A DNA stretch of 64,000 nt from Nostoc sp. ATCC 53789 (GTDB lineage: Bacteria > Cyanobacteriota > Cyanobacteriia > Cyanobacteriales > Nostocaceae): positions 682,001-746,000 of the forward strand of contig NZ_CP046703.1 in assembly GCF_009873495.1 (NCBI RefSeq), written 5' to 3'. The first letter of the stretch is position 1. Every line of letters starts with the position of its first letter. The notes beneath the pieces are model-generated. The model made no database searches and was not told the origin of the DNA. It worked only from the letters and a program-made list of their open reading frames with translations. A program made the position numbers and the translations under genes. Positions 1-64,000 of this stretch are shown in pieces.

Positions 1-831
1 ATTAACCGAAGTCTCCAAAGGCATGGCACTTGTCAAAATCGTTAGAATTTCCAATCGTCCATTGCGATCGGGAACCCGAAACTGAACTTCGCGATCGAAG
101 CGTCCCGGACGACGCAGCGCCGGATCGAGATAATCGGGACGATTTGTTGCCGCTAATACAATTACGCCCTCAGTTTTAGCAAACCCATCCATTAACCCAA
201 GCAACTGCGCCACTAGTCTTTTTTCAACTTCACCTTCCACTTGGCTGCGATCTGGGGCCAGGCTGTCAATTTCGTCAATAAATATCAGGCAGGGAGCAGA
301 ACGAGTTGCTTTCTCAAAAATACTTCGCAAACGAGCTTCTGCTTCCCCGTAATACTTGCTCATCACCTCTGGGCCATTGATGGCAATGTAGTTTAACTCT
401 AACTCTTCTGCCAAAACACGGGCTGTTAAAGTTTTTCCCGTACCGGGCGGGCCAACGAGCAAAACCCCACGCGGAGGCTCTAACCCTAATTTCACCAATA
501 AATCTGGACGTTTAAGTGGAATTTCAACTAACTCTCTGATTTCTTGGAGAACATCAGCCAAGCCGCCGATACCTTGCCAAGAAGCTTTTGAGTTCGTCCG
601 AGCTGATGGGGGGGTGACATCAGTATCATCCGTTGGTGTAGCTGCATCGGTGGAATTGGATCTGACTCGGCTGGAATTACTTGTTCTCGGAATATTGCCT
701 TGCCGGGGAATACTACTGAGATTATGAGACCGAATTTGAATAGAAGTTTTTAACTCCCCTTTCTCTACTTTTTCTTCTAAAGCTTTTGCAATTTCTAATA
801 GGTGTTCAAATCCTTTAAATATGTCGTCCAT
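1..831 (-). CDS. Cdc48/FtsH-like AAA ATPase, gas-vesicle associated (3' end outside window)
   Basis: The first 277 residues are visible; the gene runs off the left edge. A start ATG lies at 831-829 ([16 protein letters not shown]). Residues 1-40 are helical, 40-95 are a Ser/Thr/Arg-rich linker, and an AAA domain follows with Walker A GPPGTGKT, Walker B LIFIDEID and the SRH region [17 protein letters not shown]. Proteins of this type use ATP to unfold or remodel protein complexes. It is read in the same direction as gvpN-J-K-F, 351 bases past gvpF, so a role in gas-vesicle assembly or turnover is inferred from position only. The AAA assignment is secure; the exact subfamily (Cdc48-like or FtsH-like) is not, because the C-terminal half is missing. 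Confidence 0.88.
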
Positions 832-1182
832 TGATTTTATTTAAATAAAAGGTAGAGAAAAATTTAATTTCTAAAAAATTCAACAGTTTCAATTTTTATT
901 GCTATTCATACCAACTCTCTATAAAGATGCCCCTAAATATTTTTGAACATAGCAAATTAACTTGAGAAAATCTCTGCGTACCTTTGCGCTCACCTCCGCG
1001 TACCTTTGCTTTAAAAAAAACTATGATTTGGCACAGCATCAAAAAGAAACGGTATCAATAGGGAGAGGAATTAATTTAATTGGAACTGAACAAGTAAGTC
1101 GGTGAAAAAAACCTAACCATAATTAAGAAGATAAACTAGACTAAAATCCTCTTCCCTCCTGCATCATCCCAACTACAAATAT
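832..1182. other. Intergenic stretch between the AAA ATPase gene and gvpF
   Basis: No coding sequence is seen. It is A+T-rich and holds a short repeated phrase (CTCTGCGTACCTTTGCG then CTCCGCGTACCTTTGC, 974-1012) of the kind scattered between genes in Nostoc-like genomes. A separate promoter for the AAA gene is possible, but none could be picked with confidence. Confidence 0.4.
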
Positions 1183-1926
1183 TTACGCCGTTGTACTTAA
1201 TCGAAGACGAGCAAAGTTATACGGGGCAGTGAAATTGTTGTAGCGAATTCGCAAACGGTTTTCAAATTGGCGATCGAGTGCTTCAACGTGTTCGCTAAAT
1301 TGTGATTCTGTTTCCCAAGGAATTAGGTAGGCTGAATTGTAGATCATTGTGTCCATTTGGGGAGCATTTTCTACTACCTCGATCGCAATGGAGTTGAGCG
1401 TGCTTTTAAATACATCGATGATGCCTTGCTTGCGATCGCTCATTCCCTGTTCGATGACTTGCCCTATTTGGATTACCCGCTCCATACTCAGGGGTTGACC
1501 CACTAGTTTATCCCTTTCAGTTTTGAGATTTGGGTGTTCTGCCAATAGTCCCTGAATTTCTGCCTCGGTATCCCAAAAAACTTTGACACTAACTTCTCGG
1601 CAACCCGATAACTTCGCAAGCAATTGCGTCAATTCTTCTTGATGAGGACGAATTAATTGCTCTGAAACCTTTTCCCAACTGGAAACCAAAAGTCCAAATT
1701 GCACGGGCAGTAAATAGCGATCGCCTCCTTGCATGATCTCCTCAAGGACTTTTTCATGACTTAGCAGGTTACGACGGCTGGCCAAATAACGCTCTTGCTG
1801 TGCTTCCGAATAGATGACTGCAAAATCATCCAAAATTTTAATTTGTACGGGTTGCCGATCTAAGCCCTCTAAATTTAAATTTTGGGGAGCAGGCAAGGTC
1901 AAAATTCCATAAATGTAAAAACTCAT
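1183..1926 (-). CDS. gvpF: Gas vesicle protein GvpF/GvpL
   Basis: A 247-aa protein of normal length for the GvpF/GvpL family. It opens with the family signature FYIYGILTLP and has the central block YLLPVQFGLLVSSWEKV, then a C-terminal alpha/beta domain ending in RLRIRYNNFTAPYNFARLRL, which is typical of the family C-terminus. GvpF is a minor vesicle protein that contacts the structural protein GvpA during early assembly (known for the family). The gene is fourth in the leftward gvpN-J-K-F run, 36 bases after gvpK, so co-transcription is likely. GvpF and GvpL are paralogues, and the sequence alone does not separate the two names. Confidence 0.93.
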   Translation of the reverse strand: MSFYIYGILTLPAPQNLNLEGLDRQPVQIKILDDFAVIYSEAQQERYLASRRNLLSHEKVLEEIMQGGDRYLLPVQFGLLVSSWEKVSEQLIRPHQEELTQLLAKLSGCREVSVKVFWDTEAEIQGLLAEHPNLKTERDKLVGQPLSMERVIQIGQVIEQGMSDRKQGIIDVFKSTLNSIAIEVVENAPQMDTMIYNSAYLIPWETESQFSEHVEALDRQFENRLRIRYNNFTAPYNFARLRLSTTA

Positions 1927-1962
1927 ATAAATGTCTTACCAAGAAGAATGTAGATAAAAAAG

Positions 1963-2397
1963 TTACAGGGGTTTAGAAGTGAGTACTAATCTTAATTTGG
2001 CATGAACTAAGCTTAATTGAGCCAGTCCTAAGTCCAAGTCACCTTCAACCACAACACCCGTATTTAATAGGCGATCGAGAAGTTCTAGAATAGAGGGTTG
2101 ACTAGAGGTTTCACCGGGGTAGTATCCTCCAGATTGGGGAAGTAAATTTCCCATTTCACCCAAGTTAATATTTAGATCGGCTGGGTCAACATCAAATATC
2201 TCGCAAAGCTTAACAACCTGTTGTTCAAGCTGTTGTAGGCTTTCGGAAGCTCGATCTAACTCATAGTCGTTGAGAGTGCCAGCATCCATTCGCCGAATCA
2301 CCTGAGCTTCCATGAGTTGGCGTATCAGCTCAACAACCGTCAGTAACAACGGTGCTAAACCGGAATCGGAACCTTTTGATTTACTAATCGCCTGCAT
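1963..2397 (-). CDS. gvpK: Gas vesicle protein GvpK with a GvpA/J-like C-terminal extension
   Basis: A 144-aa protein. Residues 14-90 match the GvpK core (LAPLLLTVVELIRQLMEAQ, then DPADLNINLGEMGNLLP). After a Gly/Ser/Pro linker, residues 101-141 (SILELLDRLLNTGVVVEGDL...KLRLVLTS) read like the GvpA/GvpJ core, with the same helix, beta-hairpin, helix pattern as in the neighbouring GvpJ. GvpK is a minor assembly protein. The start overlaps the end of gvpJ by 14 bases, implying translational coupling. The extension may be usual in cyanobacterial GvpK; I could not compare lengths across the family. Confidence 0.92.
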   Translation of the reverse strand: MQAISKSKGSDSGLAPLLLTVVELIRQLMEAQVIRRMDAGTLNDYELDRASESLQQLEQQVVKLCEIFDVDPADLNINLGEMGNLLPQSGGYYPGETSSQPSILELLDRLLNTGVVVEGDLDLGLAQLSLVHAKLRLVLTSKPL

Positions 2398-2734
2398 TCT
2401 GATGATTAATAGGATTTAGTGTTTTAAGCGATTGCAGTTCTGTTTCTAGACTGGCAAGACGCTCTTGAAGTTGTTGATTAGTTGCTAATAAGGTGCGAGT
2501 TTGACTATTAAGATAGGGGTCGCTCTCCCACCAGTTAATTCCAATCTCTTTGGCTTTATCAACAGAAGAAATCAACAAACGAATTCGGATGTTGAGCAGT
2601 TCTGTGGAGCCTACGGAAATAGAAATATCTCCTGCGATAACAATGCCTTTATCCAGAACCCGTTCTAGAATATCTGCCAAGGTAGAACCTTGAGTTGATG
2701 TGGTGATAGCTCCCCGATTAGTATTAGTACTCAT
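2384..2734 (-). CDS. gvpJ: Gas vesicle protein GvpJ (GvpA-family minor wall protein)
   Basis: A 116-aa protein. After a polar N-terminal tail of about 16 residues comes the GvpA-family core, [20 protein letters not shown] through [21 protein letters not shown] Gln/Leu-rich helical tail of about 40 residues distinguishes GvpJ-type proteins from the short structural GvpA. Such proteins are thought to form the conical tips or to nucleate assembly. The start overlaps the end of gvpN by four bases, a classic coupled arrangement. It is the only complete GvpA-family protein in the window. Confidence 0.92.
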
Positions 2735-3903
2735 TTGTTTATTAAATGGCCAGAATCAAGAGCAACTGTTTGTGAGATGTTCGGCGACTCGGCATTGCCC
2801 TGCATTTGGACTAATACTCCCTGCTCTCTGAGAGACTTGAGTGCAGCCACAATTTGACTGCGATCGATCCCTAGTTCTACTGCCAATTCAGAGAAACGCC
2901 TTCCTGGAGAATTACACAGGTAGTTATAGACTTCATGTTCGTAAGGTACTCGTTGTTCCAATACAATCTGATTTTGGTTGTTTGGTATTATCTCTGACGG
3001 CTGAGATTGAGTATTTATACGATGATAGAATTCACTTAAAACCTCTTCCAGTAGCCGAGTTGCTTCCATGAGAGGTTGATTCGTGCGAGAAAGCAGGATA
3101 TCGGCACAAATATCTTGGAAGTTAGGATCTCCAGGGTTGACGGAAATTTCGTGTTCGTGGCAGATTTTGGCAATCATCAGACAGGAACGTAATCCACCGC
3201 CCTGTCCAGAGCCAGATCGACTCCAAAACGTCCGTACTAAGCGGACAATTACTTCTGCTTTCTCGGAATCTATACCTGTTTTATGAACTACAATTTCCTG
3301 CTGACTCAGTTCATCAGGTGTAGGCATATCGATGGTAATAACACGATCCATCAAAGCATCCTGAGTTGCATGAACTCCACAATACTCTTGAGGATTTGAT
3401 GTTAAGATTGCCCGAAACTGAGGGTGAACCCGGATATACTCGGCTCGATGTTGGTTTGTTGGTAATACTAACAACCTCTCCTCAAGTACGGAGAGTAAAA
3501 CGTTATTTACCTCTGGGTGCGATCGATTGAATTCGTCGTAAACCAGCGTAAATCCTTCTTTACAAGCTAGGGTTAATCGTGCATCAACCCAATGTTGTCG
3601 GAGTTCATCCTCAACTTTAACAACGCTGTGGATATAATTATCAACAACCTTTTTACGGGTATAACCTAATTGATTACCAATCAAGTCTGAGGTTTTAAAC
3701 TCATCATCTCCAAATAAGAGGATGATCGGCTGATTGAGCAAATCAGCTAGATGCATTGCCAGAGTAGTTTTTCCGACTCCGGCTGCACCACGCAAATGTA
3801 TTGAAAAACCTGACTGTAGATAGCGCAAAGCACGTTGAGCGACGCGTTGAACCGCAGGTGTATTGACAAATCGCTGGGGAGATGCATTTAATACTGTTGT
3901 CAA
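2731..3903 (-). CDS. gvpN: Gas vesicle AAA+ ATPase GvpN, with winged-helix-like tail
   Basis: A 390-aa MoxR-like AAA+ protein. Walker A is [10 protein letters not shown] (about residues 38-47), Walker [11 protein letters not shown], sensor-1 AILTSNP, and the arginine region is at [15 protein letters not shown]. GvpN is needed for vesicles to grow to full width. The start is a TTG at 3903 preceded by GGAGG ten bases upstream; the N-terminus from that codon ([19 protein letters not shown]) fits the family. Residues about 320-385 ([31 protein letters not shown]) look like a winged-helix fold, beyond the usual GvpN core. First gene of the leftward gvpN-J-K-F run. No gvpA or gvpC precedes it. Confidence 0.93.
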
Positions 3904-4117
3904 ACTCTAAGTACCTCCTCAATAGTAATGTGTTATACTAAAGTCTTTTTTGTTACATTGCAAATATAAAATACAGATGTCAATCAGCCTTAACTGGACT
4001 CAAATCCAACGGATTTTGGCATCAACACAAGACTAGTAATGTTTAATATTTATGTCATCAGCATGATTACGGTGTTGAGAGGATACCTTTAAGAAGTCCA
4101 CACAGGTGTAAAGCAAT

Positions 4118-4372
4118 ATGGTTCTGCGCTTCTTACTATTACCGATTACTGGCCCATTAATGGGGGTAACGTGGCTTGGGGAAAAAATTTTAGAACATGC
4201 GAGTACTGAAATTGATGATAAAGAGAATCTCAGCAAGCAGCTTCTTGCACTCCAACTTGCTTTTGATATGGGGGAAATTCCTGAAGAAGAGTTTGAAATT
4301 CAGGAAGAAGCTCTTTTATTAGCGATTCTGGAAGCAGAACAGGAGGAACGCGATCAAACACAAGAGGATTGA
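4118..4372 (+). CDS. gvpG: Gas vesicle protein GvpG
   Basis: An 84-aa protein. The N-terminus LPITGPLMGVTWLGEKILE and the acidic helical tail LQLAFDMGEIPEEEFEIQEEALL are hallmarks of GvpG, a small accessory protein that binds other minor gas-vesicle proteins. It is transcribed away from gvpN, so the two share the 214-base region 3904-4117 for their promoters. In characterised Anabaena-type clusters gvpG follows gvpF on the same strand, so this orientation suggests a rearranged cluster. A hairpin terminator follows at 4409. Confidence 0.92.
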   Translation: MVLRFLLLPITGPLMGVTWLGEKILEHASTEIDDKENLSKQLLALQLAFDMGEIPEEEFEIQEEALLLAILEAEQEERDQTQED

Positions 4373-4408
4373 AATTCTTTCCTAGCTTGTGTGATTTATT
4401 GCTTTAAC

Positions 4409-4446
4409 TAACGTGCGCCTCCGTTGGAGACTCACGTTAATTTTAA
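4409..4446 (+). terminator. Hairpin terminator after gvpG
   Basis: TAACGTG (4409-4415) pairs with CACGTTA (4433-4439), with an inner CTCC/GGAG pair, and is followed by a short T run (ATTTTAAA). It lies 37 bases after the gvpG stop codon. The T run is short, so termination strength is uncertain. Confidence 0.6.
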
Positions 4447-4506
4447 AAATGTTGTTAGCTATTATACTTAAATAAATTATGCTTCTACTGTACAAGTATT
4501 AATTTT

Positions 4507-4670
4507 AGGACTTACGCAACTGGCATATTATTTTTAGTTTGTAGTGTACCCCTTCGGGGAAGCAAGCTACGCGTAGCGTCTCGCAGAGAGGACTTTAGTC
4601 CTCAAAATCAGGGCTGAAGCCCTTACTACAAACTAAAAGTTTTAATTTTTGTGACACTTGCGTAAGTCGT
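4507..4670. repeat. MITE with AGGACTTACGCAA ends, holding nested repeats
   Basis: The left end AGGACTTACGCAACTGGCA (4507-4525) and right end TTGCGTAAGTCGT (4659-4670) are inverted copies. The left 19 bases are identical to the left end of the transposon at 24029. Inside are smaller Nostoc-type repeats: a CCCCTTCGGGG palindrome, GTAGCGTCTCGCAGAGAG, and paired AGGACTTTAGTCCT / GGGCTGAAGCCC hairpins. There is no coding capacity. The element ends eight bases before the next start codon, so it may have displaced that gene's original 5' end or promoter. Confidence 0.75.
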
Positions 4671-4677
4671 AAATTTA

Positions 4678-4986
4678 ATGGAAGCTTTACCCGATAATTG
4701 GGCAGATATTCAACCTGATACTGTATATCTTTCAATCAGTGGTCTGCTAGTTTTATTTGGCAGCGAACAAATAAAGCTGGGATTAAAATATGATCGGAAG
4801 GGGAAACATTTAAAAGCCATTGAGAAAGGGCTTGTACCTCCTCGCGGTAATGTTGGGTTGGTGGCTTCCCAAGAATCTGGCTACGATTTTAAATCTAAAG
4901 TCTTAGGTAAAGGTGGCGACCGCCGATTTCATGCAAAATTCATTGATGGTATATTGCACTTCTCTGGTTTGGTAACAGAACATTAA
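4678..4986 (+). CDS. Unknown 102-aa protein, possibly a truncated toxin-like domain
   Basis: I do not recognise a named family. The protein is mildly basic and has a Gly/Arg/His-rich C-terminus (VLGKGGDRRFHAKFIDG) with a polar cluster such as small nucleases often have. The next gene starts 12 bases later and encodes a strongly acidic protein. A small basic protein followed closely by an acidic one resembles a polymorphic-toxin tip with its immunity protein, or a toxin-antitoxin pair, but this is inference from arrangement. The start ATG lies eight bases after a MITE, with no good ribosome-binding site, so the N-terminus may have been lost. Confidence 0.55.
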   Translation: MEALPDNWADIQPDTVYLSISGLLVLFGSEQIKLGLKYDRKGKHLKAIEKGLVPPRGNVGLVASQESGYDFKSKVLGKGGDRRFHAKFIDGILHFSGLVTEH

Positions 4987-4998
4987 ACCCACATAACT

Positions 4999-5400
4999 AT
5001 GACAAGGCTCGAATTAAAAAATCATCAAGTTTGGCAAGATTTAACTGAAATATTACAAAGTTTAGATGCTAATCTTCTTGTTCAAGAACATCTTGACCAG
5101 TGTGATTATAAAGTGTGTGGCTATTGGGATGAACAAGATGAATATTATGAGAAAATTACGTTACCTCGTACCCTAGAAGCCGAATTAGTTAGCAGTTCAA
5201 TAGGCGTTAATCACGAAGAACGTTTTTTACAACTAAAGTTTTTGCTCATAGCTGATGCTGTTGATAATACGAAAACTGCAAGTAGCAATGCTCAAAAACT
5301 TGGTGAATTGGTTCTTGTTTATGATGAAAATCTAGAATTTATTGATGAGAATTGGCTTTTAGATGTCGATTCTTCATTCCTTGTGAAGCTATCTGGCTAA
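4999..5400 (+). CDS. Unknown acidic 133-aa protein, immunity-like by context
   Basis: No family recognised. Asp and Glu far outnumber Lys and Arg, and several aromatic residues sit in the N-terminal half (CDYKVCGYWDEQDEYYEK). Composition and size resemble immunity proteins, which are small, acidic and encoded directly after their toxin. No signal peptide or membrane segment is visible. It starts 12 bases after the preceding 102-aa gene and is presumably co-transcribed with it. Real coding is supported by even length, normal composition and an AACAT stop-start junction typical of a bicistron; function is not. Confidence 0.6.
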   Translation: MTRLELKNHQVWQDLTEILQSLDANLLVQEHLDQCDYKVCGYWDEQDEYYEKITLPRTLEAELVSSSIGVNHEERFLQLKFLLIADAVDNTKTASSNAQKLGELVLVYDENLEFIDENWLLDVDSSFLVKLSG

Positions 5401-5467
5401 TTTTAGGGAATTGAGTAGAAGTAAGAAATAACTAAGCAACGAATTTTCGTGCCTAGCGCAAAGCTGA

Positions 5468-5494
5468 GTTGGGTTTCACTCCGTTCAACCCAAC
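5468..5494. repeat. Inverted repeat GTTGGGTT...AACCCAAC
   Basis: Arms at 5468-5475 and 5487-5494, within a phrase (hydrophobic of no coding) that recurs in variant form near 37435-37515, where CAACCCAAC and TTGGGTT also pair. It is a dispersed cyanobacterial intergenic repeat, here between two convergent genes. Confidence 0.5.
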
Positions 5495-5526
5495 CTACGC
5501 ATCTTTATCTATCTTGCATTTATATA

Positions 5527-6345
5527 CTAAGACAGAGATATATCATGCTTAGTAAATACGCTAAAAACATCTAAAAACTCAATAACTGCTTCATTTTCAG
5601 ATAATGGTTGACCCTGTTCGTTAAGCATCACTTTATACGGACGATTACAAGTGAAACAGAAATCTTGAAAAAAAAATGTCCAACCACAGTCAGCAACAAA
5701 TGCTTTAAGTATGTGCCAAAGATTGTCTTCGGGAAAGCATTGTAATTCAGAAATGCAGTAATCGAGTAAGCAGCAGACACTACACTCTGCATCTGGCACC
5801 ACTAAACCAGATACCAAAAAACGCCACAATCCCTCTAGCCGTCTTTGCTGATTTGTTTTTGCAGATTTCCAAACTGGAGATAATTTTTCACTATCACGTA
5901 AATTTACAGGTATAAGGCTATGTATAATTGGCCAAAATCTCAACTGCTTTTGAAGATAGTTCCATAGACAAATATCCAACTGACTCCCAACTTTTTCGAT
6001 TAATGGCGATACAATATATCGATGAAATGTATTACTGAAAAGCCCTTTTTTAAGTAATTGCTTCTCAAGCCGCCTAATGAGATTATTAAGTTTTCGAGGA
6101 TTACACCAATCTTCATGCGGATAAATACAGTTGAGAAAACTTAAATTAGCTATACCAAATGGACTATCAAAAAAATATATGTCGAATTCTTTTACACTAG
6201 ATATTTGCTTATAAACAGTTTTAATCGTTTGAGTCGCTTTTTGTGTATCAATAGGTTGTGTTGAAAGTGCTGCTAACTGCCACTTTCTCTTATATTCACA
6301 AAGTAAAGCTTCCTGATGTGGTGTTAACTCAGAAATTAGTTGCAT
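5527..6345 (-). CDS. Uncharacterised 272-aa protein, DUF6745-like
   Basis: The N-terminus (LTPHQEALLCEYKRKWQLAALSTQPID) and the C-terminal block FVADCGWTFFFQDFCFTCNRPYKVML resemble a group of uncharacterised cyanobacterial proteins that begin with an LTPEQ..L...Y..KW motif and carry a CGW..PF....C..C.RP motif (DUF6745 as I recall it). That group has no known reaction. The protein has ten cysteines, several in pairs, so metal binding is possible. It lacks a signal peptide and separates gvpG from gvpV, so it interrupts the gas-vesicle cluster and is not obviously part of it. Confidence 0.6.
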   Translation of the reverse strand: MQLISELTPHQEALLCEYKRKWQLAALSTQPIDTQKATQTIKTVYKQISSVKEFDIYFFDSPFGIANLSFLNCIYPHEDWCNPRKLNNLIRRLEKQLLKKGLFSNTFHRYIVSPLIEKVGSQLDICLWNYLQKQLRFWPIIHSLIPVNLRDSEKLSPVWKSAKTNQQRRLEGLWRFLVSGLVVPDAECSVCCLLDYCISELQCFPEDNLWHILKAFVADCGWTFFFQDFCFTCNRPYKVMLNEQGQPLSENEAVIEFLDVFSVFTKHDISLS

Positions 6346-6644
6346 TAATTATTGAGGCAATTGTTAGTTTCTTTCTAGAACTTAGAAGTTATTGCAATTC
6401 AACAGTGTGACAATAAGCTGGCTTGAGGATCTAATTGACCTAAGTAATATCTTAATGCCTTTCTGAATTACCACTCCTTAAGTCGAGTGTAATAGCAACG
6501 AGTTTGGGCAGCAACCTTAAGATTACTAAGTAAAATTTTCATGTCGTCTTCCCCCACGATTCCGACATCCAAAAACGCGATCGCCCCTGCTTGGTGCGAC
6601 TGAGCAAGGAAGTTGCGAAGAATAGGCAGCTGAAATCTTAGTAC
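6346..6644. other. Stretch without a supported gene (possible small remnant)
   Basis: On the minus strand a short open frame of about 55 codons (roughly 6635-6471) reads coding-like (GAIAFLDVGIVGEDDMKILL) but has no start codon or family match. It may be the tail of a deleted gene lying between gvpV and the DUF6745-like gene. Confidence 0.3.
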
Positions 6645-6929
6645 TTAGTATTCCAATGTTAGGGTGTTGAATTTTGGTGTATTGTTTTCTAAGTCAGTAT
6701 TTGCTTGCTGATGGGTCATGTCCCCTTCAGCAATTGTTTGACTATTTAAAATAGCAAGACGCTGCTGAATCTGATGTCGGCGTGCTTCGAGTTTCTCTAG
6801 TTCCTCCTCTAAACGCTCCTTCTCTAACATCATTTTGTAAGCATTTAAGTAAGCTGTTGCTTGAGAACGTTGAGGAGGCATGGTGCTAAGTTTGGCTTGA
6901 ATTTGTCTGCGGTTTGGAGTGCGATGCAT
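6645..6929 (-). CDS. gvpV: Gas vesicle protein GvpV
   Basis: A 94-aa protein. The N-terminus RRQIQAKLSTMPPQRSQATAYL and the following coiled-coil (KERLEEELEKLEARRHQIQQRL) match cyanobacterial GvpV, a small accessory protein found after gvpG in characterised gas-vesicle clusters. Biochemical role is unknown. It is 45 bases downstream of the ArsA-like ATPase gene and on the same strand, so the two are probably co-transcribed. The C-terminal 25 residues are polar and likely disordered. Its separation from gvpG by the 4.5-6.3 kb block suggests an insertion or rearrangement in the cluster. Confidence 0.85.
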   Translation of the reverse strand: MHRTPNRRQIQAKLSTMPPQRSQATAYLNAYKMMLEKERLEEELEKLEARRHQIQQRLAILNSQTIAEGDMTHQQANTDLENNTPKFNTLTLEY

Positions 6930-6974
6930 AATAAATTTCCCTTTGGGTATGAAAGTATTTAGTCTAATTAGCCA

Positions 6975-8858
6975 TTAAAATAAACAGCCGGCTGCTGCTT
7001 GGATGCGTTCTAAAGGCTGAACTGAGCGAGGAAGCATTGGTAAGCGAACCATTGTCAAACCTGGAAAATCGCAATTAATGGTTGCTGTAGAAGTAAAGCG
7101 GTTGAGAACAAGGTAATTCTGACTTACACCTATTTCTTGCATAGATTTGAACAGGCGTTGTTGTTCGGCAAGTACACTAGTCTGGTTAAGTGTAACCCCA
7201 ATGAACTCTGCTTGTTGTGGGTCTTTTAGCACTTTTTGGGCTTTAACTACACGCTGTCGCAAAGTTCGTAAACGCCCCATAAACTCTGTACGACCAAGGA
7301 CATTCTGATACTTGATCCAGAGTTTGAAAATCCAAGCTAGCCAGTCTGCTAATGCAGTTGGCATTTCTAGAAAACGCAGAAGATGACCTGTAGGAGCAGT
7401 GTCTAAAATAATTAAGTCTTCTTCTTGTTGCTCTAGCAATTCCATTACTGTTAACAGGGAAAGTATTTCATCAATCCCTGGTAAGGCTTGATCGACAATT
7501 TTGCGCCAGGCAGCAGGAGCATAGGCCATTTCAATAGCTTCGCTTGTTTGGGTTTCGCCACTCATCATTTGGGCCAGTTCCCATAGGTAATCGGCTCTGA
7601 ATTGATCGAGAATGCGATCGCCATCTACTTCCTGACCTCGAAGATTGGCAGTTATTTGATATGGTTCGTGTCCTAAACTCAAACCAAAGGCATCACCCAA
7701 AGAATGGGCTGGATCGATAGAAACCATGCGAATTTTGCGATCGGGATGTTGTTGAGCCATAGCCCAACCAATGGCAGCTGCTACTGTGGTTTTGCCTACT
7801 CCACCCTTACCGCCAATTAGTAACAGGCGACGACCTTTGGTGAGAAAATCTCCAAAGCTAGGAGGAATTGTTTCCGGCCATTGAACTGGGAGTAGATCGA
7901 TAAAAGATAGCGGTTCAAGCTGAGGAACATGGATTTGGTTGATGAGATGGCTGAGGGCTAGAATCCCTAAAGGCTCCTCATCTTGCTGTGGCACAATAAA
8001 AATCGGCTTTTCGTTAGCAAGATCGGTATACTGACCGATCATCGGTTGTTGTTCTTGGTAACGATCTGGGTCAGTCGCACTGGCCAGGACTTGGTTAACA
8101 AACAACCCTCCGCAAGGAACCTGCAAAGTTTGTAAGGCTTCTAGGAACCGTTTTGACTCCAACCAACTCATTGGTTCGGCGATCGCAACTAACAAACAAG
8201 CTGTATGGATGGGATCTTGAAGCAGACGACGACCTTGCGACAGTTCAGCTTTCAGGGTTTGCAAAAACTCGTCAGCGCGATCGGGTGTGTAACTTCCAGC
8301 AAAGGTCTTGCTAATAATCCGATGCTTTTCTTGAAACAGTTCAAGAGAGTGGAGGAAAGTGTCTAAAAAGTCCATCAATCCAAACAAGTTGAGAGTATGA
8401 CCGCTAGGAGCCATATCAACTACTACTCGATCTACCCGCTGCTCCTGAAAAAGGCGTTGGATCTCTAACAAGCCCATCAACTCGTCCAGTCCAGGCCAAT
8501 TTAAATCCCAAACTGGAGACAAGTCTTCTCCTTCAACAAAACTACCTCGCTCCACTAACAGTTCTAAAACCTGGCCGTAACGTTCTTTAAACTTTTGTAG
8601 CAGAAGCTTTGCATCCAACGCCCTTACTCGTAGATTTGGTAGTTCCGCTATGGGACGAGGAATGTCATCAACACTAACTTGTAAGACATCTCCAAGAGAG
8701 TGAGCCGGATCGGTTGAGATTAAAAGAATTTGCTCATTGGCGAATTTCTGCGCCCAACGACATGCAAAGGTGCAGGAGATTGTCGTTTTTCCGACTCCAC
8801 CTTTGCCGCTAAACATAGCAAGGTGTAGGTTATCAAAAAGTTCCATCCCGTTTGTCAT
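6975..8858 (-). CDS. Two-lobed ArsA/Get3-type ATPase linked to gvpV
   Basis: A 627-aa tandem duplication of the ArsA/TRC40/Get3 fold. First lobe: deviant Walker A SGKGGVGKTT (about residue 17), STDPAHSLGD switch, DMAPSGHTL loop. Second lobe (from about 335): GGKGGVGKTT, SIDPAHSLGD, DTAPTGHLL. Both lobes keep the signature lysine and appear ATP-competent. No CxxC zinc pair of eukaryotic Get3 and no arsenite-site cysteine cluster is seen, and no arsB or arsR lies nearby. ArsA-family proteins energise arsenite pumps or chaperone hydrophobic tail-anchored proteins. Its position before gvpV suggests a chaperone for hydrophobic gas-vesicle subunits (inference). It may correspond to a gene given a gvp letter elsewhere; I cannot verify that. 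Confidence 0.87.
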   Translation of the reverse strand: MTNGMELFDNLHLAMFSGKGGVGKTTISCTFACRWAQKFANEQILLISTDPAHSLGDVLQVSVDDIPRPIAELPNLRVRALDAKLLLQKFKERYGQVLELLVERGSFVEGEDLSPVWDLNWPGLDELMGLLEIQRLFQEQRVDRVVVDMAPSGHTLNLFGLMDFLDTFLHSLELFQEKHRIISKTFAGSYTPDRADEFLQTLKAELSQGRRLLQDPIHTACLLVAIAEPMSWLESKRFLEALQTLQVPCGGLFVNQVLASATDPDRYQEQQPMIGQYTDLANEKPIFIVPQQDEEPLGILALSHLINQIHVPQLEPLSFIDLLPVQWPETIPPSFGDFLTKGRRLLLIGGKGGVGKTTVAAAIGWAMAQQHPDRKIRMVSIDPAHSLGDAFGLSLGHEPYQITANLRGQEVDGDRILDQFRADYLWELAQMMSGETQTSEAIEMAYAPAAWRKIVDQALPGIDEILSLLTVMELLEQQEEDLIILDTAPTGHLLRFLEMPTALADWLAWIFKLWIKYQNVLGRTEFMGRLRTLRQRVVKAQKVLKDPQQAEFIGVTLNQTSVLAEQQRLFKSMQEIGVSQNYLVLNRFTSTATINCDFPGLTMVRLPMLPRSVQPLERIQAAAGCLF

Positions 8859-8982
8859 TTCTGGCGTTTTAGGATAAAGTTACTACATATTTTTGAAAAT
8901 TACTTAAGTAATTTTGCTGAATAAAGCTATTTAAAACCTTAATCTTTCACAGATAGGATTTACAAAACTTCTATCCTATAGG

Positions 8983-9000
8983 CTACCGTGTACACCGTAG
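8983..9000. repeat. Near-palindrome CTACCGTGTACACCGTAG
   Basis: An 18-base near-palindrome in the 275-base gap before the WD40 gene. It shares GTGTACACCGTAG with the ends of the element at 29099-29403 and is probably a solo or remnant end of that repeat family. The rest of 8859-9133 holds no gene. Confidence 0.5.
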
Positions 9001-9133
9001 ATCCTGGCGGTGACAGGGAAAGCTTCACCAGAGAATGTGTAATTAATTTTGTTGAGTTACTTACAAAGATTAGCCGAGGAACTATAACTGAGGTAAAGAT
9101 TTAGCCAGAGATGTCCAAAAGTAAGGAGATAAG

Positions 9134-12100
9134 ATGGTTAACAGTTCTGAAGGCGATATAAATATTGGGTTTAATGTCCAATGTATTTCTGAATACGACT
9201 TTTTTTCTGACAGTAATTTTGAGGACATTCATTGTCGTCCACTTAAAACAGACTCTCCGTACTTAGGACTAAAAACTTTTGAAATTAAAGATAAAGACAA
9301 ATTTTTTGGTCGGGAGAAGTGGATTGCTAATCTGGGAAATTGCTTAAAAAAAGATAATGTACTCTTGCTTTTAGGAGCATCAGACAGTGGCAAATCATCA
9401 TTGATTCGGGCAGGTTTAATTCCTTATTTAGGATCTCATAAAAATTCATTAATTAATATAAGTTTTCACCCAGATGAAAATCCTTTTATATCTCTTTATA
9501 AGTGTCTTGCTTCTACTTATGGTAAAAAATCGCAAATTGCAGATATTGCTCGAGAAATAAGAGAAAATACCCTAATTAAAATTGTCACATTCCTCAAACA
9601 AGATTATCAGTGCATTCTGATTTTTATTGACCAATTTGAAGAACTGTTTACAAAAACTCAAAAACCGGAACGCTATAAATTTGTTGCTAGTCTCTTTCAA
9701 CTGTTCCAGCAGCAGGATAGCTCTGTCAAAATTGTTTTAACCATGCGATCTGATTTTTTGGATAGATTTAGTGAGTATCCCCAACTTGCAAAGATCCATG
9801 ATCGCTATAGTCGTATACTCACTAGAATGAGTGATGCAGAATTAAAGTTAGCGATCGCTGAACCTGCTGCTAAAAATGGCGTTACCTTTGAACAAGGATT
9901 AGTTGAGCAAATTATTCATGATTTTCACCAACAAAATGATTATTTACCACTTCTGGCATACACTTTAGATGTGCTGTGGGAAAGAGAAAATATTGCAAAC
10001 CGGGTTCTGAAGATAAAGACTTATCAAGAACTAAAAGAGCAAACGTTTGGTTATTTAAGCGAACAAGCTAATCAATTTATTAATGCTAGTGTTGGATGGC
10101 GCGATCGCCAGGAACAAGAGATTCAAAAGTTAAACCTTGCACTGACTGAATTAAAACTGCGCGAGCAATCCGCCAGGGTTTTGAATTTACTTCCTGTCCA
10201 ACCGCTAGAGGGTTTGGTGCTGGCAATTCAAACAATGGGTGAGAATTTAGAGAAATATCCAAACCAGCTTCTAGCTCCTGTTTTGGGAAGCTTAAAGGAA
10301 GCAATGAACACACCCACAGAGGCAAATAGCTTGCGCGGACACGAGCAAGAGGTTAATTGTCTAGCCTTTAGTCCTGATGGCAAGTTTATTGCTAGTGGCA
10401 GTAGCGATTCTACGGTTTGCTTGTGGAATATCATTGGCAATCCTACCGCTCAATTTTTGTTGGGGCACGAGCAAGAGGTTAATTGTCTAGCTTTTAGTCC
10501 TGATGGCAAGTTTATTGTTAGTGGCAGTATTGACGGAATTTTGTGTTTATGGGATCTACAAGGTAATCTCATTACTCAACCGTGGCAGGGACATGAGGAA
10601 GGAGTTATTTCCGTCGCTTTTAGTCCAAATAGCGATGGCTGCGCCAACCCCGGAGGGGTACGCATTGTCAGTGTTGGTTTTGACGGAACAGTTTGTTTGT
10701 GGGATTTACAAGGTAACGCCATTACTCAACCTTGGCGCGGACACAAGGAAGGAGTTATTTCCGTCGCCTTTAGCCCAAATGGCGATTGCATTATCAGTGT
10801 TGGTTTTGACGGAACGGTGTGTTTGTGGGATTTACAAGGTAACAGCATTACCCAACCCTGGCACAAACATGAGGCGAAAATTATTTGCGTCGCCTTTAGC
10901 TCTGATAGCAAGTTTATTGTCAGTGGTAGTAGTGATTCTACAGTGCGGTTATGGGACATCCAAGGTAATCCCATCGGTCAACCTTGGCACGGGCATGAAG
11001 GACATATAAATTCTGTAGCGTTTAGCCCTGATGGCAAGTTTATTATTAGTGGTAGCTGCGATCGCACAATACGCTTGTGGAATATCAATGGCAACCCCAT
11101 CACTCAACCTTGGCGGGGACATGAAGGACAGGTTAATTCCTTAGCCTTTAGCCCTGATGGCAAGCTGATTATCAGTGGTGGCGATAAAACTGTGCGTTTG
11201 TGGGAGCTACATCAAATACTACAAGATCGGGTCATCGGGCGATCGCAACGCAAATATGAGAATTGGGTCAATTGTGTCGCCTTTAGCCCAGATAGTCAGT
11301 GGATTATCACTGCCAGCAATGATTCGACAATCCGTTTGTGGGATATTCACGGCAACCCCATTGGTCAACCTTGGCATGGGCATGAAAAAGAAGTTAATTC
11401 TGTCGCCTTTAGCCCTGATGGTCAGTGGATTATCAGCGCCAGCAATGATTCGACAGTGCGCTTATGGGATATTCACGGCAACCCCATTGGTCAACCTTGG
11501 CGCGGACATGAAAAAGAAGTCAATTCTGTCACCTTTAGCCCTGATGGTCAGTGGATTATCAGTGCCAGCAATGATTCGACAGTCCGCTTGTGGGATATTC
11601 ACGGCAACCCCATTGGTCAACCTTGGCGCGGACATGAAAAAGAAGTCAATTCTGTCACCTTTAGCCCTGATGGTCAGTGGATTATCAGTGCCAGCAATGA
11701 TTCGACAATCCGCTTGTGGGATATTCACGGCAACCCCATTGGTCAACCTTGGCGTGGGCATGAAAAAGAAGTTAATTCTGTCGCCTTTAGCCCTGATGGT
11801 AAGTGGATTGTCAGTGCCAGCAATGATTCGACAGTGTGCTTGTGGGATATTTACGGCAACCCCATTGGTCAACCTTGGCGTGGGCATGAAAAAGAAGTTA
11901 ATTCTGTCGCCTTTAGCCCTGATGGTAAGTGGATTGTCAGTGCCAGCAATGATTCGACAGTGTGCTTGTGGGATATTTACGGCAACCCCATTGGTAGACC
12001 TTGGCGCGGGCATGAGTATTGGGTAAATTCCGCAGCTTTTAGCCCTGATGGTAAACTGATTGTCAGTGGTAGTCTTGATGGAACAGTCCGCTTGTGGTAC

Positions 12101-12388
12101 TGTGGGTGGCAAGAATGGTTGCAAGTTTGCTGCAACAGATTAAATTATCATCCCGTCTTTCAAAATCCTGAAAATGGCAGTGATGTAGAAATTGCCTACC
12201 AAACTTGTCAAAAATATGTATGGAATCCACAATTCCCCAAACAGTTGCACAACCAAGGAGCAGCCAAGCTAAAAGAGAAAGCTTTTTTAGCAGCTTTAGA
12301 GGATTTTAAGCAAGCAGTTCAACTTAATTTCACATCGCACTGGAAAGATCGCCTTGCTTGGCAATCAGTACCCACAGAGAACCAATAA
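9134..12388 (+). CDS. nSTAND NTPase with 14 WD40 repeats
   Basis: 1084 aa. After about 40 N-terminal residues comes an nSTAND1-type conserved motif (YLGLKTFEIKDKDKFFGRE), Walker A GASDSGKSS (about residue 81), Walker B ILIFIDQFEELF, and a helical region to about 390. Residues 393-1000 are 14 WD40 repeats of 42 residues, enough for two seven-bladed propellers. A TPR-like tail follows (LKEKAFLAALEDFKQAVQLN). STAND proteins sense a ligand with repeats and switch by ATP binding; several classes act in anti-phage immunity. No catalytic effector domain is visible at the N-terminus. The start ATG is supported by AAGGAG six bases upstream. The adjacent restriction-type remnant fits a defence-related locus (inference). 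Confidence 0.93.
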   Translation: MVNSSEGDINIGFNVQCISEYDFFSDSNFEDIHCRPLKTDSPYLGLKTFEIKDKDKFFGREKWIANLGNCLKKDNVLLLLGASDSGKSSLIRAGLIPYLGSHKNSLINISFHPDENPFISLYKCLASTYGKKSQIADIAREIRENTLIKIVTFLKQDYQCILIFIDQFEELFTKTQKPERYKFVASLFQLFQQQDSSVKIVLTMRSDFLDRFSEYPQLAKIHDRYSRILTRMSDAELKLAIAEPAAKNGVTFEQGLVEQIIHDFHQQNDYLPLLAYTLDVLWERENIANRVLKIKTYQELKEQTFGYLSEQANQFINASVGWRDRQEQEIQKLNLALTELKLREQSARVLNLLPVQPLEGLVLAIQTMGENLEKYPNQLLAPVLGSLKEAMNTPTEANSLRGHEQEVNCLAFSPDGKFIASGSSDSTVCLWNIIGNPTAQFLLGHEQEVNCLAFSPDGKFIVSGSIDGILCLWDLQGNLITQPWQGHEEGVISVAFSPNSDGCANPGGVRIVSVGFDGTVCLWDLQGNAITQPWRGHKEGVISVAFSPNGDCIISVGFDGTVCLWDLQGNSITQPWHKHEAKIICVAFSSDSKFIVSGSSDSTVRLWDIQGNPIGQPWHGHEGHINSVAFSPDGKFIISGSCDRTIRLWNINGNPITQPWRGHEGQVNSLAFSPDGKLIISGGDKTVRLWELHQILQDRVIGRSQRKYENWVNCVAFSPDSQWIITASNDSTIRLWDIHGNPIGQPWHGHEKEVNSVAFSPDGQWIISASNDSTVRLWDIHGNPIGQPWRGHEKEVNSVTFSPDGQWIISASNDSTVRLWDIHGNPIGQPWRGHEKEVNSVTFSPDGQWIISASNDSTIRLWDIHGNPIGQPWRGHEKEVNSVAFSPDGKWIVSASNDSTVCLWDIYGNPIGQPWRGHEKEVNSVAFSPDGKWIVSASNDSTVCLWDIYGNPIGRPWRGHEYWVNSAAFSPDGKLIVSGSLDGTVRLWYCGWQEWLQVCCNRLNYHPVFQNPENGSDVEIAYQTCQKYVWNPQFPKQLHNQGAAKLKEKAFLAALEDFKQAVQLNFTSHWKDRLAWQSVPTENQ
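10635..10663. repeat. Small dispersed repeat inserted in-frame in WD40 repeat 3
   Basis: GGCTGCGCCAACCCCGGAGG and seven following bases interrupt repeat 3. The sister repeat 4 reads FSPNGDCIISVGFDG, while repeat 3 reads FSPNSDGCANPGGVRIVSVGFDG. The extra residues fall in a loop between blade strands and keep frame. The motif is of the GGCTGCGCC / GGGTACGC class of short repeats found between Nostoc genes. Confidence 0.7.
11341..12010 (+). repeat. Near-identical 126-bp WD40-coding tandem repeats
   Basis: The phrase TGGGATATTCACGGCAACCC or its TTTACGGC variant recurs with exact 126-base spacing (GGATAT at 11341, 11467, 11593, 11719, 11845, 11971). Adjacent units differ by only a few bases, much less than repeats 1-7 differ among themselves, indicating recent duplication or gene conversion. 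Confidence 0.9.
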
Positions 12389-12677
12389 CTCGGCCTACGG
12401 TTGACAACTGCAATAAAAGTTTTGAATGCATCCTGCACGTTTAGGGACTTTGCGTTCCCGAACTAGTGCTGCATATAAGGGTATCAATACCTTGATTCAA
12501 CGTGAAGGTTCTCAAGATTTCTTTTGGAAGTCCACTATTCGGGATTTGGATGAAAGTGATTGGGAAGAACACAGACTAGATATTCATCACATTTTCCCCA
12601 AAAGTTGGTGTGACAAGCAGGGTATTCCCGCATCTCGCTATAACTCTATCCTCAACAAAACTCCAATATCGTTTAAA

Positions 12678-13842
12678 CCCACATTCCGCAGGTTAGTTAA
12701 GAAAGAAGATAATATTTTCGACAAGGAGCGCCAAAAAACTGAAGAATCCATTGCCTTTCATGGGTTAAGTTGGCAATTTGCTTGATTTGGGAGACGGTAA
12801 CCAAATGAATTGACATAAAACATTGGAACACCCAACGTAAGGTGGGAGTAGAAGTTGGTTTACCCAACTGATTATCAATAGTTTTTTTTGCCCGTTCTAA
12901 GGCTTGACGTAAAGCTCTTTGACCCAGACTATAAACAAGCAAGCACAAACCCATAATCATTGCTAATGCGGCAACTCGCTCAGTCGAATTGAGAAAGACA
13001 CTGGAAGTAAAAAATAAAGGGTCTTTGAGAAATCGGAAACCACGCTCAGTAGACTGCTGTGCCTTATATTCACGTAAAACATCTTCATCGCTGAGTTCTT
13101 CGGCATCGAGGACATTGGTCGCTAAAATAAATCTTCCAGCGCGTTTGGTTTCGATGGCGATGGCTATTTCCTTGGGTTCTAGCGTGGCATCGACTTGGTA
13201 GTAAAAGGTAGGGGCAGCATCCTTACTGGGTCTACCACGTCCAGTATGTTTTTTTACTTCCTTAACCTGGATATTAGCCAGTTGGTGTAAGGGCAACTTA
13301 GAACTGAGCCGTTGTGCCGCAATCAGAGCATCTTTTGAGCAAGCAAATTCTTGGTTTGACAACTGCCGAAGTTCGGATTGGGCAACTGATAACTTTTTAA
13401 TTAAACGTTTTTCCAACTGCTTGAGGTCAGCTTCTTTTCTGGCTTGACTTTCGTTAGTCCCGCCTCATATAATTTGTCCAATACTCGACCCAAACGGTCA
13501 TCGTTTAAGTGTTCTGGACGTATTCCTTCTCCTAAAAGATGCTCGGTAGCTTTGCCTACGAAAAACTTTTCAAACAAATATAACGGCGCACTCACGAATC
13601 CTAATCCGTTTAAAATCATTGCTTTTACAACTTGACCTGCACTGATGATTTCTTGAGAGTGAGTTCCCAGCAGTCGGTTAATTTGTTCTACTAAATTCAT
13701 CTCATCACAGATGCCTGCGACTATGCCGCAGTGATCAATATCCTGTACCCTGATATTTAATGATGCTGTCATGCTTCTAAAATGCAGCATTTAGGTCATT
13801 TTCAAAAATACAGCATTTACGAGCGCACCTGCGGAATCTGGG
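12678..13842 (-). mobile_element. IS1634-family element, internally deleted, with TIRs and target duplication
   Basis: 1165 bases bounded by inverted repeats CCCACATTCCGCAGGT (12678-12693) and, inverted, CCCAGATTCCGCAGGT (13827-13842), 15 of 16 matching. TTTAAA flanks both sides (12672-12677, 13843-13848), the 6-base target duplication; because TTTAAA is palindromic the ends could shift by a base. Restoring one copy repairs the host gene's frame, which confirms the boundaries. Confidence 0.92.
12697..13790 (-). pseudogene. IS1634-family transposase, internally deleted
   Basis: The first frame (13790-13401) encodes the DUF4277 N-terminal domain (LNIRVQDIDHCGIVAG, LNDDRLGRVLDKLYEAGLT). The second (13416-12697) encodes the C-terminal half, with GRGRPSKDAAPTFYYQV and the YKAQQSTERGFRFLKDP motif carrying the last catalytic glutamate. 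About 150 residues that normally lie between them, including the first catalytic aspartates of the DDE triad, are missing at the junction near 13400-13420. The protein cannot be active; the element could move only with help from a relative. Confidence 0.85.
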
Positions 13843-14115
13843 TTTAAAGCAAATCGCATGATTGGCGGTAAAGCTCCAAGTGAATATCTGGTTCAACTTC
13901 AAAAGCATGACAGTGTTCAGCTAGACGATGCAGGTATGAATGCAATTCTGGCAACTCATCAAATCGACGCAATAACACTTCGACAAGACGACTTTGAGGG
14001 TTTTATGGCATCGCGTCAAAGGATGATACTTGCCAAAATCGAAGCTGCTATGGGCAAGCCTGTATTGGCTGTGGATGATTCCGCATACAGCGATGTGACA
14101 GATGAAGAAGAGTGA

Positions 14116-14295
14116 TTTGAGATAAATTAACTTAGCAAAATGACTTACTCCTTATTCCAAAGCAGCCCCAAGTACTACCGCACCATCAACACGTATCCGC
14201 GACTTTGAGCAGATGCCAAGGCTTACAACGCGTTATGCGAAAGACATGGTTGCCGTGATGGATTTAAACTTGCTTGAACCCAATAAAAGATAATC
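14116..14295 (+). other. Gap with coding-like debris
   Basis: A frame ending at about 14291 reads RIRDFEQMPRLTTRYAKDMVAVMDLNLLEPNKR without a start; another frame begins ATG at about 14140 (MTYSLFQSSPKYYRTINTYPRL). They look like a small gene broken by a frameshift, downstream of the DUF262 remnant. No family recognised. Confidence 0.35.
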
Positions 14296-15046
14296 GTGAA
14301 AACTGAATTACCTCCATTAACTAATTGTGTTCTATTCTTTGTAGCTGTTATAAGTATGGTGTATTTATATAACAGCATAGCTCAAAGGCGATTAATTAAA
14401 AAGCAACGAAAAGCAGAAAGGCCCAAATCTGGTTTTGGCTTTTATATTTTATGGAATCAAATTTCGTTAATTTCCTTTTTTTCTGTAACTTATATTATAG
14501 GATGGGATGCGCCATCAGTTGGTTTAAAACTTGAAATATTCCCAGTAATTTCCTTAATAATTGGCTTAATTTCCTATTTTATATTCGTATTAGTTTTAAG
14601 TAAGCTTTTAAAGCTTTTGAGAGTCAGCCAAATTGTAGAAAATGATGCTTATCTCGTTGCTGTAAGGCTTATGCCCCGACAAAAGGTTCAGAAAATATTA
14701 TTTATGATTACCGTATGTATATTAAATCCAATAACAGAATAGTTGATATTTCGTGGAGTACTAGTACATCAATTAAGCCTATATACAAATAATTATTACT
14801 TGGCATTTTTGGGGATTGTTTGTAAGTGTTGGGAATCATATTTATCAAGGAATGCTACATATTATTACGCATATTGTTTTTTATATTTTCACTGTAACAT
14901 TGCTTTATTCAGATGTAGGACTTATTGGGTCTATAGGTTTTCACTTAGCAGGAGATATTTACCCGTTCATGTGGCTTAAATATCAGGTTAGTAACTATAA
15001 ACAACGAAGAAGGGAGGAACGCAGAGCTAAATATGTTTCCAGTTAG
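14296..15046 (+). pseudogene. CPBP-family intramembrane protease, stop codon in the catalytic motif plus a frameshift
   Basis: Three pieces of one CPBP (CAAX-protease/bacteriocin-processing, Abi) protein. 14296-14739 encodes several membrane helices and ends NPITE; a TAG at 14740-14742 replaces the second Glu of the EExxxR motif, and reading continues LIFRGVLVHQ in the same frame. Near TTTTTGGGG (about 14803-14816) the frame shifts by one base into FVSVGNHIYQG (the FxxxH-type second motif) and SIGFHLAGD (third). The remainder ends at 15046 in a basic tail. These proteases cleave membrane proteins and are often bacteriocin- or phage-resistance related. Two independent lesions, one catalytic, make activity unlikely. 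Confidence 0.85.
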
Positions 15047-15443
15047 AATATCAGACACTCTCTTTATACAATAACGCTAGGTTATAAAGTATCAATTTTA
15101 AACCAATAAGAATTTTACTCACATCAGGCGAAGTAAAAAGGTTAGAAAAATTGTTATTCGAGAGTTAATCTGCTATTTGCCAACTGAAAAGACATCAAAT
15201 GCAGATTCAACCCTTTGATGAGCAGCGATCGCTTTCTTTGTTCAATTCAAGCACATGGCATGAGTATTGCGATGCCGATAGTACAATCGCTACTCCGTCA
15301 TGCTCAAGCTGGTGGTTTTGGCATAGAAACTGCTGATGCTTACAGAAATGCGCTTGGTGGTTCTGCACCTGCTTGAAATCTGCGACAAATTTTAACTGGA
15401 GTGCTGGTTTTAGCTTCAAGGCTAGTTTCGTTTGTCTTGACAG
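15047..15443. other. About 400 bases with no supported gene
   Basis: A short plus-strand frame (about 15235-15377) reads SLLRHAQAGGFGIETADAYRNALGGSAPA, which has coding-like composition but no start or family that I recognise; the open frame on the other strand is its shadow. Probably the tail of a deleted gene. Confidence 0.3.
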
Positions 15444-15659
15444 CTAATCATACGTAAATAACTGAACATTGTTACAATCTCTACATTTACGTGCCCGTAG
15501 CTTTTCGCCTTCCCCCCACCCAGCCCCATCAGCACGGAAATACACCCACTGACTTACTGATTCTCCAACGGTACGACCCCAAACAAAATTTTGTGAGCCA
15601 CAGATAGGACATGGCGTTTCTTGTGGGCTAAGGTTTTTGTGATTCGGTTGGTTGTTCAT
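15444..15659 (-). CDS. Small zinc-ribbon protein, unknown function
   Basis: A 71-aa protein with two cysteine pairs, CPICG (residues 17-21) and CRDC (about 60-63), spaced as in a zinc ribbon, and a Trp/Gly-rich centre (WVYFRADGAGWGEGEK). The start follows an A+T-rich leader. The domain could bind zinc, and proteins of this size are often nucleic-acid or protein adaptors, but nothing in the context fixes a role. It lies among gene debris; its reading frame is intact. Confidence 0.65.
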   Translation of the reverse strand: MNNQPNHKNLSPQETPCPICGSQNFVWGRTVGESVSQWVYFRADGAGWGEGEKLRARKCRDCNNVQLFTYD

Positions 15660-16022
15660 GAACTTATCCCGATAAATTCTGAGTGCAATCTTCAGCAGCT
15701 ATTGGACCAGAGTGCGATCGCTATCGCTTGAGATTGAATTACCGATTTTTCCAACTGAGTGATAATTCTATTTCCAGCAATCATCACTGTAAAAGACTTT
15801 CTGTTGTCCGTTGGGTAAAATCTCGCGCACCATCCGTTTCTAACACGCCATCTGTCAACAATGCTGTAAGTGATTAATTGTGGGATTCAAGGGATTCTAC
15901 TTGGTAGAATTTGGACTTGATAGCATAAACTAATCACCCCGCAAGGGGACACAATAACGGAACTAATTGAGGGCTAGAATTCTTTTGTTGACCCCGCCAA
16001 ACCCCGCAGTTGTTCTTCAACT
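15660..16022. other. About 360 bases with no gene seen
   Basis: A minus-strand fragment (about 15829-15764) reads VREILPNGQQKVFYSDDCWK and may be a gene scrap. Otherwise only HIP1 sites and A+T-rich spacer. Confidence 0.3.
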
Positions 16023-16318
16023 TCAGCTATTGGCCATAACAGCAACACGGAGAGCAATTCGCTTATATTTGTTTGGATTGTAGGGCATACCCGTATGCAT
16101 AACTTGGGAGTTATCCCAAAACACAATATCTCCAGGTTGCCAAATATGGGCATAAACTGGCGTACAGTCCAGAATCTCGCGAAACAATTCCTGCCAATAG
16201 TGTTTAGCAGCTTCTGGTTTGTTTTCTAGCCCTTTGAGAATCGAAGTGTCAGAACCCAAATATAAACAACAGTGCCCAGTTACTTTGTGAGTTGAGACAA
16301 TTGGATGTAATTTCCGAG
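16023..16318 (-). pseudogene. TauD/TfdA-type dioxygenase, C-terminal fragment
   Basis: In continuous frame the minus strand reads HPIVSTHKVTGHCCLYLGSD, IWQPGDIVFWDNSQVMHTG and KRIALRVAVMA. These are the C-terminal half of a Fe(II)/2-oxoglutarate-dependent TauD-family dioxygenase, including the distal iron-binding His (VMHTG) and the 2-oxoglutarate-binding Arg (KRIALR). The N-terminal half with the HxD motif is absent; at about 16320 the sequence switches to a transposase fragment. A dead remnant, not a short enzyme. Original substrate unknown. Confidence 0.8.
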
Positions 16319-16319
16319 G

Positions 16320-16398
16320 AATCTATACTGCCTCGCTGCTTTAGTGCAGCATCATAAGCGTTCCAATTCTTAACTTTATACTGGGCTTTCGTCTTCAT
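16320..16398 (-). pseudogene. IS5-family transposase N-terminal scrap
   Basis: From an ATG at 16398 the minus strand reads MKTKAQYKVKNWNAYDAALKQRGSI, matching the start of IS5-type transposases (V.NW..YDAAL..RGS). It then runs directly into the TauD fragment in a different frame. Presumably left by an IS that deleted both genes' other halves. Confidence 0.7.
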
Positions 16399-16504
16399 CT
16401 TTGGGCTAAGTGGCGAACCAACATAGGCGATATGTAAAATTTACCATTTTGCCTATTCACACAACAACGCCGTCGAAAGCGAAAAACATTTTGAATTATT
16501 TTTG

Positions 16505-17779
16505 TCAAAGTTTCAGGGGAAGGCTAATTTGAAATGTGGAGCCTTGACCTAGCATACTATTTACAGTAATTTGCCCTCCGTATCGTTGCACAATTTGTTG
16601 AGCGATCGCCAGTCCAAGTCCAAAGCCGCCTGTTTGCCGAGATCGGACAGTATCTACACGATAAAAACGATCAAATATGTATGGCAAATCAGTGGACGGA
16701 ATGCCAATCCCGTTATCTTTGACCTGAATGATTGCGTAGTGAGACTGGGGAAAAAGATGTAATTCTACCTTACCGTCTGCTGGTGTGTACTTGAAGGCAT
16801 TAGTCAGAAGATTAATTACAGCTTGTTTGAGCAAATTAGCATCGGCTTTTAACATGATGGGATGCTTTGGAAGGTGAGCATTAAAATTGAGACTTTGAGC
16901 AGGAGCAAGGGCTGCGAAATCCTGGGCAAGCGATCGCAATATCTCACACAAATCAACGGGTTTTAATCCGGTTTCCGCAAGGGAGCCATTATGACGCGAC
17001 AAAAAAAGCAAATCATTGATCAGCGTACTCATAGACTTAGCAGTTTGGGCGATATTTTGCAATCGCAATCTTTGTTCCACGGGGTCTTCGGGGGGCATCA
17101 GGGCAACTTGGGCATTGCTCAATACCGTAGCAACGGGTGCGCGTAATTCATGAGAAGCATCTGCTGTAAATTGCTGCAATTGCTGATAAGCACGAAGGCT
17201 TGGTAGCATTGCCAATCCGCCTAAAAACCAACCTGTAATGCCTATTACACCAAAGGTCACAGGAACCCCAAAAGTTAAAAACAAGCGGGCTTGATTTAGC
17301 CCAATGCGTAAAGAGTTCATTGGAGCCGCCGTTTGGAAGTAGCCAATCAGCACCTTACCTTCCAAAACAGGAAGTGTAACTTGGCGAACCCAGGTTCTTG
17401 TAGTAGATGACTCTGAGCCTATTGGTGCTTCTACCGTTTGAAAGCCAGGTTTTGCGGTCAACTGTTTGCTACCCGATAAACCGATAAACTGCAAAAGTTG
17501 TTTATTAGAGTTATACCACCGCGCGTACATTAGTCCGCCATTCAACGATACACCGCTTTCTACAGGAGTCTGGCCGCGCTGATTTTGCCATTGACTTTGA
17601 TAAAGCGAGTATTGAGTTTTGACGGCAAAGGCTTTACTTTGTGAAAAGAGTTCGTCGTCAAAAACCCGCAACTGTTCTTCTACACTCAGACAATAACCCA
17701 CCCCTGCAAAAGCAAACAAAATTCCACCCATTGACAGGGCAAACCAGTGAGCAAGATTACGACGGCTATGATCAAACAT
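16505..17779 (-). CDS. rppB: RppB/NrsS-like sensor histidine kinase
   Basis: 424 aa. Membrane segment at about 12-32, extracytoplasmic sensor region with no named domain, second membrane segment at about 172-195, HisKA ([17 protein letters not shown], His about 210) and HATPase ([33 protein letters not shown]). It follows the regulator gene by 59 bases. The pair resembles cyanobacterial RppA/RppB (NrsR/NrsS), which respond to redox state or nickel and control efflux genes; the RND efflux genes divergent from it fit that job. Symbol assigned by analogy. A tandem TTAGTCA run sits in the gap between the two genes. Confidence 0.85.
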
Positions 17780-17838
17780 TAGTCATTAGTCATTAGTCAT
17801 TACTTTTTCATCCCTGCCCCTTGCCCCCGTTCGACGGT

Positions 17839-18516
17839 TTACAAATTTGGCGGATTTATTCGATAGCCCATTCGATGCACTGTTTCTATCCAATCTTTGA
17901 CACCAATGGTCTGTAGGCGCTGGCGCAAGCGGCGAACTAAGGTAGTCACTGCGTTACTTTCTGGTTGCTCTCCCCAGCTCCAAAGGGCTTGTTCAATCTG
18001 ATTATGAGATAATATTTGCCGGGGATGACGCATTAAATACTCCATCAATTGAAACTCCCGGCTAGAAAGTTGAGTTGTCAACGAACCAAGTTCGAGGGTC
18101 AAAGTGGATAAATGAAGTTGCAAATCGCCCAAGCTAAGTATATCTCCTTGCCACATAGGCGATCGCCTTCCTAGTGCCCGGACTCGTGCCAATAACTCTA
18201 GAACATCCAGAGGCTTTACCAAGTAATCATCGGCTCCAGCATCTAAACCCATCACTTTATCTAAAACCGTGTCTTTCGCCGTCAGCATCAATACAGGAGC
18301 CAGCTTACCTGCTCGTCGATATACTTGACACAATTCTACACCACTCACTTTAGGCAACATCCAATCTAAAATCAGCAAGTCATAGTCTTTGCGAAAAGCA
18401 AACCATTGTGCTGTTTCCCCATCAGCGATCGCATCGACTGTATGCCCTACCTTTAATAATGCTGCCCGCAGTGGCTCTAACTGCGATGGGTCATCTTCGA
18501 CTAGTAAGATCAACAT
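17839..18516 (-). CDS. rppA: RppA/NrsR-like OmpR-type response regulator
   Basis: 225 aa. Receiver domain 1-118 (LLVEDDPSQLEPLRAAL; phospho-acceptor Asp in LLILDWMLPK; Lys in YLVKPLDV) and OmpR winged helix 125-222 (SSREFQLMEYLMRHP, SNAVTTLVRRLRQRL, WIETVHRMGYR). The QLEPLRAALLKVGHTVDAI stretch and GRRSPMWQGD are characteristic of the RppA branch. Presumed DNA-binding partner of the downstream kinase. It is divergent, across only 81 bases, from a small membrane-protein gene that leads into the RND efflux genes, so that gap is the likely operator. Confidence 0.9.
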   Translation of the reverse strand: MLILLVEDDPSQLEPLRAALLKVGHTVDAIADGETAQWFAFRKDYDLLILDWMLPKVSGVELCQVYRRAGKLAPVLMLTAKDTVLDKVMGLDAGADDYLVKPLDVLELLARVRALGRRSPMWQGDILSLGDLQLHLSTLTLELGSLTTQLSSREFQLMEYLMRHPRQILSHNQIEQALWSWGEQPESNAVTTLVRRLRQRLQTIGVKDWIETVHRMGYRINPPNL

Positions 18517-18597
18517 CCTGCTCAGGTTGCCGTAATTTTTCCTTGCTATTTTAGATTAAGGTAAAAGTGACGAGAAACACTCAACTTTATACCTTTC

Positions 18598-18990
18598 ATG
18601 CAGCAGCTCAAACTTTTTCAAGTGTTGCGATCATTAGGCTTTGTGTTTTGGTTGTCCTTGCCGTTGATTGGGTTAGTTTTTTGGCTGGGGAGCGGTTTTG
18701 TTGGCGATCGGATTTTAAGTCGTTCCAACCTCACCAAGAAATATCTGCTAGCAGATACCCAATCAGCACGACAGATTATGAAAAGGATAGTAGCGATCAA
18801 AGTGGAAATTCTTCCCCAAAAAAGAATTTCACGGGTAAACGTTAAAACAAATAACTCAGTTCTCACAACAATAGTATTTGAATTTCCAATCACAGATATA
18901 AGCAAACTTGAAGTCGCTCTTAGTCAGGAGTTAGGCTTACCGCGCGATCGCGTTGAAGAACTAATAGTTGAGTCCAATACATTAAGGTAA
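18598..18990 (+). CDS. Unknown 130-aa membrane-anchored protein
   Basis: One strongly hydrophobic segment at residues 10-38 is followed by a soluble domain of about 90 residues, rich in Val, Ile and Lys and ending in a conserved-looking GLPRDRVEELIVESNTLR. No family recognised. It starts 81 bases from the divergent rppA-like gene and is followed 369 bases later by the RND membrane-fusion gene on the same strand. A periplasmic or membrane accessory to the efflux system is possible from context only. The ATG at 18598 has no clear Shine-Dalgarno. Confidence 0.65.
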   Translation: MQQLKLFQVLRSLGFVFWLSLPLIGLVFWLGSGFVGDRILSRSNLTKKYLLADTQSARQIMKRIVAIKVEILPQKRISRVNVKTNNSVLTTIVFEFPITDISKLEVALSQELGLPRDRVEELIVESNTLR

Positions 18991-19025
18991 GAAACGGCGA
19001 TTTATCGCGTCTTTTATTGCATCAA

Positions 19026-19135
19026 CCTACACCTTTGTTGCATCAAGCTGCACCTTTATTGCATCGACCTGCAAAAATTAATTTACCCTACGCTACGCAG
19101 TAACTTTAAAAGATTTGTCTATACACAGTAAATAA
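19026..19135. repeat. Three-copy 21-bp array with conserved tail
   Basis: TTGCATCAACCTACACCTTTG, with two variants, repeats at 21-base spacing (19027-19090), followed by ACGCTACGCAGTAACTTTAAAAGATTTGT (19090-19118). The same array-plus-tail occurs at 39114-39310, where the tail reads ACGCTATGTTACACAGCAACTCTCAAAGATTTGT. The remaining parts of the 369-base gap 18991-19359 show no gene. Confidence 0.7.
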
Positions 19136-19359
19136 ACAAGGTAGGGTTCTTATTTTTGATTTATACCAGAAGTCTCATGACCAATGACCAACCTTGACAT
19201 TTCTCTGTCATATTTATCTAATAAACTACAAGAAAGGTAACGTAAATTTACTTAATATCTAAATAATTGACTGTTGATAGCGAACATTTGACTATTCATT
19301 GTTCACTTTCAAAGGTTAATCTTTAGCCCTTAACCCTCAGTAGCCCACCGTTAATTGCT

Positions 19360-20709
19360 ATGGATACTTCTGAAACTCAAGTTTCAACGGTTGAAACCCA
19401 ATCAGATAGTTCTGTGCCTTCTGAGTTAGCACCTACTCGTTCGCGTAAATCTTGGTTCTGGAGATTGCTGATTTTATTTCTGGCAATCGGTGGCATTATC
19501 CTCTGGCGGATGTTAGCTCCTGGTGGCGCACCACGCTCCTCTGTTGCACAACAACAAGGGCCACCTCCAAAACCAATTGAAACAATCTCCCTTGCAACTG
19601 GAAGTGCTACAAGAAGTGTCCAGTTGTTGGGACAAGTAGAAGCCACTCAGCAGTCAACAATCCGCGCTCAAACTAGTGGAATTGTCAAGAAAATTTCAGT
19701 GCAACCAGGCGATCGCGTGACAATAGGGATGGCGATCGCTTTACTCGACGATACCGATCAGCAATTAGCAATTAGCCAAGCACGAGCGCAACTGGCACAA
19801 CAACGGAGCAATTTGGCCCGTTTGGAAGTCGGTACTCGAAAAGAAATCATTGCTCAACGTCAAGCAGCTGTCACATCTGCGAAGGCGCGAGAACTGGAAG
19901 CACAGGATAACCTGAAACGTACTAGCAATCTTGTGAAAGAGGGTGCTTTATCTCAAAGATTGTTAGTGGAAGCCCAAGCACAATTAAATAACATCCAAGG
20001 AGAACGGTTAGAAGCCGAGGCAGAACTTGCCGAAGCTAAAGCTGGGCCAATTCAAGAAGAAATCGCCGCTCAACGAGCAAATGTAGAAGCAGCTAAAGCC
20101 AGTTTAGCTCAAGCAGAATTAGCCCGGCAGCGCACGCGGATTCTGGCATCGGAATCGGGAATAGTGCAAACTCGCCACATCAGCAATGGTGATTTAGTCC
20201 AAAGTTCTGGTGAAATTGTCACCTTAGTAGCGGGCGATCGCTTCGATATTTTCCTAGAGTTACCAGAAGAACTCAGTGGTAAAGTTACCCCAGGGATGAC
20301 AATTGATCTCACAACTCGTGCCCTACCGCAATGGAAACAACGTGCCACCATCACTGCTGTCGTCCCTTCTGCCAATACAGCCTCTCGTCGCCAGATGGTG
20401 CGTGTCCAAATTAACAAACCCCCGTCAGGATTAATACCAGGAATGGCGATCGCAGGCAACTTAAATATGCCCTCGAACCGTTCTAGCTTTGTGGTATCAC
20501 GAGATGCATTAACCAGAAGGCAAAACGAGTGGCTAGTTTTTGTAGTTGCTGACGGCAAAGCTAAACAAATTCCAGTCGAGATGGTTGCTGACATGGGTAA
20601 AAATGTCGCAATTTATCATCCCACTTTACGCACCGGTCAGCGCATTGTGCTACGTGGCGGTGATGGATTGCAAGATGGTGCGCCTGTAAAGATAGTTGAT
20701 CCAACTTAA
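19360..20709 (+). CDS. RND efflux membrane-fusion protein (HlyD/AcrA type)
   Basis: 449 aa. N-terminal membrane anchor at about 32-52, lipoyl halves (ATQQSTIRAQTSGIVKKI; TRILASESGIVQTRHI), a long coiled-coil hairpin (about 140-260, rich in Ala/Glu/Gln), a beta-barrel and a membrane-proximal domain. Such proteins link an inner-membrane RND pump to an outer-membrane channel. The pump gene follows 126 bases later on the same strand; no TolC gene is present here. Located divergent from an RppAB-like two-component system, which probably regulates it. Substrate (metal or drug) cannot be read from the sequence. Confidence 0.92.
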   Translation: MDTSETQVSTVETQSDSSVPSELAPTRSRKSWFWRLLILFLAIGGIILWRMLAPGGAPRSSVAQQQGPPPKPIETISLATGSATRSVQLLGQVEATQQSTIRAQTSGIVKKISVQPGDRVTIGMAIALLDDTDQQLAISQARAQLAQQRSNLARLEVGTRKEIIAQRQAAVTSAKARELEAQDNLKRTSNLVKEGALSQRLLVEAQAQLNNIQGERLEAEAELAEAKAGPIQEEIAAQRANVEAAKASLAQAELARQRTRILASESGIVQTRHISNGDLVQSSGEIVTLVAGDRFDIFLELPEELSGKVTPGMTIDLTTRALPQWKQRATITAVVPSANTASRRQMVRVQINKPPSGLIPGMAIAGNLNMPSNRSSFVVSRDALTRRQNEWLVFVVADGKAKQIPVEMVADMGKNVAIYHPTLRTGQRIVLRGGDGLQDGAPVKIVDPT

Positions 20710-20716
20710 AACATCA

Positions 20717-20774
20717 GACTTCTTGCAGAAAGAAGTCGGTTAAAGAGGAAGAATCGTCTCTTTCTCCTTTAACC
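20717..20774 (+). terminator. Two hairpins between the RND fusion and pump genes
   Basis: GACTTCTT (20717-20724) pairs with AAGAAGTC (20730-20737); GGTTAAAG (20738-20745) pairs with CTTTAACC (20767-20774), with further inner GAGGAAGA/TCTTTCTC pairing. There is no clean U run, so these may be attenuators or processing/stability structures that set the pump-to-adaptor ratio, not full terminators. Confidence 0.5.
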
Positions 20775-20835
20775 TTTCCTTCTTCAAAATACTGGAAACC
20801 CAGTTTAAATATGACTTTCTGAATTACGAATTAAT

Positions 20836-23800
20836 ATGAATTTTATTGAAACCGCCGTTCGTTGGCGACATGGAACTTTTGTTTTGTTTTGCTTGCTAGC
20901 AATGTTCGGGGTGTTCTCTCTACTAAAGTTACCCCTAGAATTGCAACCAGGGGGCGATCGCCCTGAAATTACGATCACAACTAGCTATCCGGGCGCAGGG
21001 CCAACAGAAGTAGAAGACCTGATTACCCGCCCCATCGAAGAACAGATGCAAGAGGTGCTAGGTGTCCAAGAAATTAGTAGTACTTCTCGTGCTGGACGCA
21101 GCAGCATTATCTTAGAATTTGCTCAGGATGCCAACGCCAGAGAACGGATGATAGATGTTCTCAACCGCTTGCAACAGGTAGAAAGTTTGCCTCCAGAAGC
21201 GCAGGAATCGAATGTAGAACTAGTGGGTGGTAACAGTTCACCGATGATGTGGATTCCCTTTGATACCAAAGAAGGATTTCAACCAGATGCAGACCGTTAT
21301 CGGGACTTAGCAGACGAAGTGGTGATTCCCCGTTTGCGGCGAGTCGAAGGAACTGGGCAGTTTTTGTTAGTGGGTGGACAAGAACGAGAAGTCGAGGTGA
21401 AAGTTGATCCGAAAGCATTAAGCGATCGCAACCTGGCAATTGGCGATGTAGTACGAGTTCTTCAAGAAAACAACCGCGATATTCGGGGTGGGCCATTAAT
21501 TCTCGGACGACGGGAATATCGAGTCCGCACAATCAGCCGATCGCAAGATTTATCTCAAATTGAAGGCTTTGTGCTGCGACGTGATCAATCGGGCACAGTT
21601 TACTTGGGAGATGTAGCAAAAGTACAAATGGGACGCAAACCCCAAGATAGTGCGTTGGTGTTCAACGGCAAACCTGGGGTAGCAGTCGGTATAATTCGGC
21701 AAATTGGGGCGAATGTGCCAGAGGTAGCTAAAGGCATTCGGGCAGAAATTGCTGCACTCCAAACTGAATTTGATCGGCAAAACCAAGGTATTCGCTTTGT
21801 CTATAACTATGACGAAAGTGAATACATCAATCAATCAGTAAGTTTCGTTCGAGATAACTTGATTAGTGGAGCATTACTAGCAACTATCGTCTTAGTTCTA
21901 TTTCTTGGCTCAATGCGAACTGTTGCTGTAGTTGCAATCACCATTCCTATAGGTACAATTATTGTGTTCATTGTCATGTCTGCATTTGGACGCACATTGA
22001 ACATCATCAGTTTAGCAGGACTAGCATTTTCTGTGGGTATGGTTGTAGATAACTCGATCGTTGTGATTGAGAATGTCTTCACCCACATGCAGCAAGGTAA
22101 AAACGCCATACGGGCAGCCATTGAAGGTACGCAAGAAGTTTGGGGGGCAATGCTTGGTTCCACCTTAACCAACGTAGTAGTCTTTGTACCACTATTAATG
22201 GTGACGGGTGAAGCAGGGCAACTCTACGCCGATATGGCGATCGCTCTTTCTGCCTCTTCTCTATTCTCGCTGTTTGCGGCATTAACTTTAGTCCCAATGC
22301 TATCGGGATTGTTCCTCAAACAATCGGAAGCCATGCAAATGATGCAGGGTGGTGAATATCGGGGCGGCAATTGGTTTGAGCGAATGGTAGCTAAAAGCTC
22401 TGCGGTGTTTCGTCATTTTCAAAGCAAACTGGAAAACTTTCTCGCCGCTACCGTCAGTTGGTCATTGGGACGTAAGCGTATTGGTCGCAGGTTAATTGTG
22501 CTGTCGATTCCTGTTGTTTTATTAGTGACTAGTATTCTTCTCTTACCACCTGCCGATTATCTACCCGAAGGAAATCGTAACTTAGTTGTATTGCGGGCAG
22601 AACCGTTGCCAGGAACTAGTATCCCAGAAGCGATTCGGCAATCTGAATCTGTGCAAAAATTTCTGCGATCGCAACCAGAAGTTGAGCGTATCATGTACGT
22701 TGATCGTCCAGGCGCACTGCGCGGGATTGCGACGATCTTAAAACCAGAATTTGCCACAACTACGGGACTCGCTGATATGGTGGATCGGTTACGTGCCCAA
22801 AGTAGTAACTTTGCTGGATACCGTTTTGTGATCCCAACACGGATTTCTATATTCCGCGATCCGGGTAAAGAATTTGAAGTGGATATTGTTGGCGCTGACT
22901 TAAATCAGATTGGTGATTTAGAAAAGCAAATTACCGGGAAATTGCGATCGCTTCCAGGGGTTCAGAATGTGCGCTCAAACTTTGTATTGGGTGCAGGAGA
23001 ATTACAAGTGATTCCCAACCGCGAACGCATCGCCGAAGTAGGACTTTCGGAAGCGGAAATTGGTTCAATGGTAGAAGCAGCATTGGGTGGTAAAGTTGCC
23101 TCCGATTACATTGATGGCAAAGAAGAATTAGATGTCTCGGTGGAACTACAAAATACTGCTGTGGAAACGCCAGAGCAACTGCGCCAATTACCTCTATATG
23201 CACAAGGACGACAAGTGCAACTAGGGGATATTGCCGAAGTCGTGGAAACAACGGGAGCTGATGCCATTAACCACGTTGATTTAGAGCGCTCAATTAGCCT
23301 TACAGTTTCCCTTGCACCCGATGCCCCTCTTGCTACGCTGGTAGAACGTACCGAAGAAGAAATTCTAGCTCCTCTGCGTGCCAGTTTACCCACAGGCTAT
23401 CGGCTAGAACTGTCAGGTTCAGCAGATCAGTTAGCAACAACTGTTGGCCAATTAGCTGCTGCATTTGCATTTTCGATTTTGATTACTTACTTATTACTAA
23501 TAGCGTTGTATCGCTCATTCCTTTACCCAGTGGTGATTATGGCAACAGTGCCGATGGGTATGAGTGGCGCACTATTGAGCCTAGTGATTGCCAACATGAT
23601 TCCAGGAATGAATGTGGCATTGGATATGATTACAGCCTTGGGATTTGTGATCCTTACAGGCGTGGTTGTTAACAACGCCATTTTGCTAGTTGATCGCGCC
23701 TTGCAACTCCAGCAAGCAGGCGAAGATTTTGATGCATCCTTATATAATGCGACAAGCGATCGCTTACGTGCCATTTTCATGTCTGCTGGAACTAGTGTGT

Positions 23801-24006
23801 TGGGGATGTTGCCGCTAGCAGTTCTACCAGGTCAAGGTTCAGAGTTATATCAAGGGTTAGGCATTGTTTTAACAGGTGGTCTGGCTTTTTCTACTATTTT
23901 GACTCCCACTGTTGTACCCGCACTTATGGGTTTACTATACGATCTTTCTGGACGGAAATCACCGCGATCACCAACTGTAAAAAAGCCGGAGAAACTAGCT
24001 ACCTAG
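20836..24006 (+). CDS. RND-family efflux pump (inner-membrane transporter)
   Basis: 1056 aa, full length for the family. Two halves each have one plus five membrane helices and a large periplasmic loop. The helix-4 motif is GMVVDNSIVVIENV: the first relay Asp is kept and the second is Asn. The helix-10 equivalent reads GVVVNNAILLVDRA, where AcrB has Lys. This proton-relay pattern differs from AcrB but occurs in other RND transporters. It exports compounds in exchange for protons with the upstream adaptor. No CusA-type methionine pairs are obvious. The stop codon lies 23 bases from the left end of an inserted transposon. A degraded copy of its 3' end appears near 58830. Confidence 0.93.
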   Translation: MNFIETAVRWRHGTFVLFCLLAMFGVFSLLKLPLELQPGGDRPEITITTSYPGAGPTEVEDLITRPIEEQMQEVLGVQEISSTSRAGRSSIILEFAQDANARERMIDVLNRLQQVESLPPEAQESNVELVGGNSSPMMWIPFDTKEGFQPDADRYRDLADEVVIPRLRRVEGTGQFLLVGGQEREVEVKVDPKALSDRNLAIGDVVRVLQENNRDIRGGPLILGRREYRVRTISRSQDLSQIEGFVLRRDQSGTVYLGDVAKVQMGRKPQDSALVFNGKPGVAVGIIRQIGANVPEVAKGIRAEIAALQTEFDRQNQGIRFVYNYDESEYINQSVSFVRDNLISGALLATIVLVLFLGSMRTVAVVAITIPIGTIIVFIVMSAFGRTLNIISLAGLAFSVGMVVDNSIVVIENVFTHMQQGKNAIRAAIEGTQEVWGAMLGSTLTNVVVFVPLLMVTGEAGQLYADMAIALSASSLFSLFAALTLVPMLSGLFLKQSEAMQMMQGGEYRGGNWFERMVAKSSAVFRHFQSKLENFLAATVSWSLGRKRIGRRLIVLSIPVVLLVTSILLLPPADYLPEGNRNLVVLRAEPLPGTSIPEAIRQSESVQKFLRSQPEVERIMYVDRPGALRGIATILKPEFATTTGLADMVDRLRAQSSNFAGYRFVIPTRISIFRDPGKEFEVDIVGADLNQIGDLEKQITGKLRSLPGVQNVRSNFVLGAGELQVIPNRERIAEVGLSEAEIGSMVEAALGGKVASDYIDGKEELDVSVELQNTAVETPEQLRQLPLYAQGRQVQLGDIAEVVETTGADAINHVDLERSISLTVSLAPDAPLATLVERTEEEILAPLRASLPTGYRLELSGSADQLATTVGQLAAAFAFSILITYLLLIALYRSFLYPVVIMATVPMGMSGALLSLVIANMIPGMNVALDMITALGFVILTGVVVNNAILLVDRALQLQQAGEDFDASLYNATSDRLRAIFMSAGTSVLGMLPLAVLPGQGSELYQGLGIVLTGGLAFSTILTPTVVPALMGLLYDLSGRKSPRSPTVKKPEKLAT

Positions 24007-24028
24007 ATAGCGCTGCTGCTAAATCATC

Positions 24029-24834
24029 AGGACTTACGCAACTGGCACAATGCGATCGCCAATTACTAGTACATAAGTATTATTTAAATCTGATTCCGAA
24101 AGCCTTGTATTCGTAATAGAAGCTGGTGTATTGGAAGCAAAGCATGAAATATTCATGAGAAAATAGGTAGAGGTTGTATGAGATAAATGTTGTTTACGGG
24201 AATGAGATTTACTAAGCTTAATTACTGCCAATACTTATTAAGTAGTCAAATTAATTATACGATGACCAATTTGGCAGAGCATTTGGAGACTATTAGCCAT
24301 GATGCAATTAACTACTATTTAAAGAGAGAAAAGTTAACACCTCGATTACTCTGGGATAACGTGAAAGAGGTAGTTGAGCCTGATACCAATGGTTACATAA
24401 TATTTGATGATAGCGTTTTAGATAAAAGGTATTCTGAAGAAATAGAAATAGTCAGGAGACAATATAGTGGTAATGAGCATGGTGTCCTCAAAGGTATTGG
24501 TGTAGTTAGTTGCATGTATGTCAACCCTACTATTCAAAGATTTTGGGTAATAGATTACCGCATTTTTAATCCTGATGTCAATGGCAAAACCAAGATAGAC
24601 CATGTGAAAGACATGCTGCAAAACCTTGTATATCATAAGCTTTTACCATTTGATACTGTTTTGATGGACACATGGTATGCCGTACAGAGTTTAATGCTTT
24701 ATGTTGATAGTTTAGAAAAAATTTATTACTGCCCTTTAAAAAATAATCGGTTAGTTGATGATACATTTGCCAAAGAAAAATATAAACGTATTGAATTATT
24801 AGAATGGAGTCCTGAAGAGTTAGAACAGGGTTAG
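24029..24834 (+). mobile_element. Truncated IS with AGGACTTACGCAACTGGCA left end
   Basis: The left end is at 24029-24047; the element is cut at 24826 by the inverted repeat of an ISAs1-type element, and no matching right end is found in the following sequence. Its terminal sequence is the same as that of the MITEs at 4507, 28279 and 59648. Confidence 0.75.
24187..24834 (+). pseudogene. DDE transposase (IS701/DDE_5-like), 3' truncated
   Basis: 215 codons remain. The frame reads LAEHLETISHDAINYYLK, a DDE-type first Asp in GYIIFDDSVLDKRYS, HGVLKGIGVVSCMYVN and the second Asp in PFDTVLMDTWYAV, matching a transposase group abundant in Nostoc. It stops at the ISAs1 boundary (EELEQG then stop), losing the C-terminal part with the catalytic Glu. 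Inactive as it stands. It belongs to the IS whose left terminus is identical to local MITE ends, so intact relatives elsewhere in the genome are candidates for mobilising those MITEs. Confidence 0.8.
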
Positions 24835-24865
24835 CGCGTCTCAAACCCTATTGACAGCAGGGGGA

Positions 24866-25773
24866 TTATGGCAGAGGTAGTGAGTTTGAGAGAGCCGCAG
24901 CCAACACAGAAAGCATATAGCGATCATTCATAGCTGCTCGTCGTGATTTTTGGCGAATACTGCGACAAAAAGACGATTCTCGCTCTAATGCATTAAGAGC
25001 AATGCGACGTAGTAAAGCAAAGTTTTGTGGACTGTGTAAAGAACGAATTCGGCATTCATCCTCGTGGAAAGTAACATCCAATGTCCAATGAACAGAGTTT
25101 TCAATTCCCCAATGCTGTCGAATAGCGCTACCAATTTTGTGAGCATCACTGGTAAGACTAGTAATGTAAAATTGCACCTCGTGGGTAGTTTTATCGAACA
25201 GAATTCAGGAGTCAGGAGTCAGAATGGGCTAAACGCCCCGCTACCGCTAACAGAATGAATTCTGTGCGAGTGGCGGATAGCGCAGCGTAAAGCCTTCTCT
25301 ACGAGAGGCTGCGCCAACGGCATGGCTTCGCTTAAAGCGAGTCCACGTTCGCGCAGCGTCTCGTAGAGAGCGTCTGAATAGCCGGGTTTAAGACCCCCAC
25401 TAAATCTACGATTTGGTGGTCTTTAATCAGTCGCGGGTCTGAATCCCCGACTGATTTATTCTGACTCCTGTTAGCGGTAGCGGGGCGTTTAGCCCATTCT
25501 GACTTCTGAATTCTTCTTCAATCTCTCAAATACTCTCCTAAAAGTATCGGGGCTGGGTATTCCGAATGGTAGTTCCAAAAACGTTTTCAACCATTCCTCT
25601 TTACTGAGTCCATACTCCTGAATATCTTCCCAACCTTGCGCTCCTGCTATTACTGCCAAAATTGCTATGGTGATGATATCAGTGAGTAAATGATATCTTG
25701 TCATTTTCACTCTGGGGTCTTTTATTTGTGTGAAATATTCCTGAAACTTAGTGGTAATGTCTTTGCTATCTAT
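24866..25773 (-). pseudogene. ISAs1-family transposase in pieces
   Basis: The N-terminal piece (25773 down to about 25500) reads ITTKFQEYFTQIKDPRVKMTRYH and FLELPFGIPSPDTFRRVFERLKK, the transposase-associated domain of ISAs1 proteins. The C-terminal piece (25177-24866) reads IRQHWGIENSVHWTLDVTFHEDECRIR with the final catalytic Glu (HWGIEN). The middle, including the first catalytic Asp, is absent and replaced by the MITE at 25200-25514; the 5' end is cut off by the IS701 insertion at 25774. Dead. Confidence 0.85.
25200..25514. repeat. MITE/fold-back element with GGGCTAAACGCCCCGCTACC arms
   Basis: The left arm (25200-25253) begins AGAATTCAGGAGTCAGGAG and continues AATGGGCTAAACGCCCCGC; the right arm (25468-25514) is its inverted copy, with about 45 matching bases. 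The centre holds further nested repeats: GCAGCGTCTCGTAGAGAG, and an AGACCCCCACTAAATC...GATTTGGTGGTCTT hairpin. Part of the arm recurs as a tandem at 54696-54788. Non-coding. Confidence 0.75.
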
Positions 25774-27162
25774 CCCTGTTTTGTCACTCTGGCGGTAGTA
25801 TAATAAGGTACAAATGCTAGAACCAAGACACAGAGTATGGTACAGCCCCGTCCAGCCGCACCAACAGTTAAATTTGTGGACGAATATTGCCAGTGGTATA
25901 AAAGCCTGTTTCCAGATGTTAGGAGCTTCGAGGCTTTTAAGTACCTTCATGTAGGGTGTATTTCTGAACTAAAACGGAAAACCCTACCAGAAATAGCAAA
26001 GATTGTAGGATTGGATAACCAACAGGGTTTACATCATTTTTTAACTACATCACCGTGGGATATAGAGAAGTTAAGAGATTTGCGATTAGAGCTAATTTTA
26101 CAAGTACTAAAAGGTAGACCAATCATTCTGATTATTGATGAAACAGGAGATAAAAAGAAAGGGAATAAGACAGATTATGTGAAACGACAGTATATAGGAA
26201 ACTTGGGGAAAGTAGAGAATGGAATTGTGGCAGTAACAGCGTATGGCGTATTCTGCGGTATGACTTTTCCACTGCTATTTGAAATATATAAGCCTCGTGA
26301 AAGATTAAAGCCAGAAGATAAATACCTAACCAAGCCACAAATAGCAGCAATTCTCATGCGAAAGCTCAAGTCAATGGGCTTTAAATTTAACTTAGTACTG
26401 GCAGACAGTTTGTATGAAGAAAGTGGAACTAACTTCATATCTGTGTTAGATGAAATGAATCTAAACTATATAGTAGCGATTCGCTCAAACCATGATGTGG
26501 ATTTACTTCCAAGACAATATACTCAATATTTAAAGTGGCACAAGTTTAAACGAGTATTTTCTGATCTGAGTAGTGAAAATAGGTTTATCAGAGAAATAAT
26601 TCATGGTAAACGTAGCGAAAATAGGTACTGGCAGATTACCACAGACCGAGAGAAATTACCTGGTAACACTACTTGGTATGTAATGAGTAAATACCCAGAC
26701 CTTACACCAAGAGATGTGGGAAACTTTTACGGTTTAAGAACTTGGGTTGAGTATGGGTTGAAGCAAAGCAAGAATGAATTAGGTTGGTCAGATTATCGGC
26801 TAACTCACTACCCGGATATTGAACGCTGGTGGGAGATTGTTTGTAGCAGCTATTTAATGGTTAGCCTACACTCTGAACAAATCCAGTCTTCTGTGCCAAA
26901 ATCTCCATCAAAATTAGCTTCGCATCCCTGGTGGAATGATGAAAAAGGCTGGAAGAATATTCTTAACAATCTCCGCTTAATAATTCAACCTTTTACCTTA
27001 TTTAACCTAATATATCCCTGGTTAACAGTTTTTCCTATTCCCCAATTGTCCTTGGGTTTTTCTAAACTTCAATCTATTATTTATAGCCTCACTAGTTCAA
27101 TTTTTATTTCTCTAACTCACCCTGATTTCTACTTTTCCTCTGCCTAGAGTGACAAAACAGGG
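25774..27162 (+). mobile_element. Complete IS701-family insertion sequence
   Basis: 1389 bases with inverted ends CCCTGTTTTGTCACTCT (25774-25790; inverted at 27146-27162) and a CTAT duplication on both sides (25770-25773, 27163-27166). It carries one intact transposase gene and is inserted in the 5' part of an ISAs1 transposase. It looks recent and possibly active. Confidence 0.92.
25837..27147 (+). CDS. IS701-family transposase, intact
   Basis: 436 aa, full length. Shows the family layout: an N-terminal helical region (LPEIAKIVGLDNQQGLHHFL), the first catalytic Asp in IILIIDETGDKKKG, the second in NLVLADSLYEES, and the glutamate region GLRTWVEYGLKQSKNELGW followed by YRLTHYPDIERWWEIV. DDE transposases of this type cut and paste the IS. 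No frameshift or stop is present, and both inverted ends and a 4-base duplication are intact. Confidence 0.92.
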   Translation: MVQPRPAAPTVKFVDEYCQWYKSLFPDVRSFEAFKYLHVGCISELKRKTLPEIAKIVGLDNQQGLHHFLTTSPWDIEKLRDLRLELILQVLKGRPIILIIDETGDKKKGNKTDYVKRQYIGNLGKVENGIVAVTAYGVFCGMTFPLLFEIYKPRERLKPEDKYLTKPQIAAILMRKLKSMGFKFNLVLADSLYEESGTNFISVLDEMNLNYIVAIRSNHDVDLLPRQYTQYLKWHKFKRVFSDLSSENRFIREIIHGKRSENRYWQITTDREKLPGNTTWYVMSKYPDLTPRDVGNFYGLRTWVEYGLKQSKNELGWSDYRLTHYPDIERWWEIVCSSYLMVSLHSEQIQSSVPKSPSKLASHPWWNDEKGWKNILNNLRLIIQPFTLFNLIYPWLTVFPIPQLSLGFSKLQSIIYSLTSSIFISLTHPDFYFSSA

Positions 27163-27404
27163 CTATGCTGGGTGCAAAAGATGCTTTGGTTTTGCTTTTC
27201 TTGTTCTCAAATCCGGTTGACATTACTCGAACCTTGCACCTAGATGGATTAAATCTTACCCTAGCTCGGATAGTGTCACTTTGTTTCCAACCTGATTACT
27301 AGATAGATCAGGCAAGTCCGCTTGTCAATAGGGTTTGAGACGCGCTGACCCTGCAAGAAAGTAAAGCTTAGTGTTAAAGCAAATCCCCTTTAACAGCTAT
27401 TATT

Positions 27405-27437
27405 CGGTTTACCGAACCGAGAAATTCGAGTAAACCG
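27405..27437. promoter_or_regulatory. Inverted repeat CGGTTTAC...GTAAACCG upstream of hspA
   Basis: Perfect 8-base arms at 27405-27412 and 27430-27437, with an internal CGGTTTACCGAACCG near-palindrome. It lies about 170 bases upstream of the hspA start in a gap (27354-27604) without genes. The spacing and symmetry suit an operator for a dimeric regulator, but no CIRCE-type heat-shock element is recognised. Confidence 0.4.
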
Positions 27438-27604
27438 TAATATCTTTTTTACCGCCTAATCTGGTGAGGGAATCATCCATTGTTTGGTGAGAATAACCGA
27501 ATTTACAAACTTGTTATTTATCAATATTATGGAAATCAAAGCAAGGATTTAAATCCAAAGTTGGTTGAGCCAAAAACTACTACTGATACAAGGGATAAAT
27601 TAAT

Positions 27605-28054
27605 ATGTTATTTCGTTACAACTCTGCACAAGATTTCAACACTTTAGAAAGTTACATCAACGGTCTATTGGGAGACACTAAAGTCCCATCTGCACAGTTT
27701 GAAAAAGGCTCTGTCAAAGTTCCGGCTGCTGAACTGCAAGAAACTGATGATGCAATTTATCTGAAGCTAGAACTGCCAGGGCTGGAAGCTAAAGACCTAG
27801 ATATTCAAGTTACAGAAGATACTGTTCACATTAGCGGTGAACGCAAGTCTGAAACCAAAACCCAAAACAATAGCACTACCAAGAGCGAATTCTACTATGG
27901 TAAATTCCAACGTGTAATTCCTCTATCTGCTCGGGTTCAAAATACTAATGTCACCGCAAATTATAAAAACGGTATTTTGAATTTGACACTGCCCAAGTCC
28001 GAGAAAGAAAAGAACAAAGTTGTCAAGGTTAATCTAGAGCAAACTACTGCTTAA
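27605..28054 (+). CDS. hspA: Small heat-shock protein HspA (Hsp20)
   Basis: 149 aa, usual size for the cyanobacterial Hsp17/HspA group. N-terminal arm to about residue 40, alpha-crystallin domain about 45-138 (DDAIYLKLELPGLEAKDLDI, FYGKFQRVIPLSARV, NGILNLTLPKSE) and a short C-terminal tail. It is an ATP-independent chaperone that binds unfolding proteins and, in cyanobacteria, protects thylakoid membranes and phycobilisomes. Monocistronic: a strong terminator follows at 28103. Ribosome-binding site is weak (AGGGA 12 bases upstream), as often for heat-inducible cyanobacterial hspA with thermosensitive leaders. Confidence 0.95.
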   Translation: MLFRYNSAQDFNTLESYINGLLGDTKVPSAQFEKGSVKVPAAELQETDDAIYLKLELPGLEAKDLDIQVTEDTVHISGERKSETKTQNNSTTKSEFYYGKFQRVIPLSARVQNTNVTANYKNGILNLTLPKSEKEKNKVVKVNLEQTTA

Positions 28055-28102
28055 TTGATGTTGAGGAAACTACTTTACCTCCAATAATTGATTGAGATAG
28101 CT

Positions 28103-28135
28103 AAAAGCCCAGTTAAAAGATGACTGGGCTTTTTT
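28103..28135 (+). terminator. Rho-independent terminator of hspA
   Basis: AAAAGCCCAGT (28103-28113) pairs perfectly with ACTGGGCTTTT (28123-28133) and is followed by a T run to 28135. It lies 49 bases after the hspA stop. Confidence 0.9.
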
Positions 28136-28278
28136 ATGGAGAAAAAGTCGGGATTTGATTTTTGTTCGCGCATCGTAGCGTAGCCATCTTTACTTGCGTG
28201 GGAAGGCAATAGGCAATAAGAAAGAAGGCTTTTTGAGTTGTACAGAGTTTTTTCACGCAATCAAATATAAGTCCTATA

Positions 28279-28418
28279 TTAGGACTTACGCACGGGTAAC
28301 GGAAAACGTAGACACGTTCGCGTAGCGTCTCGTAGAGAAGTGGCTTGCCGCAGGCTACCACAGAGGGCGCAGAGGTCACGGAGGAATAAGAGTTTTAGAG
28401 GGTTTTTGCGTAAGTCCC
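28279..28418. repeat. MITE with TTAGGACTTACGCA ends
   Basis: Left end TTAGGACTTACGCA (28279-28292) and inverted right end TGCGTAAGTCC (28407-28417). Inside are CGTAGACACGTTCGCGTAGC, GTCTCGTAGAGAAG and a CACAGAGGGCGCAGAGG phrase, all common dispersed repeats. It is non-coding and lies between hspA and the DUF3011 gene. Confidence 0.75.
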
Positions 28419-28446
28419 ACTATATGTTGATGAAATAGCCCGTTGA

Positions 28447-28800
28447 CTATATGTTATATCTGCCGTCTCTGTCATATCTGTCGTTTCTGTTATATCTGTC
28501 GTTTCTGTCATATCTGCCGTTTCTACGACCGCCAACTGAAAACTCAGCTCGACAACCATTTTTCACCCAAATACGATTTCTTCCATAGCCCCAATTTCCT
28601 CTACAACTGGCGTTAGACAATTGCCTGATAAGCCTCACTCTACCTCTTGCATTTATCGAACAAGTATTCCTTCGATTATTCTGGCTTGAACAAGTTATTA
28701 TTTCCTGAGCTGAAGCTGGAGCAGCAACACTCAAAAGTGTACCTGTAGTAAGACTGGCAACCAGAAAGGTGATAGCAATTATGGGAAGGCGCATAATCAT
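28447..28800 (-). CDS. Exported DUF3011-family protein
   Basis: 117 aa. A signal peptide is visible at residues 1-31 (hydrophobic core LPIIAITFLVASLTTGTLL, cut near SAQE). The mature part has the DUF3011 pattern: four cysteines (ITCSSQ, NTCSIN, SNASCRGNWGYG, KNGCRAEF) with tryptophans and R..W....CRA. The C-terminus is a repetitive Arg/Tyr/Asp/Asn tail encoded by 18-base tandem units (28453-28520). Function of the family is unknown; disulfides and a periplasmic or cell-surface location are likely. The basic-acidic repetitive tail may vary in copy number. Confidence 0.82.
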   Translation of the reverse strand: MIMRLPIIAITFLVASLTTGTLLSVAAPASAQEIITCSSQNNRRNTCSINARGRVRLIRQLSNASCRGNWGYGRNRIWVKNGCRAEFSVGGRRNGRYDRNDRYNRNDRYDRDGRYNI

Positions 28801-29098
28801 ATAAAACCTTAGATTTTTTTCAGATTTCAGAGAGAAAAACTATATTTTATTGTAGCGAACTGCATTAATAGCCAATGAATGAAATCAGATTAAATGTAAA
28901 GAATAATTCATGTCTTCGTCCCCGGATGTGCCTATAGTCTGGGACTTGCTGCAATTGTTCGACGAGATTCATACTTGTTAGTTATCCATTTTTCTTTACC
29001 CTCTACAAACCATTATTATTTTTCTCTCGTTGTATGAAACCACCCTGCCTTCCCGACGCAGGAAGGGGGAAAATTCAAAGTCTCTCTCCTTTTAGGAG

Positions 29099-29403
29099 CT
29101 ACGGTGTACACACAAGTCGTGAAATTCCACCTGACACTTGGTTTCGTCATCTAGCAATAGGATTGTGCGATGGGGTACCCGCCCGCCGGAGGCGATCGCT
29201 CTTGAAGCCTGTCCGGAGCGTTCGCGCAGCGTCTCGTAGAGAGGAGGAACGACGTTCGCAAGAGCGTGTCGCAGACAAGCAATCGACTTTAACTACAGGA
29301 TTACGTGATTACTTCGCTCCGTTATCACTGCGCTCGTAATGACAATTTAAGGGGTCTATAACGCCTGAAACCCTTTCAGATAGTACTTGTGTGTACACCG
29401 TAG
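29099..29403. repeat. 305-bp MITE with CTACGGTGTACACACAAGT ends
   Basis: Perfect 19-base inverted ends at 29099-29117 and 29385-29403. Inside are nested repeats (GGCGATCGCTCTTGAAGCC, GCGTTCGCGCAGCGTCTCGT, TTCGCTCCGTTATCACTGCG). The open frame across it (29034-29339) is not a credible gene. The region 28801-29506 holds no other gene; just after the element is a run of TTTAATTTTTAAT units (29476-29515). Confidence 0.8.
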
Positions 29404-29506
29404 CCAAGTCGGAGAGAGAAATAGAAGTGAGGTTTTCCAGATGCCGTGAAAAGTCAGACAGGCTCCCACTGATTGTCTTTAATTTTTAATCTTTAATTTT
29501 TAATTT

Positions 29507-30913
29507 TTAATTCCCTAAAGGGGCTGACTTGGGCAAGCAAATAGTGAAACAAGTTCTACCTGGCTGTGATTCAAATGAGAGCGTACCGTGATGACGATTT
29601 TCTACAATCCGGCGAACAGTTTCCAAGCCGAGTCCTGAACCACGCCCCACTGATTTGGTGGTGAAGAAAGGTTCAAAAATGCGGGTTTTAATTTCAGGTG
29701 GAATTCCACTACCAGAATCGATGATGTCAATATGGGCAAAGCGATCGCAATGGTGTGTTGTAATTTCCAGCAGTCCCTTACCATCCATTGCATCTATGGC
29801 GTTATCAATCAAGTTCGTCCACACCTGATTTAGTTCACTCCCATAAGCAAGAATTTTGGGAAGATGTTGCTCGTAATTACGTTGTACTTGGATGCCGCAC
29901 TTGAGTTTATGAACAAACAGTCGCAATGTATCTTCTAAACCTTGATGCACATCGACTTCTTGCTGAACGCCTTGATCGAGGTAAGAGTATGACTTCATCG
30001 CTTGCACAAGTTCGGAAATTCTCTCGGCTCCTCGTAAACCATGTTTAATCATTGACATGACTTCAAATGAGAGCGATAGCCAGTGCAATCCCATTTCTCG
30101 CAATTCAGTCTCGTCGTTGCGCCAACGTTCCATCATCTTATCTAGGGTTTCGACCTCAACACCACCTTCTGCTAAAGGTTCGGCTAATTTCCATGCCTGC
30201 TTCACACCATAATCTTCTAACCATTCCAGCAAGACATTTTCGCGATCGCTTAATGTCACTGGATCTAGGCGATTATTTAAAATCGCATCATAGCCTTGAT
30301 CCCGGATTCTCAACCAGTCTTGAGTATGGGCTTCTTCAACATTGCGTTGCCCATAAACTAAGTTCATTCGTTGTAGTTCCAGGATAGCGGCTGGCATTTC
30401 CCCTAAAGTCCGAACGAGGGCTGAAGCTGGGTTGTTGAGTTCATGAGCTAGACCGGCGGCAAGTGTCCCTAAAGCCGCCATCTTTTCCCGTCCCCGAATG
30501 AAAGACTCTAATCCCCGCATCCGACGTTCCATAATGCGGAAGACCATCCGCTCAAAATTACGACATTCATGCAGCAGTTTACGGAAATCTTCTCCTTTTA
30601 ATTGATAGAGGTGGCAATTTGTCAATGCCCGCATTGTGACAGGTGCAGGTTCATCTGTAAGTACTGGAATTTCACCAAAAAAGGATGGGGCTTCGTGTTG
30701 CCCGATGGGAATTTCAACTCCTTCACTGCGGCGGGTGATGTTGATTTTACCTTTGACTAAGATAAATAAGCGACATGCAGGGTCTCCCTCATGAGACAAC
30801 ACTTCTCCACCAGAAAGTTCAACTGTTTGAGCGCGATCGCAAACCCACTCCAATTGCTCTTGAGAAAGCTGTTGAAACGGGTCTAAGTTGATCAATTCTT
30901 CAATACACAACAT
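29507..30913 (-). CDS. cNMP-binding-domain histidine kinase
   Basis: 468 aa. An N-terminal cyclic-nucleotide-binding (CRP-like) domain covers about 12-125 (LSGGEVLSHEGDPACRLFIL, FGEIPVLTDEPAPVTMRA), then HisKA with MAALGTLAAGLAHELNNPAS, and HATPase (NLIDNAIDAMDG, DSGSGIPPE, GRGSGLGLETVRRI, GRTCFTICLP). No membrane segment, so cytoplasmic. The PxR motif of cAMP-binding pockets appears as EAPSFFGEIP without the canonical Arg, so the ligand may not be cAMP. It lies 31 bases after the receiver/TrxR fusion and is probably its cognate kinase in one operon. Confidence 0.9.
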   Translation of the reverse strand: MLCIEELINLDPFQQLSQEQLEWVCDRAQTVELSGGEVLSHEGDPACRLFILVKGKINITRRSEGVEIPIGQHEAPSFFGEIPVLTDEPAPVTMRALTNCHLYQLKGEDFRKLLHECRNFERMVFRIMERRMRGLESFIRGREKMAALGTLAAGLAHELNNPASALVRTLGEMPAAILELQRMNLVYGQRNVEEAHTQDWLRIRDQGYDAILNNRLDPVTLSDRENVLLEWLEDYGVKQAWKLAEPLAEGGVEVETLDKMMERWRNDETELREMGLHWLSLSFEVMSMIKHGLRGAERISELVQAMKSYSYLDQGVQQEVDVHQGLEDTLRLFVHKLKCGIQVQRNYEQHLPKILAYGSELNQVWTNLIDNAIDAMDGKGLLEITTHHCDRFAHIDIIDSGSGIPPEIKTRIFEPFFTTKSVGRGSGLGLETVRRIVENRHHGTLSFESQPGRTCFTICLPKSAPLGN

Positions 30914-30944
30914 GAATCAACCTCCTTAGTTTTTCCTGTTCCAG

Positions 30945-32609
30945 CTAAACATTGCTCAGGTAGCGGTGAACGAATTGAATAGCGATCGAGCCTTCACCCA
31001 CACCGGATGCCACCCGCTTAATTGACCCAGATCGCACATCTCCGGCTGCAAATATGCCAGGAACGTTGGATTCTAGCAAGAAAGGTGAGCGTTCCAAAGG
31101 CCAACCTAGAGGAGATTTGCCATTTTGCGTTAAGTCGGGGCCTGTGACGATAAATCCTTGAGTATCGCGTCGAATAATACCATCGAGCCAATCAGTTTTG
31201 GGGATAGCACCAATGAAGATGAAAAGCGATCGCGCTGGCACGGTTTGGGTTTGTCCAGTCTTGGCATGGGCAATCACAATTTCTTCTAGATGTTCATCTC
31301 CCTTGACTTCGACAACGCTGCAACCTGTGCAAACTTGGATATTTGCAGTCGCCGCAATTTGGTCAATCAAGTATTGGGACATACTCAATGAAAGCGACTC
31401 GCCCCGCACCAGCATAATCACTTTGCTGGCATATTTAGAAAAGTGCATTGCTGCTTGTCCGGCAGAATTTGCCCCACCTATGAGGTAAACCTCTTCATTG
31501 CTACAGGCGATCGCCTCAGTCATGGCAGCACCGTAATAAATTCCGGCTCCTGTCAGCTTTTCGGCTCCTGGGACATTTAGCCAACGGTAGGAAACTCCGG
31601 TTGCAACTAAAAGTGCATGGCAACTAATCTCACTGCCATCCGCCAATTGCAGAACCCGATAAGGATCTTGCAGCTTAACTCCAGTTACTACTTGAGGAGT
31701 GAGGATTTCTACCCCAAATCGCCGCGCCTGAGTGACTCCCCGCCTGGCCAAATCGCTGCCGCTCAAGCCAACAGGAAATCCTAAATAGTTTTCAATGCGC
31801 GAACTTGTGCCTGCTTGACCGCCTGGTGCTTCACGCTCAATTAACACCGTACTCAATCCTTCAGAAGCGCCATAGACTGCGGCTGCCAGTCCAGCAGGGC
31901 CAGCACCGACGATCGCCAAGTCATAAAATGGTCGCTCTGCCTGGGTTTGCAGCCCAATTTTAGCGGCAATCTCTAAATTAGATGGTTGGATTAATCTGGA
32001 ACCATCGGGAAACAGCACCAAGGGCAATTGCTGCCTGCCATCAGCTTGGGCGTATTCTATTAATTTGGCTGCATCCGGCTCCAGTTCAATATCCAACCAC
32101 TTGTAGGGAATCTGGTTACGCGCCAAAAAGTCTTTTACCTGATGGGAAAAAGGCGACCAGCGATTACCAATGACTCGAATCCCTTCAAAGGGTGGACGGA
32201 ATCCTGCTAGCCAGTCATCTAGTAAATCATCCAAAACTGGATATAGCCGCTCTTCTGGTGGATTCCAGGGCTTGAGTAGGTAATAATCAAGCCTGGCACT
32301 ATTAATTGATTTAATCGCAGCATCCGTATCTGCATAGGCCGTCAGCAAAGCACGTTTGGCATCAGGAAAGATGACTTTTGCCTGTTCAAGGAACTCCACA
32401 CCTCCCATTTGAGGCATTCTTTGATCCACCAAGAATAAAGCAACTGCTTCATTCCGCAATTTGAGTTGCTGTACCGCGTCCAGAGCGGTAATACCGGAAT
32501 CTGCCCGGACAATGCGGAAGCGATCGCCATACTGATGCCGCAAGTCTCGTGACACCGCTTGCAACACTTCTGGATCGTCATCGACGGTTAAAATTGCAGG
32601 TTTCGCCAT
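30945..32609 (-). CDS. Receiver / glutaredoxin-like / thioredoxin-reductase-like fusion
   Basis: 554 aa in three parts. Receiver 1-125 (ILTVDDDPEVL; acceptor Asp in ALFLVDQRMPQMGG; Lys in YYLLKPW). Glutaredoxin/thioredoxin-like fold about 145-215 (IRVIGNRWSPFSHQVKDFLA), where the CPYC pair is replaced by SPFS. FAD/NAD(P)H oxidoreductase about 230-554: GAGPAGLAAAVYGASEG, ERXXPGGQAG type FAD loop, GGANSAGQAAMHFS for NAD(P)H, and FAAGDVRSGS. The TrxR redox pair CxxC is replaced by IYYGAAMTEA, so classical thioredoxin reduction is unlikely. Probably a phosphorylation-gated flavoprotein partnered with the downstream kinase. Similar fusions are annotated in other bacteria. Confidence 0.9.
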   Translation of the reverse strand: MAKPAILTVDDDPEVLQAVSRDLRHQYGDRFRIVRADSGITALDAVQQLKLRNEAVALFLVDQRMPQMGGVEFLEQAKVIFPDAKRALLTAYADTDAAIKSINSARLDYYLLKPWNPPEERLYPVLDDLLDDWLAGFRPPFEGIRVIGNRWSPFSHQVKDFLARNQIPYKWLDIELEPDAAKLIEYAQADGRQQLPLVLFPDGSRLIQPSNLEIAAKIGLQTQAERPFYDLAIVGAGPAGLAAAVYGASEGLSTVLIEREAPGGQAGTSSRIENYLGFPVGLSGSDLARRGVTQARRFGVEILTPQVVTGVKLQDPYRVLQLADGSEISCHALLVATGVSYRWLNVPGAEKLTGAGIYYGAAMTEAIACSNEEVYLIGGANSAGQAAMHFSKYASKVIMLVRGESLSLSMSQYLIDQIAATANIQVCTGCSVVEVKGDEHLEEIVIAHAKTGQTQTVPARSLFIFIGAIPKTDWLDGIIRRDTQGFIVTGPDLTQNGKSPLGWPLERSPFLLESNVPGIFAAGDVRSGSIKRVASGVGEGSIAIQFVHRYLSNV

Positions 32610-32673
32610 AACTACTGTTACTTAACAATTACAGTACTTAGCTGTTATCTTCAAAAATTTGTCGTTAAAATAT

Positions 32674-32892
32674 CTACTGTTTAACCAGTTGCTTTAAACG
32701 AAAGTATGCCTCTTCTGGTGTCAGCGCTTCTGATTGACTTTCATTAGGTATATAAAATACCCAAGTATCTGGAAAGTAATGCACCACAAAACTGGGAATC
32801 AGACCCAAACTTACTGCTTGCTTTCCAAGCTTCTCAGCTTGTTCCTCTAAACTCAGTTGGTCATGAAATGGGTGTTCAGCCATACTTTTCAT
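32674..32892 (-). CDS. Small unknown protein upstream of the redox operon
   Basis: 72 aa (63 or 69 if the internal ATGs at 32883 are used). Mixed alpha/beta composition (LSLEEQAEKLGKQAVSLGL, FPDTWVFYIPNES, TPEEAYFRLKQLV), no cysteine, signal peptide or membrane segment, no family recognised. It lies 64 bases upstream of the receiver/TrxR fusion on the same strand, so co-transcription is plausible; AGGGAGA precedes the ATG. Confidence 0.6.
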   Translation of the reverse strand: MKSMAEHPFHDQLSLEEQAEKLGKQAVSLGLIPSFVVHYFPDTWVFYIPNESQSEALTPEEAYFRLKQLVKQ

Positions 32893-33551
32893 CTCCCTGC
32901 ACTTTATTTGACCCTGGAAGAACGTTCAATACCCAGATTGCACGAATCACTTTTAAGTAATTTACTATGTTTCAGACTGAGCTTGAGAATATTTAGGTTT
33001 ACTACCACAATATTTTCAAATATGGTTTTGTAGAGAATCATAAAGCTATTTTGGTCATTCCGGGTAAAGCGCGGTTTCACAGCCCATACAGCATGGGGAA
33101 TATTACTGGTCTATCGCATTAATTTTGAGGGATAAGAGAATGAACCGCGTACTCCTGCAAGGTTAAAGGTTTTTTCTTTCCCCTTTCCCCCGCCCCTTAT
33201 CCCCAGAGGGGGTCCCACCTTCCCCTTTTCCCCTTAACCGACAAGTATTGGAACCACTATTGGTCTGTCTCATTAATTCTGAAGGGTTATAAAAGTTCGT
33301 AGTAAGGACTTTAGTCCTTGATTTGAGCGATAAATCGCTCACTACAAACCTAGCAAAATTAATGCGATAGACCACTATGCAGTTTAAGGATTTTGGCACT
33401 AACCCAAGCGTATTTCTATAAGTAAGTTGGCAGAATAAAATCAAACTATGTAAAGGAAAATTAACTAGGCTAAAACCCTTATGCCTATTGCCCTATCCCA
33501 ACAACAATTATTTACGCCCACTTACTTGTATTTGGATGTTTTACACATTCT
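32893..33551. other. Repeat-rich gap without genes
   Basis: About 660 bases. 33168-33236 (AAAGGTTTTTTCTTTCCCC ... CCACCTTCCCCTTTTCCCC) is a dispersed repeat with an inverted counterpart at 47310-47367. 33297-33352 has GTAGTAAGGACTTTAGTCC followed by GAGCGATAAATCGCTCACTAC, a double hairpin akin to that inside the MITE at 4507. The open frame on the minus strand through it is not a credible gene. Confidence 0.6.
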
Positions 33552-33971
33552 TTAATTGATTAGTGAAGTGAAATCCCAATCCAGCAGTGTAGCAATCTGA
33601 GCAGGTAGAGTAACTGGATCAAAAGGTTTGAGGATTACACCTGCAACTTCATACTGTCGAAGAATTTGCGAATTCAGCCATCGTACTTTAGCACTAAGCA
33701 GGACTACAGGAATAGCTTGAGTTTCTGGATTATTTCTGATTTTATTTATAAGTTCAAAACTAGCAGTATCACGGATTGAGATATCTAATACAATTGCATC
33801 GGGACTATCGCGTACTGCACTCTGTAATCCTTCCAATGGAGAATCTGCTGTCACCACATTCCAACCAGCTAAATCTTGGAGGCAAAGTTTTACTATCTCA
33901 CGTACATTCAATTCATCATCAATTAGCAATATCGTTTTGCTAATTGTATTTACCTCCTTTACTATATTCAT
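33552..33971 (-). CDS. Stand-alone receiver (CheY-like) protein
   Basis: 139 aa, a single receiver domain: acidic pair in LLIDDELNVREIV, phospho-acceptor Asp in DAIVLDISIRD, Thr/Ser switch in PVVLLSAKV, Lys in GVILKPFDPVTL. No output domain, so it acts by protein contact or in a phosphorelay. The usual M.G after the Asp is replaced by a divergent RDTASFE stretch, a drift seen in some specialised receivers. A related receiver lies at 39412, and a fragment at 34086. It is followed by the phycocyanin pair on the other strand. Confidence 0.85.
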   Translation of the reverse strand: MNIVKEVNTISKTILLIDDELNVREIVKLCLQDLAGWNVVTADSPLEGLQSAVRDSPDAIVLDISIRDTASFELINKIRNNPETQAIPVVLLSAKVRWLNSQILRQYEVAGVILKPFDPVTLPAQIATLLDWDFTSLIN

Positions 33972-34085
33972 TTCATTTAATTAGACTTTCCTATCATTCA
34001 AAATATTTTTATCTGTAACTAAGAAAGATAAATCCAAAAAATAAAAAACTAATGAAGATATAGGATTTGTTACAAAACTTCAAAA

Positions 34086-34334
34086 TTAATTGTCCCAATC
34101 CAGAATTTCTGTAACTTCTTTGTAAATAGAGTTGGGTTTAAAGGGTTTGGTAATCACCCCGGCAATTCCGATCTGAGGAAAACGGGTGCGATCGCGAGAG
34201 TCAGCCAGAAAATGATGGCGAATGTAACATTTTTGAAATAATTCGAGTGTAAAGAATAGTATCAATGAAACAAAAATAGCAGCTAAGGGTAAGAGATGAA
34301 CTGCTGAGTTCTCTGTCCTAAACGCAGTTTCCAA
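34086..34334 (-). pseudogene. Receiver-domain C-terminal fragment
   Basis: Residues from about 50 on (RFPQIGIAGVITKPFKPNSIYKEVTEILDW) are nearly the same as the C-terminus of the receiver encoded at 39412-39789 (RFAQIGIAGVITKPFEPTSICEEVTEIL). The first 50 codons are an unrelated hydrophobic sequence; the phospho-acceptor half is missing. A remnant of a duplicated receiver gene. Confidence 0.8.
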
Positions 34335-34529
34335 GCTGGATTTGTCTCCTTTTCCTACACCCTCGCAGACATTAGTGCAATTACCTTAAACTCTCATTGA
34401 TGCGAAAGGTATCAATGATTTTTCATAAAAATGTTTCTCACTGCATTGTACAAACAGATTACAAAGACTGAACCTCTCAGTTTTGAGACATAACTTTACT
34501 CAATTGAACAAATTTAGGAGACTGGATTA

Positions 34530-35048
34530 ATGTTAGATGCCTTTACCAAGGTTGTTTCCCAGGCCGATACTCGTGGTCAGTTAGTCAGTAACGAGCAAAT
34601 TGATGCTTTGTTGGCTGTGGTTAAAGATGGTGCGAAGCGCACCGATGTTGTGAACCGGATTACAAGTAACTCTTCAGCGATTGTTACCAATGCAGCTCGT
34701 GCATTGTTCGCAGAGCAGCCCCAGTTGATTGCTCCTGGTGGAAATGCTTACACCAACCGTCGGGTTTCTGCCTGTATGCGCGATATGGACATCATTTTGC
34801 GCTATGTCACCTATGCGATGTTCCTGGGAGATTCCAGCGTTCTGGACGATCGCTGTTTGAATGGTCTGCGTGAAACTTATTTGGCTTTGGGTGTTCCTGG
34901 GCCTTCCACGGGAATCAGCATCATCAAGATGAAAGAAGCTGCCATTGCGATCGCAAACGATCGCAACAATATCCAACCGGGTGACTGTAGCTCTTTGATG
35001 GCTGAATTATCCAGCTACTTTGATCGGGCGGCAGCAGCAATAAGCTAA
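34530..35048 (+). CDS. cpcB: Phycocyanin beta subunit, divergent extra copy
   Basis: 172 aa, exactly the CpcB length. Matches include [52 protein letters not shown] (with the methylated-Asn site), Cys in [16 protein letters not shown] (beta-84) and Cys in [18 protein letters not shown] (beta-155). It should bind two bilins and pair with the alpha subunit downstream to form phycobilisome rods. Divergent positions ([34 protein letters not shown]) and the lack of linker or lyase genes (cpcC/D/E/F) nearby suggest a secondary, perhaps condition-specific, copy. AGGAG lies nine bases before the ATG. Confidence 0.92.
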
Positions 35049-35192
35049 AAGTCTGTAGACTCACACGCATTTTTTCAGACAAAATTCTCAAGTGCTTGTC
35101 ACCTTTTCAAAGAGACGTTCCAGCTAACGCTCTTTGGCACTAAACCTTTGTCCAGATAAAACTTTTTGAAACATTAGGAAAATATCATTTAA

Positions 35193-35678
35193 ATGAAAAC
35201 ACAATTGACTGAAGCGGTTGGATCTGCTGATTCTCAAGGTCGTTACTTAGGCAACGTCGAACTTCAAATTGCATTTGGTCGCCTCCGCTTGGCTACCGCA
35301 GACCTGGAAGCAGCAAAGCAGCTGGGTTTGAAAGCTCAACAGTTGGCTGAAGGTGCTGCGAATGCAGTCTACCAAAAGTTCCCCTATACCACCACCATGC
35401 AAGGCAACAACTATGCTTCTGATGGTCGCGGCAAAGCTAAGTGCTTACGTGATATCGGCTATTATGTGCGGATAATTCAATACTGCCTGATTGCAGGCGG
35501 TACGGGCCCTGCTGATGATTATATGTTGGCAGGTCTGGCTGAAATGCACAGTAGCTTTGAATTGGTTCCCAGCTGGTATGCTGAAGCGCTCAAGTATATC
35601 AAGGCTAATCATGGTTTAACAGGCGATCCTGGACTTGAGATCAATTCCTACATAGACTACATCATCAACGCGCTCTAG
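35193..35678 (+). CDS. cpcA: Phycocyanin alpha subunit, divergent extra copy
   Basis: 161 aa (usual 162). Matches Cpc[39 protein letters not shown], the bilin-binding Cys in [14 protein letters not shown] (alpha-84), and [17 protein letters not shown]...[10 protein letters not shown]. Changes from usual CpcA are concentrated at residues 25-60 ([21 protein letters not shown]) and in [12 protein letters not shown]. It follows cpcB by 144 bases on the same strand. A GCAGAGG...CCTCTGC hairpin after the stop (35718-35765) could end transcription. Phycoerythrocyanin alpha is unlikely because the surrounding sequence follows the CpcA pattern. Confidence 0.92.
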
Positions 35679-35840
35679 TAGTCTGCTAAGGAAACTTTGT
35701 TTGGTTCTCAGCAGAGGGGCAGAGGAAAAAAGACTTGGTATTTGCCTCTCCTCTGCTCCTCTGCTTCCCTGCTCAAGAGTCTTCCTCCACCTGTCAATTT
35801 TGGGTTGGTAAATTACTAAACACAGGATCTCGCCAATATT

Positions 35841-37109
35841 TTAGATGCGTTTGCCTTGCGTTACTCTCTTTTTTCGTTGAGTAGGAGCAAGGTTTTCAAA
35901 GATAGCTTTAATCATGGCTGGCGTGAATTCTTTGGAAGATAAACCGTAGCGACCACCAATAATTTTAGGCAAAGATGCAGAGGAGCGCAGAGGTAAGGGA
36001 GAATCTAACTCTAATTTTACCTCTGATCCTCTGCTTTTCTGCTCCCCTACTCCCCATGACTCATGGATAGCAGCGACTACATCCAAATACAATGGTTCAC
36101 CAGATGCGCCTGGTTCTTTAATGCAATCTAAAACTGCGATGTTACGGGTAGTTTCTGGCAAAGCAGCGACAAAGCATTTGGCATCATAAGGGCGATATAG
36201 TTTAACTTTCAAAACGCCCACTTTCTGATCAAGGGTGTTAAGGTAATTTACTATTTCATGTACAGCTTCGCAACCAGAACCCATCAGCACAATAACTCGT
36301 TCGGCTTCTGGGTCGCCGTGGTATTCAAATAGTTGATACTGTCGCCCTGTCATCGCAGCAAATTCATCCATGACTTTCTGGGTAATGTCTGGACAAGCTA
36401 AATAGTAAGGATTGACAGTTTTACTGGCTTGGAAGTAGACTTCAGGGTTTTGTGTTCTACCGCGCAAAACAGGTTTATTGGAGGTGAGGGTGCGTGACCG
36501 ATGGGCGAATATTAATTCATTGGGAGTGAATTCTCGCAGGTCATCATCTGTTAAAGTCTCTACTTTGTCAATTTCATGGGAAGTACGAAAGCCATCAAAA
36601 AAATGCAGAAAGGGTATTTGTGATTCTAAAGTTGCTCGTGTTGCGATTAAAGCAAAGTCTTGTGCTTCTTGCACTGATGCGGCACACAGCATAGCAAAAC
36701 CAGTTTCACGCGCTGCCATAACATCGCTATGGTCGCCGAAAATAGATAGAGCTTGCGCGGCTAGCGATCGCGCTGCTATGTGAAAAACTGTAGGTGTGAA
36801 TTCTCTGGCAATTTTGTACATATTGGGGAGCATCAACAATAACGCCTGCGATGCTGTAAATGTGGTTGTCAGTGAACCAGTTTGCAAAGCATCATGTACA
36901 TTACCAGCAACACCTGCTTCACTCTGCATCTGTACCACTGAGGGAACAGTACCCCAAATATTGCGTTTACCTTCATTAGCCCAAGCATCCACCCACTCAG
37001 CCATTGGTGAAGAAGAAGTAAGCGAGTAAGTAATGACTTCATTTAGTCGATAGACGACTTGGGCAACAGCCTCATTGCCGTCTATAGTTGCAAAACTTCT
37101 GTTGTTCAT
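35841..37109 (-). pseudogene. nifJ: NifJ N-terminal third (pyruvate:ferredoxin/flavodoxin oxidoreductase fragment)
   Basis: 422 aa of a protein normally about 1190 aa. The N-terminal domains I and II are clear: FATIDGNEAVAQVVYRLNEV, AEWVDAWANEGKRN, QSEAGVAGNVHDALQTG, FHFFDGFRTSHE, and ending GGRYGLSSKEFTPAMIKAIFENL. The ferredoxin-like iron-sulfur domain and the thiamine-diphosphate domain are absent; the frame ends in a foreign basic tail (APTQRKKRVTQGKRI). About 27 extra residues (36045-35965, KSRGSEVKLELDSPLPLRSS) derive from an AGAGGAGCGCAGAGG-type repeat. The fragment cannot be a working NifJ. The start and 5' region look intact, so it may still be transcribed. Confidence 0.88.
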
Positions 37110-37434
37110 CTTCTTACACCTGCGAGATTCTCTAAGCGCTAGTCACAATTAAATTGAGACTTTCAAAAAATAATCTCTAAATCTAAAGATTTGGTGAGGA
37201 TTCTAGTTTTTTTACAAAAAAAATAATTAGGTAGAGCGCATTCGTTAATCTATTCGTGAAGTTAAGACGCAAACCCAGCAGTGTAGCAACCTGATAAAAG
37301 AGGCTAACTAGATCAAAGGGTTTGAAGTTAAAAATGCTTTATGGGTTTTAACAGTTCTTACTGCCAGATATAGTTTTTGAGAAATAAACCTCATCTATGT
37401 TGAAACCTAGAGTTTTTTAAAAGATATATTGATG

Positions 37435-37515
37435 TAGGTTGGGTGGAGTGAAACGCAACCCAACATTACCACCAAATTTTATGTTGGGTTACGCGATCGC
37501 TGCACCCAACCTTGT
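37435..37515. repeat. Dispersed CAACCCAAC / TTGGGTT repeat
   Basis: GGAGTGAAACGCAACCCAACA is followed by ATGTTGGGTTACGCGATCGC and GCACCCAACCTT, which can fold back on one another. Same class as the inverted repeat at 5468. The rest of 37110-37534 shows no gene. Confidence 0.55.
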
Positions 37516-37533
37516 ATCTTAGAAATAGTAGTA

Positions 37534-37732
37534 GACCGTCCCAACCTTGGTCATAATAGACCGCTTCGTAGCATGGGTCACTACAACAATCTCTTTGACA
37601 GAACTCGAACAGTCGCCGGGGTCAAAGCTTTAAACGCTGATATTTAAAGTATACAGTCCGTATCGGGCAAGGATGAGTTAAATCAAGGGGATGAATTCAA
37701 AACAGGGTACAGAAATTAGTTGAGAGTGAAAT
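37534..37732 (+). ncRNA. Candidate IS110 left end with bridge RNA (approximate bounds)
   Basis: About 200 non-coding bases directly upstream of an IS110-family transposase. IS110-group elements carry a structured bridge RNA in this left non-coding end that pairs with donor and target DNA (established for IS621 and relatives). The stretch has the expected length, is not repetitive, and has a TTGACA box at 37595. I could not fold it or define the exact left boundary, and the homologous family may place the RNA elsewhere. Confidence 0.4.
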
Positions 37733-38695
37733 ATGGAAAATATTTCTCAATGGGTAGGCATTGATGTGAGTAAAGCAACTCTCGATGTTTATATCCGTCC
37801 AATGGGTAAAGCATTGAAAGTTGCTAATACAGAAGTAGAAATATCTCATCTAGTAGAACAACTCAAATCATTTGATTTAAATCTGATTGTGTTAGAAGCA
37901 ACAGGAGGATTAGAAACAGAACTTATTATCCAATTGCAGGCAGCACTTTTACCAGTAGCATTAATTAATCCACGCCTTGGAAGAGATTTTGCGAAAGCCA
38001 CAGGTCGGTTGGCAAAAACTGATGCTATTGATGCACAAATTTTGGCACACTTTGGGGAAGCAATGAAACCCCAGGTGTTAGCAATTGAATCTGAAACAGC
38101 GCGTCAACTGGGCGAATTAATTAGTCGCAGAAGACAGTTAGTCGAGATGCAGACTGCTGAGAAAAATCGTCGGGCGCGTGCCCGTGGTAAAGCATTAGCA
38201 GATATTGAGGCTCATATTGAATATCTTGAAGAGCGTCTCAAACAGCTCAATCAACAAATTCAGGAATTGACGCAAAATAATCAACAATGGATTGATAAAG
38301 TCAATTTACTCAAAACTACTCCTGGTATTGGTCAAGTTATTTCTACTACCCTCGTTTCTGACTTACCAGAACTCGGTCAATTAACTGCCAAACAAATCTC
38401 TCGTTTAGTTGGTGTTGCACCGATCAATCATGATAGTGGTCAACACAAAGGTAAGCGGATGATTAATGGTGGTCGTGCCCATGTTCGAGCGACTCTTTAT
38501 ATGGGTGCTGTGGTTGCTATGCGTCATAATCCCGTTATCAAAGCCTTTTATCAGCGCCTTGTCGAACGTGGTAAATCCAAAAAATTGGCCCTAACTGCTT
38601 GCGTTCATAAGATGTTAGTCATTTTAAATGCAATGGTTCGAGATAATTTGCCTTGGTGTCTAACTGACAACTTTAAACCAATTGTCAATGTTTAA
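37733..38695 (+). CDS. IS110-family transposase/recombinase, intact
   Basis: 320 aa. N-terminal DEDD (RuvC-like) domain: VGIDVSKATLDVYI (first Asp), VLEATGGLE (Glu), GRLAKTDAIDAQILA (Asp pair). Coiled-coil about 140-185. C-terminal Tnp20 domain: TTPGIGQVISTTLVSDLPEL, the GVAPINHDSGQHKGKR motif with its catalytic Ser, and RATLYMGAVVAMRHNP. It works by a Holliday-type, RNA-guided mechanism in studied members, leaving no inverted repeats, and none is visible here. The frame is complete. Right flank boundaries cannot be set from one copy. Confidence 0.93.
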   Translation: MENISQWVGIDVSKATLDVYIRPMGKALKVANTEVEISHLVEQLKSFDLNLIVLEATGGLETELIIQLQAALLPVALINPRLGRDFAKATGRLAKTDAIDAQILAHFGEAMKPQVLAIESETARQLGELISRRRQLVEMQTAEKNRRARARGKALADIEAHIEYLEERLKQLNQQIQELTQNNQQWIDKVNLLKTTPGIGQVISTTLVSDLPELGQLTAKQISRLVGVAPINHDSGQHKGKRMINGGRAHVRATLYMGAVVAMRHNPVIKAFYQRLVERGKSKKLALTACVHKMLVILNAMVRDNLPWCLTDNFKPIVNV

Positions 38696-38819
38696 TCACA
38701 AGTCAACCTTTTTATACTTTGCTTGATGCCCAGAGCCAGCAATGTACGGCATCCGCATTGATGCTCCCCTATAACTGGGGTAAATTTTTCATGCTGTTTT
38801 TGCCTACACGAGAAATCCA

Positions 38820-38947
38820 GCAACCGAGGAAGATTCGGCGGCGAAGCGGAGTGTCTGGTGCGGGCTTTGACTATCTAGACTACAAGCCATAAGTCTTCTA
38901 GCCCGTACCAGACACCGCCGAATCTAGCGCAGCGTTCCTCTGTTGCG
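38820..38947. repeat. 128-bp fold-back element
   Basis: A nested near-perfect inverted repeat: GCAACCGAGGAA (38820-38831) with TTCCTCTGTTGC; GATTCGGCGG (38832-38841) with CCGCCGAATC (38915-38924); GTGTCTGGTGCGGGCT (38851-38866) with AGCCCGTACCAGACAC (38900-38915). Loop about 33 bases. It could be a strong RNA hairpin or a mobile fold-back element, just right of the IS110 gene. Remaining bases to 39113 show nothing. Confidence 0.75.
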
Positions 38948-39113
38948 TCAATGCTCCAACCCACGTTTTTTTGTTAACGATCGCTTGACTTTTAAGACAG
39001 TCGCTACAAAACTAAAGTTCTCAAGGTATACGAGGTTTATCATTCATTTTCAGAATGCATATCTAACTTAAATAATTGTCTGCAATTTGTCGTCACTGTT
39101 GGGGAGGAATGCC

Positions 39114-39310
39114 AATGCATCGACCTGCAATGTTAATGCATCGACCTGCAATGCTAATGCATGGACTTGCAATGCTAATGCATCGACCTGCAATGTAAAT
39201 GCATGGACTTGCAATGCTAATACATTGACTTGCAATGCTAATGCATTGACTTGCAAAGATTAGCTCACGACGCTATGTTACACAGCAACTCTCAAAGATT
39301 TGTATGTAGA
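39114..39310. repeat. Seven-copy 21-bp array with conserved tail
   Basis: AATGCATCGACCTGCAATGCT and variants repeat seven times without a gap from 39114 to 39260, then a tail (ACGACGCTATG, CACAGCAACTC, AAAGATTTGT; 39266-39310). Read on the minus strand each unit encodes a heptad LQVDALA, and the array forms a 62-codon open frame, but no ribosome site or conserved start supports translation. The same array plus tail is at 19026-19135. Confidence 0.8.
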
Positions 39311-39411
39311 CGACGACACGGTAGTATTTTTAAGAGGGTTGGAGAGATTAAAAGCTTACGGGTAATATTTAGAAAAATAAATTACAAAAATAAAAAATTA
39401 AAACTTCAAAA

Positions 39412-39789
39412 TTAATCGTCCCATCCAAGAATCTCAGTAACTTCTTCGCAAATAGAGGTGGGTTCAAAAGGTTTAGTAATCACCCCGGCAATTCCAATCT
39501 GAGCGAAACGGACGCGATCGCTTGCTTGGACTTTCGCAGTTAAAAAAATCACTGGTATTGCTTGAGTTGCGGAATTTGCCTGAAGTTTTTCATATACTGC
39601 AAAGCCGTCCATGTCAGGCATAGACACATCAAGCAGAATCGCATCAATGGGTTCTGTCTGGGCGATTTTTAATCCTTCTTCCCCTGATGCAGCTGTCAGT
39701 GTGTCCCATCCTCCCAAGTCTTCTAAACAAGCTTGTACTAATTCGCGGATTCGTTCTTCATCATCCACAATTAACAATTTTTTTGTCAT
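39412..39789 (-). CDS. Stand-alone receiver (CheY-like) protein
   Basis: 125 aa, one complete receiver: LLIVDDEERIRELV (acidic pair), acceptor Asp in DAILLDVSMPDMDG, Thr in PVIFLTAKV, Lys in GVITKPFEP. No output domain. It lies 17 bases downstream of the large hybrid-type kinase gene on the same strand and is the likely phosphate acceptor for it. Its C-terminal 30 residues are almost repeated in the fragment at 34086, which shows this gene was once duplicated. Confidence 0.92.
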   Translation of the reverse strand: MTKKLLIVDDEERIRELVQACLEDLGGWDTLTAASGEEGLKIAQTEPIDAILLDVSMPDMDGFAVYEKLQANSATQAIPVIFLTAKVQASDRVRFAQIGIAGVITKPFEPTSICEEVTEILGWDD

Positions 39790-39935
39790 TTGTCATTTGT
39801 CATTGGTCATTTGTCATTCTCCCCCTGCTTCCTACCTGCCCCCCTGCTTCCCCTGCCTCCCCTGCCCCCTTCCCCTCTGCTCCCCTGCTCCCCTGCTCCC
39901 TGCCCCTCTGCTCCCCTGCTCCCCTGCTCCCCTGC
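39785..39935. repeat. GTCATTT run and CCCCTGCTC low-complexity tract
   Basis: TTTGTCATTTGTCATTGGTCA units (39785-39817) followed by CCCCTGCTCCCCTGCTCCCC-type repeats (39830-39935). The second tract is translated as the Gly/Arg/Ser/Glu-rich C-terminus of the kinase gene that ends at 39807. Confidence 0.8.
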
Positions 39936-42488
39936 ATAATTTCCTGGTAATGGCAGAGTGAAGAAAAACGTGCTGCCGACACTAAGAGTACTTTCAGCCC
40001 AGATTTGCCCATCGTGCTGATCAATAATACTACGACAGATTGCTAATCCCAAGCCTGTGCCGCCTTTGGTGCGAGAATCAGAAGCATCTACTTGCTGAAA
40101 TCGTCCAAAGATTGTTTCTAACTTTTCTGCTGGGATGCCTCGTCCTTGATCGGTTATCTGGAACAGAACGTGATCTGTTTGCTGTTCGACACTCAGAGTA
40201 ATAGTAGAATTGGCAGGCGAGAATTTAATCGCATTACCTAAGAGATTGGTGAGTGTTTGAACAATGGCATCAGCCGCCGCCCAAACTTGAGCATTGGTGG
40301 GGTGGATCTTAAAGATAATATTTTGCTGATTGGCGATCGCTTGCACTCCCGCTACTGCTTGTTGAATTAAATCAGCCGCATTGCAGGTTGTTTTTTCTAA
40401 GACAGTTCGATCCGACTCTAAGCGTTCCAAATCGAGAATATCGTTGACAAGACGCACTAAGCGATCGCTATCGATGGCTGCAATCTCAATCATCCGCTTA
40501 AACTTGTCTGGTTTTTTGTCGTAGATTCCACTTTGTAGTAAACCCAGTGCTGCGCGAATTGCAGTTAAGGGGGTGCGGAGTTCGTGACTAACGATGCCAA
40601 TAAACTCACTTTTGATCAGATCAATTTGCTGTATTTCACTGATGTCTTCGGCAATCCCAGCAATCCGAACTAACTCTCCTAGTTCATTTTTGATCGGAAA
40701 TGCGCGATCGCGAATCCAACGGATTGAACCATCAGGACGGATAATTCGATATTTTTTATCGTATTGCCCTGTTCTCATCTGTTCAACGATTTCAAATTCG
40801 ACGCTCTGGCGATCTTCTGGGTGAATTGCATCGAACCAATCTGAATAATTTTGGTAAAGACTTTCACAACTGCTTTGCCAGATGGTTTGGTATGCACTAC
40901 TCACATAGAGAACTTGCTGATTTTGAATATCGGTCATCCAAAATACTGCTTGGATGTTTTCTGCCAACTGACGAAACTTTTCTTCGCTTTGGCGTAAAGC
41001 TTCTTCAGTTTGTTTGCGAATAGTGATATCTTGGTGAACCGCAACTAGAACATCGCCGTAGTCGGGATGATTGAATATAGAAGTCGTCGCACTACACCAA
41101 AATGGTGTCCCATCTTTTTTAAGATTATGGACTTCATAAGTGGCTTCACTATTTTGTAAGACGGCAGATACAATGGCTTGATTTATATTTTCATCAGTTA
41201 ACGATTCACTGGCATAGTTCACAATCGAAACGTCCTGACCGTTGAGTTCACCAGAGTCATAGCCAAACATCTGCTCAAATTTCGGATTGGCATAGACAAT
41301 AATTCCATTATCGATTCTGACTAAGCAAATCCCTTCCCCCATATTTCGGGTGATTACAGCCTGAAGTTCTAGCTTATGCGCCTGTTCTAAAAGTATGAGC
41401 TGGGTTTGTTGCTGCTCTCTAACTGTTTCTTGCAGGCGATCGTTTGTCTCTGTTAGTTGTGCAGTACGTTCTAGCACCCGTTGCTCAAGTTCGGTATTCA
41501 GTTGTTGCAGCGCAACTTGTGCCTGTTTACGCTCCATCAGTTCTGTTTGTAACTGTTCAAATAAAGCTGCTTGCTGGATAGCAATGCTTACCTGCGCTCC
41601 TAACTGCCTCAACAGGGCAATTTCTGAAGATTGCCACTCACGAGGAGCTGCACAGTGATGAGCTGCTAGTAATCCCCACAATTCATCTCCTAATGAAACA
41701 GGAACGACCAGATTTGCCCTTACCTGGAGACTTGCCAAAAATTCAACGTGACAGGGACTAATCCCAGCAGTATAAATATCAGCTTTCGCAGTAACTAAGC
41801 CTTGTTTAAAGGGTTCAACGTTCTCTTCGCCAATGCAAGGGTCGTAAATCTGGAGTGGTAAAATCGCCATCCATTCCGGTACAACAGACTCAACTACGAT
41901 TGTTCCACCCCAACCTGGATAAAATTGGAAGATAATGACGCGATCGCACTCAAGAAACTGCCGCACTTCATCGACGGTGGTTTGTAAGATATCTTGTAAC
42001 TTGAGCGATCGCCGGATGCGCTGGCTCATCTCCATCACTAAGCGTTGTTGCTCAAATTGCTGTTGCAGCTTTTCTTGTGCCAGCTTGCGATCGTCAAGAG
42101 TCATCCGCAATTGCTCGGCATTTTCCTGAGACAATTGTTGGTTGAGTTGTTGAATCTTCTTTGTGCTGTACTTAAGATTGCCTGTTATCAGGTTAATTAT
42201 CAAGGCAACCACTAGGAAAAGACCTAGCCGCAATATATCTTCTGATTGATTAATCCCCAGTTGATATCGCGGAATGATAAAAAAATAATCAATCGCCAGT
42301 GTCGAAAGCACAACTGTAACAATTCCTGGTCGAAAGCCACCATACCAAGTACTGGCGATGATAGCTATATAAAAAAAAGCACCAATAGTTGGAGATATAA
42401 ACGGTTCTAGCCAGAGCGATAGCATTAGGGCGATCGCAGTTGAGCCAATAGCGACACCATAGACTAATAATCGCTGATAATTTCTCAT
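39807..42488 (-). CDS. Membrane GAF-PAS-PAS histidine kinase with repeat-derived tail
   Basis: 893 aa. Four membrane helices in residues 1-105 (DUF4118/KdpD-like), coiled-coil, GAF about 160-310 (phytochrome-like DEVRQFLECDRVIIFQFYPG, but the usual bilin Cys is not evident in ISPCHVEFLASL), PAS about 375-490, PAS/PAC about 500-620, HisKA ([20 protein letters not shown]), HATPase ([34 protein letters not shown]). The kinase ends naturally at FTLPLPG; the last 45 residues (EQGSRGAEGQGAGEQGSR...) are translation of a CCCCTGCTC tract. It precedes its receiver gene by 17 bases. Signal is unknown; light or redox are possible. Confidence 0.9.
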   Translation of the reverse strand: MRNYQRLLVYGVAIGSTAIALMLSLWLEPFISPTIGAFFYIAIIASTWYGGFRPGIVTVVLSTLAIDYFFIIPRYQLGINQSEDILRLGLFLVVALIINLITGNLKYSTKKIQQLNQQLSQENAEQLRMTLDDRKLAQEKLQQQFEQQRLVMEMSQRIRRSLKLQDILQTTVDEVRQFLECDRVIIFQFYPGWGGTIVVESVVPEWMAILPLQIYDPCIGEENVEPFKQGLVTAKADIYTAGISPCHVEFLASLQVRANLVVPVSLGDELWGLLAAHHCAAPREWQSSEIALLRQLGAQVSIAIQQAALFEQLQTELMERKQAQVALQQLNTELEQRVLERTAQLTETNDRLQETVREQQQTQLILLEQAHKLELQAVITRNMGEGICLVRIDNGIIVYANPKFEQMFGYDSGELNGQDVSIVNYASESLTDENINQAIVSAVLQNSEATYEVHNLKKDGTPFWCSATTSIFNHPDYGDVLVAVHQDITIRKQTEEALRQSEEKFRQLAENIQAVFWMTDIQNQQVLYVSSAYQTIWQSSCESLYQNYSDWFDAIHPEDRQSVEFEIVEQMRTGQYDKKYRIIRPDGSIRWIRDRAFPIKNELGELVRIAGIAEDISEIQQIDLIKSEFIGIVSHELRTPLTAIRAALGLLQSGIYDKKPDKFKRMIEIAAIDSDRLVRLVNDILDLERLESDRTVLEKTTCNAADLIQQAVAGVQAIANQQNIIFKIHPTNAQVWAAADAIVQTLTNLLGNAIKFSPANSTITLSVEQQTDHVLFQITDQGRGIPAEKLETIFGRFQQVDASDSRTKGGTGLGLAICRSIIDQHDGQIWAESTLSVGSTFFFTLPLPGNYAGEQGSRGAEGQGAGEQGSRGEGGRGGRGSRGAGRKQGENDK

Positions 42489-42668
42489 TATTTTTTACCG
42501 AAGAAAGGCAGAGGGCAGTTTTTGCTGAAGGCAGGAGGAAGAAAATATATTTTTTGTTCTCTGCCAAACGGGTTTAAAGCCCCTAAATTTATTTATGAAT
42601 AAAGATAAAAAGTGTATTTTGAGACGCGCAGCGCAAAAAATACAGCGTCTATTATAAATCCCCTAAAT

Positions 42669-44552
42669 TTATTTATGGGGATTACCTCCTGCCTCCTTAA
42701 TTCTCCCTACCTGAGAGCGCCAGCGCGTTCTTTGAATGCGGCTCAGTACCCTTGTTACAAGTTCAGGCCCTAGCACTGGCTTGCTAATAAAATCATCGGC
42801 TCCGGCTGCAAAGGCTTGCTGAAGGGATTCTGCTTCAGTATGGGCTGTTACTACCAAAACAGGTAAATCTCCCCACTGGGCATCCTGTCGCACGACTTGG
42901 CACAACTCTAATCCATTAACTATTGGCATTTCTAAATCTAGTACTACCAAATCTGGAGATGTTGCCATCAAAACCTTCCAAAATTGCTGTGATTGGGAGA
43001 GGGTTATTACTTCCACCCCCCAAGGGGTTAGCAACGCCGATAGTCCAGCCAGGATTACAGGGTCATCGTCTACGATTAAGACTTTAGCTTCAGAAATTTT
43101 CGGTTGAGGTAGGACACGAGCGATCGCCTGAAAAATCTCCTCGGTTGTCGCAGGCTTATGCAAAAATTGTCTAGCTCTTAAACGCGATACTGCCAATCGA
43201 TCTGCCAAGGTATCTCGTCCTGTAAAGACAATCACTGGGATATTTGGCGATCGCTGTGCAATCTCGCTCAATAATATTAATCCGTCTTCCTCTGTTCCCG
43301 GAAAACTCAAATCGAGTAAAACTGCGTCAGGAGTTTTTAAAGCTAGACGCGATCGGGCCGCTGCTAAGTTGGGTGCAACCTTCATCCTGATCCCCCATGA
43401 GTCGGCTTCTGCTTGCAACTGCTTTGTCAACGTCACATCATCATCGATTACTAACAGCCGATAAGTTTGCTTCATCGGGACACTTTGAGCGGTGGAAATG
43501 ACAGCAGGCTTAGTTAATTCTTGCTGTAATGTTGTTACCAATTGCGAAAAATCAGAGATTTTATCTGCTAAAAGGGGGAAATCTGCAAGCAGCAAATGCT
43601 CTATTTTCCGTGCTAGCCGGGAGCCTTCTGGATAACCGAACGTTCCCATCGAACCTGCTAGCTTATGTGCTTCGTGCAATGCTTGCTGATGTAACTCTTT
43701 ATTTAGATTCCCTGCTAAGAGTGCAATTTTTGCCTGCTCCAGTACTACAACCTGTGCGCCAAAGGAATTACGAAATCGCTCCAGCACTCGATTCACAGAA
43801 GTTATATCTTTGGAATCGGGTTTTTTCTTCCCATTTTGATTTGTTGCCCCAACAGCGATAGAAGCATTAGGTACAGGCTTGATGCGATAGCCCATACCAT
43901 ACACTGTTTCTAAAAATTCCTCTGTTAGACCTCCTGTTTTCAGTTTCTTTCTTAAGTCTTTAATATGAGTCGTAACCGCATTTTCAGTGGGTGCATCATC
44001 AAACCCCCAAAGCCGATCTAGAATCACTGCACGACTAAAGATGCGATCTGGGTTTTGCAAAAATAACTCCAGCAGTTTGTATTCTGTTACCGTAAGCGGA
44101 ATTTCCTGCTCATTACAAGTCACTCTGCCGGCACTTGGATCTAAACAGAGATTTCCCCAAGTTAACGTAGATGAATCACTCACTCCACTCCGCCGCAACA
44201 AAGACCGAATTCTTGCTAGTAATGCTTCCTGGTCAAAGGGCTTAATGACGTAATCATCTGCTCCCGCATCTAAACCCGCTACAATATCTGCATTAGAATT
44301 TTTGCCTGTTAATAACAGAATAGATTTACGGTAGCCTTGCCTTCTTAGTTGCCGACACAAGTTAATCCCATCCAGCTTAGGAATTAACCAGTCCAGCAAA
44401 ATCAAGTCATATTCAACTGATATTGCTAGGTCTAGCCCAGTTTGTCCATTGCTTGCTACGTCGATAGTATAGCGATTTGCACTTAACAACTCTGCCAATG
44501 CCGCACTAAGTAATACATCATCCTCTACCAACAAAATTTTCATAAGTTGCAT
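42669..44552 (-). CDS. OmpR-type regulator with Hpt and two extra receivers
   Basis: 627 aa. Receiver 1 about 3-118 (LLVEDDVLLSAALAELL, Asp in LILLDWLIPKLDG), OmpR winged helix 128-225 (TVTEYKLLELFLQNP, ENAVTTHIKDLRKKL, ETVYGMGYR), Hpt about 255-335 (His in LHEAHKLAGSMGTFGY), receiver 2 about 365-478 (Asp in DAVLLDLSFPG), receiver 3 about 488-605 (Asp in LVVLDLEMPIVNG; Lys in DFISKPVLG). So it can pass phosphate among its own domains and bind DNA. It lies upstream of the 893-aa kinase and the receiver on the same strand, 180 bases apart. The three genes form one phosphorelay cluster. Confidence 0.93.
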   Translation of the reverse strand: MQLMKILLVEDDVLLSAALAELLSANRYTIDVASNGQTGLDLAISVEYDLILLDWLIPKLDGINLCRQLRRQGYRKSILLLTGKNSNADIVAGLDAGADDYVIKPFDQEALLARIRSLLRRSGVSDSSTLTWGNLCLDPSAGRVTCNEQEIPLTVTEYKLLELFLQNPDRIFSRAVILDRLWGFDDAPTENAVTTHIKDLRKKLKTGGLTEEFLETVYGMGYRIKPVPNASIAVGATNQNGKKKPDSKDITSVNRVLERFRNSFGAQVVVLEQAKIALLAGNLNKELHQQALHEAHKLAGSMGTFGYPEGSRLARKIEHLLLADFPLLADKISDFSQLVTTLQQELTKPAVISTAQSVPMKQTYRLLVIDDDVTLTKQLQAEADSWGIRMKVAPNLAAARSRLALKTPDAVLLDLSFPGTEEDGLILLSEIAQRSPNIPVIVFTGRDTLADRLAVSRLRARQFLHKPATTEEIFQAIARVLPQPKISEAKVLIVDDDPVILAGLSALLTPWGVEVITLSQSQQFWKVLMATSPDLVVLDLEMPIVNGLELCQVVRQDAQWGDLPVLVVTAHTEAESLQQAFAAGADDFISKPVLGPELVTRVLSRIQRTRWRSQVGRIKEAGGNPHK

Positions 44553-44609
44553 CTAAAGAAGATGCTTATGACACCTTCGCGATCGCAATCAGCCTCTAAT
44601 TTTAAATTC

Positions 44610-46379
44610 TTAACTCCGTTGCCAAATTTTAATTGTCTTATCCAAACTCCCGCTAACCAACATGTCGCCAGAAGCTGTGAAGGCTAATGCTGTGACTATA
44701 TTTCCATGACCTGTAAACGTACCCAGCAACTCCCCGGTTTGTAAATGCCATAATTTGATGGTTTTATCAGCACTACCACTGGCGATAATTTGTCCATCAG
44801 GACTTAAGGCGATCGCATATACTTTATCTCTATGTCCTTTAAGTGTATGAAGTAATTCTCCAGTTTCCAATTGCCAAATTTTAATTGTTTGATCCCAGCT
44901 ACCACTCACGAGCAGTTTAGCATCTGCACTGATTGCTAAGGAACGAACGATGTGAGAATGACCCATGAGGGTATGCAGAGGTTGTGCATCCTTTAAACTT
45001 TTGATCCCCGTTTGGGGTGAAGTTCGCCAGACTTTGATTTTACGGTAGCTACCTGTAACTATAGTTTCCCCGTCTCGGCTCAAAACCAGAGAATGAGCAG
45101 CTGTATCATCTAAAGAAAGTGCGATCGTAACCTGACGATGCATCAAATCCCAAAACAGAATTTTTCTGTCATCTCCGCCTGTAGCTAACATTCTGCCATC
45201 TGGAGTAAAGGCAGCACACCGCACTACCCCATTATGTTTATGCAAAATATCTATCAAGTCTAAAGCACCTACGTGCCAAAGTTTAATTGTGGAATCAGCA
45301 CCGCAACTCACTAAAGTCTGTCCATCTGAACTAAAAGCCAGGGAATTCACTTCATCCACTAGCCCAGGTATCACCCAAGGATATTCTGATAATGTATCTA
45401 TTAATTCACCCTTGCTTAAATCCCAGAGTTTCGTTTCTCCACGACTACCACTTGCCAATATGGGTAAGGCTTTACCATTCTTGCACGCAAAACTGAAAGC
45501 TAGGCAATTAATACCTCTATTGTGCCCTTGTAAAGTTTGCCAGCATTCCCAGTCACCAACTATACCCTTAAGACAATGCTCTGGTGGTAGAGTCTGTATT
45601 GTATCTGCGATCGCTTTCTCATTAATTACTGGCGACGTGTCTTTTTTGCCAATAAGTGATTCTAAATACCAACTCAGACCACCGGCATACAACAAGTTAC
45701 TCGGACTTATATACAGTTTTGGTTCAGTAAGTTCAATTTGATTTGCAGGTAAAAATCCTGTAATTATACTCTGTCTTTCGTATCCTAACTGACCTGTTGA
45801 TGGATAAAACAAACAGAGAAAAATTAATACTTGGTGATTTTTTAAATCTTCTTGAGTAACCGACCATTTAATTTTGTCTTTCTTAATACCATTAAAACTT
45901 TCTCCATCAGCAACATAAACTTGAACACTTAGCTGAGGATTATCTTTTAGTACATAAGAAAATTTGCTTTCGCCACACAAATTTCCCTCATCATCTAAAA
46001 TCATATTTTGCAAAGTATCTTGTGATACCTTTTTTACCAACTTCCCCAAACGTTCAGCTATCACCAGGTCAACGATTTTTTCCCGCAAAAGATAATCTTC
46101 CGCTTGGCGCTGGAAGTATTTGGGAAAAGGTATCGTCCAGTCGGGAGGCTCAGGATATTCAGGTGGCGTAGGCGGTGGATTTTTGGCAAGAACTTCTGCT
46201 TGTTGGCGAGAAAATTCTTGGAGTCTAGCCAATGGTTCGCCCCAAAAAGCCATCATTTCAGTATGACAACCCTTGACTTGACTTTCCAATAAAGATAAGT
46301 CATAAGTTTTAGGTTTCTTCACACGTTGAAGGAAGTCAGCTTGTTGAAATTTAAGTAAGCTAATCCAATCCATCTGCAT
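44610..46379 (-). CDS. WD40-repeat protein with novel N-terminal domain
   Basis: 589 aa. Residues 1-270 have no recognised domain (a Pro-rich stretch PPPTPPEYPEPPDW at about 70 and a globular part with YVADGESFNGIKKDKIKW). Seven WD40 repeats follow (about 285-589; GHSHIVRSLAISADAKLLVSG, GHRDKVYAIALSPDGQIIASG, GHGNIVTALAFTASGDMLVSG), enough for one propeller. It serves as a protein-interaction scaffold. Unlike the WD40 gene at 9134, the repeats are diverged from each other. No membrane segment. It lies 58 bases downstream of, and is transcribed in the same direction as, nothing obvious; the next gene leftward is the multi-receiver regulator. Confidence 0.88.
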   Translation of the reverse strand: MQMDWISLLKFQQADFLQRVKKPKTYDLSLLESQVKGCHTEMMAFWGEPLARLQEFSRQQAEVLAKNPPPTPPEYPEPPDWTIPFPKYFQRQAEDYLLREKIVDLVIAERLGKLVKKVSQDTLQNMILDDEGNLCGESKFSYVLKDNPQLSVQVYVADGESFNGIKKDKIKWSVTQEDLKNHQVLIFLCLFYPSTGQLGYERQSIITGFLPANQIELTEPKLYISPSNLLYAGGLSWYLESLIGKKDTSPVINEKAIADTIQTLPPEHCLKGIVGDWECWQTLQGHNRGINCLAFSFACKNGKALPILASGSRGETKLWDLSKGELIDTLSEYPWVIPGLVDEVNSLAFSSDGQTLVSCGADSTIKLWHVGALDLIDILHKHNGVVRCAAFTPDGRMLATGGDDRKILFWDLMHRQVTIALSLDDTAAHSLVLSRDGETIVTGSYRKIKVWRTSPQTGIKSLKDAQPLHTLMGHSHIVRSLAISADAKLLVSGSWDQTIKIWQLETGELLHTLKGHRDKVYAIALSPDGQIIASGSADKTIKLWHLQTGELLGTFTGHGNIVTALAFTASGDMLVSGSLDKTIKIWQRS

Positions 46380-46785
46380 TCCTGCGGCAAACTATTGCAT
46401 ACCTACGGTAAGCTATACCAATGCAATTACTCAAGTTTATAACCTTAGTTAATTAAAAATTCAGTAATGTTAGCAGTCTAATAAAACACAGCCATTGGCA
46501 GATGTTTCCGGGAAAAATAAAGATGGATAGCACTTAGACATTTCATGAACTGATGCAGTTGAAGTATATAGAATTAAATGATGTCAGTCAATTCTAACGA
46601 AGATGGACAACAAGATACTGTTTCTAAGGAAACACTTCTAGGTGCAAAGGAAAGTTTAATGTGAAAAGCATTTTAAAGGTTGCGGCAACGTTAAGTCAAC
46701 AAATATCCCCACTAGAATGACTTAGTAACGATGATTTTCGGGTATATCATCTGAAATTGGCATAAATGGTGAAGATTAGCTAATT
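46380..46785. other. Gap of about 400 bases with no gene seen
   Basis: A+T-rich intergenic DNA between two leftward genes. No long open frame, repeat or hairpin was noted; the promoter of the WD40 gene is presumably here. Confidence 0.4.
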
Positions 46786-47181
46786 TTAACCTTTGCGTTT
46801 TGGTTGTCTGGGTATAGTACTTACATCAGACGAGTCACCAAAAGTATCTCTTGCCTCAATCTGTTTAATTTTCATTTGCAAGTTCAAGTCATCACTACTA
46901 ACAATTGTTTCTAAATTCGCTAATCTCCGCTCTAACAGCTCTATTTGCTGCTGCTGCAAATAGTTAGTTTTTGATTTTTGCTCATCAGAACGCCAAACAG
47001 CAACTGTACCAACTGCTGCACCACCAATAGCAACTAAAGGAAGAATAGCACCACTTCTAGTAACGGCTGAGAGTGGGACGCAAACTCCGAGAATGGCGAC
47101 TGTAATTACCCAAATTCTTGTGGTGGCAGATAATCTGACATCTTGGTATTGTTCTACATTTGGTTGAGATTTTTTAGCCAT
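46786..47181 (-). CDS. Unknown membrane protein with coiled-coil
   Basis: 131 aa from the ATG at 47181 (MAKKSQPNVEQYQDVRLSAT). Longer open frame upstream to 47418 runs through a dispersed repeat (47310-47367) and is unlikely to be translated. Two adjacent membrane helices at about 22-38 and 43-62 (IWVITVAILGVCVPLSAV, ILPLVAIGGAAVGTVAVW) precede a coiled-coil (QQQQIELLERRLANLETIV) and a polar tail. No family recognised. A small inner- or thylakoid-membrane protein with cytoplasmic coiled-coil. Confidence 0.65.
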   Translation of the reverse strand: MAKKSQPNVEQYQDVRLSATTRIWVITVAILGVCVPLSAVTRSGAILPLVAIGGAAVGTVAVWRSDEQKSKTNYLQQQQIELLERRLANLETIVSSDDLNLQMKIKQIEARDTFGDSSDVSTIPRQPKRKG

Positions 47182-47309
47182 AAGTCTATCCAAAGAAAAG
47201 TTATTTGCTAGATTGGCACAATTGCCCACCAAAATACTTCCTACAATTGGGTTAAGTATAATTGCTCTACTAGCGATCGCATTTTCCAACCAGGAATACT
47301 TCTTGGATT

Positions 47310-47367
47310 TTGGGGAAAAGGGGAAGGTGGTGTCGTCCTCTGGGGGTAATGGTAAAGAAAAAACCTT
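47310..47367. repeat. Dispersed repeat, inverted counterpart of 33168-33236
   Basis: GGGGAAAAGGGGAAGGTGG and GGTAAAGAAAAAACCTTAAG here match, inverted, CCACCTTCCCCTTTTCCCC and AAGGTTTTTTCTTTCCCC at 33168-33236. A roughly 60-base dispersed repeat. Confidence 0.6.
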
Positions 47368-47520
47368 AAGCCAAATCCAGTAACCTTTTCCCAAAACAGA
47401 TTCCGAGTTATAAAGCAATACAGTTCAGATCAGACCAAAACACTTGTAGAGGCGGCGATTTCTCGCGTCTCGAAAACCCAACGTCAAGTATGTTACAGCA
47501 AGAAACCGAGGCTGCGATGC

Positions 47521-48381
47521 CTACACACTGATGACTCTGCTATCAATGGGTAGGGAAAAATCACGAGACCATTCATTCCAAGAGCCAAAATAATTTCTAG
47601 CAGAAATTCCTACTTGTTCAAGGGCTATTAATGTATTAGCAGCCCTTGAACCTTTAAAGCAGTAAATATACACAATGGACTCTGGAGTAATACCTACTGA
47701 TTGACAAATCTCTCGGATTTCGTCTGGCGATCGGAATGTGGGGATTTCCGATTCGGAATTCATCAGATGATGCCATTCTAACCATACAGCATTAGGGATT
47801 CGACCTTTGCGAGGACAAAAGTCAGGATTGTAGGGAGAAGAACTCAGCCCAAGCCATTCGTTGCGATCGCGCACATCTAATTTAATAATTGCTGGATTAT
47901 CAATTGCTTGCAACATCTCGGCGGTAGTCACCATCATCTCAGTGTTGGGATGCAATCTAAATATGCTACTTTCACATAATGGTACTTCATCGGTAGTAGG
48001 TAATCCCTCTGTCAGCCATGCTCTATATCCTCCGTGTAAGATACATACCTCAGCGCAACCCAAATACTTCAGTAAAAAAGCTGCTCGACAAGATTGACCA
48101 TAACCTTTATTTAAAGTATCCTCATAGACAATTAACCGTTCTGCACCCGATATTCCCAGCTTGCTCATAATTTCTGCAAAATACTCTTGTAATTCCTTTA
48201 ATCCTGCTGGATAGGAACTCTCTAAAAGATAGGTGAAAAAATCTCTAATATTTATGGATTGAGGAATATGAGAAATAGCATAATCTTCGGGAGTTCGTGT
48301 ATCGATAATGACAGCCCGTGATGACTTTTCTGCTAATATGGACGTGAGTTCTTGAGGAGAAATGAGGGCTTTTGTATTCAC
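47521..48381 (-). CDS. Tandem-rhodanese sulfurtransferase
   Basis: 286 aa with two rhodanese domains. First about 5-135 (VIIDTRTPEDYAISHIPQSINI, GGYRAWLTEGLPTT); second about 150-282 (IIKLDVRDRNEWLG, IPNAVWLEWHHL). The catalytic Cys is in VYIYCFKGSRAANT of the second domain; the first lacks it, as in thiosulfate or 3-mercaptopyruvate sulfurtransferases. The active loop CFKGSR differs from CRxGxR (thiosulfate) and CGxGVT (mercaptopyruvate), so the sulfur donor is uncertain. No signal peptide, so cytoplasmic. Single gene, flanked by unrelated small genes. Confidence 0.88.
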   Translation of the reverse strand: MNTKALISPQELTSILAEKSSRAVIIDTRTPEDYAISHIPQSINIRDFFTYLLESSYPAGLKELQEYFAEIMSKLGISGAERLIVYEDTLNKGYGQSCRAAFLLKYLGCAEVCILHGGYRAWLTEGLPTTDEVPLCESSIFRLHPNTEMMVTTAEMLQAIDNPAIIKLDVRDRNEWLGLSSSPYNPDFCPRKGRIPNAVWLEWHHLMNSESEIPTFRSPDEIREICQSVGITPESIVYIYCFKGSRAANTLIALEQVGISARNYFGSWNEWSRDFSLPIDSRVISV

Positions 48382-48611
48382 AATTTCATGCTTCTGTTAT
48401 CCTACCATTAGGCATTATCGCGCTCGGTAGATTTGCATTTTGGAATGGAAATCACAGAAGAATGAATGTTGAATGTTACAAAATAACTTTTGTCGCTGGT
48501 TGTTTTAAAACTGATTAAATCAAATTAAAAAAATATGGATATTGAATATTCATTCAAAAATTCTTCAAAATCAAATTTATAATAAAGCTTAGAATACGGG
48601 TTTAGTAAAAT

Positions 48612-49070
48612 CTACAAACGTGAACTTTCTAATTGTATTTGTGATCTATTAGACCTGTTATGCATTTGCATCCATTTAAAAGCAGTGATATTTAATAATA
48701 AACCCACAAAAAATAACAACACCATCAAGGCTATCTGATACCAGAGAACTGGCTGGACAAATAAATCTAAAATCACGTGTAGTAAGTTCATGATGCTGTA
48801 AAAGACAGTTAAGCCAAAATGAATGATTCGATAACGCTTTGAATCGGTAAAAATAGTGAGAATAATTGCCAGCATTGGTAGCACAAAAAAGCCTAACATC
48901 AACCACATAATTCCAGAAATATCGTTGATAGTTGTAGCTTTTTGAGATTCAATAACTGATAAACCGTGAAAAAGCGGCATTAAACCCAGTTGTGTATGAA
49001 ACAAGGTTCCTAGTAGAAATACTGCCCAAAGAGTAATGATTCTTTCCCGATAATTAATTGCCATAACCAT
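48612..49070 (-). CDS. Unknown four-helix membrane protein
   Basis: 152 aa. Four hydrophobic segments at about 13-30, 47-68, 80-101 and 110-135 (WLMLGFFVLPMLAIILTIF; QIALMVLLFFVGLLLNITAF) with short basic tails. No family recognised; the overall pattern is that of small cyanobacterial integral membrane proteins. Start choice is uncertain among ATGs at 49070, 49064 and nearby. Confidence 0.65.
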   Translation of the reverse strand: MVMAINYRERIITLWAVFLLGTLFHTQLGLMPLFHGLSVIESQKATTINDISGIMWLMLGFFVLPMLAIILTIFTDSKRYRIIHFGLTVFYSIMNLLHVILDLFVQPVLWYQIALMVLLFFVGLLLNITAFKWMQMHNRSNRSQIQLESSRL

Positions 49071-49709
49071 AATTGATTCTAAAATTATTGTGTAATTGTC
49101 TCACTTTCAACTTATATAAAGAATTTGAGTAACTTGTGAAGTTAAGCGAACTTAATAAATTCGCGTCCTTCTTGTGGTTCAAGGCTTACAATTCACAGTT
49201 AGCATTAGCGACACAGACCGAGCAAACAGCATTTCTATAATTGTGCGGCGGTATTTTTGCAGGCGATCGCTTCGCTATGCTACATATCTTCGCGTCAAGG
49301 GTCAAAAGTCAAGCTTTTTGGATTTTTGACTTTGGGCGATTTTGGCGAAAAAAATGATACTTGCGTAAGTCCTCATACCATTTCTTTGTGATGCTGCGCC
49401 AAACCTTTTTAACTTCTTTCTTTCTTTGTGTCCTTTGCGTTCTTCTCTAACGAGACGCTGCGCGTAGCCTGCTTCTCCGTAGGAGTATGCGGTTCGTTTC
49501 TCTTTCTTCTGTCTTGTACTTAAATATGGTTTAGCGCATCTTCATACAGGATTGGTATCAGAATTAGTTTTTAGCTTCTGGAATGCGCTGTGCTTTCAAT
49601 TACATATAAAGAGTTTGAGGAACTTGTGAAGATCCATTGGTCATTTATTGTTTGTCATTGGTGAGTGTTTCAGGTATATTTATGTTTCTTAACAAGGAGT
49701 AAATAGATC
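49071..49709. other. Repeat-bearing gap without genes
   Basis: About 640 bases. A solo MITE end (CTTGCGTAAGTCCT, 49360-49373) shares the TTAGGACTTACGCA terminus. 49437-49500 contains CTCTAACGAGACGCTGCGCG and a GCTTCTCCGTAGGAG-type repeat. TATATAAAGAATTTGAGTAACTTGTGAAG (49112-49141) recurs as ATATAAAGAGTTTGAGGAACTTGTGAAG (49603-49630). Confidence 0.5.
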
Positions 49710-50243
49710 ATGTTCCGTCTGCTAAAAACATACCCCTTTCCTACGGAACGCTCCGTGAACGGGGAAATGAGGTACGTGCAGCGACTTATGTGGAGTATTA
49801 TCTTTGTAATATTCTTCAGCCTGACTAGCAGCTTCATACTTCCTGCTGCTACTTGGGCTGCCACTTCTGGCTTGGGAGTTGACAATATCCATCTTGCTCC
49901 CTGTCCGCCTTCTCCGAACTGTGCTGTCAGTCAAGATGCTGATTCCAAACATAGCATTGACCCGATCGCCTACCATGTAGACCTCCAGACAGCACGAGCA
50001 ACTTTACTCAAAGTTCTTAGTGTTGTTCCACGTACAGAGGTTATCCAACAGACAGATAATTACATCCATGCTCTTTCTAAGAGTCGGATATTCCAATTTG
50101 TGGATGATGTCGAGTTTTATTTCCCTGCTAATGAATCAGTAATTCATCTGCGTTCCGCATCACGTCTTGGAGACTCAGATTTTGGTGTAAACCGTAGGCG
50201 CTTGGAGCAAATTCGTCTAGCACTACGCGATTTAAAAATTTAA
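49710..50243 (+). CDS. Exported DUF1499-family protein
   Basis: 177 aa. A signal-like hydrophobic stretch lies at about residues 27-50 (MWSIIFVIFFSLTSSFILP, cut after TWAA). DUF1499 follows (APCPPSPNCAVSQ, then SRIFQFVDDVEFYF, IHLRSASRLGDSDFGVNRRR). Function of the family is unknown. AAGGAG ten bases upstream supports the ATG at 49710, but residues 11-20 (FPTERSVNGE) come from a CCTACGGAACGCTCCGTGA repeat, so the ancestral start may be ATG 49767 (MRYVQRLMW). Lumenal or periplasmic location expected. Confidence 0.85.
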   Translation: MFRLLKTYPFPTERSVNGEMRYVQRLMWSIIFVIFFSLTSSFILPAATWAATSGLGVDNIHLAPCPPSPNCAVSQDADSKHSIDPIAYHVDLQTARATLLKVLSVVPRTEVIQQTDNYIHALSKSRIFQFVDDVEFYFPANESVIHLRSASRLGDSDFGVNRRRLEQIRLALRDLKI

Positions 50244-50402
50244 TTTGTGTTTTCTACTAAGGACTTTAGTACTTGAAAGCCAAGAACTAAAGTTCTTATT
50301 ATCAGCCATTAAGCATTTACGCATGTGTCATATTAAAAATTTTTAGTCTTTGCCTTTTTACCAATGTTCTTCAGTATTAAAGTCAAGATGGTACTTGGAA
50401 CA

Positions 50403-51746
50403 CTAGCCTAAAGCGATCGCAGAAATTTTCTTTCGGTCTACTGAAGTTGCTAGAGTAATAATGAACTTCGTTCCCTGACCAGAGGTTGACGAGCAGTTGA
50501 TTTGTCCATTATGTTTATCGATAATAATTTGGTAGCTAATAGCTAATCCTAGCCCAGTTCCTTTTCCCACGGGCTTAGTTGTAAAAGATGGCTCAAAAAC
50601 TCTCGCTTGCACTTCAGGAGGCATACCAAGAGCGTTATCTTCGATGCAAATTGTCACGGTTTGTTGCTCATGCTGGATTGATGTAGCGATCGTGATAGTG
50701 TGAGGGCTAGCAGCAGCTATCTCCTCAACTGAGCGGTTTTGATAGAGGTCATCAAATGCATCAATGGCATTGGCGATAATATTCATAAATACCTGATTCA
50801 GTTGTCCAGGATAGCAAGTGATTGGAGGTAACTCACCATATTGCTTAACAACCTCGATTACAGAGCGTTCTCCTTGGTCTTTGAGTCGATGTTTTAATAG
50901 CATTAAGGTACTATCAATTCCTTCGTGAATTTGAAACTCCACCATAGATGAGATATCAGATCGAGCAAAGGTTCTTAGAGAAAGGCTGATATCCTTCAGA
51001 CGACCAATTCCCTGATCCATTGATCCCAGAATTTTTGGTAAATCTTCAACTAGATACTCTAAGTCAATTTCTTCAACGAGTTCTTCAATTTCTGGGTCTG
51101 GATGTGGTAGCTTTTGCTGTTGGAGATTCACCAAACGCAGGAGATCCTTGACATATTCCTCAATATGGGAGCAATTTCCACTAATAAAACCAATCGGATT
51201 ATTAATCTCATGACCTATCCCTGCAATAAGTTGTCCAAGGGTGGACATTTTCTCACTCTGGATTAGTTGTAGTTGGGTGTTTTGTAACTGTTGGAGAGAT
51301 TGGGTTAATTCTGCGGTGCGTTCTTGCACTCTTTGTTCGAGGGTACGGGTAAGATAGGAAATTTTCAAATGTAATTTTAATCGAGCAATGACTTCTTCTT
51401 GCTGGAAGGGTTTGGTAATATAATCAACTGCACCAATTTCTAGTCCTTTCACTTTGTCTGTGGCATCGGCCAAGGCAGTCATAAAAATGATCGGAATATT
51501 CTGAGTGATGGAATTGGCTTTCAACCTGCGGCAAGTTTCAAATCCATCAATACCCGGCATCATGACATCTAGGAGAATGAGATCGGGAGCAGAGTATTCT
51601 GTTTGTTCGATGGCGGATTCTCCATCGGTTGCCATGAGTGTTTTCCAACCACATCCCTGAATCGCTTCTGATAGCACTTTAAGATTGTTGGGATTGTCAT
51701 CTACCAAAAGGATATGCATTGGTTTTAAGAGAGATTCGATCATCAT
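50403..51746 (-). CDS. Receiver-histidine kinase
   Basis: 447 aa. Receiver 8-125 ([17 protein letters not shown], Asp in [14 protein letters not shown], Lys in [10 protein letters not shown]), coiled-coil 135-165, HisKA ([20 protein letters not shown]) and HATPase ([36 protein letters not shown]). No membrane segment: an intracellular kinase that is itself phosphorylated. Its start overlaps the end of the upstream CHASE2 kinase by four bases, so the two are translationally coupled and probably form one relay. It belongs to the CHAT/DUF928/CHASE2 cluster. Confidence 0.93.
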
Positions 51747-54595
51747 TGACGTGACTCAGTGGTTACAAAAGATTTAAGGAATTTACGGATTTTTCCGGTT
51801 TGGAAGTTGGCAGTAAATTTGCTCAACTCATGTACGAAAGGAGTTAGCTGACTATCTTGCTTAGTTAACTCTTTTATGATTTCCTCAATTGCTGGAATAT
51901 CTCCCATCATTGCCAGATGATAAAGTTGTTGCAAAACATCTGGTGATGGCAGAACCAATTCAGCATCAGCTTTCTGCTCAGACTGGTAAAATGACTTTTG
52001 AGGTATGGATTGATCGTAAATCCACTCCACTTTTAGCAGCGATTTCAGTGCATTAAATAGTTCATCAATTTGCAGAGGTTTCGGCAAGAATGCTGTGGCC
52101 CCTGCCTGAAAACTTCGTTGCCGATTTTCCTCGAAGACACTGGCACTAGAGACAATAATTGGAATAAAACGAGTTTGTGGATTTTCTTGTAAATGAACCA
52201 TTAGCTCAAAGCCATCCATGTTAGGCATAGCTAAATCAAGGAGAATCACATCTGGGTGATGTTCAGTTACCATCTGTAGTGCATATTTGCCATCACTTGC
52301 TTCCAAGGTTCGACAGCCAATTTCTTGGAGCAAACTGATCAACATAGAACAGTGGTTAGTATCATCATCGACAATGAGAATTTGAGGTGCAGTACCCCTA
52401 ATCCCAGTGATTTTTTGATGGGTTAGAGCTGCTGCTACGCTCGTCGTAGATATCGCTTCTATTTGCCAGTCATGGGAAACTGGTACTGGTACGATTAAAT
52501 CTAGCCAAAAGAGACTACCTTCACCCAGATGACTCTGTACTTGAATTTGGCTGCCCATCAATGCCGCAATTCTTTGACTGATTGCTAATCCCAAGCCAGT
52601 ACCTTCAGATTTCCGCCCTGCTTCACCTACTTGCTCAAAAGCCAAAAAGATTTTCTCTAATTGGTCTGGTGACATCCCAATACCTGTATCTTCAATCTGG
52701 AAGCGAATCTTCTGATGTGTCATTTGTCCATTGTCATTTGTCATTGGTTTCAACTCTTGATCAATGACCAATGACGAATGACTCATGACATCTACTTTAA
52801 AGGTGACGCTACCGGTGTCTGTGAATTTGATAGCATTACCTAGTAAGTTGATCAAAACTTGCCTTAGTCGCTTTTCATCCACTTCAATGGCAACTGGTAG
52901 GCGATCGCTGATTAAAATATTAAATGAAATCCCTTTCTGCTTTGCTCGGATACTGCAAATCTCGGTGACACCATGTAAAAAAGTGTGCAGATGTACATTA
53001 GTCGTAACCAATTCTAATTTACGAGCTTCAATTTTTGAAAGGTCGAGAATATCATTGATTAGCATCAGCAGGTGTGTCCCACATTGATAGATAATGCTGA
53101 CACCTTCCAGATTTTTCTCTGTCATGTTTGGCGATACTTCTAGCACCTGAGCAAAACCAAGGATGCCATTAAGCGGTGTGCGTAGTTCGTGGCTCATATT
53201 TGCCAAAAACTCGCTCTTTGCTTCGTTAGCAGCATCAGCAGCTTGCTTGGCCTCAAGCAGTTCATGAGTTCGCTCTTCAACTTTGAACTCCAGAGTTTTG
53301 GAATAATCTAATAGTTGAGCATTGGCAATTTCTAGTTGCTGATTTGCTTCTTCTAAACGCCTCTGTTTATAGGCATTTGTTGTTGCAATTACACTGCTTA
53401 TGAATGCGGCTAAAGCAGGTGTAACTGGAATCAGAATGCCATGTAAAAACATCCCATAGCCACCCCCCACAAACAGTCCACAGATGCCTATAGTTGCCCA
53501 GAGAATTTTGCCACCAGGAATCCGCATCCTGCGACTGGATAAGAACCAACTACCACTAGAGCCGATCGCAGACCAAAAAATAATCCAGAGCGACACAGCC
53601 CCGCCAGAAAAGCCGTACAGGTTTGTCTTCCCTGTTTTTGCCCCTTGCACCAGTTGATGGGCAATATTGGCATGGACAACAACCCCAGGCATGGTTTTTT
53701 GGGCAGAGATCCAGGAGGAACTGAAGGGTGTGTTGAAGAAGTCATTGGTACTAGCGGCGGCTGATCCAATAAACACCATACGATCGCGCATTAGGTTGGC
53801 TGGAATTTTCCCTGCTAAGACATCGCGCATGGAAACTGTCCGAAATGCCGCTTCTGAACCATGCCAATTGAGCAGAATTTGATAGCCGCCTAAATCAGCA
53901 TCAGAGTAGCCTGCTTCTTGATTGTCTAGTGGTAGGTAAATTGCTTTACCCAACTGAAACTTTTGCTGCTTGGGGTCAATGCTTTCTAAGGTAATTTTTT
54001 CAGCTTCTAGGTACTTGAGGGCTACAAGAGTTGCTAGCCCAGCTTTGAGCGTGTTTTGCTCTTTGGCATCAACTGCCGTCAGGAGGGCGCGACGGACAAA
54101 GCGATCGCCATCCAACACTAAATCTGCTAACCCTACTTGATTAAGTTTTTTCAACTCTGGTGCTGGATTGACGCGCTCCCCGGTGATTTTCTCAACACCG
54201 ATTAAATTAGGAGTGCTACGAAAGATTTTTACAAGTTCTTCATGTCCGCTTCCCTCTGGTAAATCTCGATAGAGATCCAGTCCGATGGCTCTGGGTTGCT
54301 GCGCCCGAATTTTTTCTAGTAATTTTGCTAATGCCCAATCTGGAATTGGCCATTTACGCACCGATTGAATATCGCGTTCATCGATTGTGACAACCACAAT
54401 CTCATCCGCTATCGTCTCTTGCGTTGGCGTAGCCGGCCGTTGGCATCGCTGACGAACCCATTCATCACGAATTTTCCATTCAGGCAAATTGAAAAATCCC
54501 AACGATTGCCCGACAATGACAGTCAGGGCAACAGTGGGAGTAATAATCAAAACACTACGAGTATGTTGGATAAAGGTTTGGAATCTACGCCACAT
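51743..54595 (-). CDS. CHASE2 hybrid histidine kinase with repeat insert
   Basis: 950 aa. Membrane segment about 15-33, CHASE2 extracytoplasmic sensor about 40-320 ([39 protein letters not shown]), three membrane helices about 330-405, coiled-coil, HisKA ([20 protein letters not shown]), HATPase ([33 protein letters not shown]), receiver about 735-855 (Asp in [14 protein letters not shown], Lys in AFLPKPLQ). About 24 extra residues ([19 protein letters not shown], to HQK) within the HATPase domain come from a TCATTTGTCATTGG repeat at 52717-52789. Downstream partner: the overlapping receiver-kinase. CHASE2 sensors often neighbour CHAT and DUF928 genes in cyanobacteria, as here. Confidence 0.92.
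52717..52789. repeat. Inverted GTCATTGGT repeat inside the CHASE2 kinase gene
   Basis: TCATTTGTCATTGGT (52734-52748) is mirrored by ACCAATGACGAATGA (52767-52781), one mismatch. Same class as the intergenic TTTGTCATTTGTCATT units at 39785. Reading frame is kept. Confidence 0.75.
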
Positions 54596-54695
54596 GGGGA
54601 CTGGGGATTAGGGAGTAGTGAGTAGGGGGAGGGGGCAGGGAGCAGGGAGCAGGGGAGCAGGGGGAGAATTCGTAACTCCTAACTCTTCACTCCTC

Positions 54696-54788
54696 ACGGG
54701 CTAAACCTTAGCTATCCGCTAACAGCACGGGCTAAACCTTAGCTATCCGCTAACAGCACGGGCTAAACGCCCCGCTATCGCTAACGGA
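54696..54788. repeat. 31-bp tandem repeat, three units
   Basis: ACGGGCTAAACCTTAGCTATCCGCTAACAGC starts at 54696 and 54727, and a third variant (ACGGGCTAAACGCCCCGCT) at 54758. The third matches the arms of the MITE at 25200-25514. Preceded by GGGAGCAGGGAGCAGGGGA runs (54629-54665). Non-coding, between the kinase and DUF928 genes. Confidence 0.8.
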
Positions 54789-54818
54789 ACTGTTTTGCCC
54801 GATGCCCCATGCCTAAAA

Positions 54819-55886
54819 TTACTTCGTAGATACTAATAAAGGAGCTGTGACAATCTCCTTCAAGCTAACTGAGGAGAGTAGTTCTTCCCATTGCTTGTTA
54901 AGAGTTACATTGCTCGGTTGAGTGCTATGTAGGGCTGCAAGTGTTTCTACGCAGTCATACCAAACGCCATGTTTACCAAAAGCCGCCGCTCGCTTCAGAG
55001 CATCTTTTTGCTCCATTGCTGTTGTCAGTTCAGCATTCGGCTTGATGCGCTGAATCCAACCATCGACATAAGGCGTATTTGGGCCGAGCTGTCCATCAAG
55101 TTTGACAGCTAGAAACCAATGGTAGTTTTTTCCAACTGCTAAAGCGGGTGCTTCTGCTGGTAATTTGACAGCAACTACCCCAGCTTTGAGAGCAACAGGA
55201 ATGGTCATTTGATACTGTGTATTGCCAGCTTCATCCTTGAGGCTAAACACAGCTTCTTCTGCATTAGAAGCAGGAATATATACCAGAATTGTGGGACGTT
55301 CAGACACTGTTGTGCCATAGAAGCTTTGGGGTAGGAGTGCAATTAGGGCTGCTGGACCTGCTGCACCTACAGTTGAAGGATTTAAGTAGTAAGTACCAAC
55401 CCGAGAAGCTCCTCCACTTGCCTGTTGAGGAGCGTTTTTCTCTGCGCTAGGTGTAAAGAGTTCGCCTCTAGAAGCTCCTCCGGTTGCTTGCCTGGGAGTG
55501 CCTTTACCAGCGTTAGGTGTAAAGAGGTCGCCTCTGGAAGCTCCTCCAGTTGCTTGTCTGGGAGCGCTTTTGCCGACACTGGGTGTAAACAGATTACCTC
55601 TAGAAGCTCCTCCAGTTGCTTGTCTAGGAGCGCTTTTGCCGGCACTGGGTGTAAAAAGACTACCACGGGAAGCTCCTCCAGTTGCTTGGCTGGGAGCGCT
55701 TTTGCTAGAAGCAGGGATAAAGAAATTACCACGGGAAGCTCCTCCGGTTGCTTGGTTGGGAGCGCCATTGTTGATTGGTGGGGTAAATGTAACAGCATTG
55801 GCACTATTCAATGTAGTACTGGTGAATAGAGCGATGACGCTTAATGTACTAGCTAAATATCGACGTTTCATGATGTAGCACCTCAT
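54819..55886 (-). CDS. Exported DUF928 protein with 22-residue repeats
   Basis: 355 aa. Signal peptide about 8-33 in the listed frame; the ATG at 55871 (MKRRYLASTLSVIALFTS) is the more likely start, giving 350 aa. Residues about 40-175 hold six 22-residue repeats (APRQATGGASRGNLFTPS-type), then DUF928 (AALIALLPQSFYGTTVSERPTI, YHWFLAVKLDGQLGPNTPYVDGWIQRI). Function of DUF928 is unknown; in cyanobacteria it travels with CHAT-TPR and CHASE2 genes, as here. The repeats are Gly/Ala/Ser/Gln-rich and likely flexible, perhaps spanning the cell wall. Located outside the cytoplasm. Confidence 0.88.
   Translation of the reverse strand: MRCYIMKRRYLASTLSVIALFTSTTLNSANAVTFTPPINNGAPNQATGGASRGNFFIPASSKSAPSQATGGASRGSLFTPSAGKSAPRQATGGASRGNLFTPSVGKSAPRQATGGASRGDLFTPNAGKGTPRQATGGASRGELFTPSAEKNAPQQASGGASRVGTYYLNPSTVGAAGPAALIALLPQSFYGTTVSERPTILVYIPASNAEEAVFSLKDEAGNTQYQMTIPVALKAGVVAVKLPAEAPALAVGKNYHWFLAVKLDGQLGPNTPYVDGWIQRIKPNAELTTAMEQKDALKRAAAFGKHGVWYDCVETLAALHSTQPSNVTLNKQWEELLSSVSLKEIVTAPLLVSTK
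55385..55775 (-). repeat. 66-bp coding tandem repeat in the DUF928 gene
   Basis: Six units of 66 bases, each with GAAGCTCCTCCAGTTGCTTG or a near variant on the plus strand (near 55407, 55473, 55539, 55605, 55671 and 55737). Neighbouring units are nearly identical, which suggests copy-number instability. Confidence 0.85.
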
Positions 55887-56038
55887 TTGAGAAAATTAAT
55901 ACTAAATACATTGATTCTGATTGTGGGAAAAAGCTGGATAAATCTTTTTGGCTGAGAGTCAAAGGCTTCAATACCTACTAAAAATATAAACGAAACCTGA
56001 CTTTTATACCGTAAAAGTTTGTACAAATTACTAAGTAA

Positions 56039-56066
56039 TTTTACTAAGTAACTTTACTTAGTAAAA
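56039..56066. promoter_or_regulatory. Hairpin TTTTACTAAGT...ACTTAGTAAAA
   Basis: Perfect 11-base arms (56039-56049, 56056-56066) with a 6-base loop, preceded by another TTACTAAGTAA palindrome at 56028. It lies between the CHAT and DUF928 genes, before the DUF928 start. It could be an operator or a weak terminator; no clean U run follows on either strand. Confidence 0.45.
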
Positions 56067-56136
56067 AAGAGATACAGAAATTAGAGCGAAGCTTGCGGTT
56101 TAAATCCCTCACTAAATCTTTTTCCTGCTACCTTCT

Positions 56137-58689
56137 TTACAGCCAGTTACCAACCAAAACAAAGGCAGACCAAAAGAAAGGATCGCGGAAATCAGTTTGA
56201 CGGATTAAGTTGATTTGGGCTTGTCGCAGTGCTTCGGCTTTGGTAATTTTGGGCTGTCGCAATTGCTCATAGAAGCGCGTCATCAGCATCTCGGCTGCTT
56301 TATCTTTGACGGGCCAGAGAGTGGCAATGGTTGAGCGGGCACCAGATTTTACAGCCAAGCCTGCTAGTCCAAGAACGGCGCGATCGTCACCTGCTGCTGT
56401 ATCGCAGGCACTCAGTACTAACAACTCAATTGCTTTTGATGATTCACCACCCCGATTTTTGAGAAGTTCTGACAATTCCTTAACGTTGACTTCTCCATCC
56501 CAAGTCAGTAGGAAGGTATCTTCAAGGCGGGAGCTAAACTGTCCGTGGGTTGCCAGATGGACAATATCGGCGCTACTAGATTTGACGCGACTGGCAAGGG
56601 CTTGACTAGTGAATTGCTGGTTGAGCAACATCGAAGATCGGACTGCCTTCGAGATTTGCTTAACTTCTAATTCTACAGCAGGCAAAGCACTGAAGCCATT
56701 ACGAGGTTGGCTGATACCACCGACGATCGCATTAATGTGATTTGCTTGGAGCGATCGCGCACTCATCAATTGCATTCCCGGTGAGAGGGCAACAGCATAC
56801 TTTTCGATCAGATATTGCTTCCCGTCATACAAAGCTGATATGGGAATATTACGTAATCGACCATCCAAAACAAATACTAGTGTTTGGGTATCTTTAAAAG
56901 CTTGATCCATTTCGGCAGGACGAATTAACCAACTATAAATTTCTTGGGACAAGCGATCGCGCTCTTTGGAGTTGGAGACAGGATTTAGGGCAACTAATAA
57001 TTTTTCTAGAGTTTGTTCGATGTCGGCTTGAGATTTTTGTGTGACATAGTAACGCAACGGTTGTCCGGTTTTGGAAAGGATTACCGCTAGGCGATCTGGC
57101 AAGATAATCGGATAAACAACGGTTGCATTGGGGTCAATTTGGTCAATCTGCTGAGATATATCTAAGCAAGCTTCCCGGAAAAAGTTATCGAGTTCTGCAA
57201 CTTGCAGTGCCTCAATCAAGTCACGAGCTTCCATTAGTTCTGCTTGACTGGGTTGCTGATCTAGGAGTAAACCTACAAGTTCTCGGTAAACAGGCTCCAC
57301 ACTTTCACGGAAGGAGAACTGAACATCGGGGTTGACTGAAACTAAATCTCCCCTGATTGACTTTAAAGCTTTGACTGCTTCAGTATAAGCAGTAATTGCT
57401 TCTGGGCGATCGCCCTGTTCTTTATACAACTGTCCCACCTGCCATGCAGATTGAGCAATGATATCCTCAGCTTGGAGTTGACGTGCAATGTTGAGGGATT
57501 TCTGAGTTAACTCCTGCGCTTGTGATAACTGCTGTGTACGACGATAAAGTTTTCCCCACTGATGCAGTGCATAAGCTTCTGCTTGAGCATCCTGGATCTG
57601 CTGTGCAGACTTGACTGTGACTGCCATGAGTTGCGCCAGGTCTTTCATCGGTATGATTTGGCTAGAATTTGACTGCCGATTCAGTGAGGCAACAAAATTA
57701 ATAGCCGCGTAGAGAGAGGTATGACTCGGGGGCAGCTCTGTGAGTTGTTTTAGTAATTGAGGCGCGAGTGGGGTAGCCAATTCAGGCTTGTCATAGTCGA
57801 GGAAAAGTTTAAAATGCCCTAAACGTGCCTGTAAGCGATCGCCTGGATTTGTCGCTACCTGTTCTGCTTGTTCAAAGTAATCTAATGCCGCCTTTGGATC
57901 TTTTAAGTCTGCGGCGGTTTTTCCTAAGCTTAGTAGGATGGAACTCAACTGAGGTGTAGTTTCAATTTTACGAGCGATCGCTAAACTTTGCTCTAACACC
58001 TGTTGGCTCTTGCCAGAGTCGCCAATCATCAACAGAGCTAAACCAAGCGATCTTAGCCCACTAACTTTAATTTCCGAATCTGGCATTGCTCCTAGCTTTT
58101 GATTTAGCTCCTCCAACTGCTGTTTAGAACGGCGATAAAATCCCAAACTTTGTAAAGCTTGTGCCTGGTTAATTTGACTACCCAAGCTGCCCATTTTATC
58201 GCCTGCTAGATCATAATATTTTTGAGCTTGTTGCCAACTTTCGAGAGCAGTTTCGGCTTTGCCATTGTGCAATTGCAAATTTGCTTTGGTATTGAGTGCC
58301 TGTGCCCAGAGAATCGCATCAGCAGAGGGAATAGAGGTTTGTAAGAGTTTTAAGCTTTGCTCAATAGACTCTTCGGCTGCTTTCCATTGGTTAAGTTCTT
58401 GTTGTGCCAGTGAAAGGTAACTTAAGCTTAGAGCTTCGTTAAGGCGATCGCCTTGAGTATGGTAGCCTTGTGCTGCCGTTTGCCAAATCATTACGGCTTC
58501 TGCAAAGTGTCCTGAACGGTAGAGGTTTCGTCCCTGTTCTATCTGGTTAGTAGATGCTGGGGTATTCAGAGTAGATTTTGCTGATACTTGCACAGATGCT
58601 TTAACAGGAGTAATAGTAACTGCCAAACACAAGCTCAAAATACTCAGACCAATATATAGCCAACGACGTTCTTTGATTGGGAAAGCCAT
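56137..58689 (-). CDS. CHAT-domain (caspase-like) TPR protein, exported
   Basis: 850 aa. Signal peptide about 10-32, TPR-like repeats about 50-460 (GHFAEAVMIWQTAAQGYHTQG; AITAYTEAVKALKSIRGDL), then a CHAT domain about 545-850 with the presumed catalytic His (DIVHLATHGQFS) and Cys (LLVLSACDTAAGDDRAVLGLAG), and closing motif SGARSTIATLWPVKDKAA. CHAT domains are C14-clan cysteine peptidases, related to caspases; some are activated in phage defence or cell death. Cyanobacterial TPR-CHAT proteins are widespread with unknown targets. It leads a leftward cluster with DUF928, CHASE2-kinase and receiver-kinase genes. Confidence 0.9.
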   Translation of the reverse strand: MAFPIKERRWLYIGLSILSLCLAVTITPVKASVQVSAKSTLNTPASTNQIEQGRNLYRSGHFAEAVMIWQTAAQGYHTQGDRLNEALSLSYLSLAQQELNQWKAAEESIEQSLKLLQTSIPSADAILWAQALNTKANLQLHNGKAETALESWQQAQKYYDLAGDKMGSLGSQINQAQALQSLGFYRRSKQQLEELNQKLGAMPDSEIKVSGLRSLGLALLMIGDSGKSQQVLEQSLAIARKIETTPQLSSILLSLGKTAADLKDPKAALDYFEQAEQVATNPGDRLQARLGHFKLFLDYDKPELATPLAPQLLKQLTELPPSHTSLYAAINFVASLNRQSNSSQIIPMKDLAQLMAVTVKSAQQIQDAQAEAYALHQWGKLYRRTQQLSQAQELTQKSLNIARQLQAEDIIAQSAWQVGQLYKEQGDRPEAITAYTEAVKALKSIRGDLVSVNPDVQFSFRESVEPVYRELVGLLLDQQPSQAELMEARDLIEALQVAELDNFFREACLDISQQIDQIDPNATVVYPIILPDRLAVILSKTGQPLRYYVTQKSQADIEQTLEKLLVALNPVSNSKERDRLSQEIYSWLIRPAEMDQAFKDTQTLVFVLDGRLRNIPISALYDGKQYLIEKYAVALSPGMQLMSARSLQANHINAIVGGISQPRNGFSALPAVELEVKQISKAVRSSMLLNQQFTSQALASRVKSSSADIVHLATHGQFSSRLEDTFLLTWDGEVNVKELSELLKNRGGESSKAIELLVLSACDTAAGDDRAVLGLAGLAVKSGARSTIATLWPVKDKAAEMLMTRFYEQLRQPKITKAEALRQAQINLIRQTDFRDPFFWSAFVLVGNWL

Positions 58690-59348
58690 AAATAATTACT
58701 AATACCTTAAAGGATAGTCACACCACTTACTTAAATATTGCCCAACTGATCGTGCAATCTATCACTTCTAGCTTTCACGGAATGTTATTTGTTGAGCGAT
58801 AGCATAAAACTTAAATACTGTACTGTATCATTCTGGACGGAAATCGCCGCGATCTTAAGCCCTAAAAAAGCCGTGCTGTAATAGCTAGCATAAATTCAGC
58901 GATCATGTCAATTAACTAGATAAGTAGGGGCGATTAATGCATTGCTCCTACTTTGCAATTTCTGTGTTTTTATCTGAGATCGAAATCTTCGACTAATCTT
59001 ATTTTGCGATCGCTAGCAACGAGCTAGTAACCACGCTAATTCAACGACTCAGTAATCTGTTTAATCGTCACCCTTGCCTGCGGCATCTCCTACTTCCAAA
59101 TAATCATGATGTGAGCATCCCTAATCTTCACTGCTCTAAATTGCATTCATTCTTACGACAGATATATTGTTATGTGATTATGTCTATTAGCATAGTCAGA
59201 ATCTCAGCAGTTAGATGCTTGGAAAAATATTTCCCCACATGATTTAATAACATTAAGGATTTTACAACTCAATGTAATCCTATTCTCAATAGACCTTCCG
59301 ATAGTTTCTGTAAGTTAATCATTTGTAACTAGGTAGCAGTTTTAAATA
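58690..59348. other. Gap of about 660 bases with a scrap of an RND pump gene
   Basis: No gene. At about 58832-58895, TCTGGACGGAAATCGCCGCG followed by AAAAAAGCCG repeats, with changes, the last codons of the RND pump gene (23946-24005, TCTGGACGGAAATCACCGCG). It is a decayed end of a paralogue. The remainder shows A+T-rich spacer without recognisable sites. Confidence 0.55.
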
Positions 59349-59627
59349 ATGGAAAATACATTAATTGATAAAACCTTTCGTGATAGCGATGGCAAAATTG
59401 TTTTAGCTCAGATGCCAAACCTACCACTGATTGTTTGGATAGTAACCAGTTTACTCGCTCTAATTTTTACAAATGGTAAAATCAATACAGTTTTAGACGT
59501 GGTAGCAAATGGCTCTTTGTTTACTTGGGCGTGGCTAGAATTATTTCAAGGCGTTAATTATTTCCGTAGAGCGTTAGGTCTTGCTGTATTAATTGGGATT
59601 ATTGCATTAAAAATTCAGTATTCATAA
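59349..59627 (+). CDS. Small conserved-looking membrane protein
   Basis: 92 aa. Two or three hydrophobic helices (about 27-43 LIVWIVTSLLALIFTNG; 50-65; 72-89 ALGLAVLIGIIALKI) and a polar N-terminus with VLAQMPNLPL. No family recognised beyond resemblance to small uncharacterised cyanobacterial membrane proteins. Single gene; a MITE follows 20 bases after the stop. Confidence 0.65.
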   Translation: MENTLIDKTFRDSDGKIVLAQMPNLPLIVWIVTSLLALIFTNGKINTVLDVVANGSLFTWAWLELFQGVNYFRRALGLAVLIGIIALKIQYS

Positions 59628-59647
59628 CGAACTCAGCAATTTAAGAT

Positions 59648-59728
59648 TTAGGACTTACGCAAAAATTGCCAAAAAGCTGAATTTCTCGCAGAGAAGAGAA
59701 TAATTTGTAGAGTGTGCGTAAGTCCTAA
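59648..59728. repeat. 81-bp MITE with TTAGGACTTACGCA ends
   Basis: Perfect 14-base inverted ends (59648-59661 and 59715-59728), the shortest and cleanest member of the family also at 4507 and 28279. Inside: a CTCGCAGAGAAGAG phrase. The open frame on the minus strand at 59752-59955 beyond it is not a credible gene. Confidence 0.85.
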
Positions 59729-60060
59729 TCATTAAGCAAAATTATGGTTATTTAGTACGCTATCTCAGCTAAACTGTAACTTTTCCAAACATACAATAAA
59801 GCCGACGCTGGAAGAAGCATAAAAAAACTAGCCAGTTGGGAATCCCTAAAACTCATGGACAAATCAACTCTATCGGGTATCTTTACAAAATTGTCGAAAT
59901 GGTGAACGCATTCTAAAGGTTTATCTAGAATGACAATTGCTCGAAATTGTTGCAATTATATTTAAAAGCCAGATTTTCCCCTCGAAAACCAATCTGCAAC
60001 TGCTTAGGGCTGCTCTTTTTACACGCAACATAGTTTACACAACTTGTTCATCAGCATACT

Positions 60061-60108
60061 GACGCAGCTATAATCCCAGGTTTTGCAACTTGGCACTGTA
60101 GCTGCGTC
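60061..60108. promoter_or_regulatory. Hairpin GACGCAGCTA...TAGCTGCGTC upstream of ndhD
   Basis: Perfect 10-base arms (60061-60070, 60099-60108) around a 28-base loop that itself has a weak CCAGG/CTTGG pairing. It lies 280 bases before ndhD in an otherwise gene-free stretch (59729-60387). It could be a small RNA, a leader structure or a terminator; no U run follows. Confidence 0.4.
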
Positions 60109-60387
60109 GATATTTTATGTCAATCGACAATTAAACTTAACTAGAAAATGTAACCGTATTGTAACGGCGGCTTTAGTTGACGTTGCAAAACTTTACATCT
60201 AAAATGGAATCGGCAAAATCAGATAAGTATTTATTCTTATTTATCCTGATAATTTGAAATTCGATGAGTATATATTCCTGTCTATGCCAAAAATTTAATA
60301 TTCTATAGTTAAAGAATATTTACAAAAGTATAGATTCCTTAATATAATCAAATCAAAAGCAAGAAGCCAAATTGATTGTCAGAAGTG

Positions 60388-62001
60388 ATGAATGCTATTG
60401 AATTTCCGTGGCTAACAGCCATAATCCTCTTACCCTTGGTGGCTGCCTTAGCCATCCCCCTGATCCCAGACAAAGAAGGTAGAACTGTGCGGTGGTATGG
60501 TTTGGGAGTTGCGATCGCTGACTTTGCACTGATGATTTATGCCTTTTGGTATAAGTACGACTTTCAGAGTTCAAGACTCCAATTTGTAGAAAACTATCCT
60601 TGGATACCACAGTTAGGTTTGCATTGGGCTGTGGGGGTTGATGGTTTATCGATGCCCTTACTGCTTCTGACAGGCTTAATAAATACCCTCGCAATATTCG
60701 CGGCTTGGAAAGTTACCATCAAGCCGCGATTATTTTATGGTTTGATGTTAGCGATGTACAGCGCCCAGCTTGGCGTATTTGTCGCCCAGGATTTACTATT
60801 GTTTTTCCTAATGTGGGAAATCGAGTTAGTGCCGGTTTACCTGCTGATTTCCATTTGGGGAGGACAAAACCGCCGTTATGCGGCTACCAAATTCATTCTT
60901 TACACCGCCGCCGCATCAATATTTATCTTGATTGCCGGTTTTGCAATGGCATTCTCTGGAGATACCGTCACCTTCGATATGGCGACTCTGGGAATGAAAG
61001 AATACCCCAAAACCTTGGAATTGTTGGTTTATGCAGGTTTCTTAATTGCCTTCGGTGTAAAATTACCGATTTTCCCTTTACACACTTGGCTACCTGATGC
61101 CCACGGTGAAGCATCAGCACCCGGTTCGATGATTTTGGCTGGTGTGTTGTTAAAAATGGGTGGTTATGCTCTCATCCGCTTCAATGTGGAAATGTTGCCC
61201 AATGCCCATGTGACTTTTGCCCCAGTGCTGGCAATTTTGGGTGTAGTTAACATTGTCTACGGTGCTTGCTGTGCCTTCGCTCAAACCAATCTCAAACGGC
61301 GCTTGGCTTACTCTTCAATTGCCCACATGGGATTTGTGCTGATTGGGATTGCCTCCTACACAGAACTGGGTATCAGTGGTGCAGTATTACAGATGGTTTC
61401 CCACGGCTTGATTGCTGCTAGCTTGTTCTTCCTGTCTGGCGTAACTTACGATCGCACCCACACCTTGATGATGGATAAAATGGGTGGTATGGCCAAGGTA
61501 ATGCCTAAAACCTTTGCTCTGTTTACCATTGGTTCAATGGCTTCTCTCGCCTTACCCGGAATGAGTGGTTTTGTGGGTGAGTTGATGGTATTTCTCGGTA
61601 TCGCCACCAGTGATGTTTACAGTTCTAGCTTCAAAGTTGTAGTCGTGCTGCTGTCAGCCGTTGGCGTGATTTTGACACCAATTTATTTACTATCGATGTT
61701 GCGTCAAGTGTTCTACGGTGAGCAAAATGAAGAGTTGCACCTCGATGCTGTAATATCTGATGTCAAACCCCGCGAAATATTTATTACCGCTTGTTTGTTG
61801 CTGCCAATCATCGGTATCGGGTTTTATCCCAAATTGGCAACGCAGACTTATGATGTGAAGACAGTGGAATTAGCTGCTCATGCTCGTGAAGTTCTACCAG
61901 TTGTTGCTCATCAGCAACCATCAAGTCTGTACTCGCGGATTTTTACAGCACCAACATTGGCTACTTCTCAAGTTGAAAGTTCGATTAACATTTCTGAGTA
62001 A
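60388..62001 (+). CDS. ndhD: NAD(P)H dehydrogenase (NDH-1) subunit 4, NdhD
   Basis: 537 aa from ATG 60388 ([16 protein letters not shown]); a TTG four codons earlier (60376) is possible but family members start at the ATG. Fourteen membrane helices. Conserved: [19 protein letters not shown] (with the helix-5 Glu), [36 protein letters not shown] (the proton-channel Lys and the His preceding it), and [14 protein letters not shown]. NdhD is a proton-pumping membrane subunit of cyanobacterial NDH-1 complexes for respiration, cyclic electron flow and, in NdhD3/D4, CO2 uptake; the sequence is closer to NdhD1/D2-type. No other ndh gene is nearby. No terminator seen. Confidence 0.95.
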
Positions 62002-62102
62002 ATTAACTTCCCATTAAGGGGACTGCAAGTAAATTCTAAATTATTAGGGCAATAAAGGGGTGGTTACATAACTACCCCTAAAATTTTGCCAAGATATATC
62101 CT

Positions 62103-62642
62103 ATGACCATTAACTTACCTATAGCCACAGAAATTACACCAATGGTCTTGCAATTGCAACCTGCGATCGCACTAACTGACGATCAGTTTTATGAACTTTG
62201 TCAACTAAACCGTGATTTTCGCATCGAACGCAATGCTGTTGGAGAATTAGTGATTATGCCCCCTACTGGTTCCGAAACTGATGAACGCAACTTTAACTTA
62301 GTTGGGCAGTTGTGGGTATGGACAAAGCAAGATGGTACAGGTGTAGGGTTTGGTTCCAGTGGTGGGTTTACTTTGCCCAATGGTGCGGTGCGTAGGCTTA
62401 GCCCGTCGTAGACATCGCCAGATGCAGCGTGGATAAAACGCGATCGCTGGGAGGCGATACCACCAGAACTGCGAAAAAAATTCGCACCGATTTGTCCTGA
62501 GTTTATGATTGAATTGCGTTCTGAGACTGATAACTTACAAGTTTTGCAAGACAAGATGCAAGAGTATATTGATAATGGCACGCAACTTGGTTGGTTAATT
62601 GATAGAAAACGTAAGGATTCAGGTCTAAACGAGAGGAATTAA
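62103..62642 (+). pseudogene. Uma2-family (DUF820) protein, broken by a small repeat and an IS66
   Basis: Residues 1-102 (LQPAIALTDDQFYELCQLNRD, LVIMPPTGSETDERN) and, in the same frame after a TAG at 62409, TSPDAAWIKRDRWEAIPPELRKKF, ICPEFMIELRSETDNLQVLQ and GTQLGWLIDRK. The extra AGGCTTAGCCCGTCGTAGACA (about 21 bases) between the VR and SPD codons carries the stop. The 3' end is then cut at 62611 by an IS66-type element, before the usual ending. Uma2 proteins have a restriction-endonuclease-like fold (D..ExK) and occur in many copies in cyanobacteria; this one is dead unless the stop is suppressed. Confidence 0.85.
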
Positions 62643-64000
62643 AGAAGGGGTCTGCACAGAAGAGTTAACCATCGCTTTGATAGCTTGGTCAAAAAACTCA
62701 ATTACAGAGCGTCCTTGACGGCGACAAGTTTGTATAACAGTCAATAAATTAGCAGTATCTTGGAATCGCTTCATAGAACGAGAACCACCACTGACTTTTC
62801 GTTTTGTGACTGCTAAACGTAATGTTCGTTCTGCTAAATTATTATCAGGGGGTATGTCCGGGTGGTCTAAGAAATACCACCATTGATGAGCTTTATTACG
62901 TAAGGAGCGTAAAAGTTTACCAGCTTCTCCTCCAGCTTTATCAATCCATGAATGAATGGAAGATTCAACTTTTATTTTAAACTCGGATGCCCAACTCCAG
63001 AACTCATCAATGTTTTTAGTTTGTTGGAAGAGAGCATAGTTTTTAAAACCTTCATCTATCAGGCTGACAAATGCTGACCCAATCTCTTTGTTATTCAAGC
63101 CAGGAATTAAGATGAGTTTCTTGAAGTGACGGCGTAAATGCGCCTGACATTTCTGTTGGGCTTTCACCGGATAACCGTTATAAGCACTAAAGTCATCAGA
63201 ACTGAGTACACCAGAGTAACTTGAACCCAAAATTGCCTCTAATTCGGCGCGAGAACGAGTATCAGCCGCATGAAATAAAGCGAAATCGGTATTGGCAAAA
63301 ATCCATAACCATTCTTTTACCCCTTTGATTACCCAAGGTGTTTCATCCGAATGGATATTCGGCTGGGTTTGTTTTATCCACTCTTTAAGGTTGTCAATAC
63401 TTTGAGCTACGGCACCATCTATTCGTTCATTTGTGGCTACTAAAGTCCCGACTCCAATTTCTATTTCACCCAGTTCCCACAACAATTCTTGTTGTTTCTC
63501 GTATGGTAAATGCCCGTAATTATTTATCCATCCCAAGAAAGCTTGCAGTCTGATTCCTATATCTTGTCCCGGTACTATTTCTGGCGACCAGTCTGCTGTT
63601 TGTTTTGACCCACACTCGCTGCAAATACAGGTATGTCTTTGATATTCTACGATTTCGATAGGTCTTTCTACCAACTGTGCTACTTGCTGGGTTTCTATTT
63701 TTATTGGTTCGTTACTGAATTCCTTTTGACCACAACAAAAACACACTTGCGGTCTTAATATCTCAAACCTATCTACTCTCCCAAAACCCTTTCTCGTTTT
63801 TCCCCGATGTCCTGGCTGTCCTCCTGGTTTCCGTTTTGGCGTTTCACTCTCCCCTGCTTCATCTTCAAGTTTTTTCTCGGTTTTTTTGAGGATGTCTGCC
63901 GACGGTGGTTTTGATGATGTTGTGCTGTCTAAGTCTCTACTAACTTTGAGTTTCTCTATTACAGATTCTAGTTCTATTACTCTGGATTTTAGCTGTTCTA
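62611..64000 (-). mobile_element. IS66-family element, right part outside window
   Basis: The visible end (GTAAGGATTCAGGTCTAAAC from 62611) begins with GTAAG, typical of IS66 termini, and truncates the Uma2 gene. It carries the large transposase gene; the tnpA/tnpB accessory genes and the other terminus would lie past 64000. Confidence 0.8.
62625..64000 (-). CDS. IS66-family transposase TnpC (5' end outside window)
   Basis: At least 458 codons, open to the edge; the listed GTG at 63746 is internal, as the same frame reads upstream through KPGGQPGHRGKTRKGFGRVD, a typical IS66 Lys/Gly-rich N-terminal motif. A zinc-finger (CFCCGQ, CICSECG) precedes the DDE domain: NIHSDETPWVIKG (Asp), VLSSDDFSAYNGYPV (Asp), DIPPDNNLAERTLRL (Glu), then SGGSRSMKRF. 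All catalytic motifs intact, so it may be active if complete. It is convergent with, and overlaps, the Uma2 remnant. Confidence 0.92.
   Translation of the reverse strand, partial: EQLKSRVIELESVIEKLKVSRDLDSTTSSKPPSADILKKTEKKLEDEAGESETPKRKPGGQPGHRGKTRKGFGRVDRFEILRPQVCFCCGQKEFSNEPIKIETQQVAQLVERPIEIVEYQRHTCICSECGSKQTADWSPEIVPGQDIGIRLQAFLGWINNYGHLPYEKQQELLWELGEIEIGVGTLVATNERIDGAVAQSIDNLKEWIKQTQPNIHSDETPWVIKGVKEWLWIFANTDFALFHAADTRSRAELEAILGSSYSGVLSSDDFSAYNGYPVKAQQKCQAHLRRHFKKLILIPGLNNKEIGSAFVSLIDEGFKNYALFQQTKNIDEFWSWASEFKIKVESSIHSWIDKAGGEAGKLLRSLRNKAHQWWYFLDHPDIPPDNNLAERTLRLAVTKRKVSGGSRSMKRFQDTANLLTVIQTCRRQGRSVIEFFDQAIKAMVNSSVQTPSLIPLV

Follow-up and report, generated by a model that had tools for sequence, protein, structure and literature searches.

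The 64,000-nucleotide stretch of Nostoc sp. ATCC 53789 DNA that was analysed here (the window) carries, within an island of gas-vesicle genes, a gene for a two-lobed ATPase of the Get3/ArsA family, and the survey described below found this type of ATPase only in genomes with gas-vesicle genes. From its gene context, a nested phyletic pattern, two sets of nucleotide-site motifs, the absence of the arsenite cysteines and a hydrophobic insert in each lobe, we propose that it may be a Get3-type holdase for hydrophobic Gvp subunits, with GvpA and GvpJ as predicted clients, a reading to which we give about an even chance.

The gene link between this ATPase and gas vesicles was already published in 2010 (Castillo & Saier, PMC2963123), and ArsA has been described as co-evolving with gas-vesicle proteins (PMC5464585); for these and the other papers cited, statements refer to the accessible parts of the text. 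Castillo & Saier list as their cluster 4 eight two-domain ArsA proteins, seven of them cyanobacterial (617-684 aa) and one from Geobacter, of which the four checkable genes lie in gvp operons without ars partners; they noted the missing cysteines and proposed a role in energising vesicle biogenesis, and in their cluster 6 one of two genes is not gvp-linked (PMC2963123). We equate the subfamily of the window with cluster 4 by size, host and context, that is by description and not by sequence comparison. The 2010 study covered few genomes and, in its accessible text, an energising role only, while our counts come from 195 genomes. How large and how asymmetric the pattern is, the insert resembling those of Get3 and Chlamydomonas ArsA1 (CrArsA1), the pairing with gvpV and the Cdc48-type partner go beyond both papers, none of them being seen in the accessible parts. 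A literature search, mostly without subscription papers, found no paper joining 'gas vesicle' and 'Get3' as whole words, and none combining gas vesicle with 'ArsA family' and cyanobacteria.

The ATPase gene and its island

The Pfam model ArsA_ATPase aligns in two stretches of the 627-aa ORF (E 1.7e-101), and TIGR00345, the model for the TRC40/GET3/ArsA superfamily, gives 352.1 bits against a cut-off of 135. This model also matched all 72 members of alignment A1 (E≤1e-30), which consists of chosen sequences (the window protein, 47 loci and 24 proteins) and not of all the fetched loci and all 120 listed proteins. The window ATPase stayed below the equivalog cut-offs for the arsenical pump-driving ATPase ArsA (TIGR04291, 208.8 bits vs 650) and for Get3d/NosAFP (NF050088, 115.9 vs 325), as well as below that of the ParA partition model (56.4 vs 180). 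As the earlier note had read from the letters, both lobes keep their motif sets, SGKGGVGKTT...DPAHSLGD in lobe 1 and GGKGGVGKTT...DPAHSLGD in lobe 2, and the deviant Walker A, switch I and switch II motifs of each lobe are invariant or at least 90% conserved in the 72 rows of A1. The form of classical Get3, a single-lobe homodimer, is not that of this protein with its two lobes on one chain, and the zinc CXXC of classical Get3 is not found either, a CxxC anywhere being present in only 2 of the 72 rows, the window protein not among them.

On the same strand, bases 6930-6974 part the ATPase from a 94-aa ORF, confirming the distance of 45 bases given by the earlier note, which had called this ORF gvpV. 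The ORF passed none of the curated family cut-offs, including that of any GvpV model, and its 31 detected relatives bear the name 'hypothetical protein' in 21 cases and that of a gas vesicle protein in no case. Homologues in other Nostocales are 104-142 aa long and lie between the gvpG and gvpW position on the opposite strand; several carry the NCBI name 'gas vesicle protein', and they have in common with the 94-aa ORF an N-terminal S/T-M-P motif, a coiled-coil-like middle and a C-terminal Tyr. In alignment A2, made of 17 chosen GvpV sequences, the 94-aa ORF is 29-52% identical to the rows outside its own clade and P18, L28, L61 and Y94 are invariant in all 17, and a GvpV profile finds matches in 104 of the 106 genomes with gvp genes and in 2 of the 89 without. 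Because of the alignment, the position of the homologues and the co-occurrence with gvp genes we regard the 94-aa ORF as gvpV, and the label was thus right, with reference to ORFs at the position of cyanobacterial GvpV, none of which is itself labelled GvpV. On the same three grounds the plus-strand ORFs at 4678-5400 were rejected as alternative gvpV candidates. The two gvpK/gvpN-free genomes that match the profile (G100 and G085) perhaps contain remnants of lost clusters. GvpV of Anabaena PCC 7120 is encoded downstream of gvpG (PMC7204071), and gvpV mutants of Serratia, whose GvpV may be of the same family, arrest at small bicones (PMC4982088).

Downstream of gvpV follow gvpN, the gvpJ-like gene, gvpK and gvpF on the minus strand and the gvpG-like gene on the plus strand (Table 1), and the double-AAA gene leads across the window edge to a second gene of the GvpL/F type, a gvpA match and a gene resembling gvpC, the second GvpL/F-type and gvpC-like genes being named by inspection and not by family search. 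Two plus-strand ORFs at 4678-5400 and a minus-strand ORF at 5527-6345 had no match in the family scans; the former recur in many Nostoc islands, the latter in a few. The window GvpK ends in a GvpA-like Gas_vesicle domain, and gvpK frames of 436-470 aa occur in six genomes that belong to a single genus (g21). The divergent neighbour of the ATPase encodes an nSTAND1-WD40 protein of 1084 aa (9134-12388, plus strand), and a small heat-shock gene of the Hsp20 family is found at 27605-28054 (plus strand), 19 kb from the ATPase.

Table 1. Features of the gas-vesicle island, in positions of the window
Feature	Position	Strand	Basis
Two-lobed Get3/ArsA-family ATPase, gas-vesicle-linked subfamily	6975..8858	-	627 aa; ORF, Pfam, TIGR00345 and co-occurrence
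Lobe 1 P-loop SGKGGVGKTT, residues 17-26	8781..8810	-	S17-K24 and T26 invariant, T25 at least 90% (72 rows)
Lobe 1 long helix after switch II, residues 152-187, predicted client-binding insert	8298..8405	-	Model; insert of 60-61 residues in 72/72 rows
Lobe 2 P-loop GGKGGVGKTT, residues 349-358	7785..7814	-	G350-K356 and T358 invariant, G349 and T357 at least 90% (72 rows)
Lobe 2 Trp-rich helix after switch II, residues 490-516, predicted client-binding insert	7311..7391	-	W506, L513 and W514 invariant
gvpV, 94 aa	6645..6929	-	A2 alignment, gvp co-occurrence, homologue position
gvpG-like gene	4118..4372	+	Conserved 84-aa island ORF; named by inspection, not by family search
gvpN	2731..3903	-	TIGR02640, 384.8 bits vs cut-off 266.8
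gvpJ-like gene, Gas_vesicle domain	2384..2734	-	PF00741; best NCBIfam match halo GvpJ, below cut-off
gvpK with C-terminal Gas_vesicle domain	1963..2397	-	PF05121 and PF00741
gvpF	1183..1926	-	NF052351, 371 bits vs cut-off 350
Cdc48/p97-type double-AAA gene, 5' part	1..831	-	Runs past window edge; L004:9008-10831

Distribution and gene neighbourhood in the Cyanobacteriia

We surveyed 195 Cyanobacteriia genomes with a completeness of at least 95%, using a threshold of E≤1e-60 for the two-lobed ATPase and raw counts, uncorrected for kinship. The ATPase is present in 77 genomes (including a fragment in G009 and a split ORF in G030), gvpK in 106 and gvpN in 105, and all 77 carriers contain both gvpK and gvpN. 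The concern of the earlier note that the ATPase might be equally common without gas-vesicle genes was not borne out, as it occurs in 77 of the 106 gvp-positive genomes (a set including G050, where gvpK is weak and gvpN absent) and in none of the 89 genomes without gvpK or gvpN. The other 29 gvp-positive genomes lack the ATPase, which is therefore best described as dedicated but dispensable. Counted by genus, the ATPase is found in 51 and gvpK in 61 of 107, and three genera (g2, g5 and g73) have carriers of gvp genes and ATPase alongside members without either. When the 29 ATPase-less genomes and two added carriers were searched with ArsA_ATPase (E≤1e-18), single-lobed members were present in 31/31, and a two-lobed frame was found only in one of the carriers, the other having a fragment. 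In 22 of the 77 carriers no more than 25 kb separate the ATPase from gvpK or gvpN, a number that rises to 39 when the AAA gene is counted as well, and gvpK and gvpN are within 25 kb of each other in 63/105. The tie is therefore one of shared occurrence, which holds also when the genes are not close together.

Gene order was compared in loci from named GTDB genomes (80 of 126 relatives), from which L044 was left out for its incomplete ORF, leaving 79 loci with a complete ATPase. In the Nostoc-type loci (at least 90% identical), gvpV follows the ATPase on the same strand in 22 of 23, the 23rd stopping at a contig edge, with gaps of 45 bases (18 loci), 44 bases (one), 0 bases (two, with the ORF taken from an earlier start) and 319 bases (one). 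Among the remaining 56 loci, 23 have a GvpF/L-type gene ahead of the ATPase and on its strand (gap -70 to 43), 23 have a Cdc48-type gene behind it, likewise on its strand, 9 have a Cdc48-type gene upstream in the opposite orientation, and gvpV follows the ATPase in 3, at a distance of 93 bases in two Trichodesmium loci; the classical Nostocales cluster has a GvpL/F-type (GvpF/GvpW) gene directly upstream of the ATPase. Since the ATPase-gvpV arrangement recurs in other loci, it is not due to chance. The adjacency to gvpV on which the earlier note relied is thus conserved in the Nostoc-type and the two Trichodesmium loci, but elsewhere the direct neighbour is usually another gene. In 18 of the 79 loci the fetched stretch is free of gvp genes and of a full AAA gene (L048 among them has a cut-off AAA gene); eight of these have at least 9.9 kb on both sides, and include Arthrospira and three Planktothrix records. 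Identities of the island genes, compared for signs of co-inheritance, gave a mixed picture, and inspection by eye showed no clean rule linking the ATPase with long GvpN.

One plasmid, p4 of Nostoc sphaeroides (NZ_CP031945.1, 35.8 kb; L106), holds two gvpA genes, gvpC, gvpN, the ATPase and the AAA gene as well as five further gvp genes, J, K, F, V and W in that order (letters except K by position), which suggests that the whole gas-vesicle set, from gvpA through to the ArsA-like gene and the AAA gene, is able to move as a unit. Among 25 plasmid records with GvpN (E≤1e-30) the ATPase (E≤1e-30) is present in one. In the plasmid clusters of Octadecabacter and Methylocella no ArsA is annotated up to 12 kb from gvpN, and Hsp20 is present; the proteobacterial gas-vesicle cluster on the Methylocella tundrae plasmid (L108:16078-19447) combines Hsp20 with a double-AAA protein of its own, and has no annotated ArsA.

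The AAA gene of the island encodes 607 aa, matched twice by PF00004 and aligned over both AAA domains, from residue 81 onward, with the VCP-like ATPase 5vc7 and p97 (best E 7.1e-176). At E≤1e-150 it is found in 106/106 gvp-positive and 5/89 gvp-negative genomes, and it is thus more closely tied to the gvp genes than the two-lobed ATPase is; some genomes have two copies. A search for gas vesicle with Cdc48/VCP gave, among the matches listed, no title on a cyanobacterial gvp-linked Cdc48; in one haloarchaeal gas-vesicle paper the word Cdc48 occurs once (PMC6107691).

Predicted inserts and related ATPases

The predicted model of the window ATPase is closed and two-lobed, with a hydrophobic insert of the TRC40/Get3 type in both lobes. 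The insert of lobe 2 is 53 residues long in 72/72 rows of A1, and large hydrophobic residues account for 25 of these 53 positions and for 22 of the 60 in lobe 1. Y517, directly past the Trp-rich helix of lobe 2, is likewise invariant in the 72 rows; over the helix itself the pLDDT is only about 69-78. With CrArsA1 and two arsenite pumps, and not Get3 itself, as references, the lobe 1 insert of the window ATPase (60 residues) compares with 64 in CrArsA1 and 46 in the pumps, and the lobe 2 insert (53 residues) is shorter than the 66 of CrArsA1. The lobe fold of the model is common to Get3 with bound transmembrane segment (TMD), although a fold match alone is no proof of function, and absence from the structure search result was not taken as absence of similarity. 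The sequence favours predicted client helices of the Get3 type over an arsenite pump, and the inserts of both lobes would together form a hydrophobic groove.

Among known proteins, CrArsA1 (5zme/5zmf) is the best sequence match of the window ATPase in the PDB, and the traits of its type recur here: two Get3 lobes per chain, no CXXC, and a long hydrophobic insert after switch II in each lobe. It differs in being eukaryotic and in carrying chloroplast tail-anchored membrane proteins, and its whole-chain match to the window model is weaker than that of ArsA; its extended domain-swapped helices may set it further apart. The ArsA pump ATPases (E. coli R773, 1f48; Leptospirillum, 9nbw) are similar in their tandem two-lobed build and closed-state fold, whereas the window ATPase lacks the R773 cysteines, has 14 more residues in the lobe 1 insert and has no arsB or acr3 nearby. 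Get3/TRC40 (4xvu, 7sq0) and Get3d/NosAFP have the nucleotide motifs and a hydrophobic insert in common with it, but are single-lobed, and Get3 has the zinc CXXC which the window ATPase lacks. Get3d has a C-terminal alpha-crystallin domain, and its catalytic residues are often degenerate (PMC10248533).

Proposed function and alternatives

In the proposed holdase cycle, ATP binding would close the lobes so that the two inserts make the hydrophobic groove; a hydrophobic Gvp segment would be taken up there, shielded and kept soluble until assembly, and ATP hydrolysis would then open the groove and release the client to the assembly platform, probably by hand-over to the GvpF/GvpW (GvpL/F-type) proteins. 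In haloarchaea GvpF binds GvpA and GvpL binds GvpJ/M, with a tendency to form inclusion bodies when made without chaperones (PMC9501494). The dedicated chaperone proposed by the earlier note agrees with the gvp-only occurrence and the Get3-type inserts, but it is not an obligatory one, and the binding of GvpA and GvpJ is a prediction.

That the ATPase could instead drive an arsenite pump and sit in the gvp island by accident is hardly credible. Cys113, Cys172 and Cys422 of R773 ArsA, which we take to be the As(III) ligands, align with W117, I181 and G461 of the window ATPase, and the only mostly-Cys columns in the 72 rows of A1 are 29 and 221. The statement of the earlier note that there are no arsenic genes nearby holds as scanned, since apart from the ATPase none was found among 20 window ORFs in the first 33 kb searched against Pfam. 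An acr3 match (C1:6359123) and two ArsB-like permeases (C1:3572810 and C1:6715197) are on the same contig, more than 1.3 Mb from the ATPase (C1:688978) measured either way round. Together with the TIGR04291 score, far below its cut-off, the cysteines and these distances led us to reject the pump, and the two-lobed ATPase was also never seen without gvp genes in the 195 genomes. As a separate observation, an ArsA homologue with one lobe (413-aa frame) is encoded some 2 kb away from a weak match to an ArsB-like permease (G000:C1:3572810-3576653).

Other organelles of cyanobacteria are positioned by ATPases with a deviant Walker A motif, and weak family matches to ParA-type models would agree with a role in gas-vesicle positioning or segregation, as a SIMIBI ATPase like ParA/McdA; the failure to reach the ParA partition cut-off, set against a Get3/ArsA score well above its own, and the closed two-lobed model with its Get3-type insert make this very unlikely. 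A general targeting factor for tail-anchored proteins, merely riding along with the gvp genes, would account for the Get3-like insert, and cyanobacterial Get3d does bind tail-anchored proteins (PMC10248533), but absence from 89/89 gvp-negative genomes, and single-lobed ArsA/Get3 proteins that could handle general clients in all 31 gvp-positive genomes checked, render it improbable. It is possible, though doubtful, that the ATPase energises another biogenesis step, remodelling or recycling a GvpF/GvpW/GvpV complex, without holding hydrophobic shell subunits: gene context and co-occurrence fit this too, the ATPase gene adjoins gvpV or a gene of the GvpF/L type and not gvpA, and an energised biogenic step was proposed, in general wording, in the accessible text of Castillo & Saier (PMC2963123). 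What speaks against it is that a hydrophobic insert is conserved at the client-binding place of Get3, as well as the lobe fold of TMD-bound Get3, in itself no proof.

With regard to heterologous assembly, A. flos-aquae gvpA and gvpNJKFGWV, without the ATPase, give vesicle ultrasound contrast in human cells, and in E. coli the A. flos-aquae cluster gives detectable vesicles, too few for phase contrast (PMC10344784); the PCC 7120 cluster gives irregular vesicles in E. coli (PMC7204071). The contrast obtained in human cells is the main evidence against the holdase. Human cells have their own TRC40 and p97, which fits the holdase idea and does not prove it. We also consider, tentatively and with some doubt, that the islands carry a eukaryote-like pair, in which a Get3-type holdase and a Cdc48/p97-type unfoldase would jointly feed and rescue GvpA during vesicle building.

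GvpA is hydrophobic and prone to inclusion bodies when made alone, which raises the question of how it is kept soluble before entering the shell, and the use of gas vesicles as ultrasound reporters is held back by poor heterologous assembly. A dedicated Get3-type ATPase would be an extra assembly factor, encoded right after gvpW, with which the cloned cyanobacterial set ends. If the holdase reading is true, Get3 chemistry would extend from membranes to a protein-walled organelle, and a holdase/unfoldase pair, if real, would be the first Get3 pathway aimed at a protein-only compartment without a membrane.
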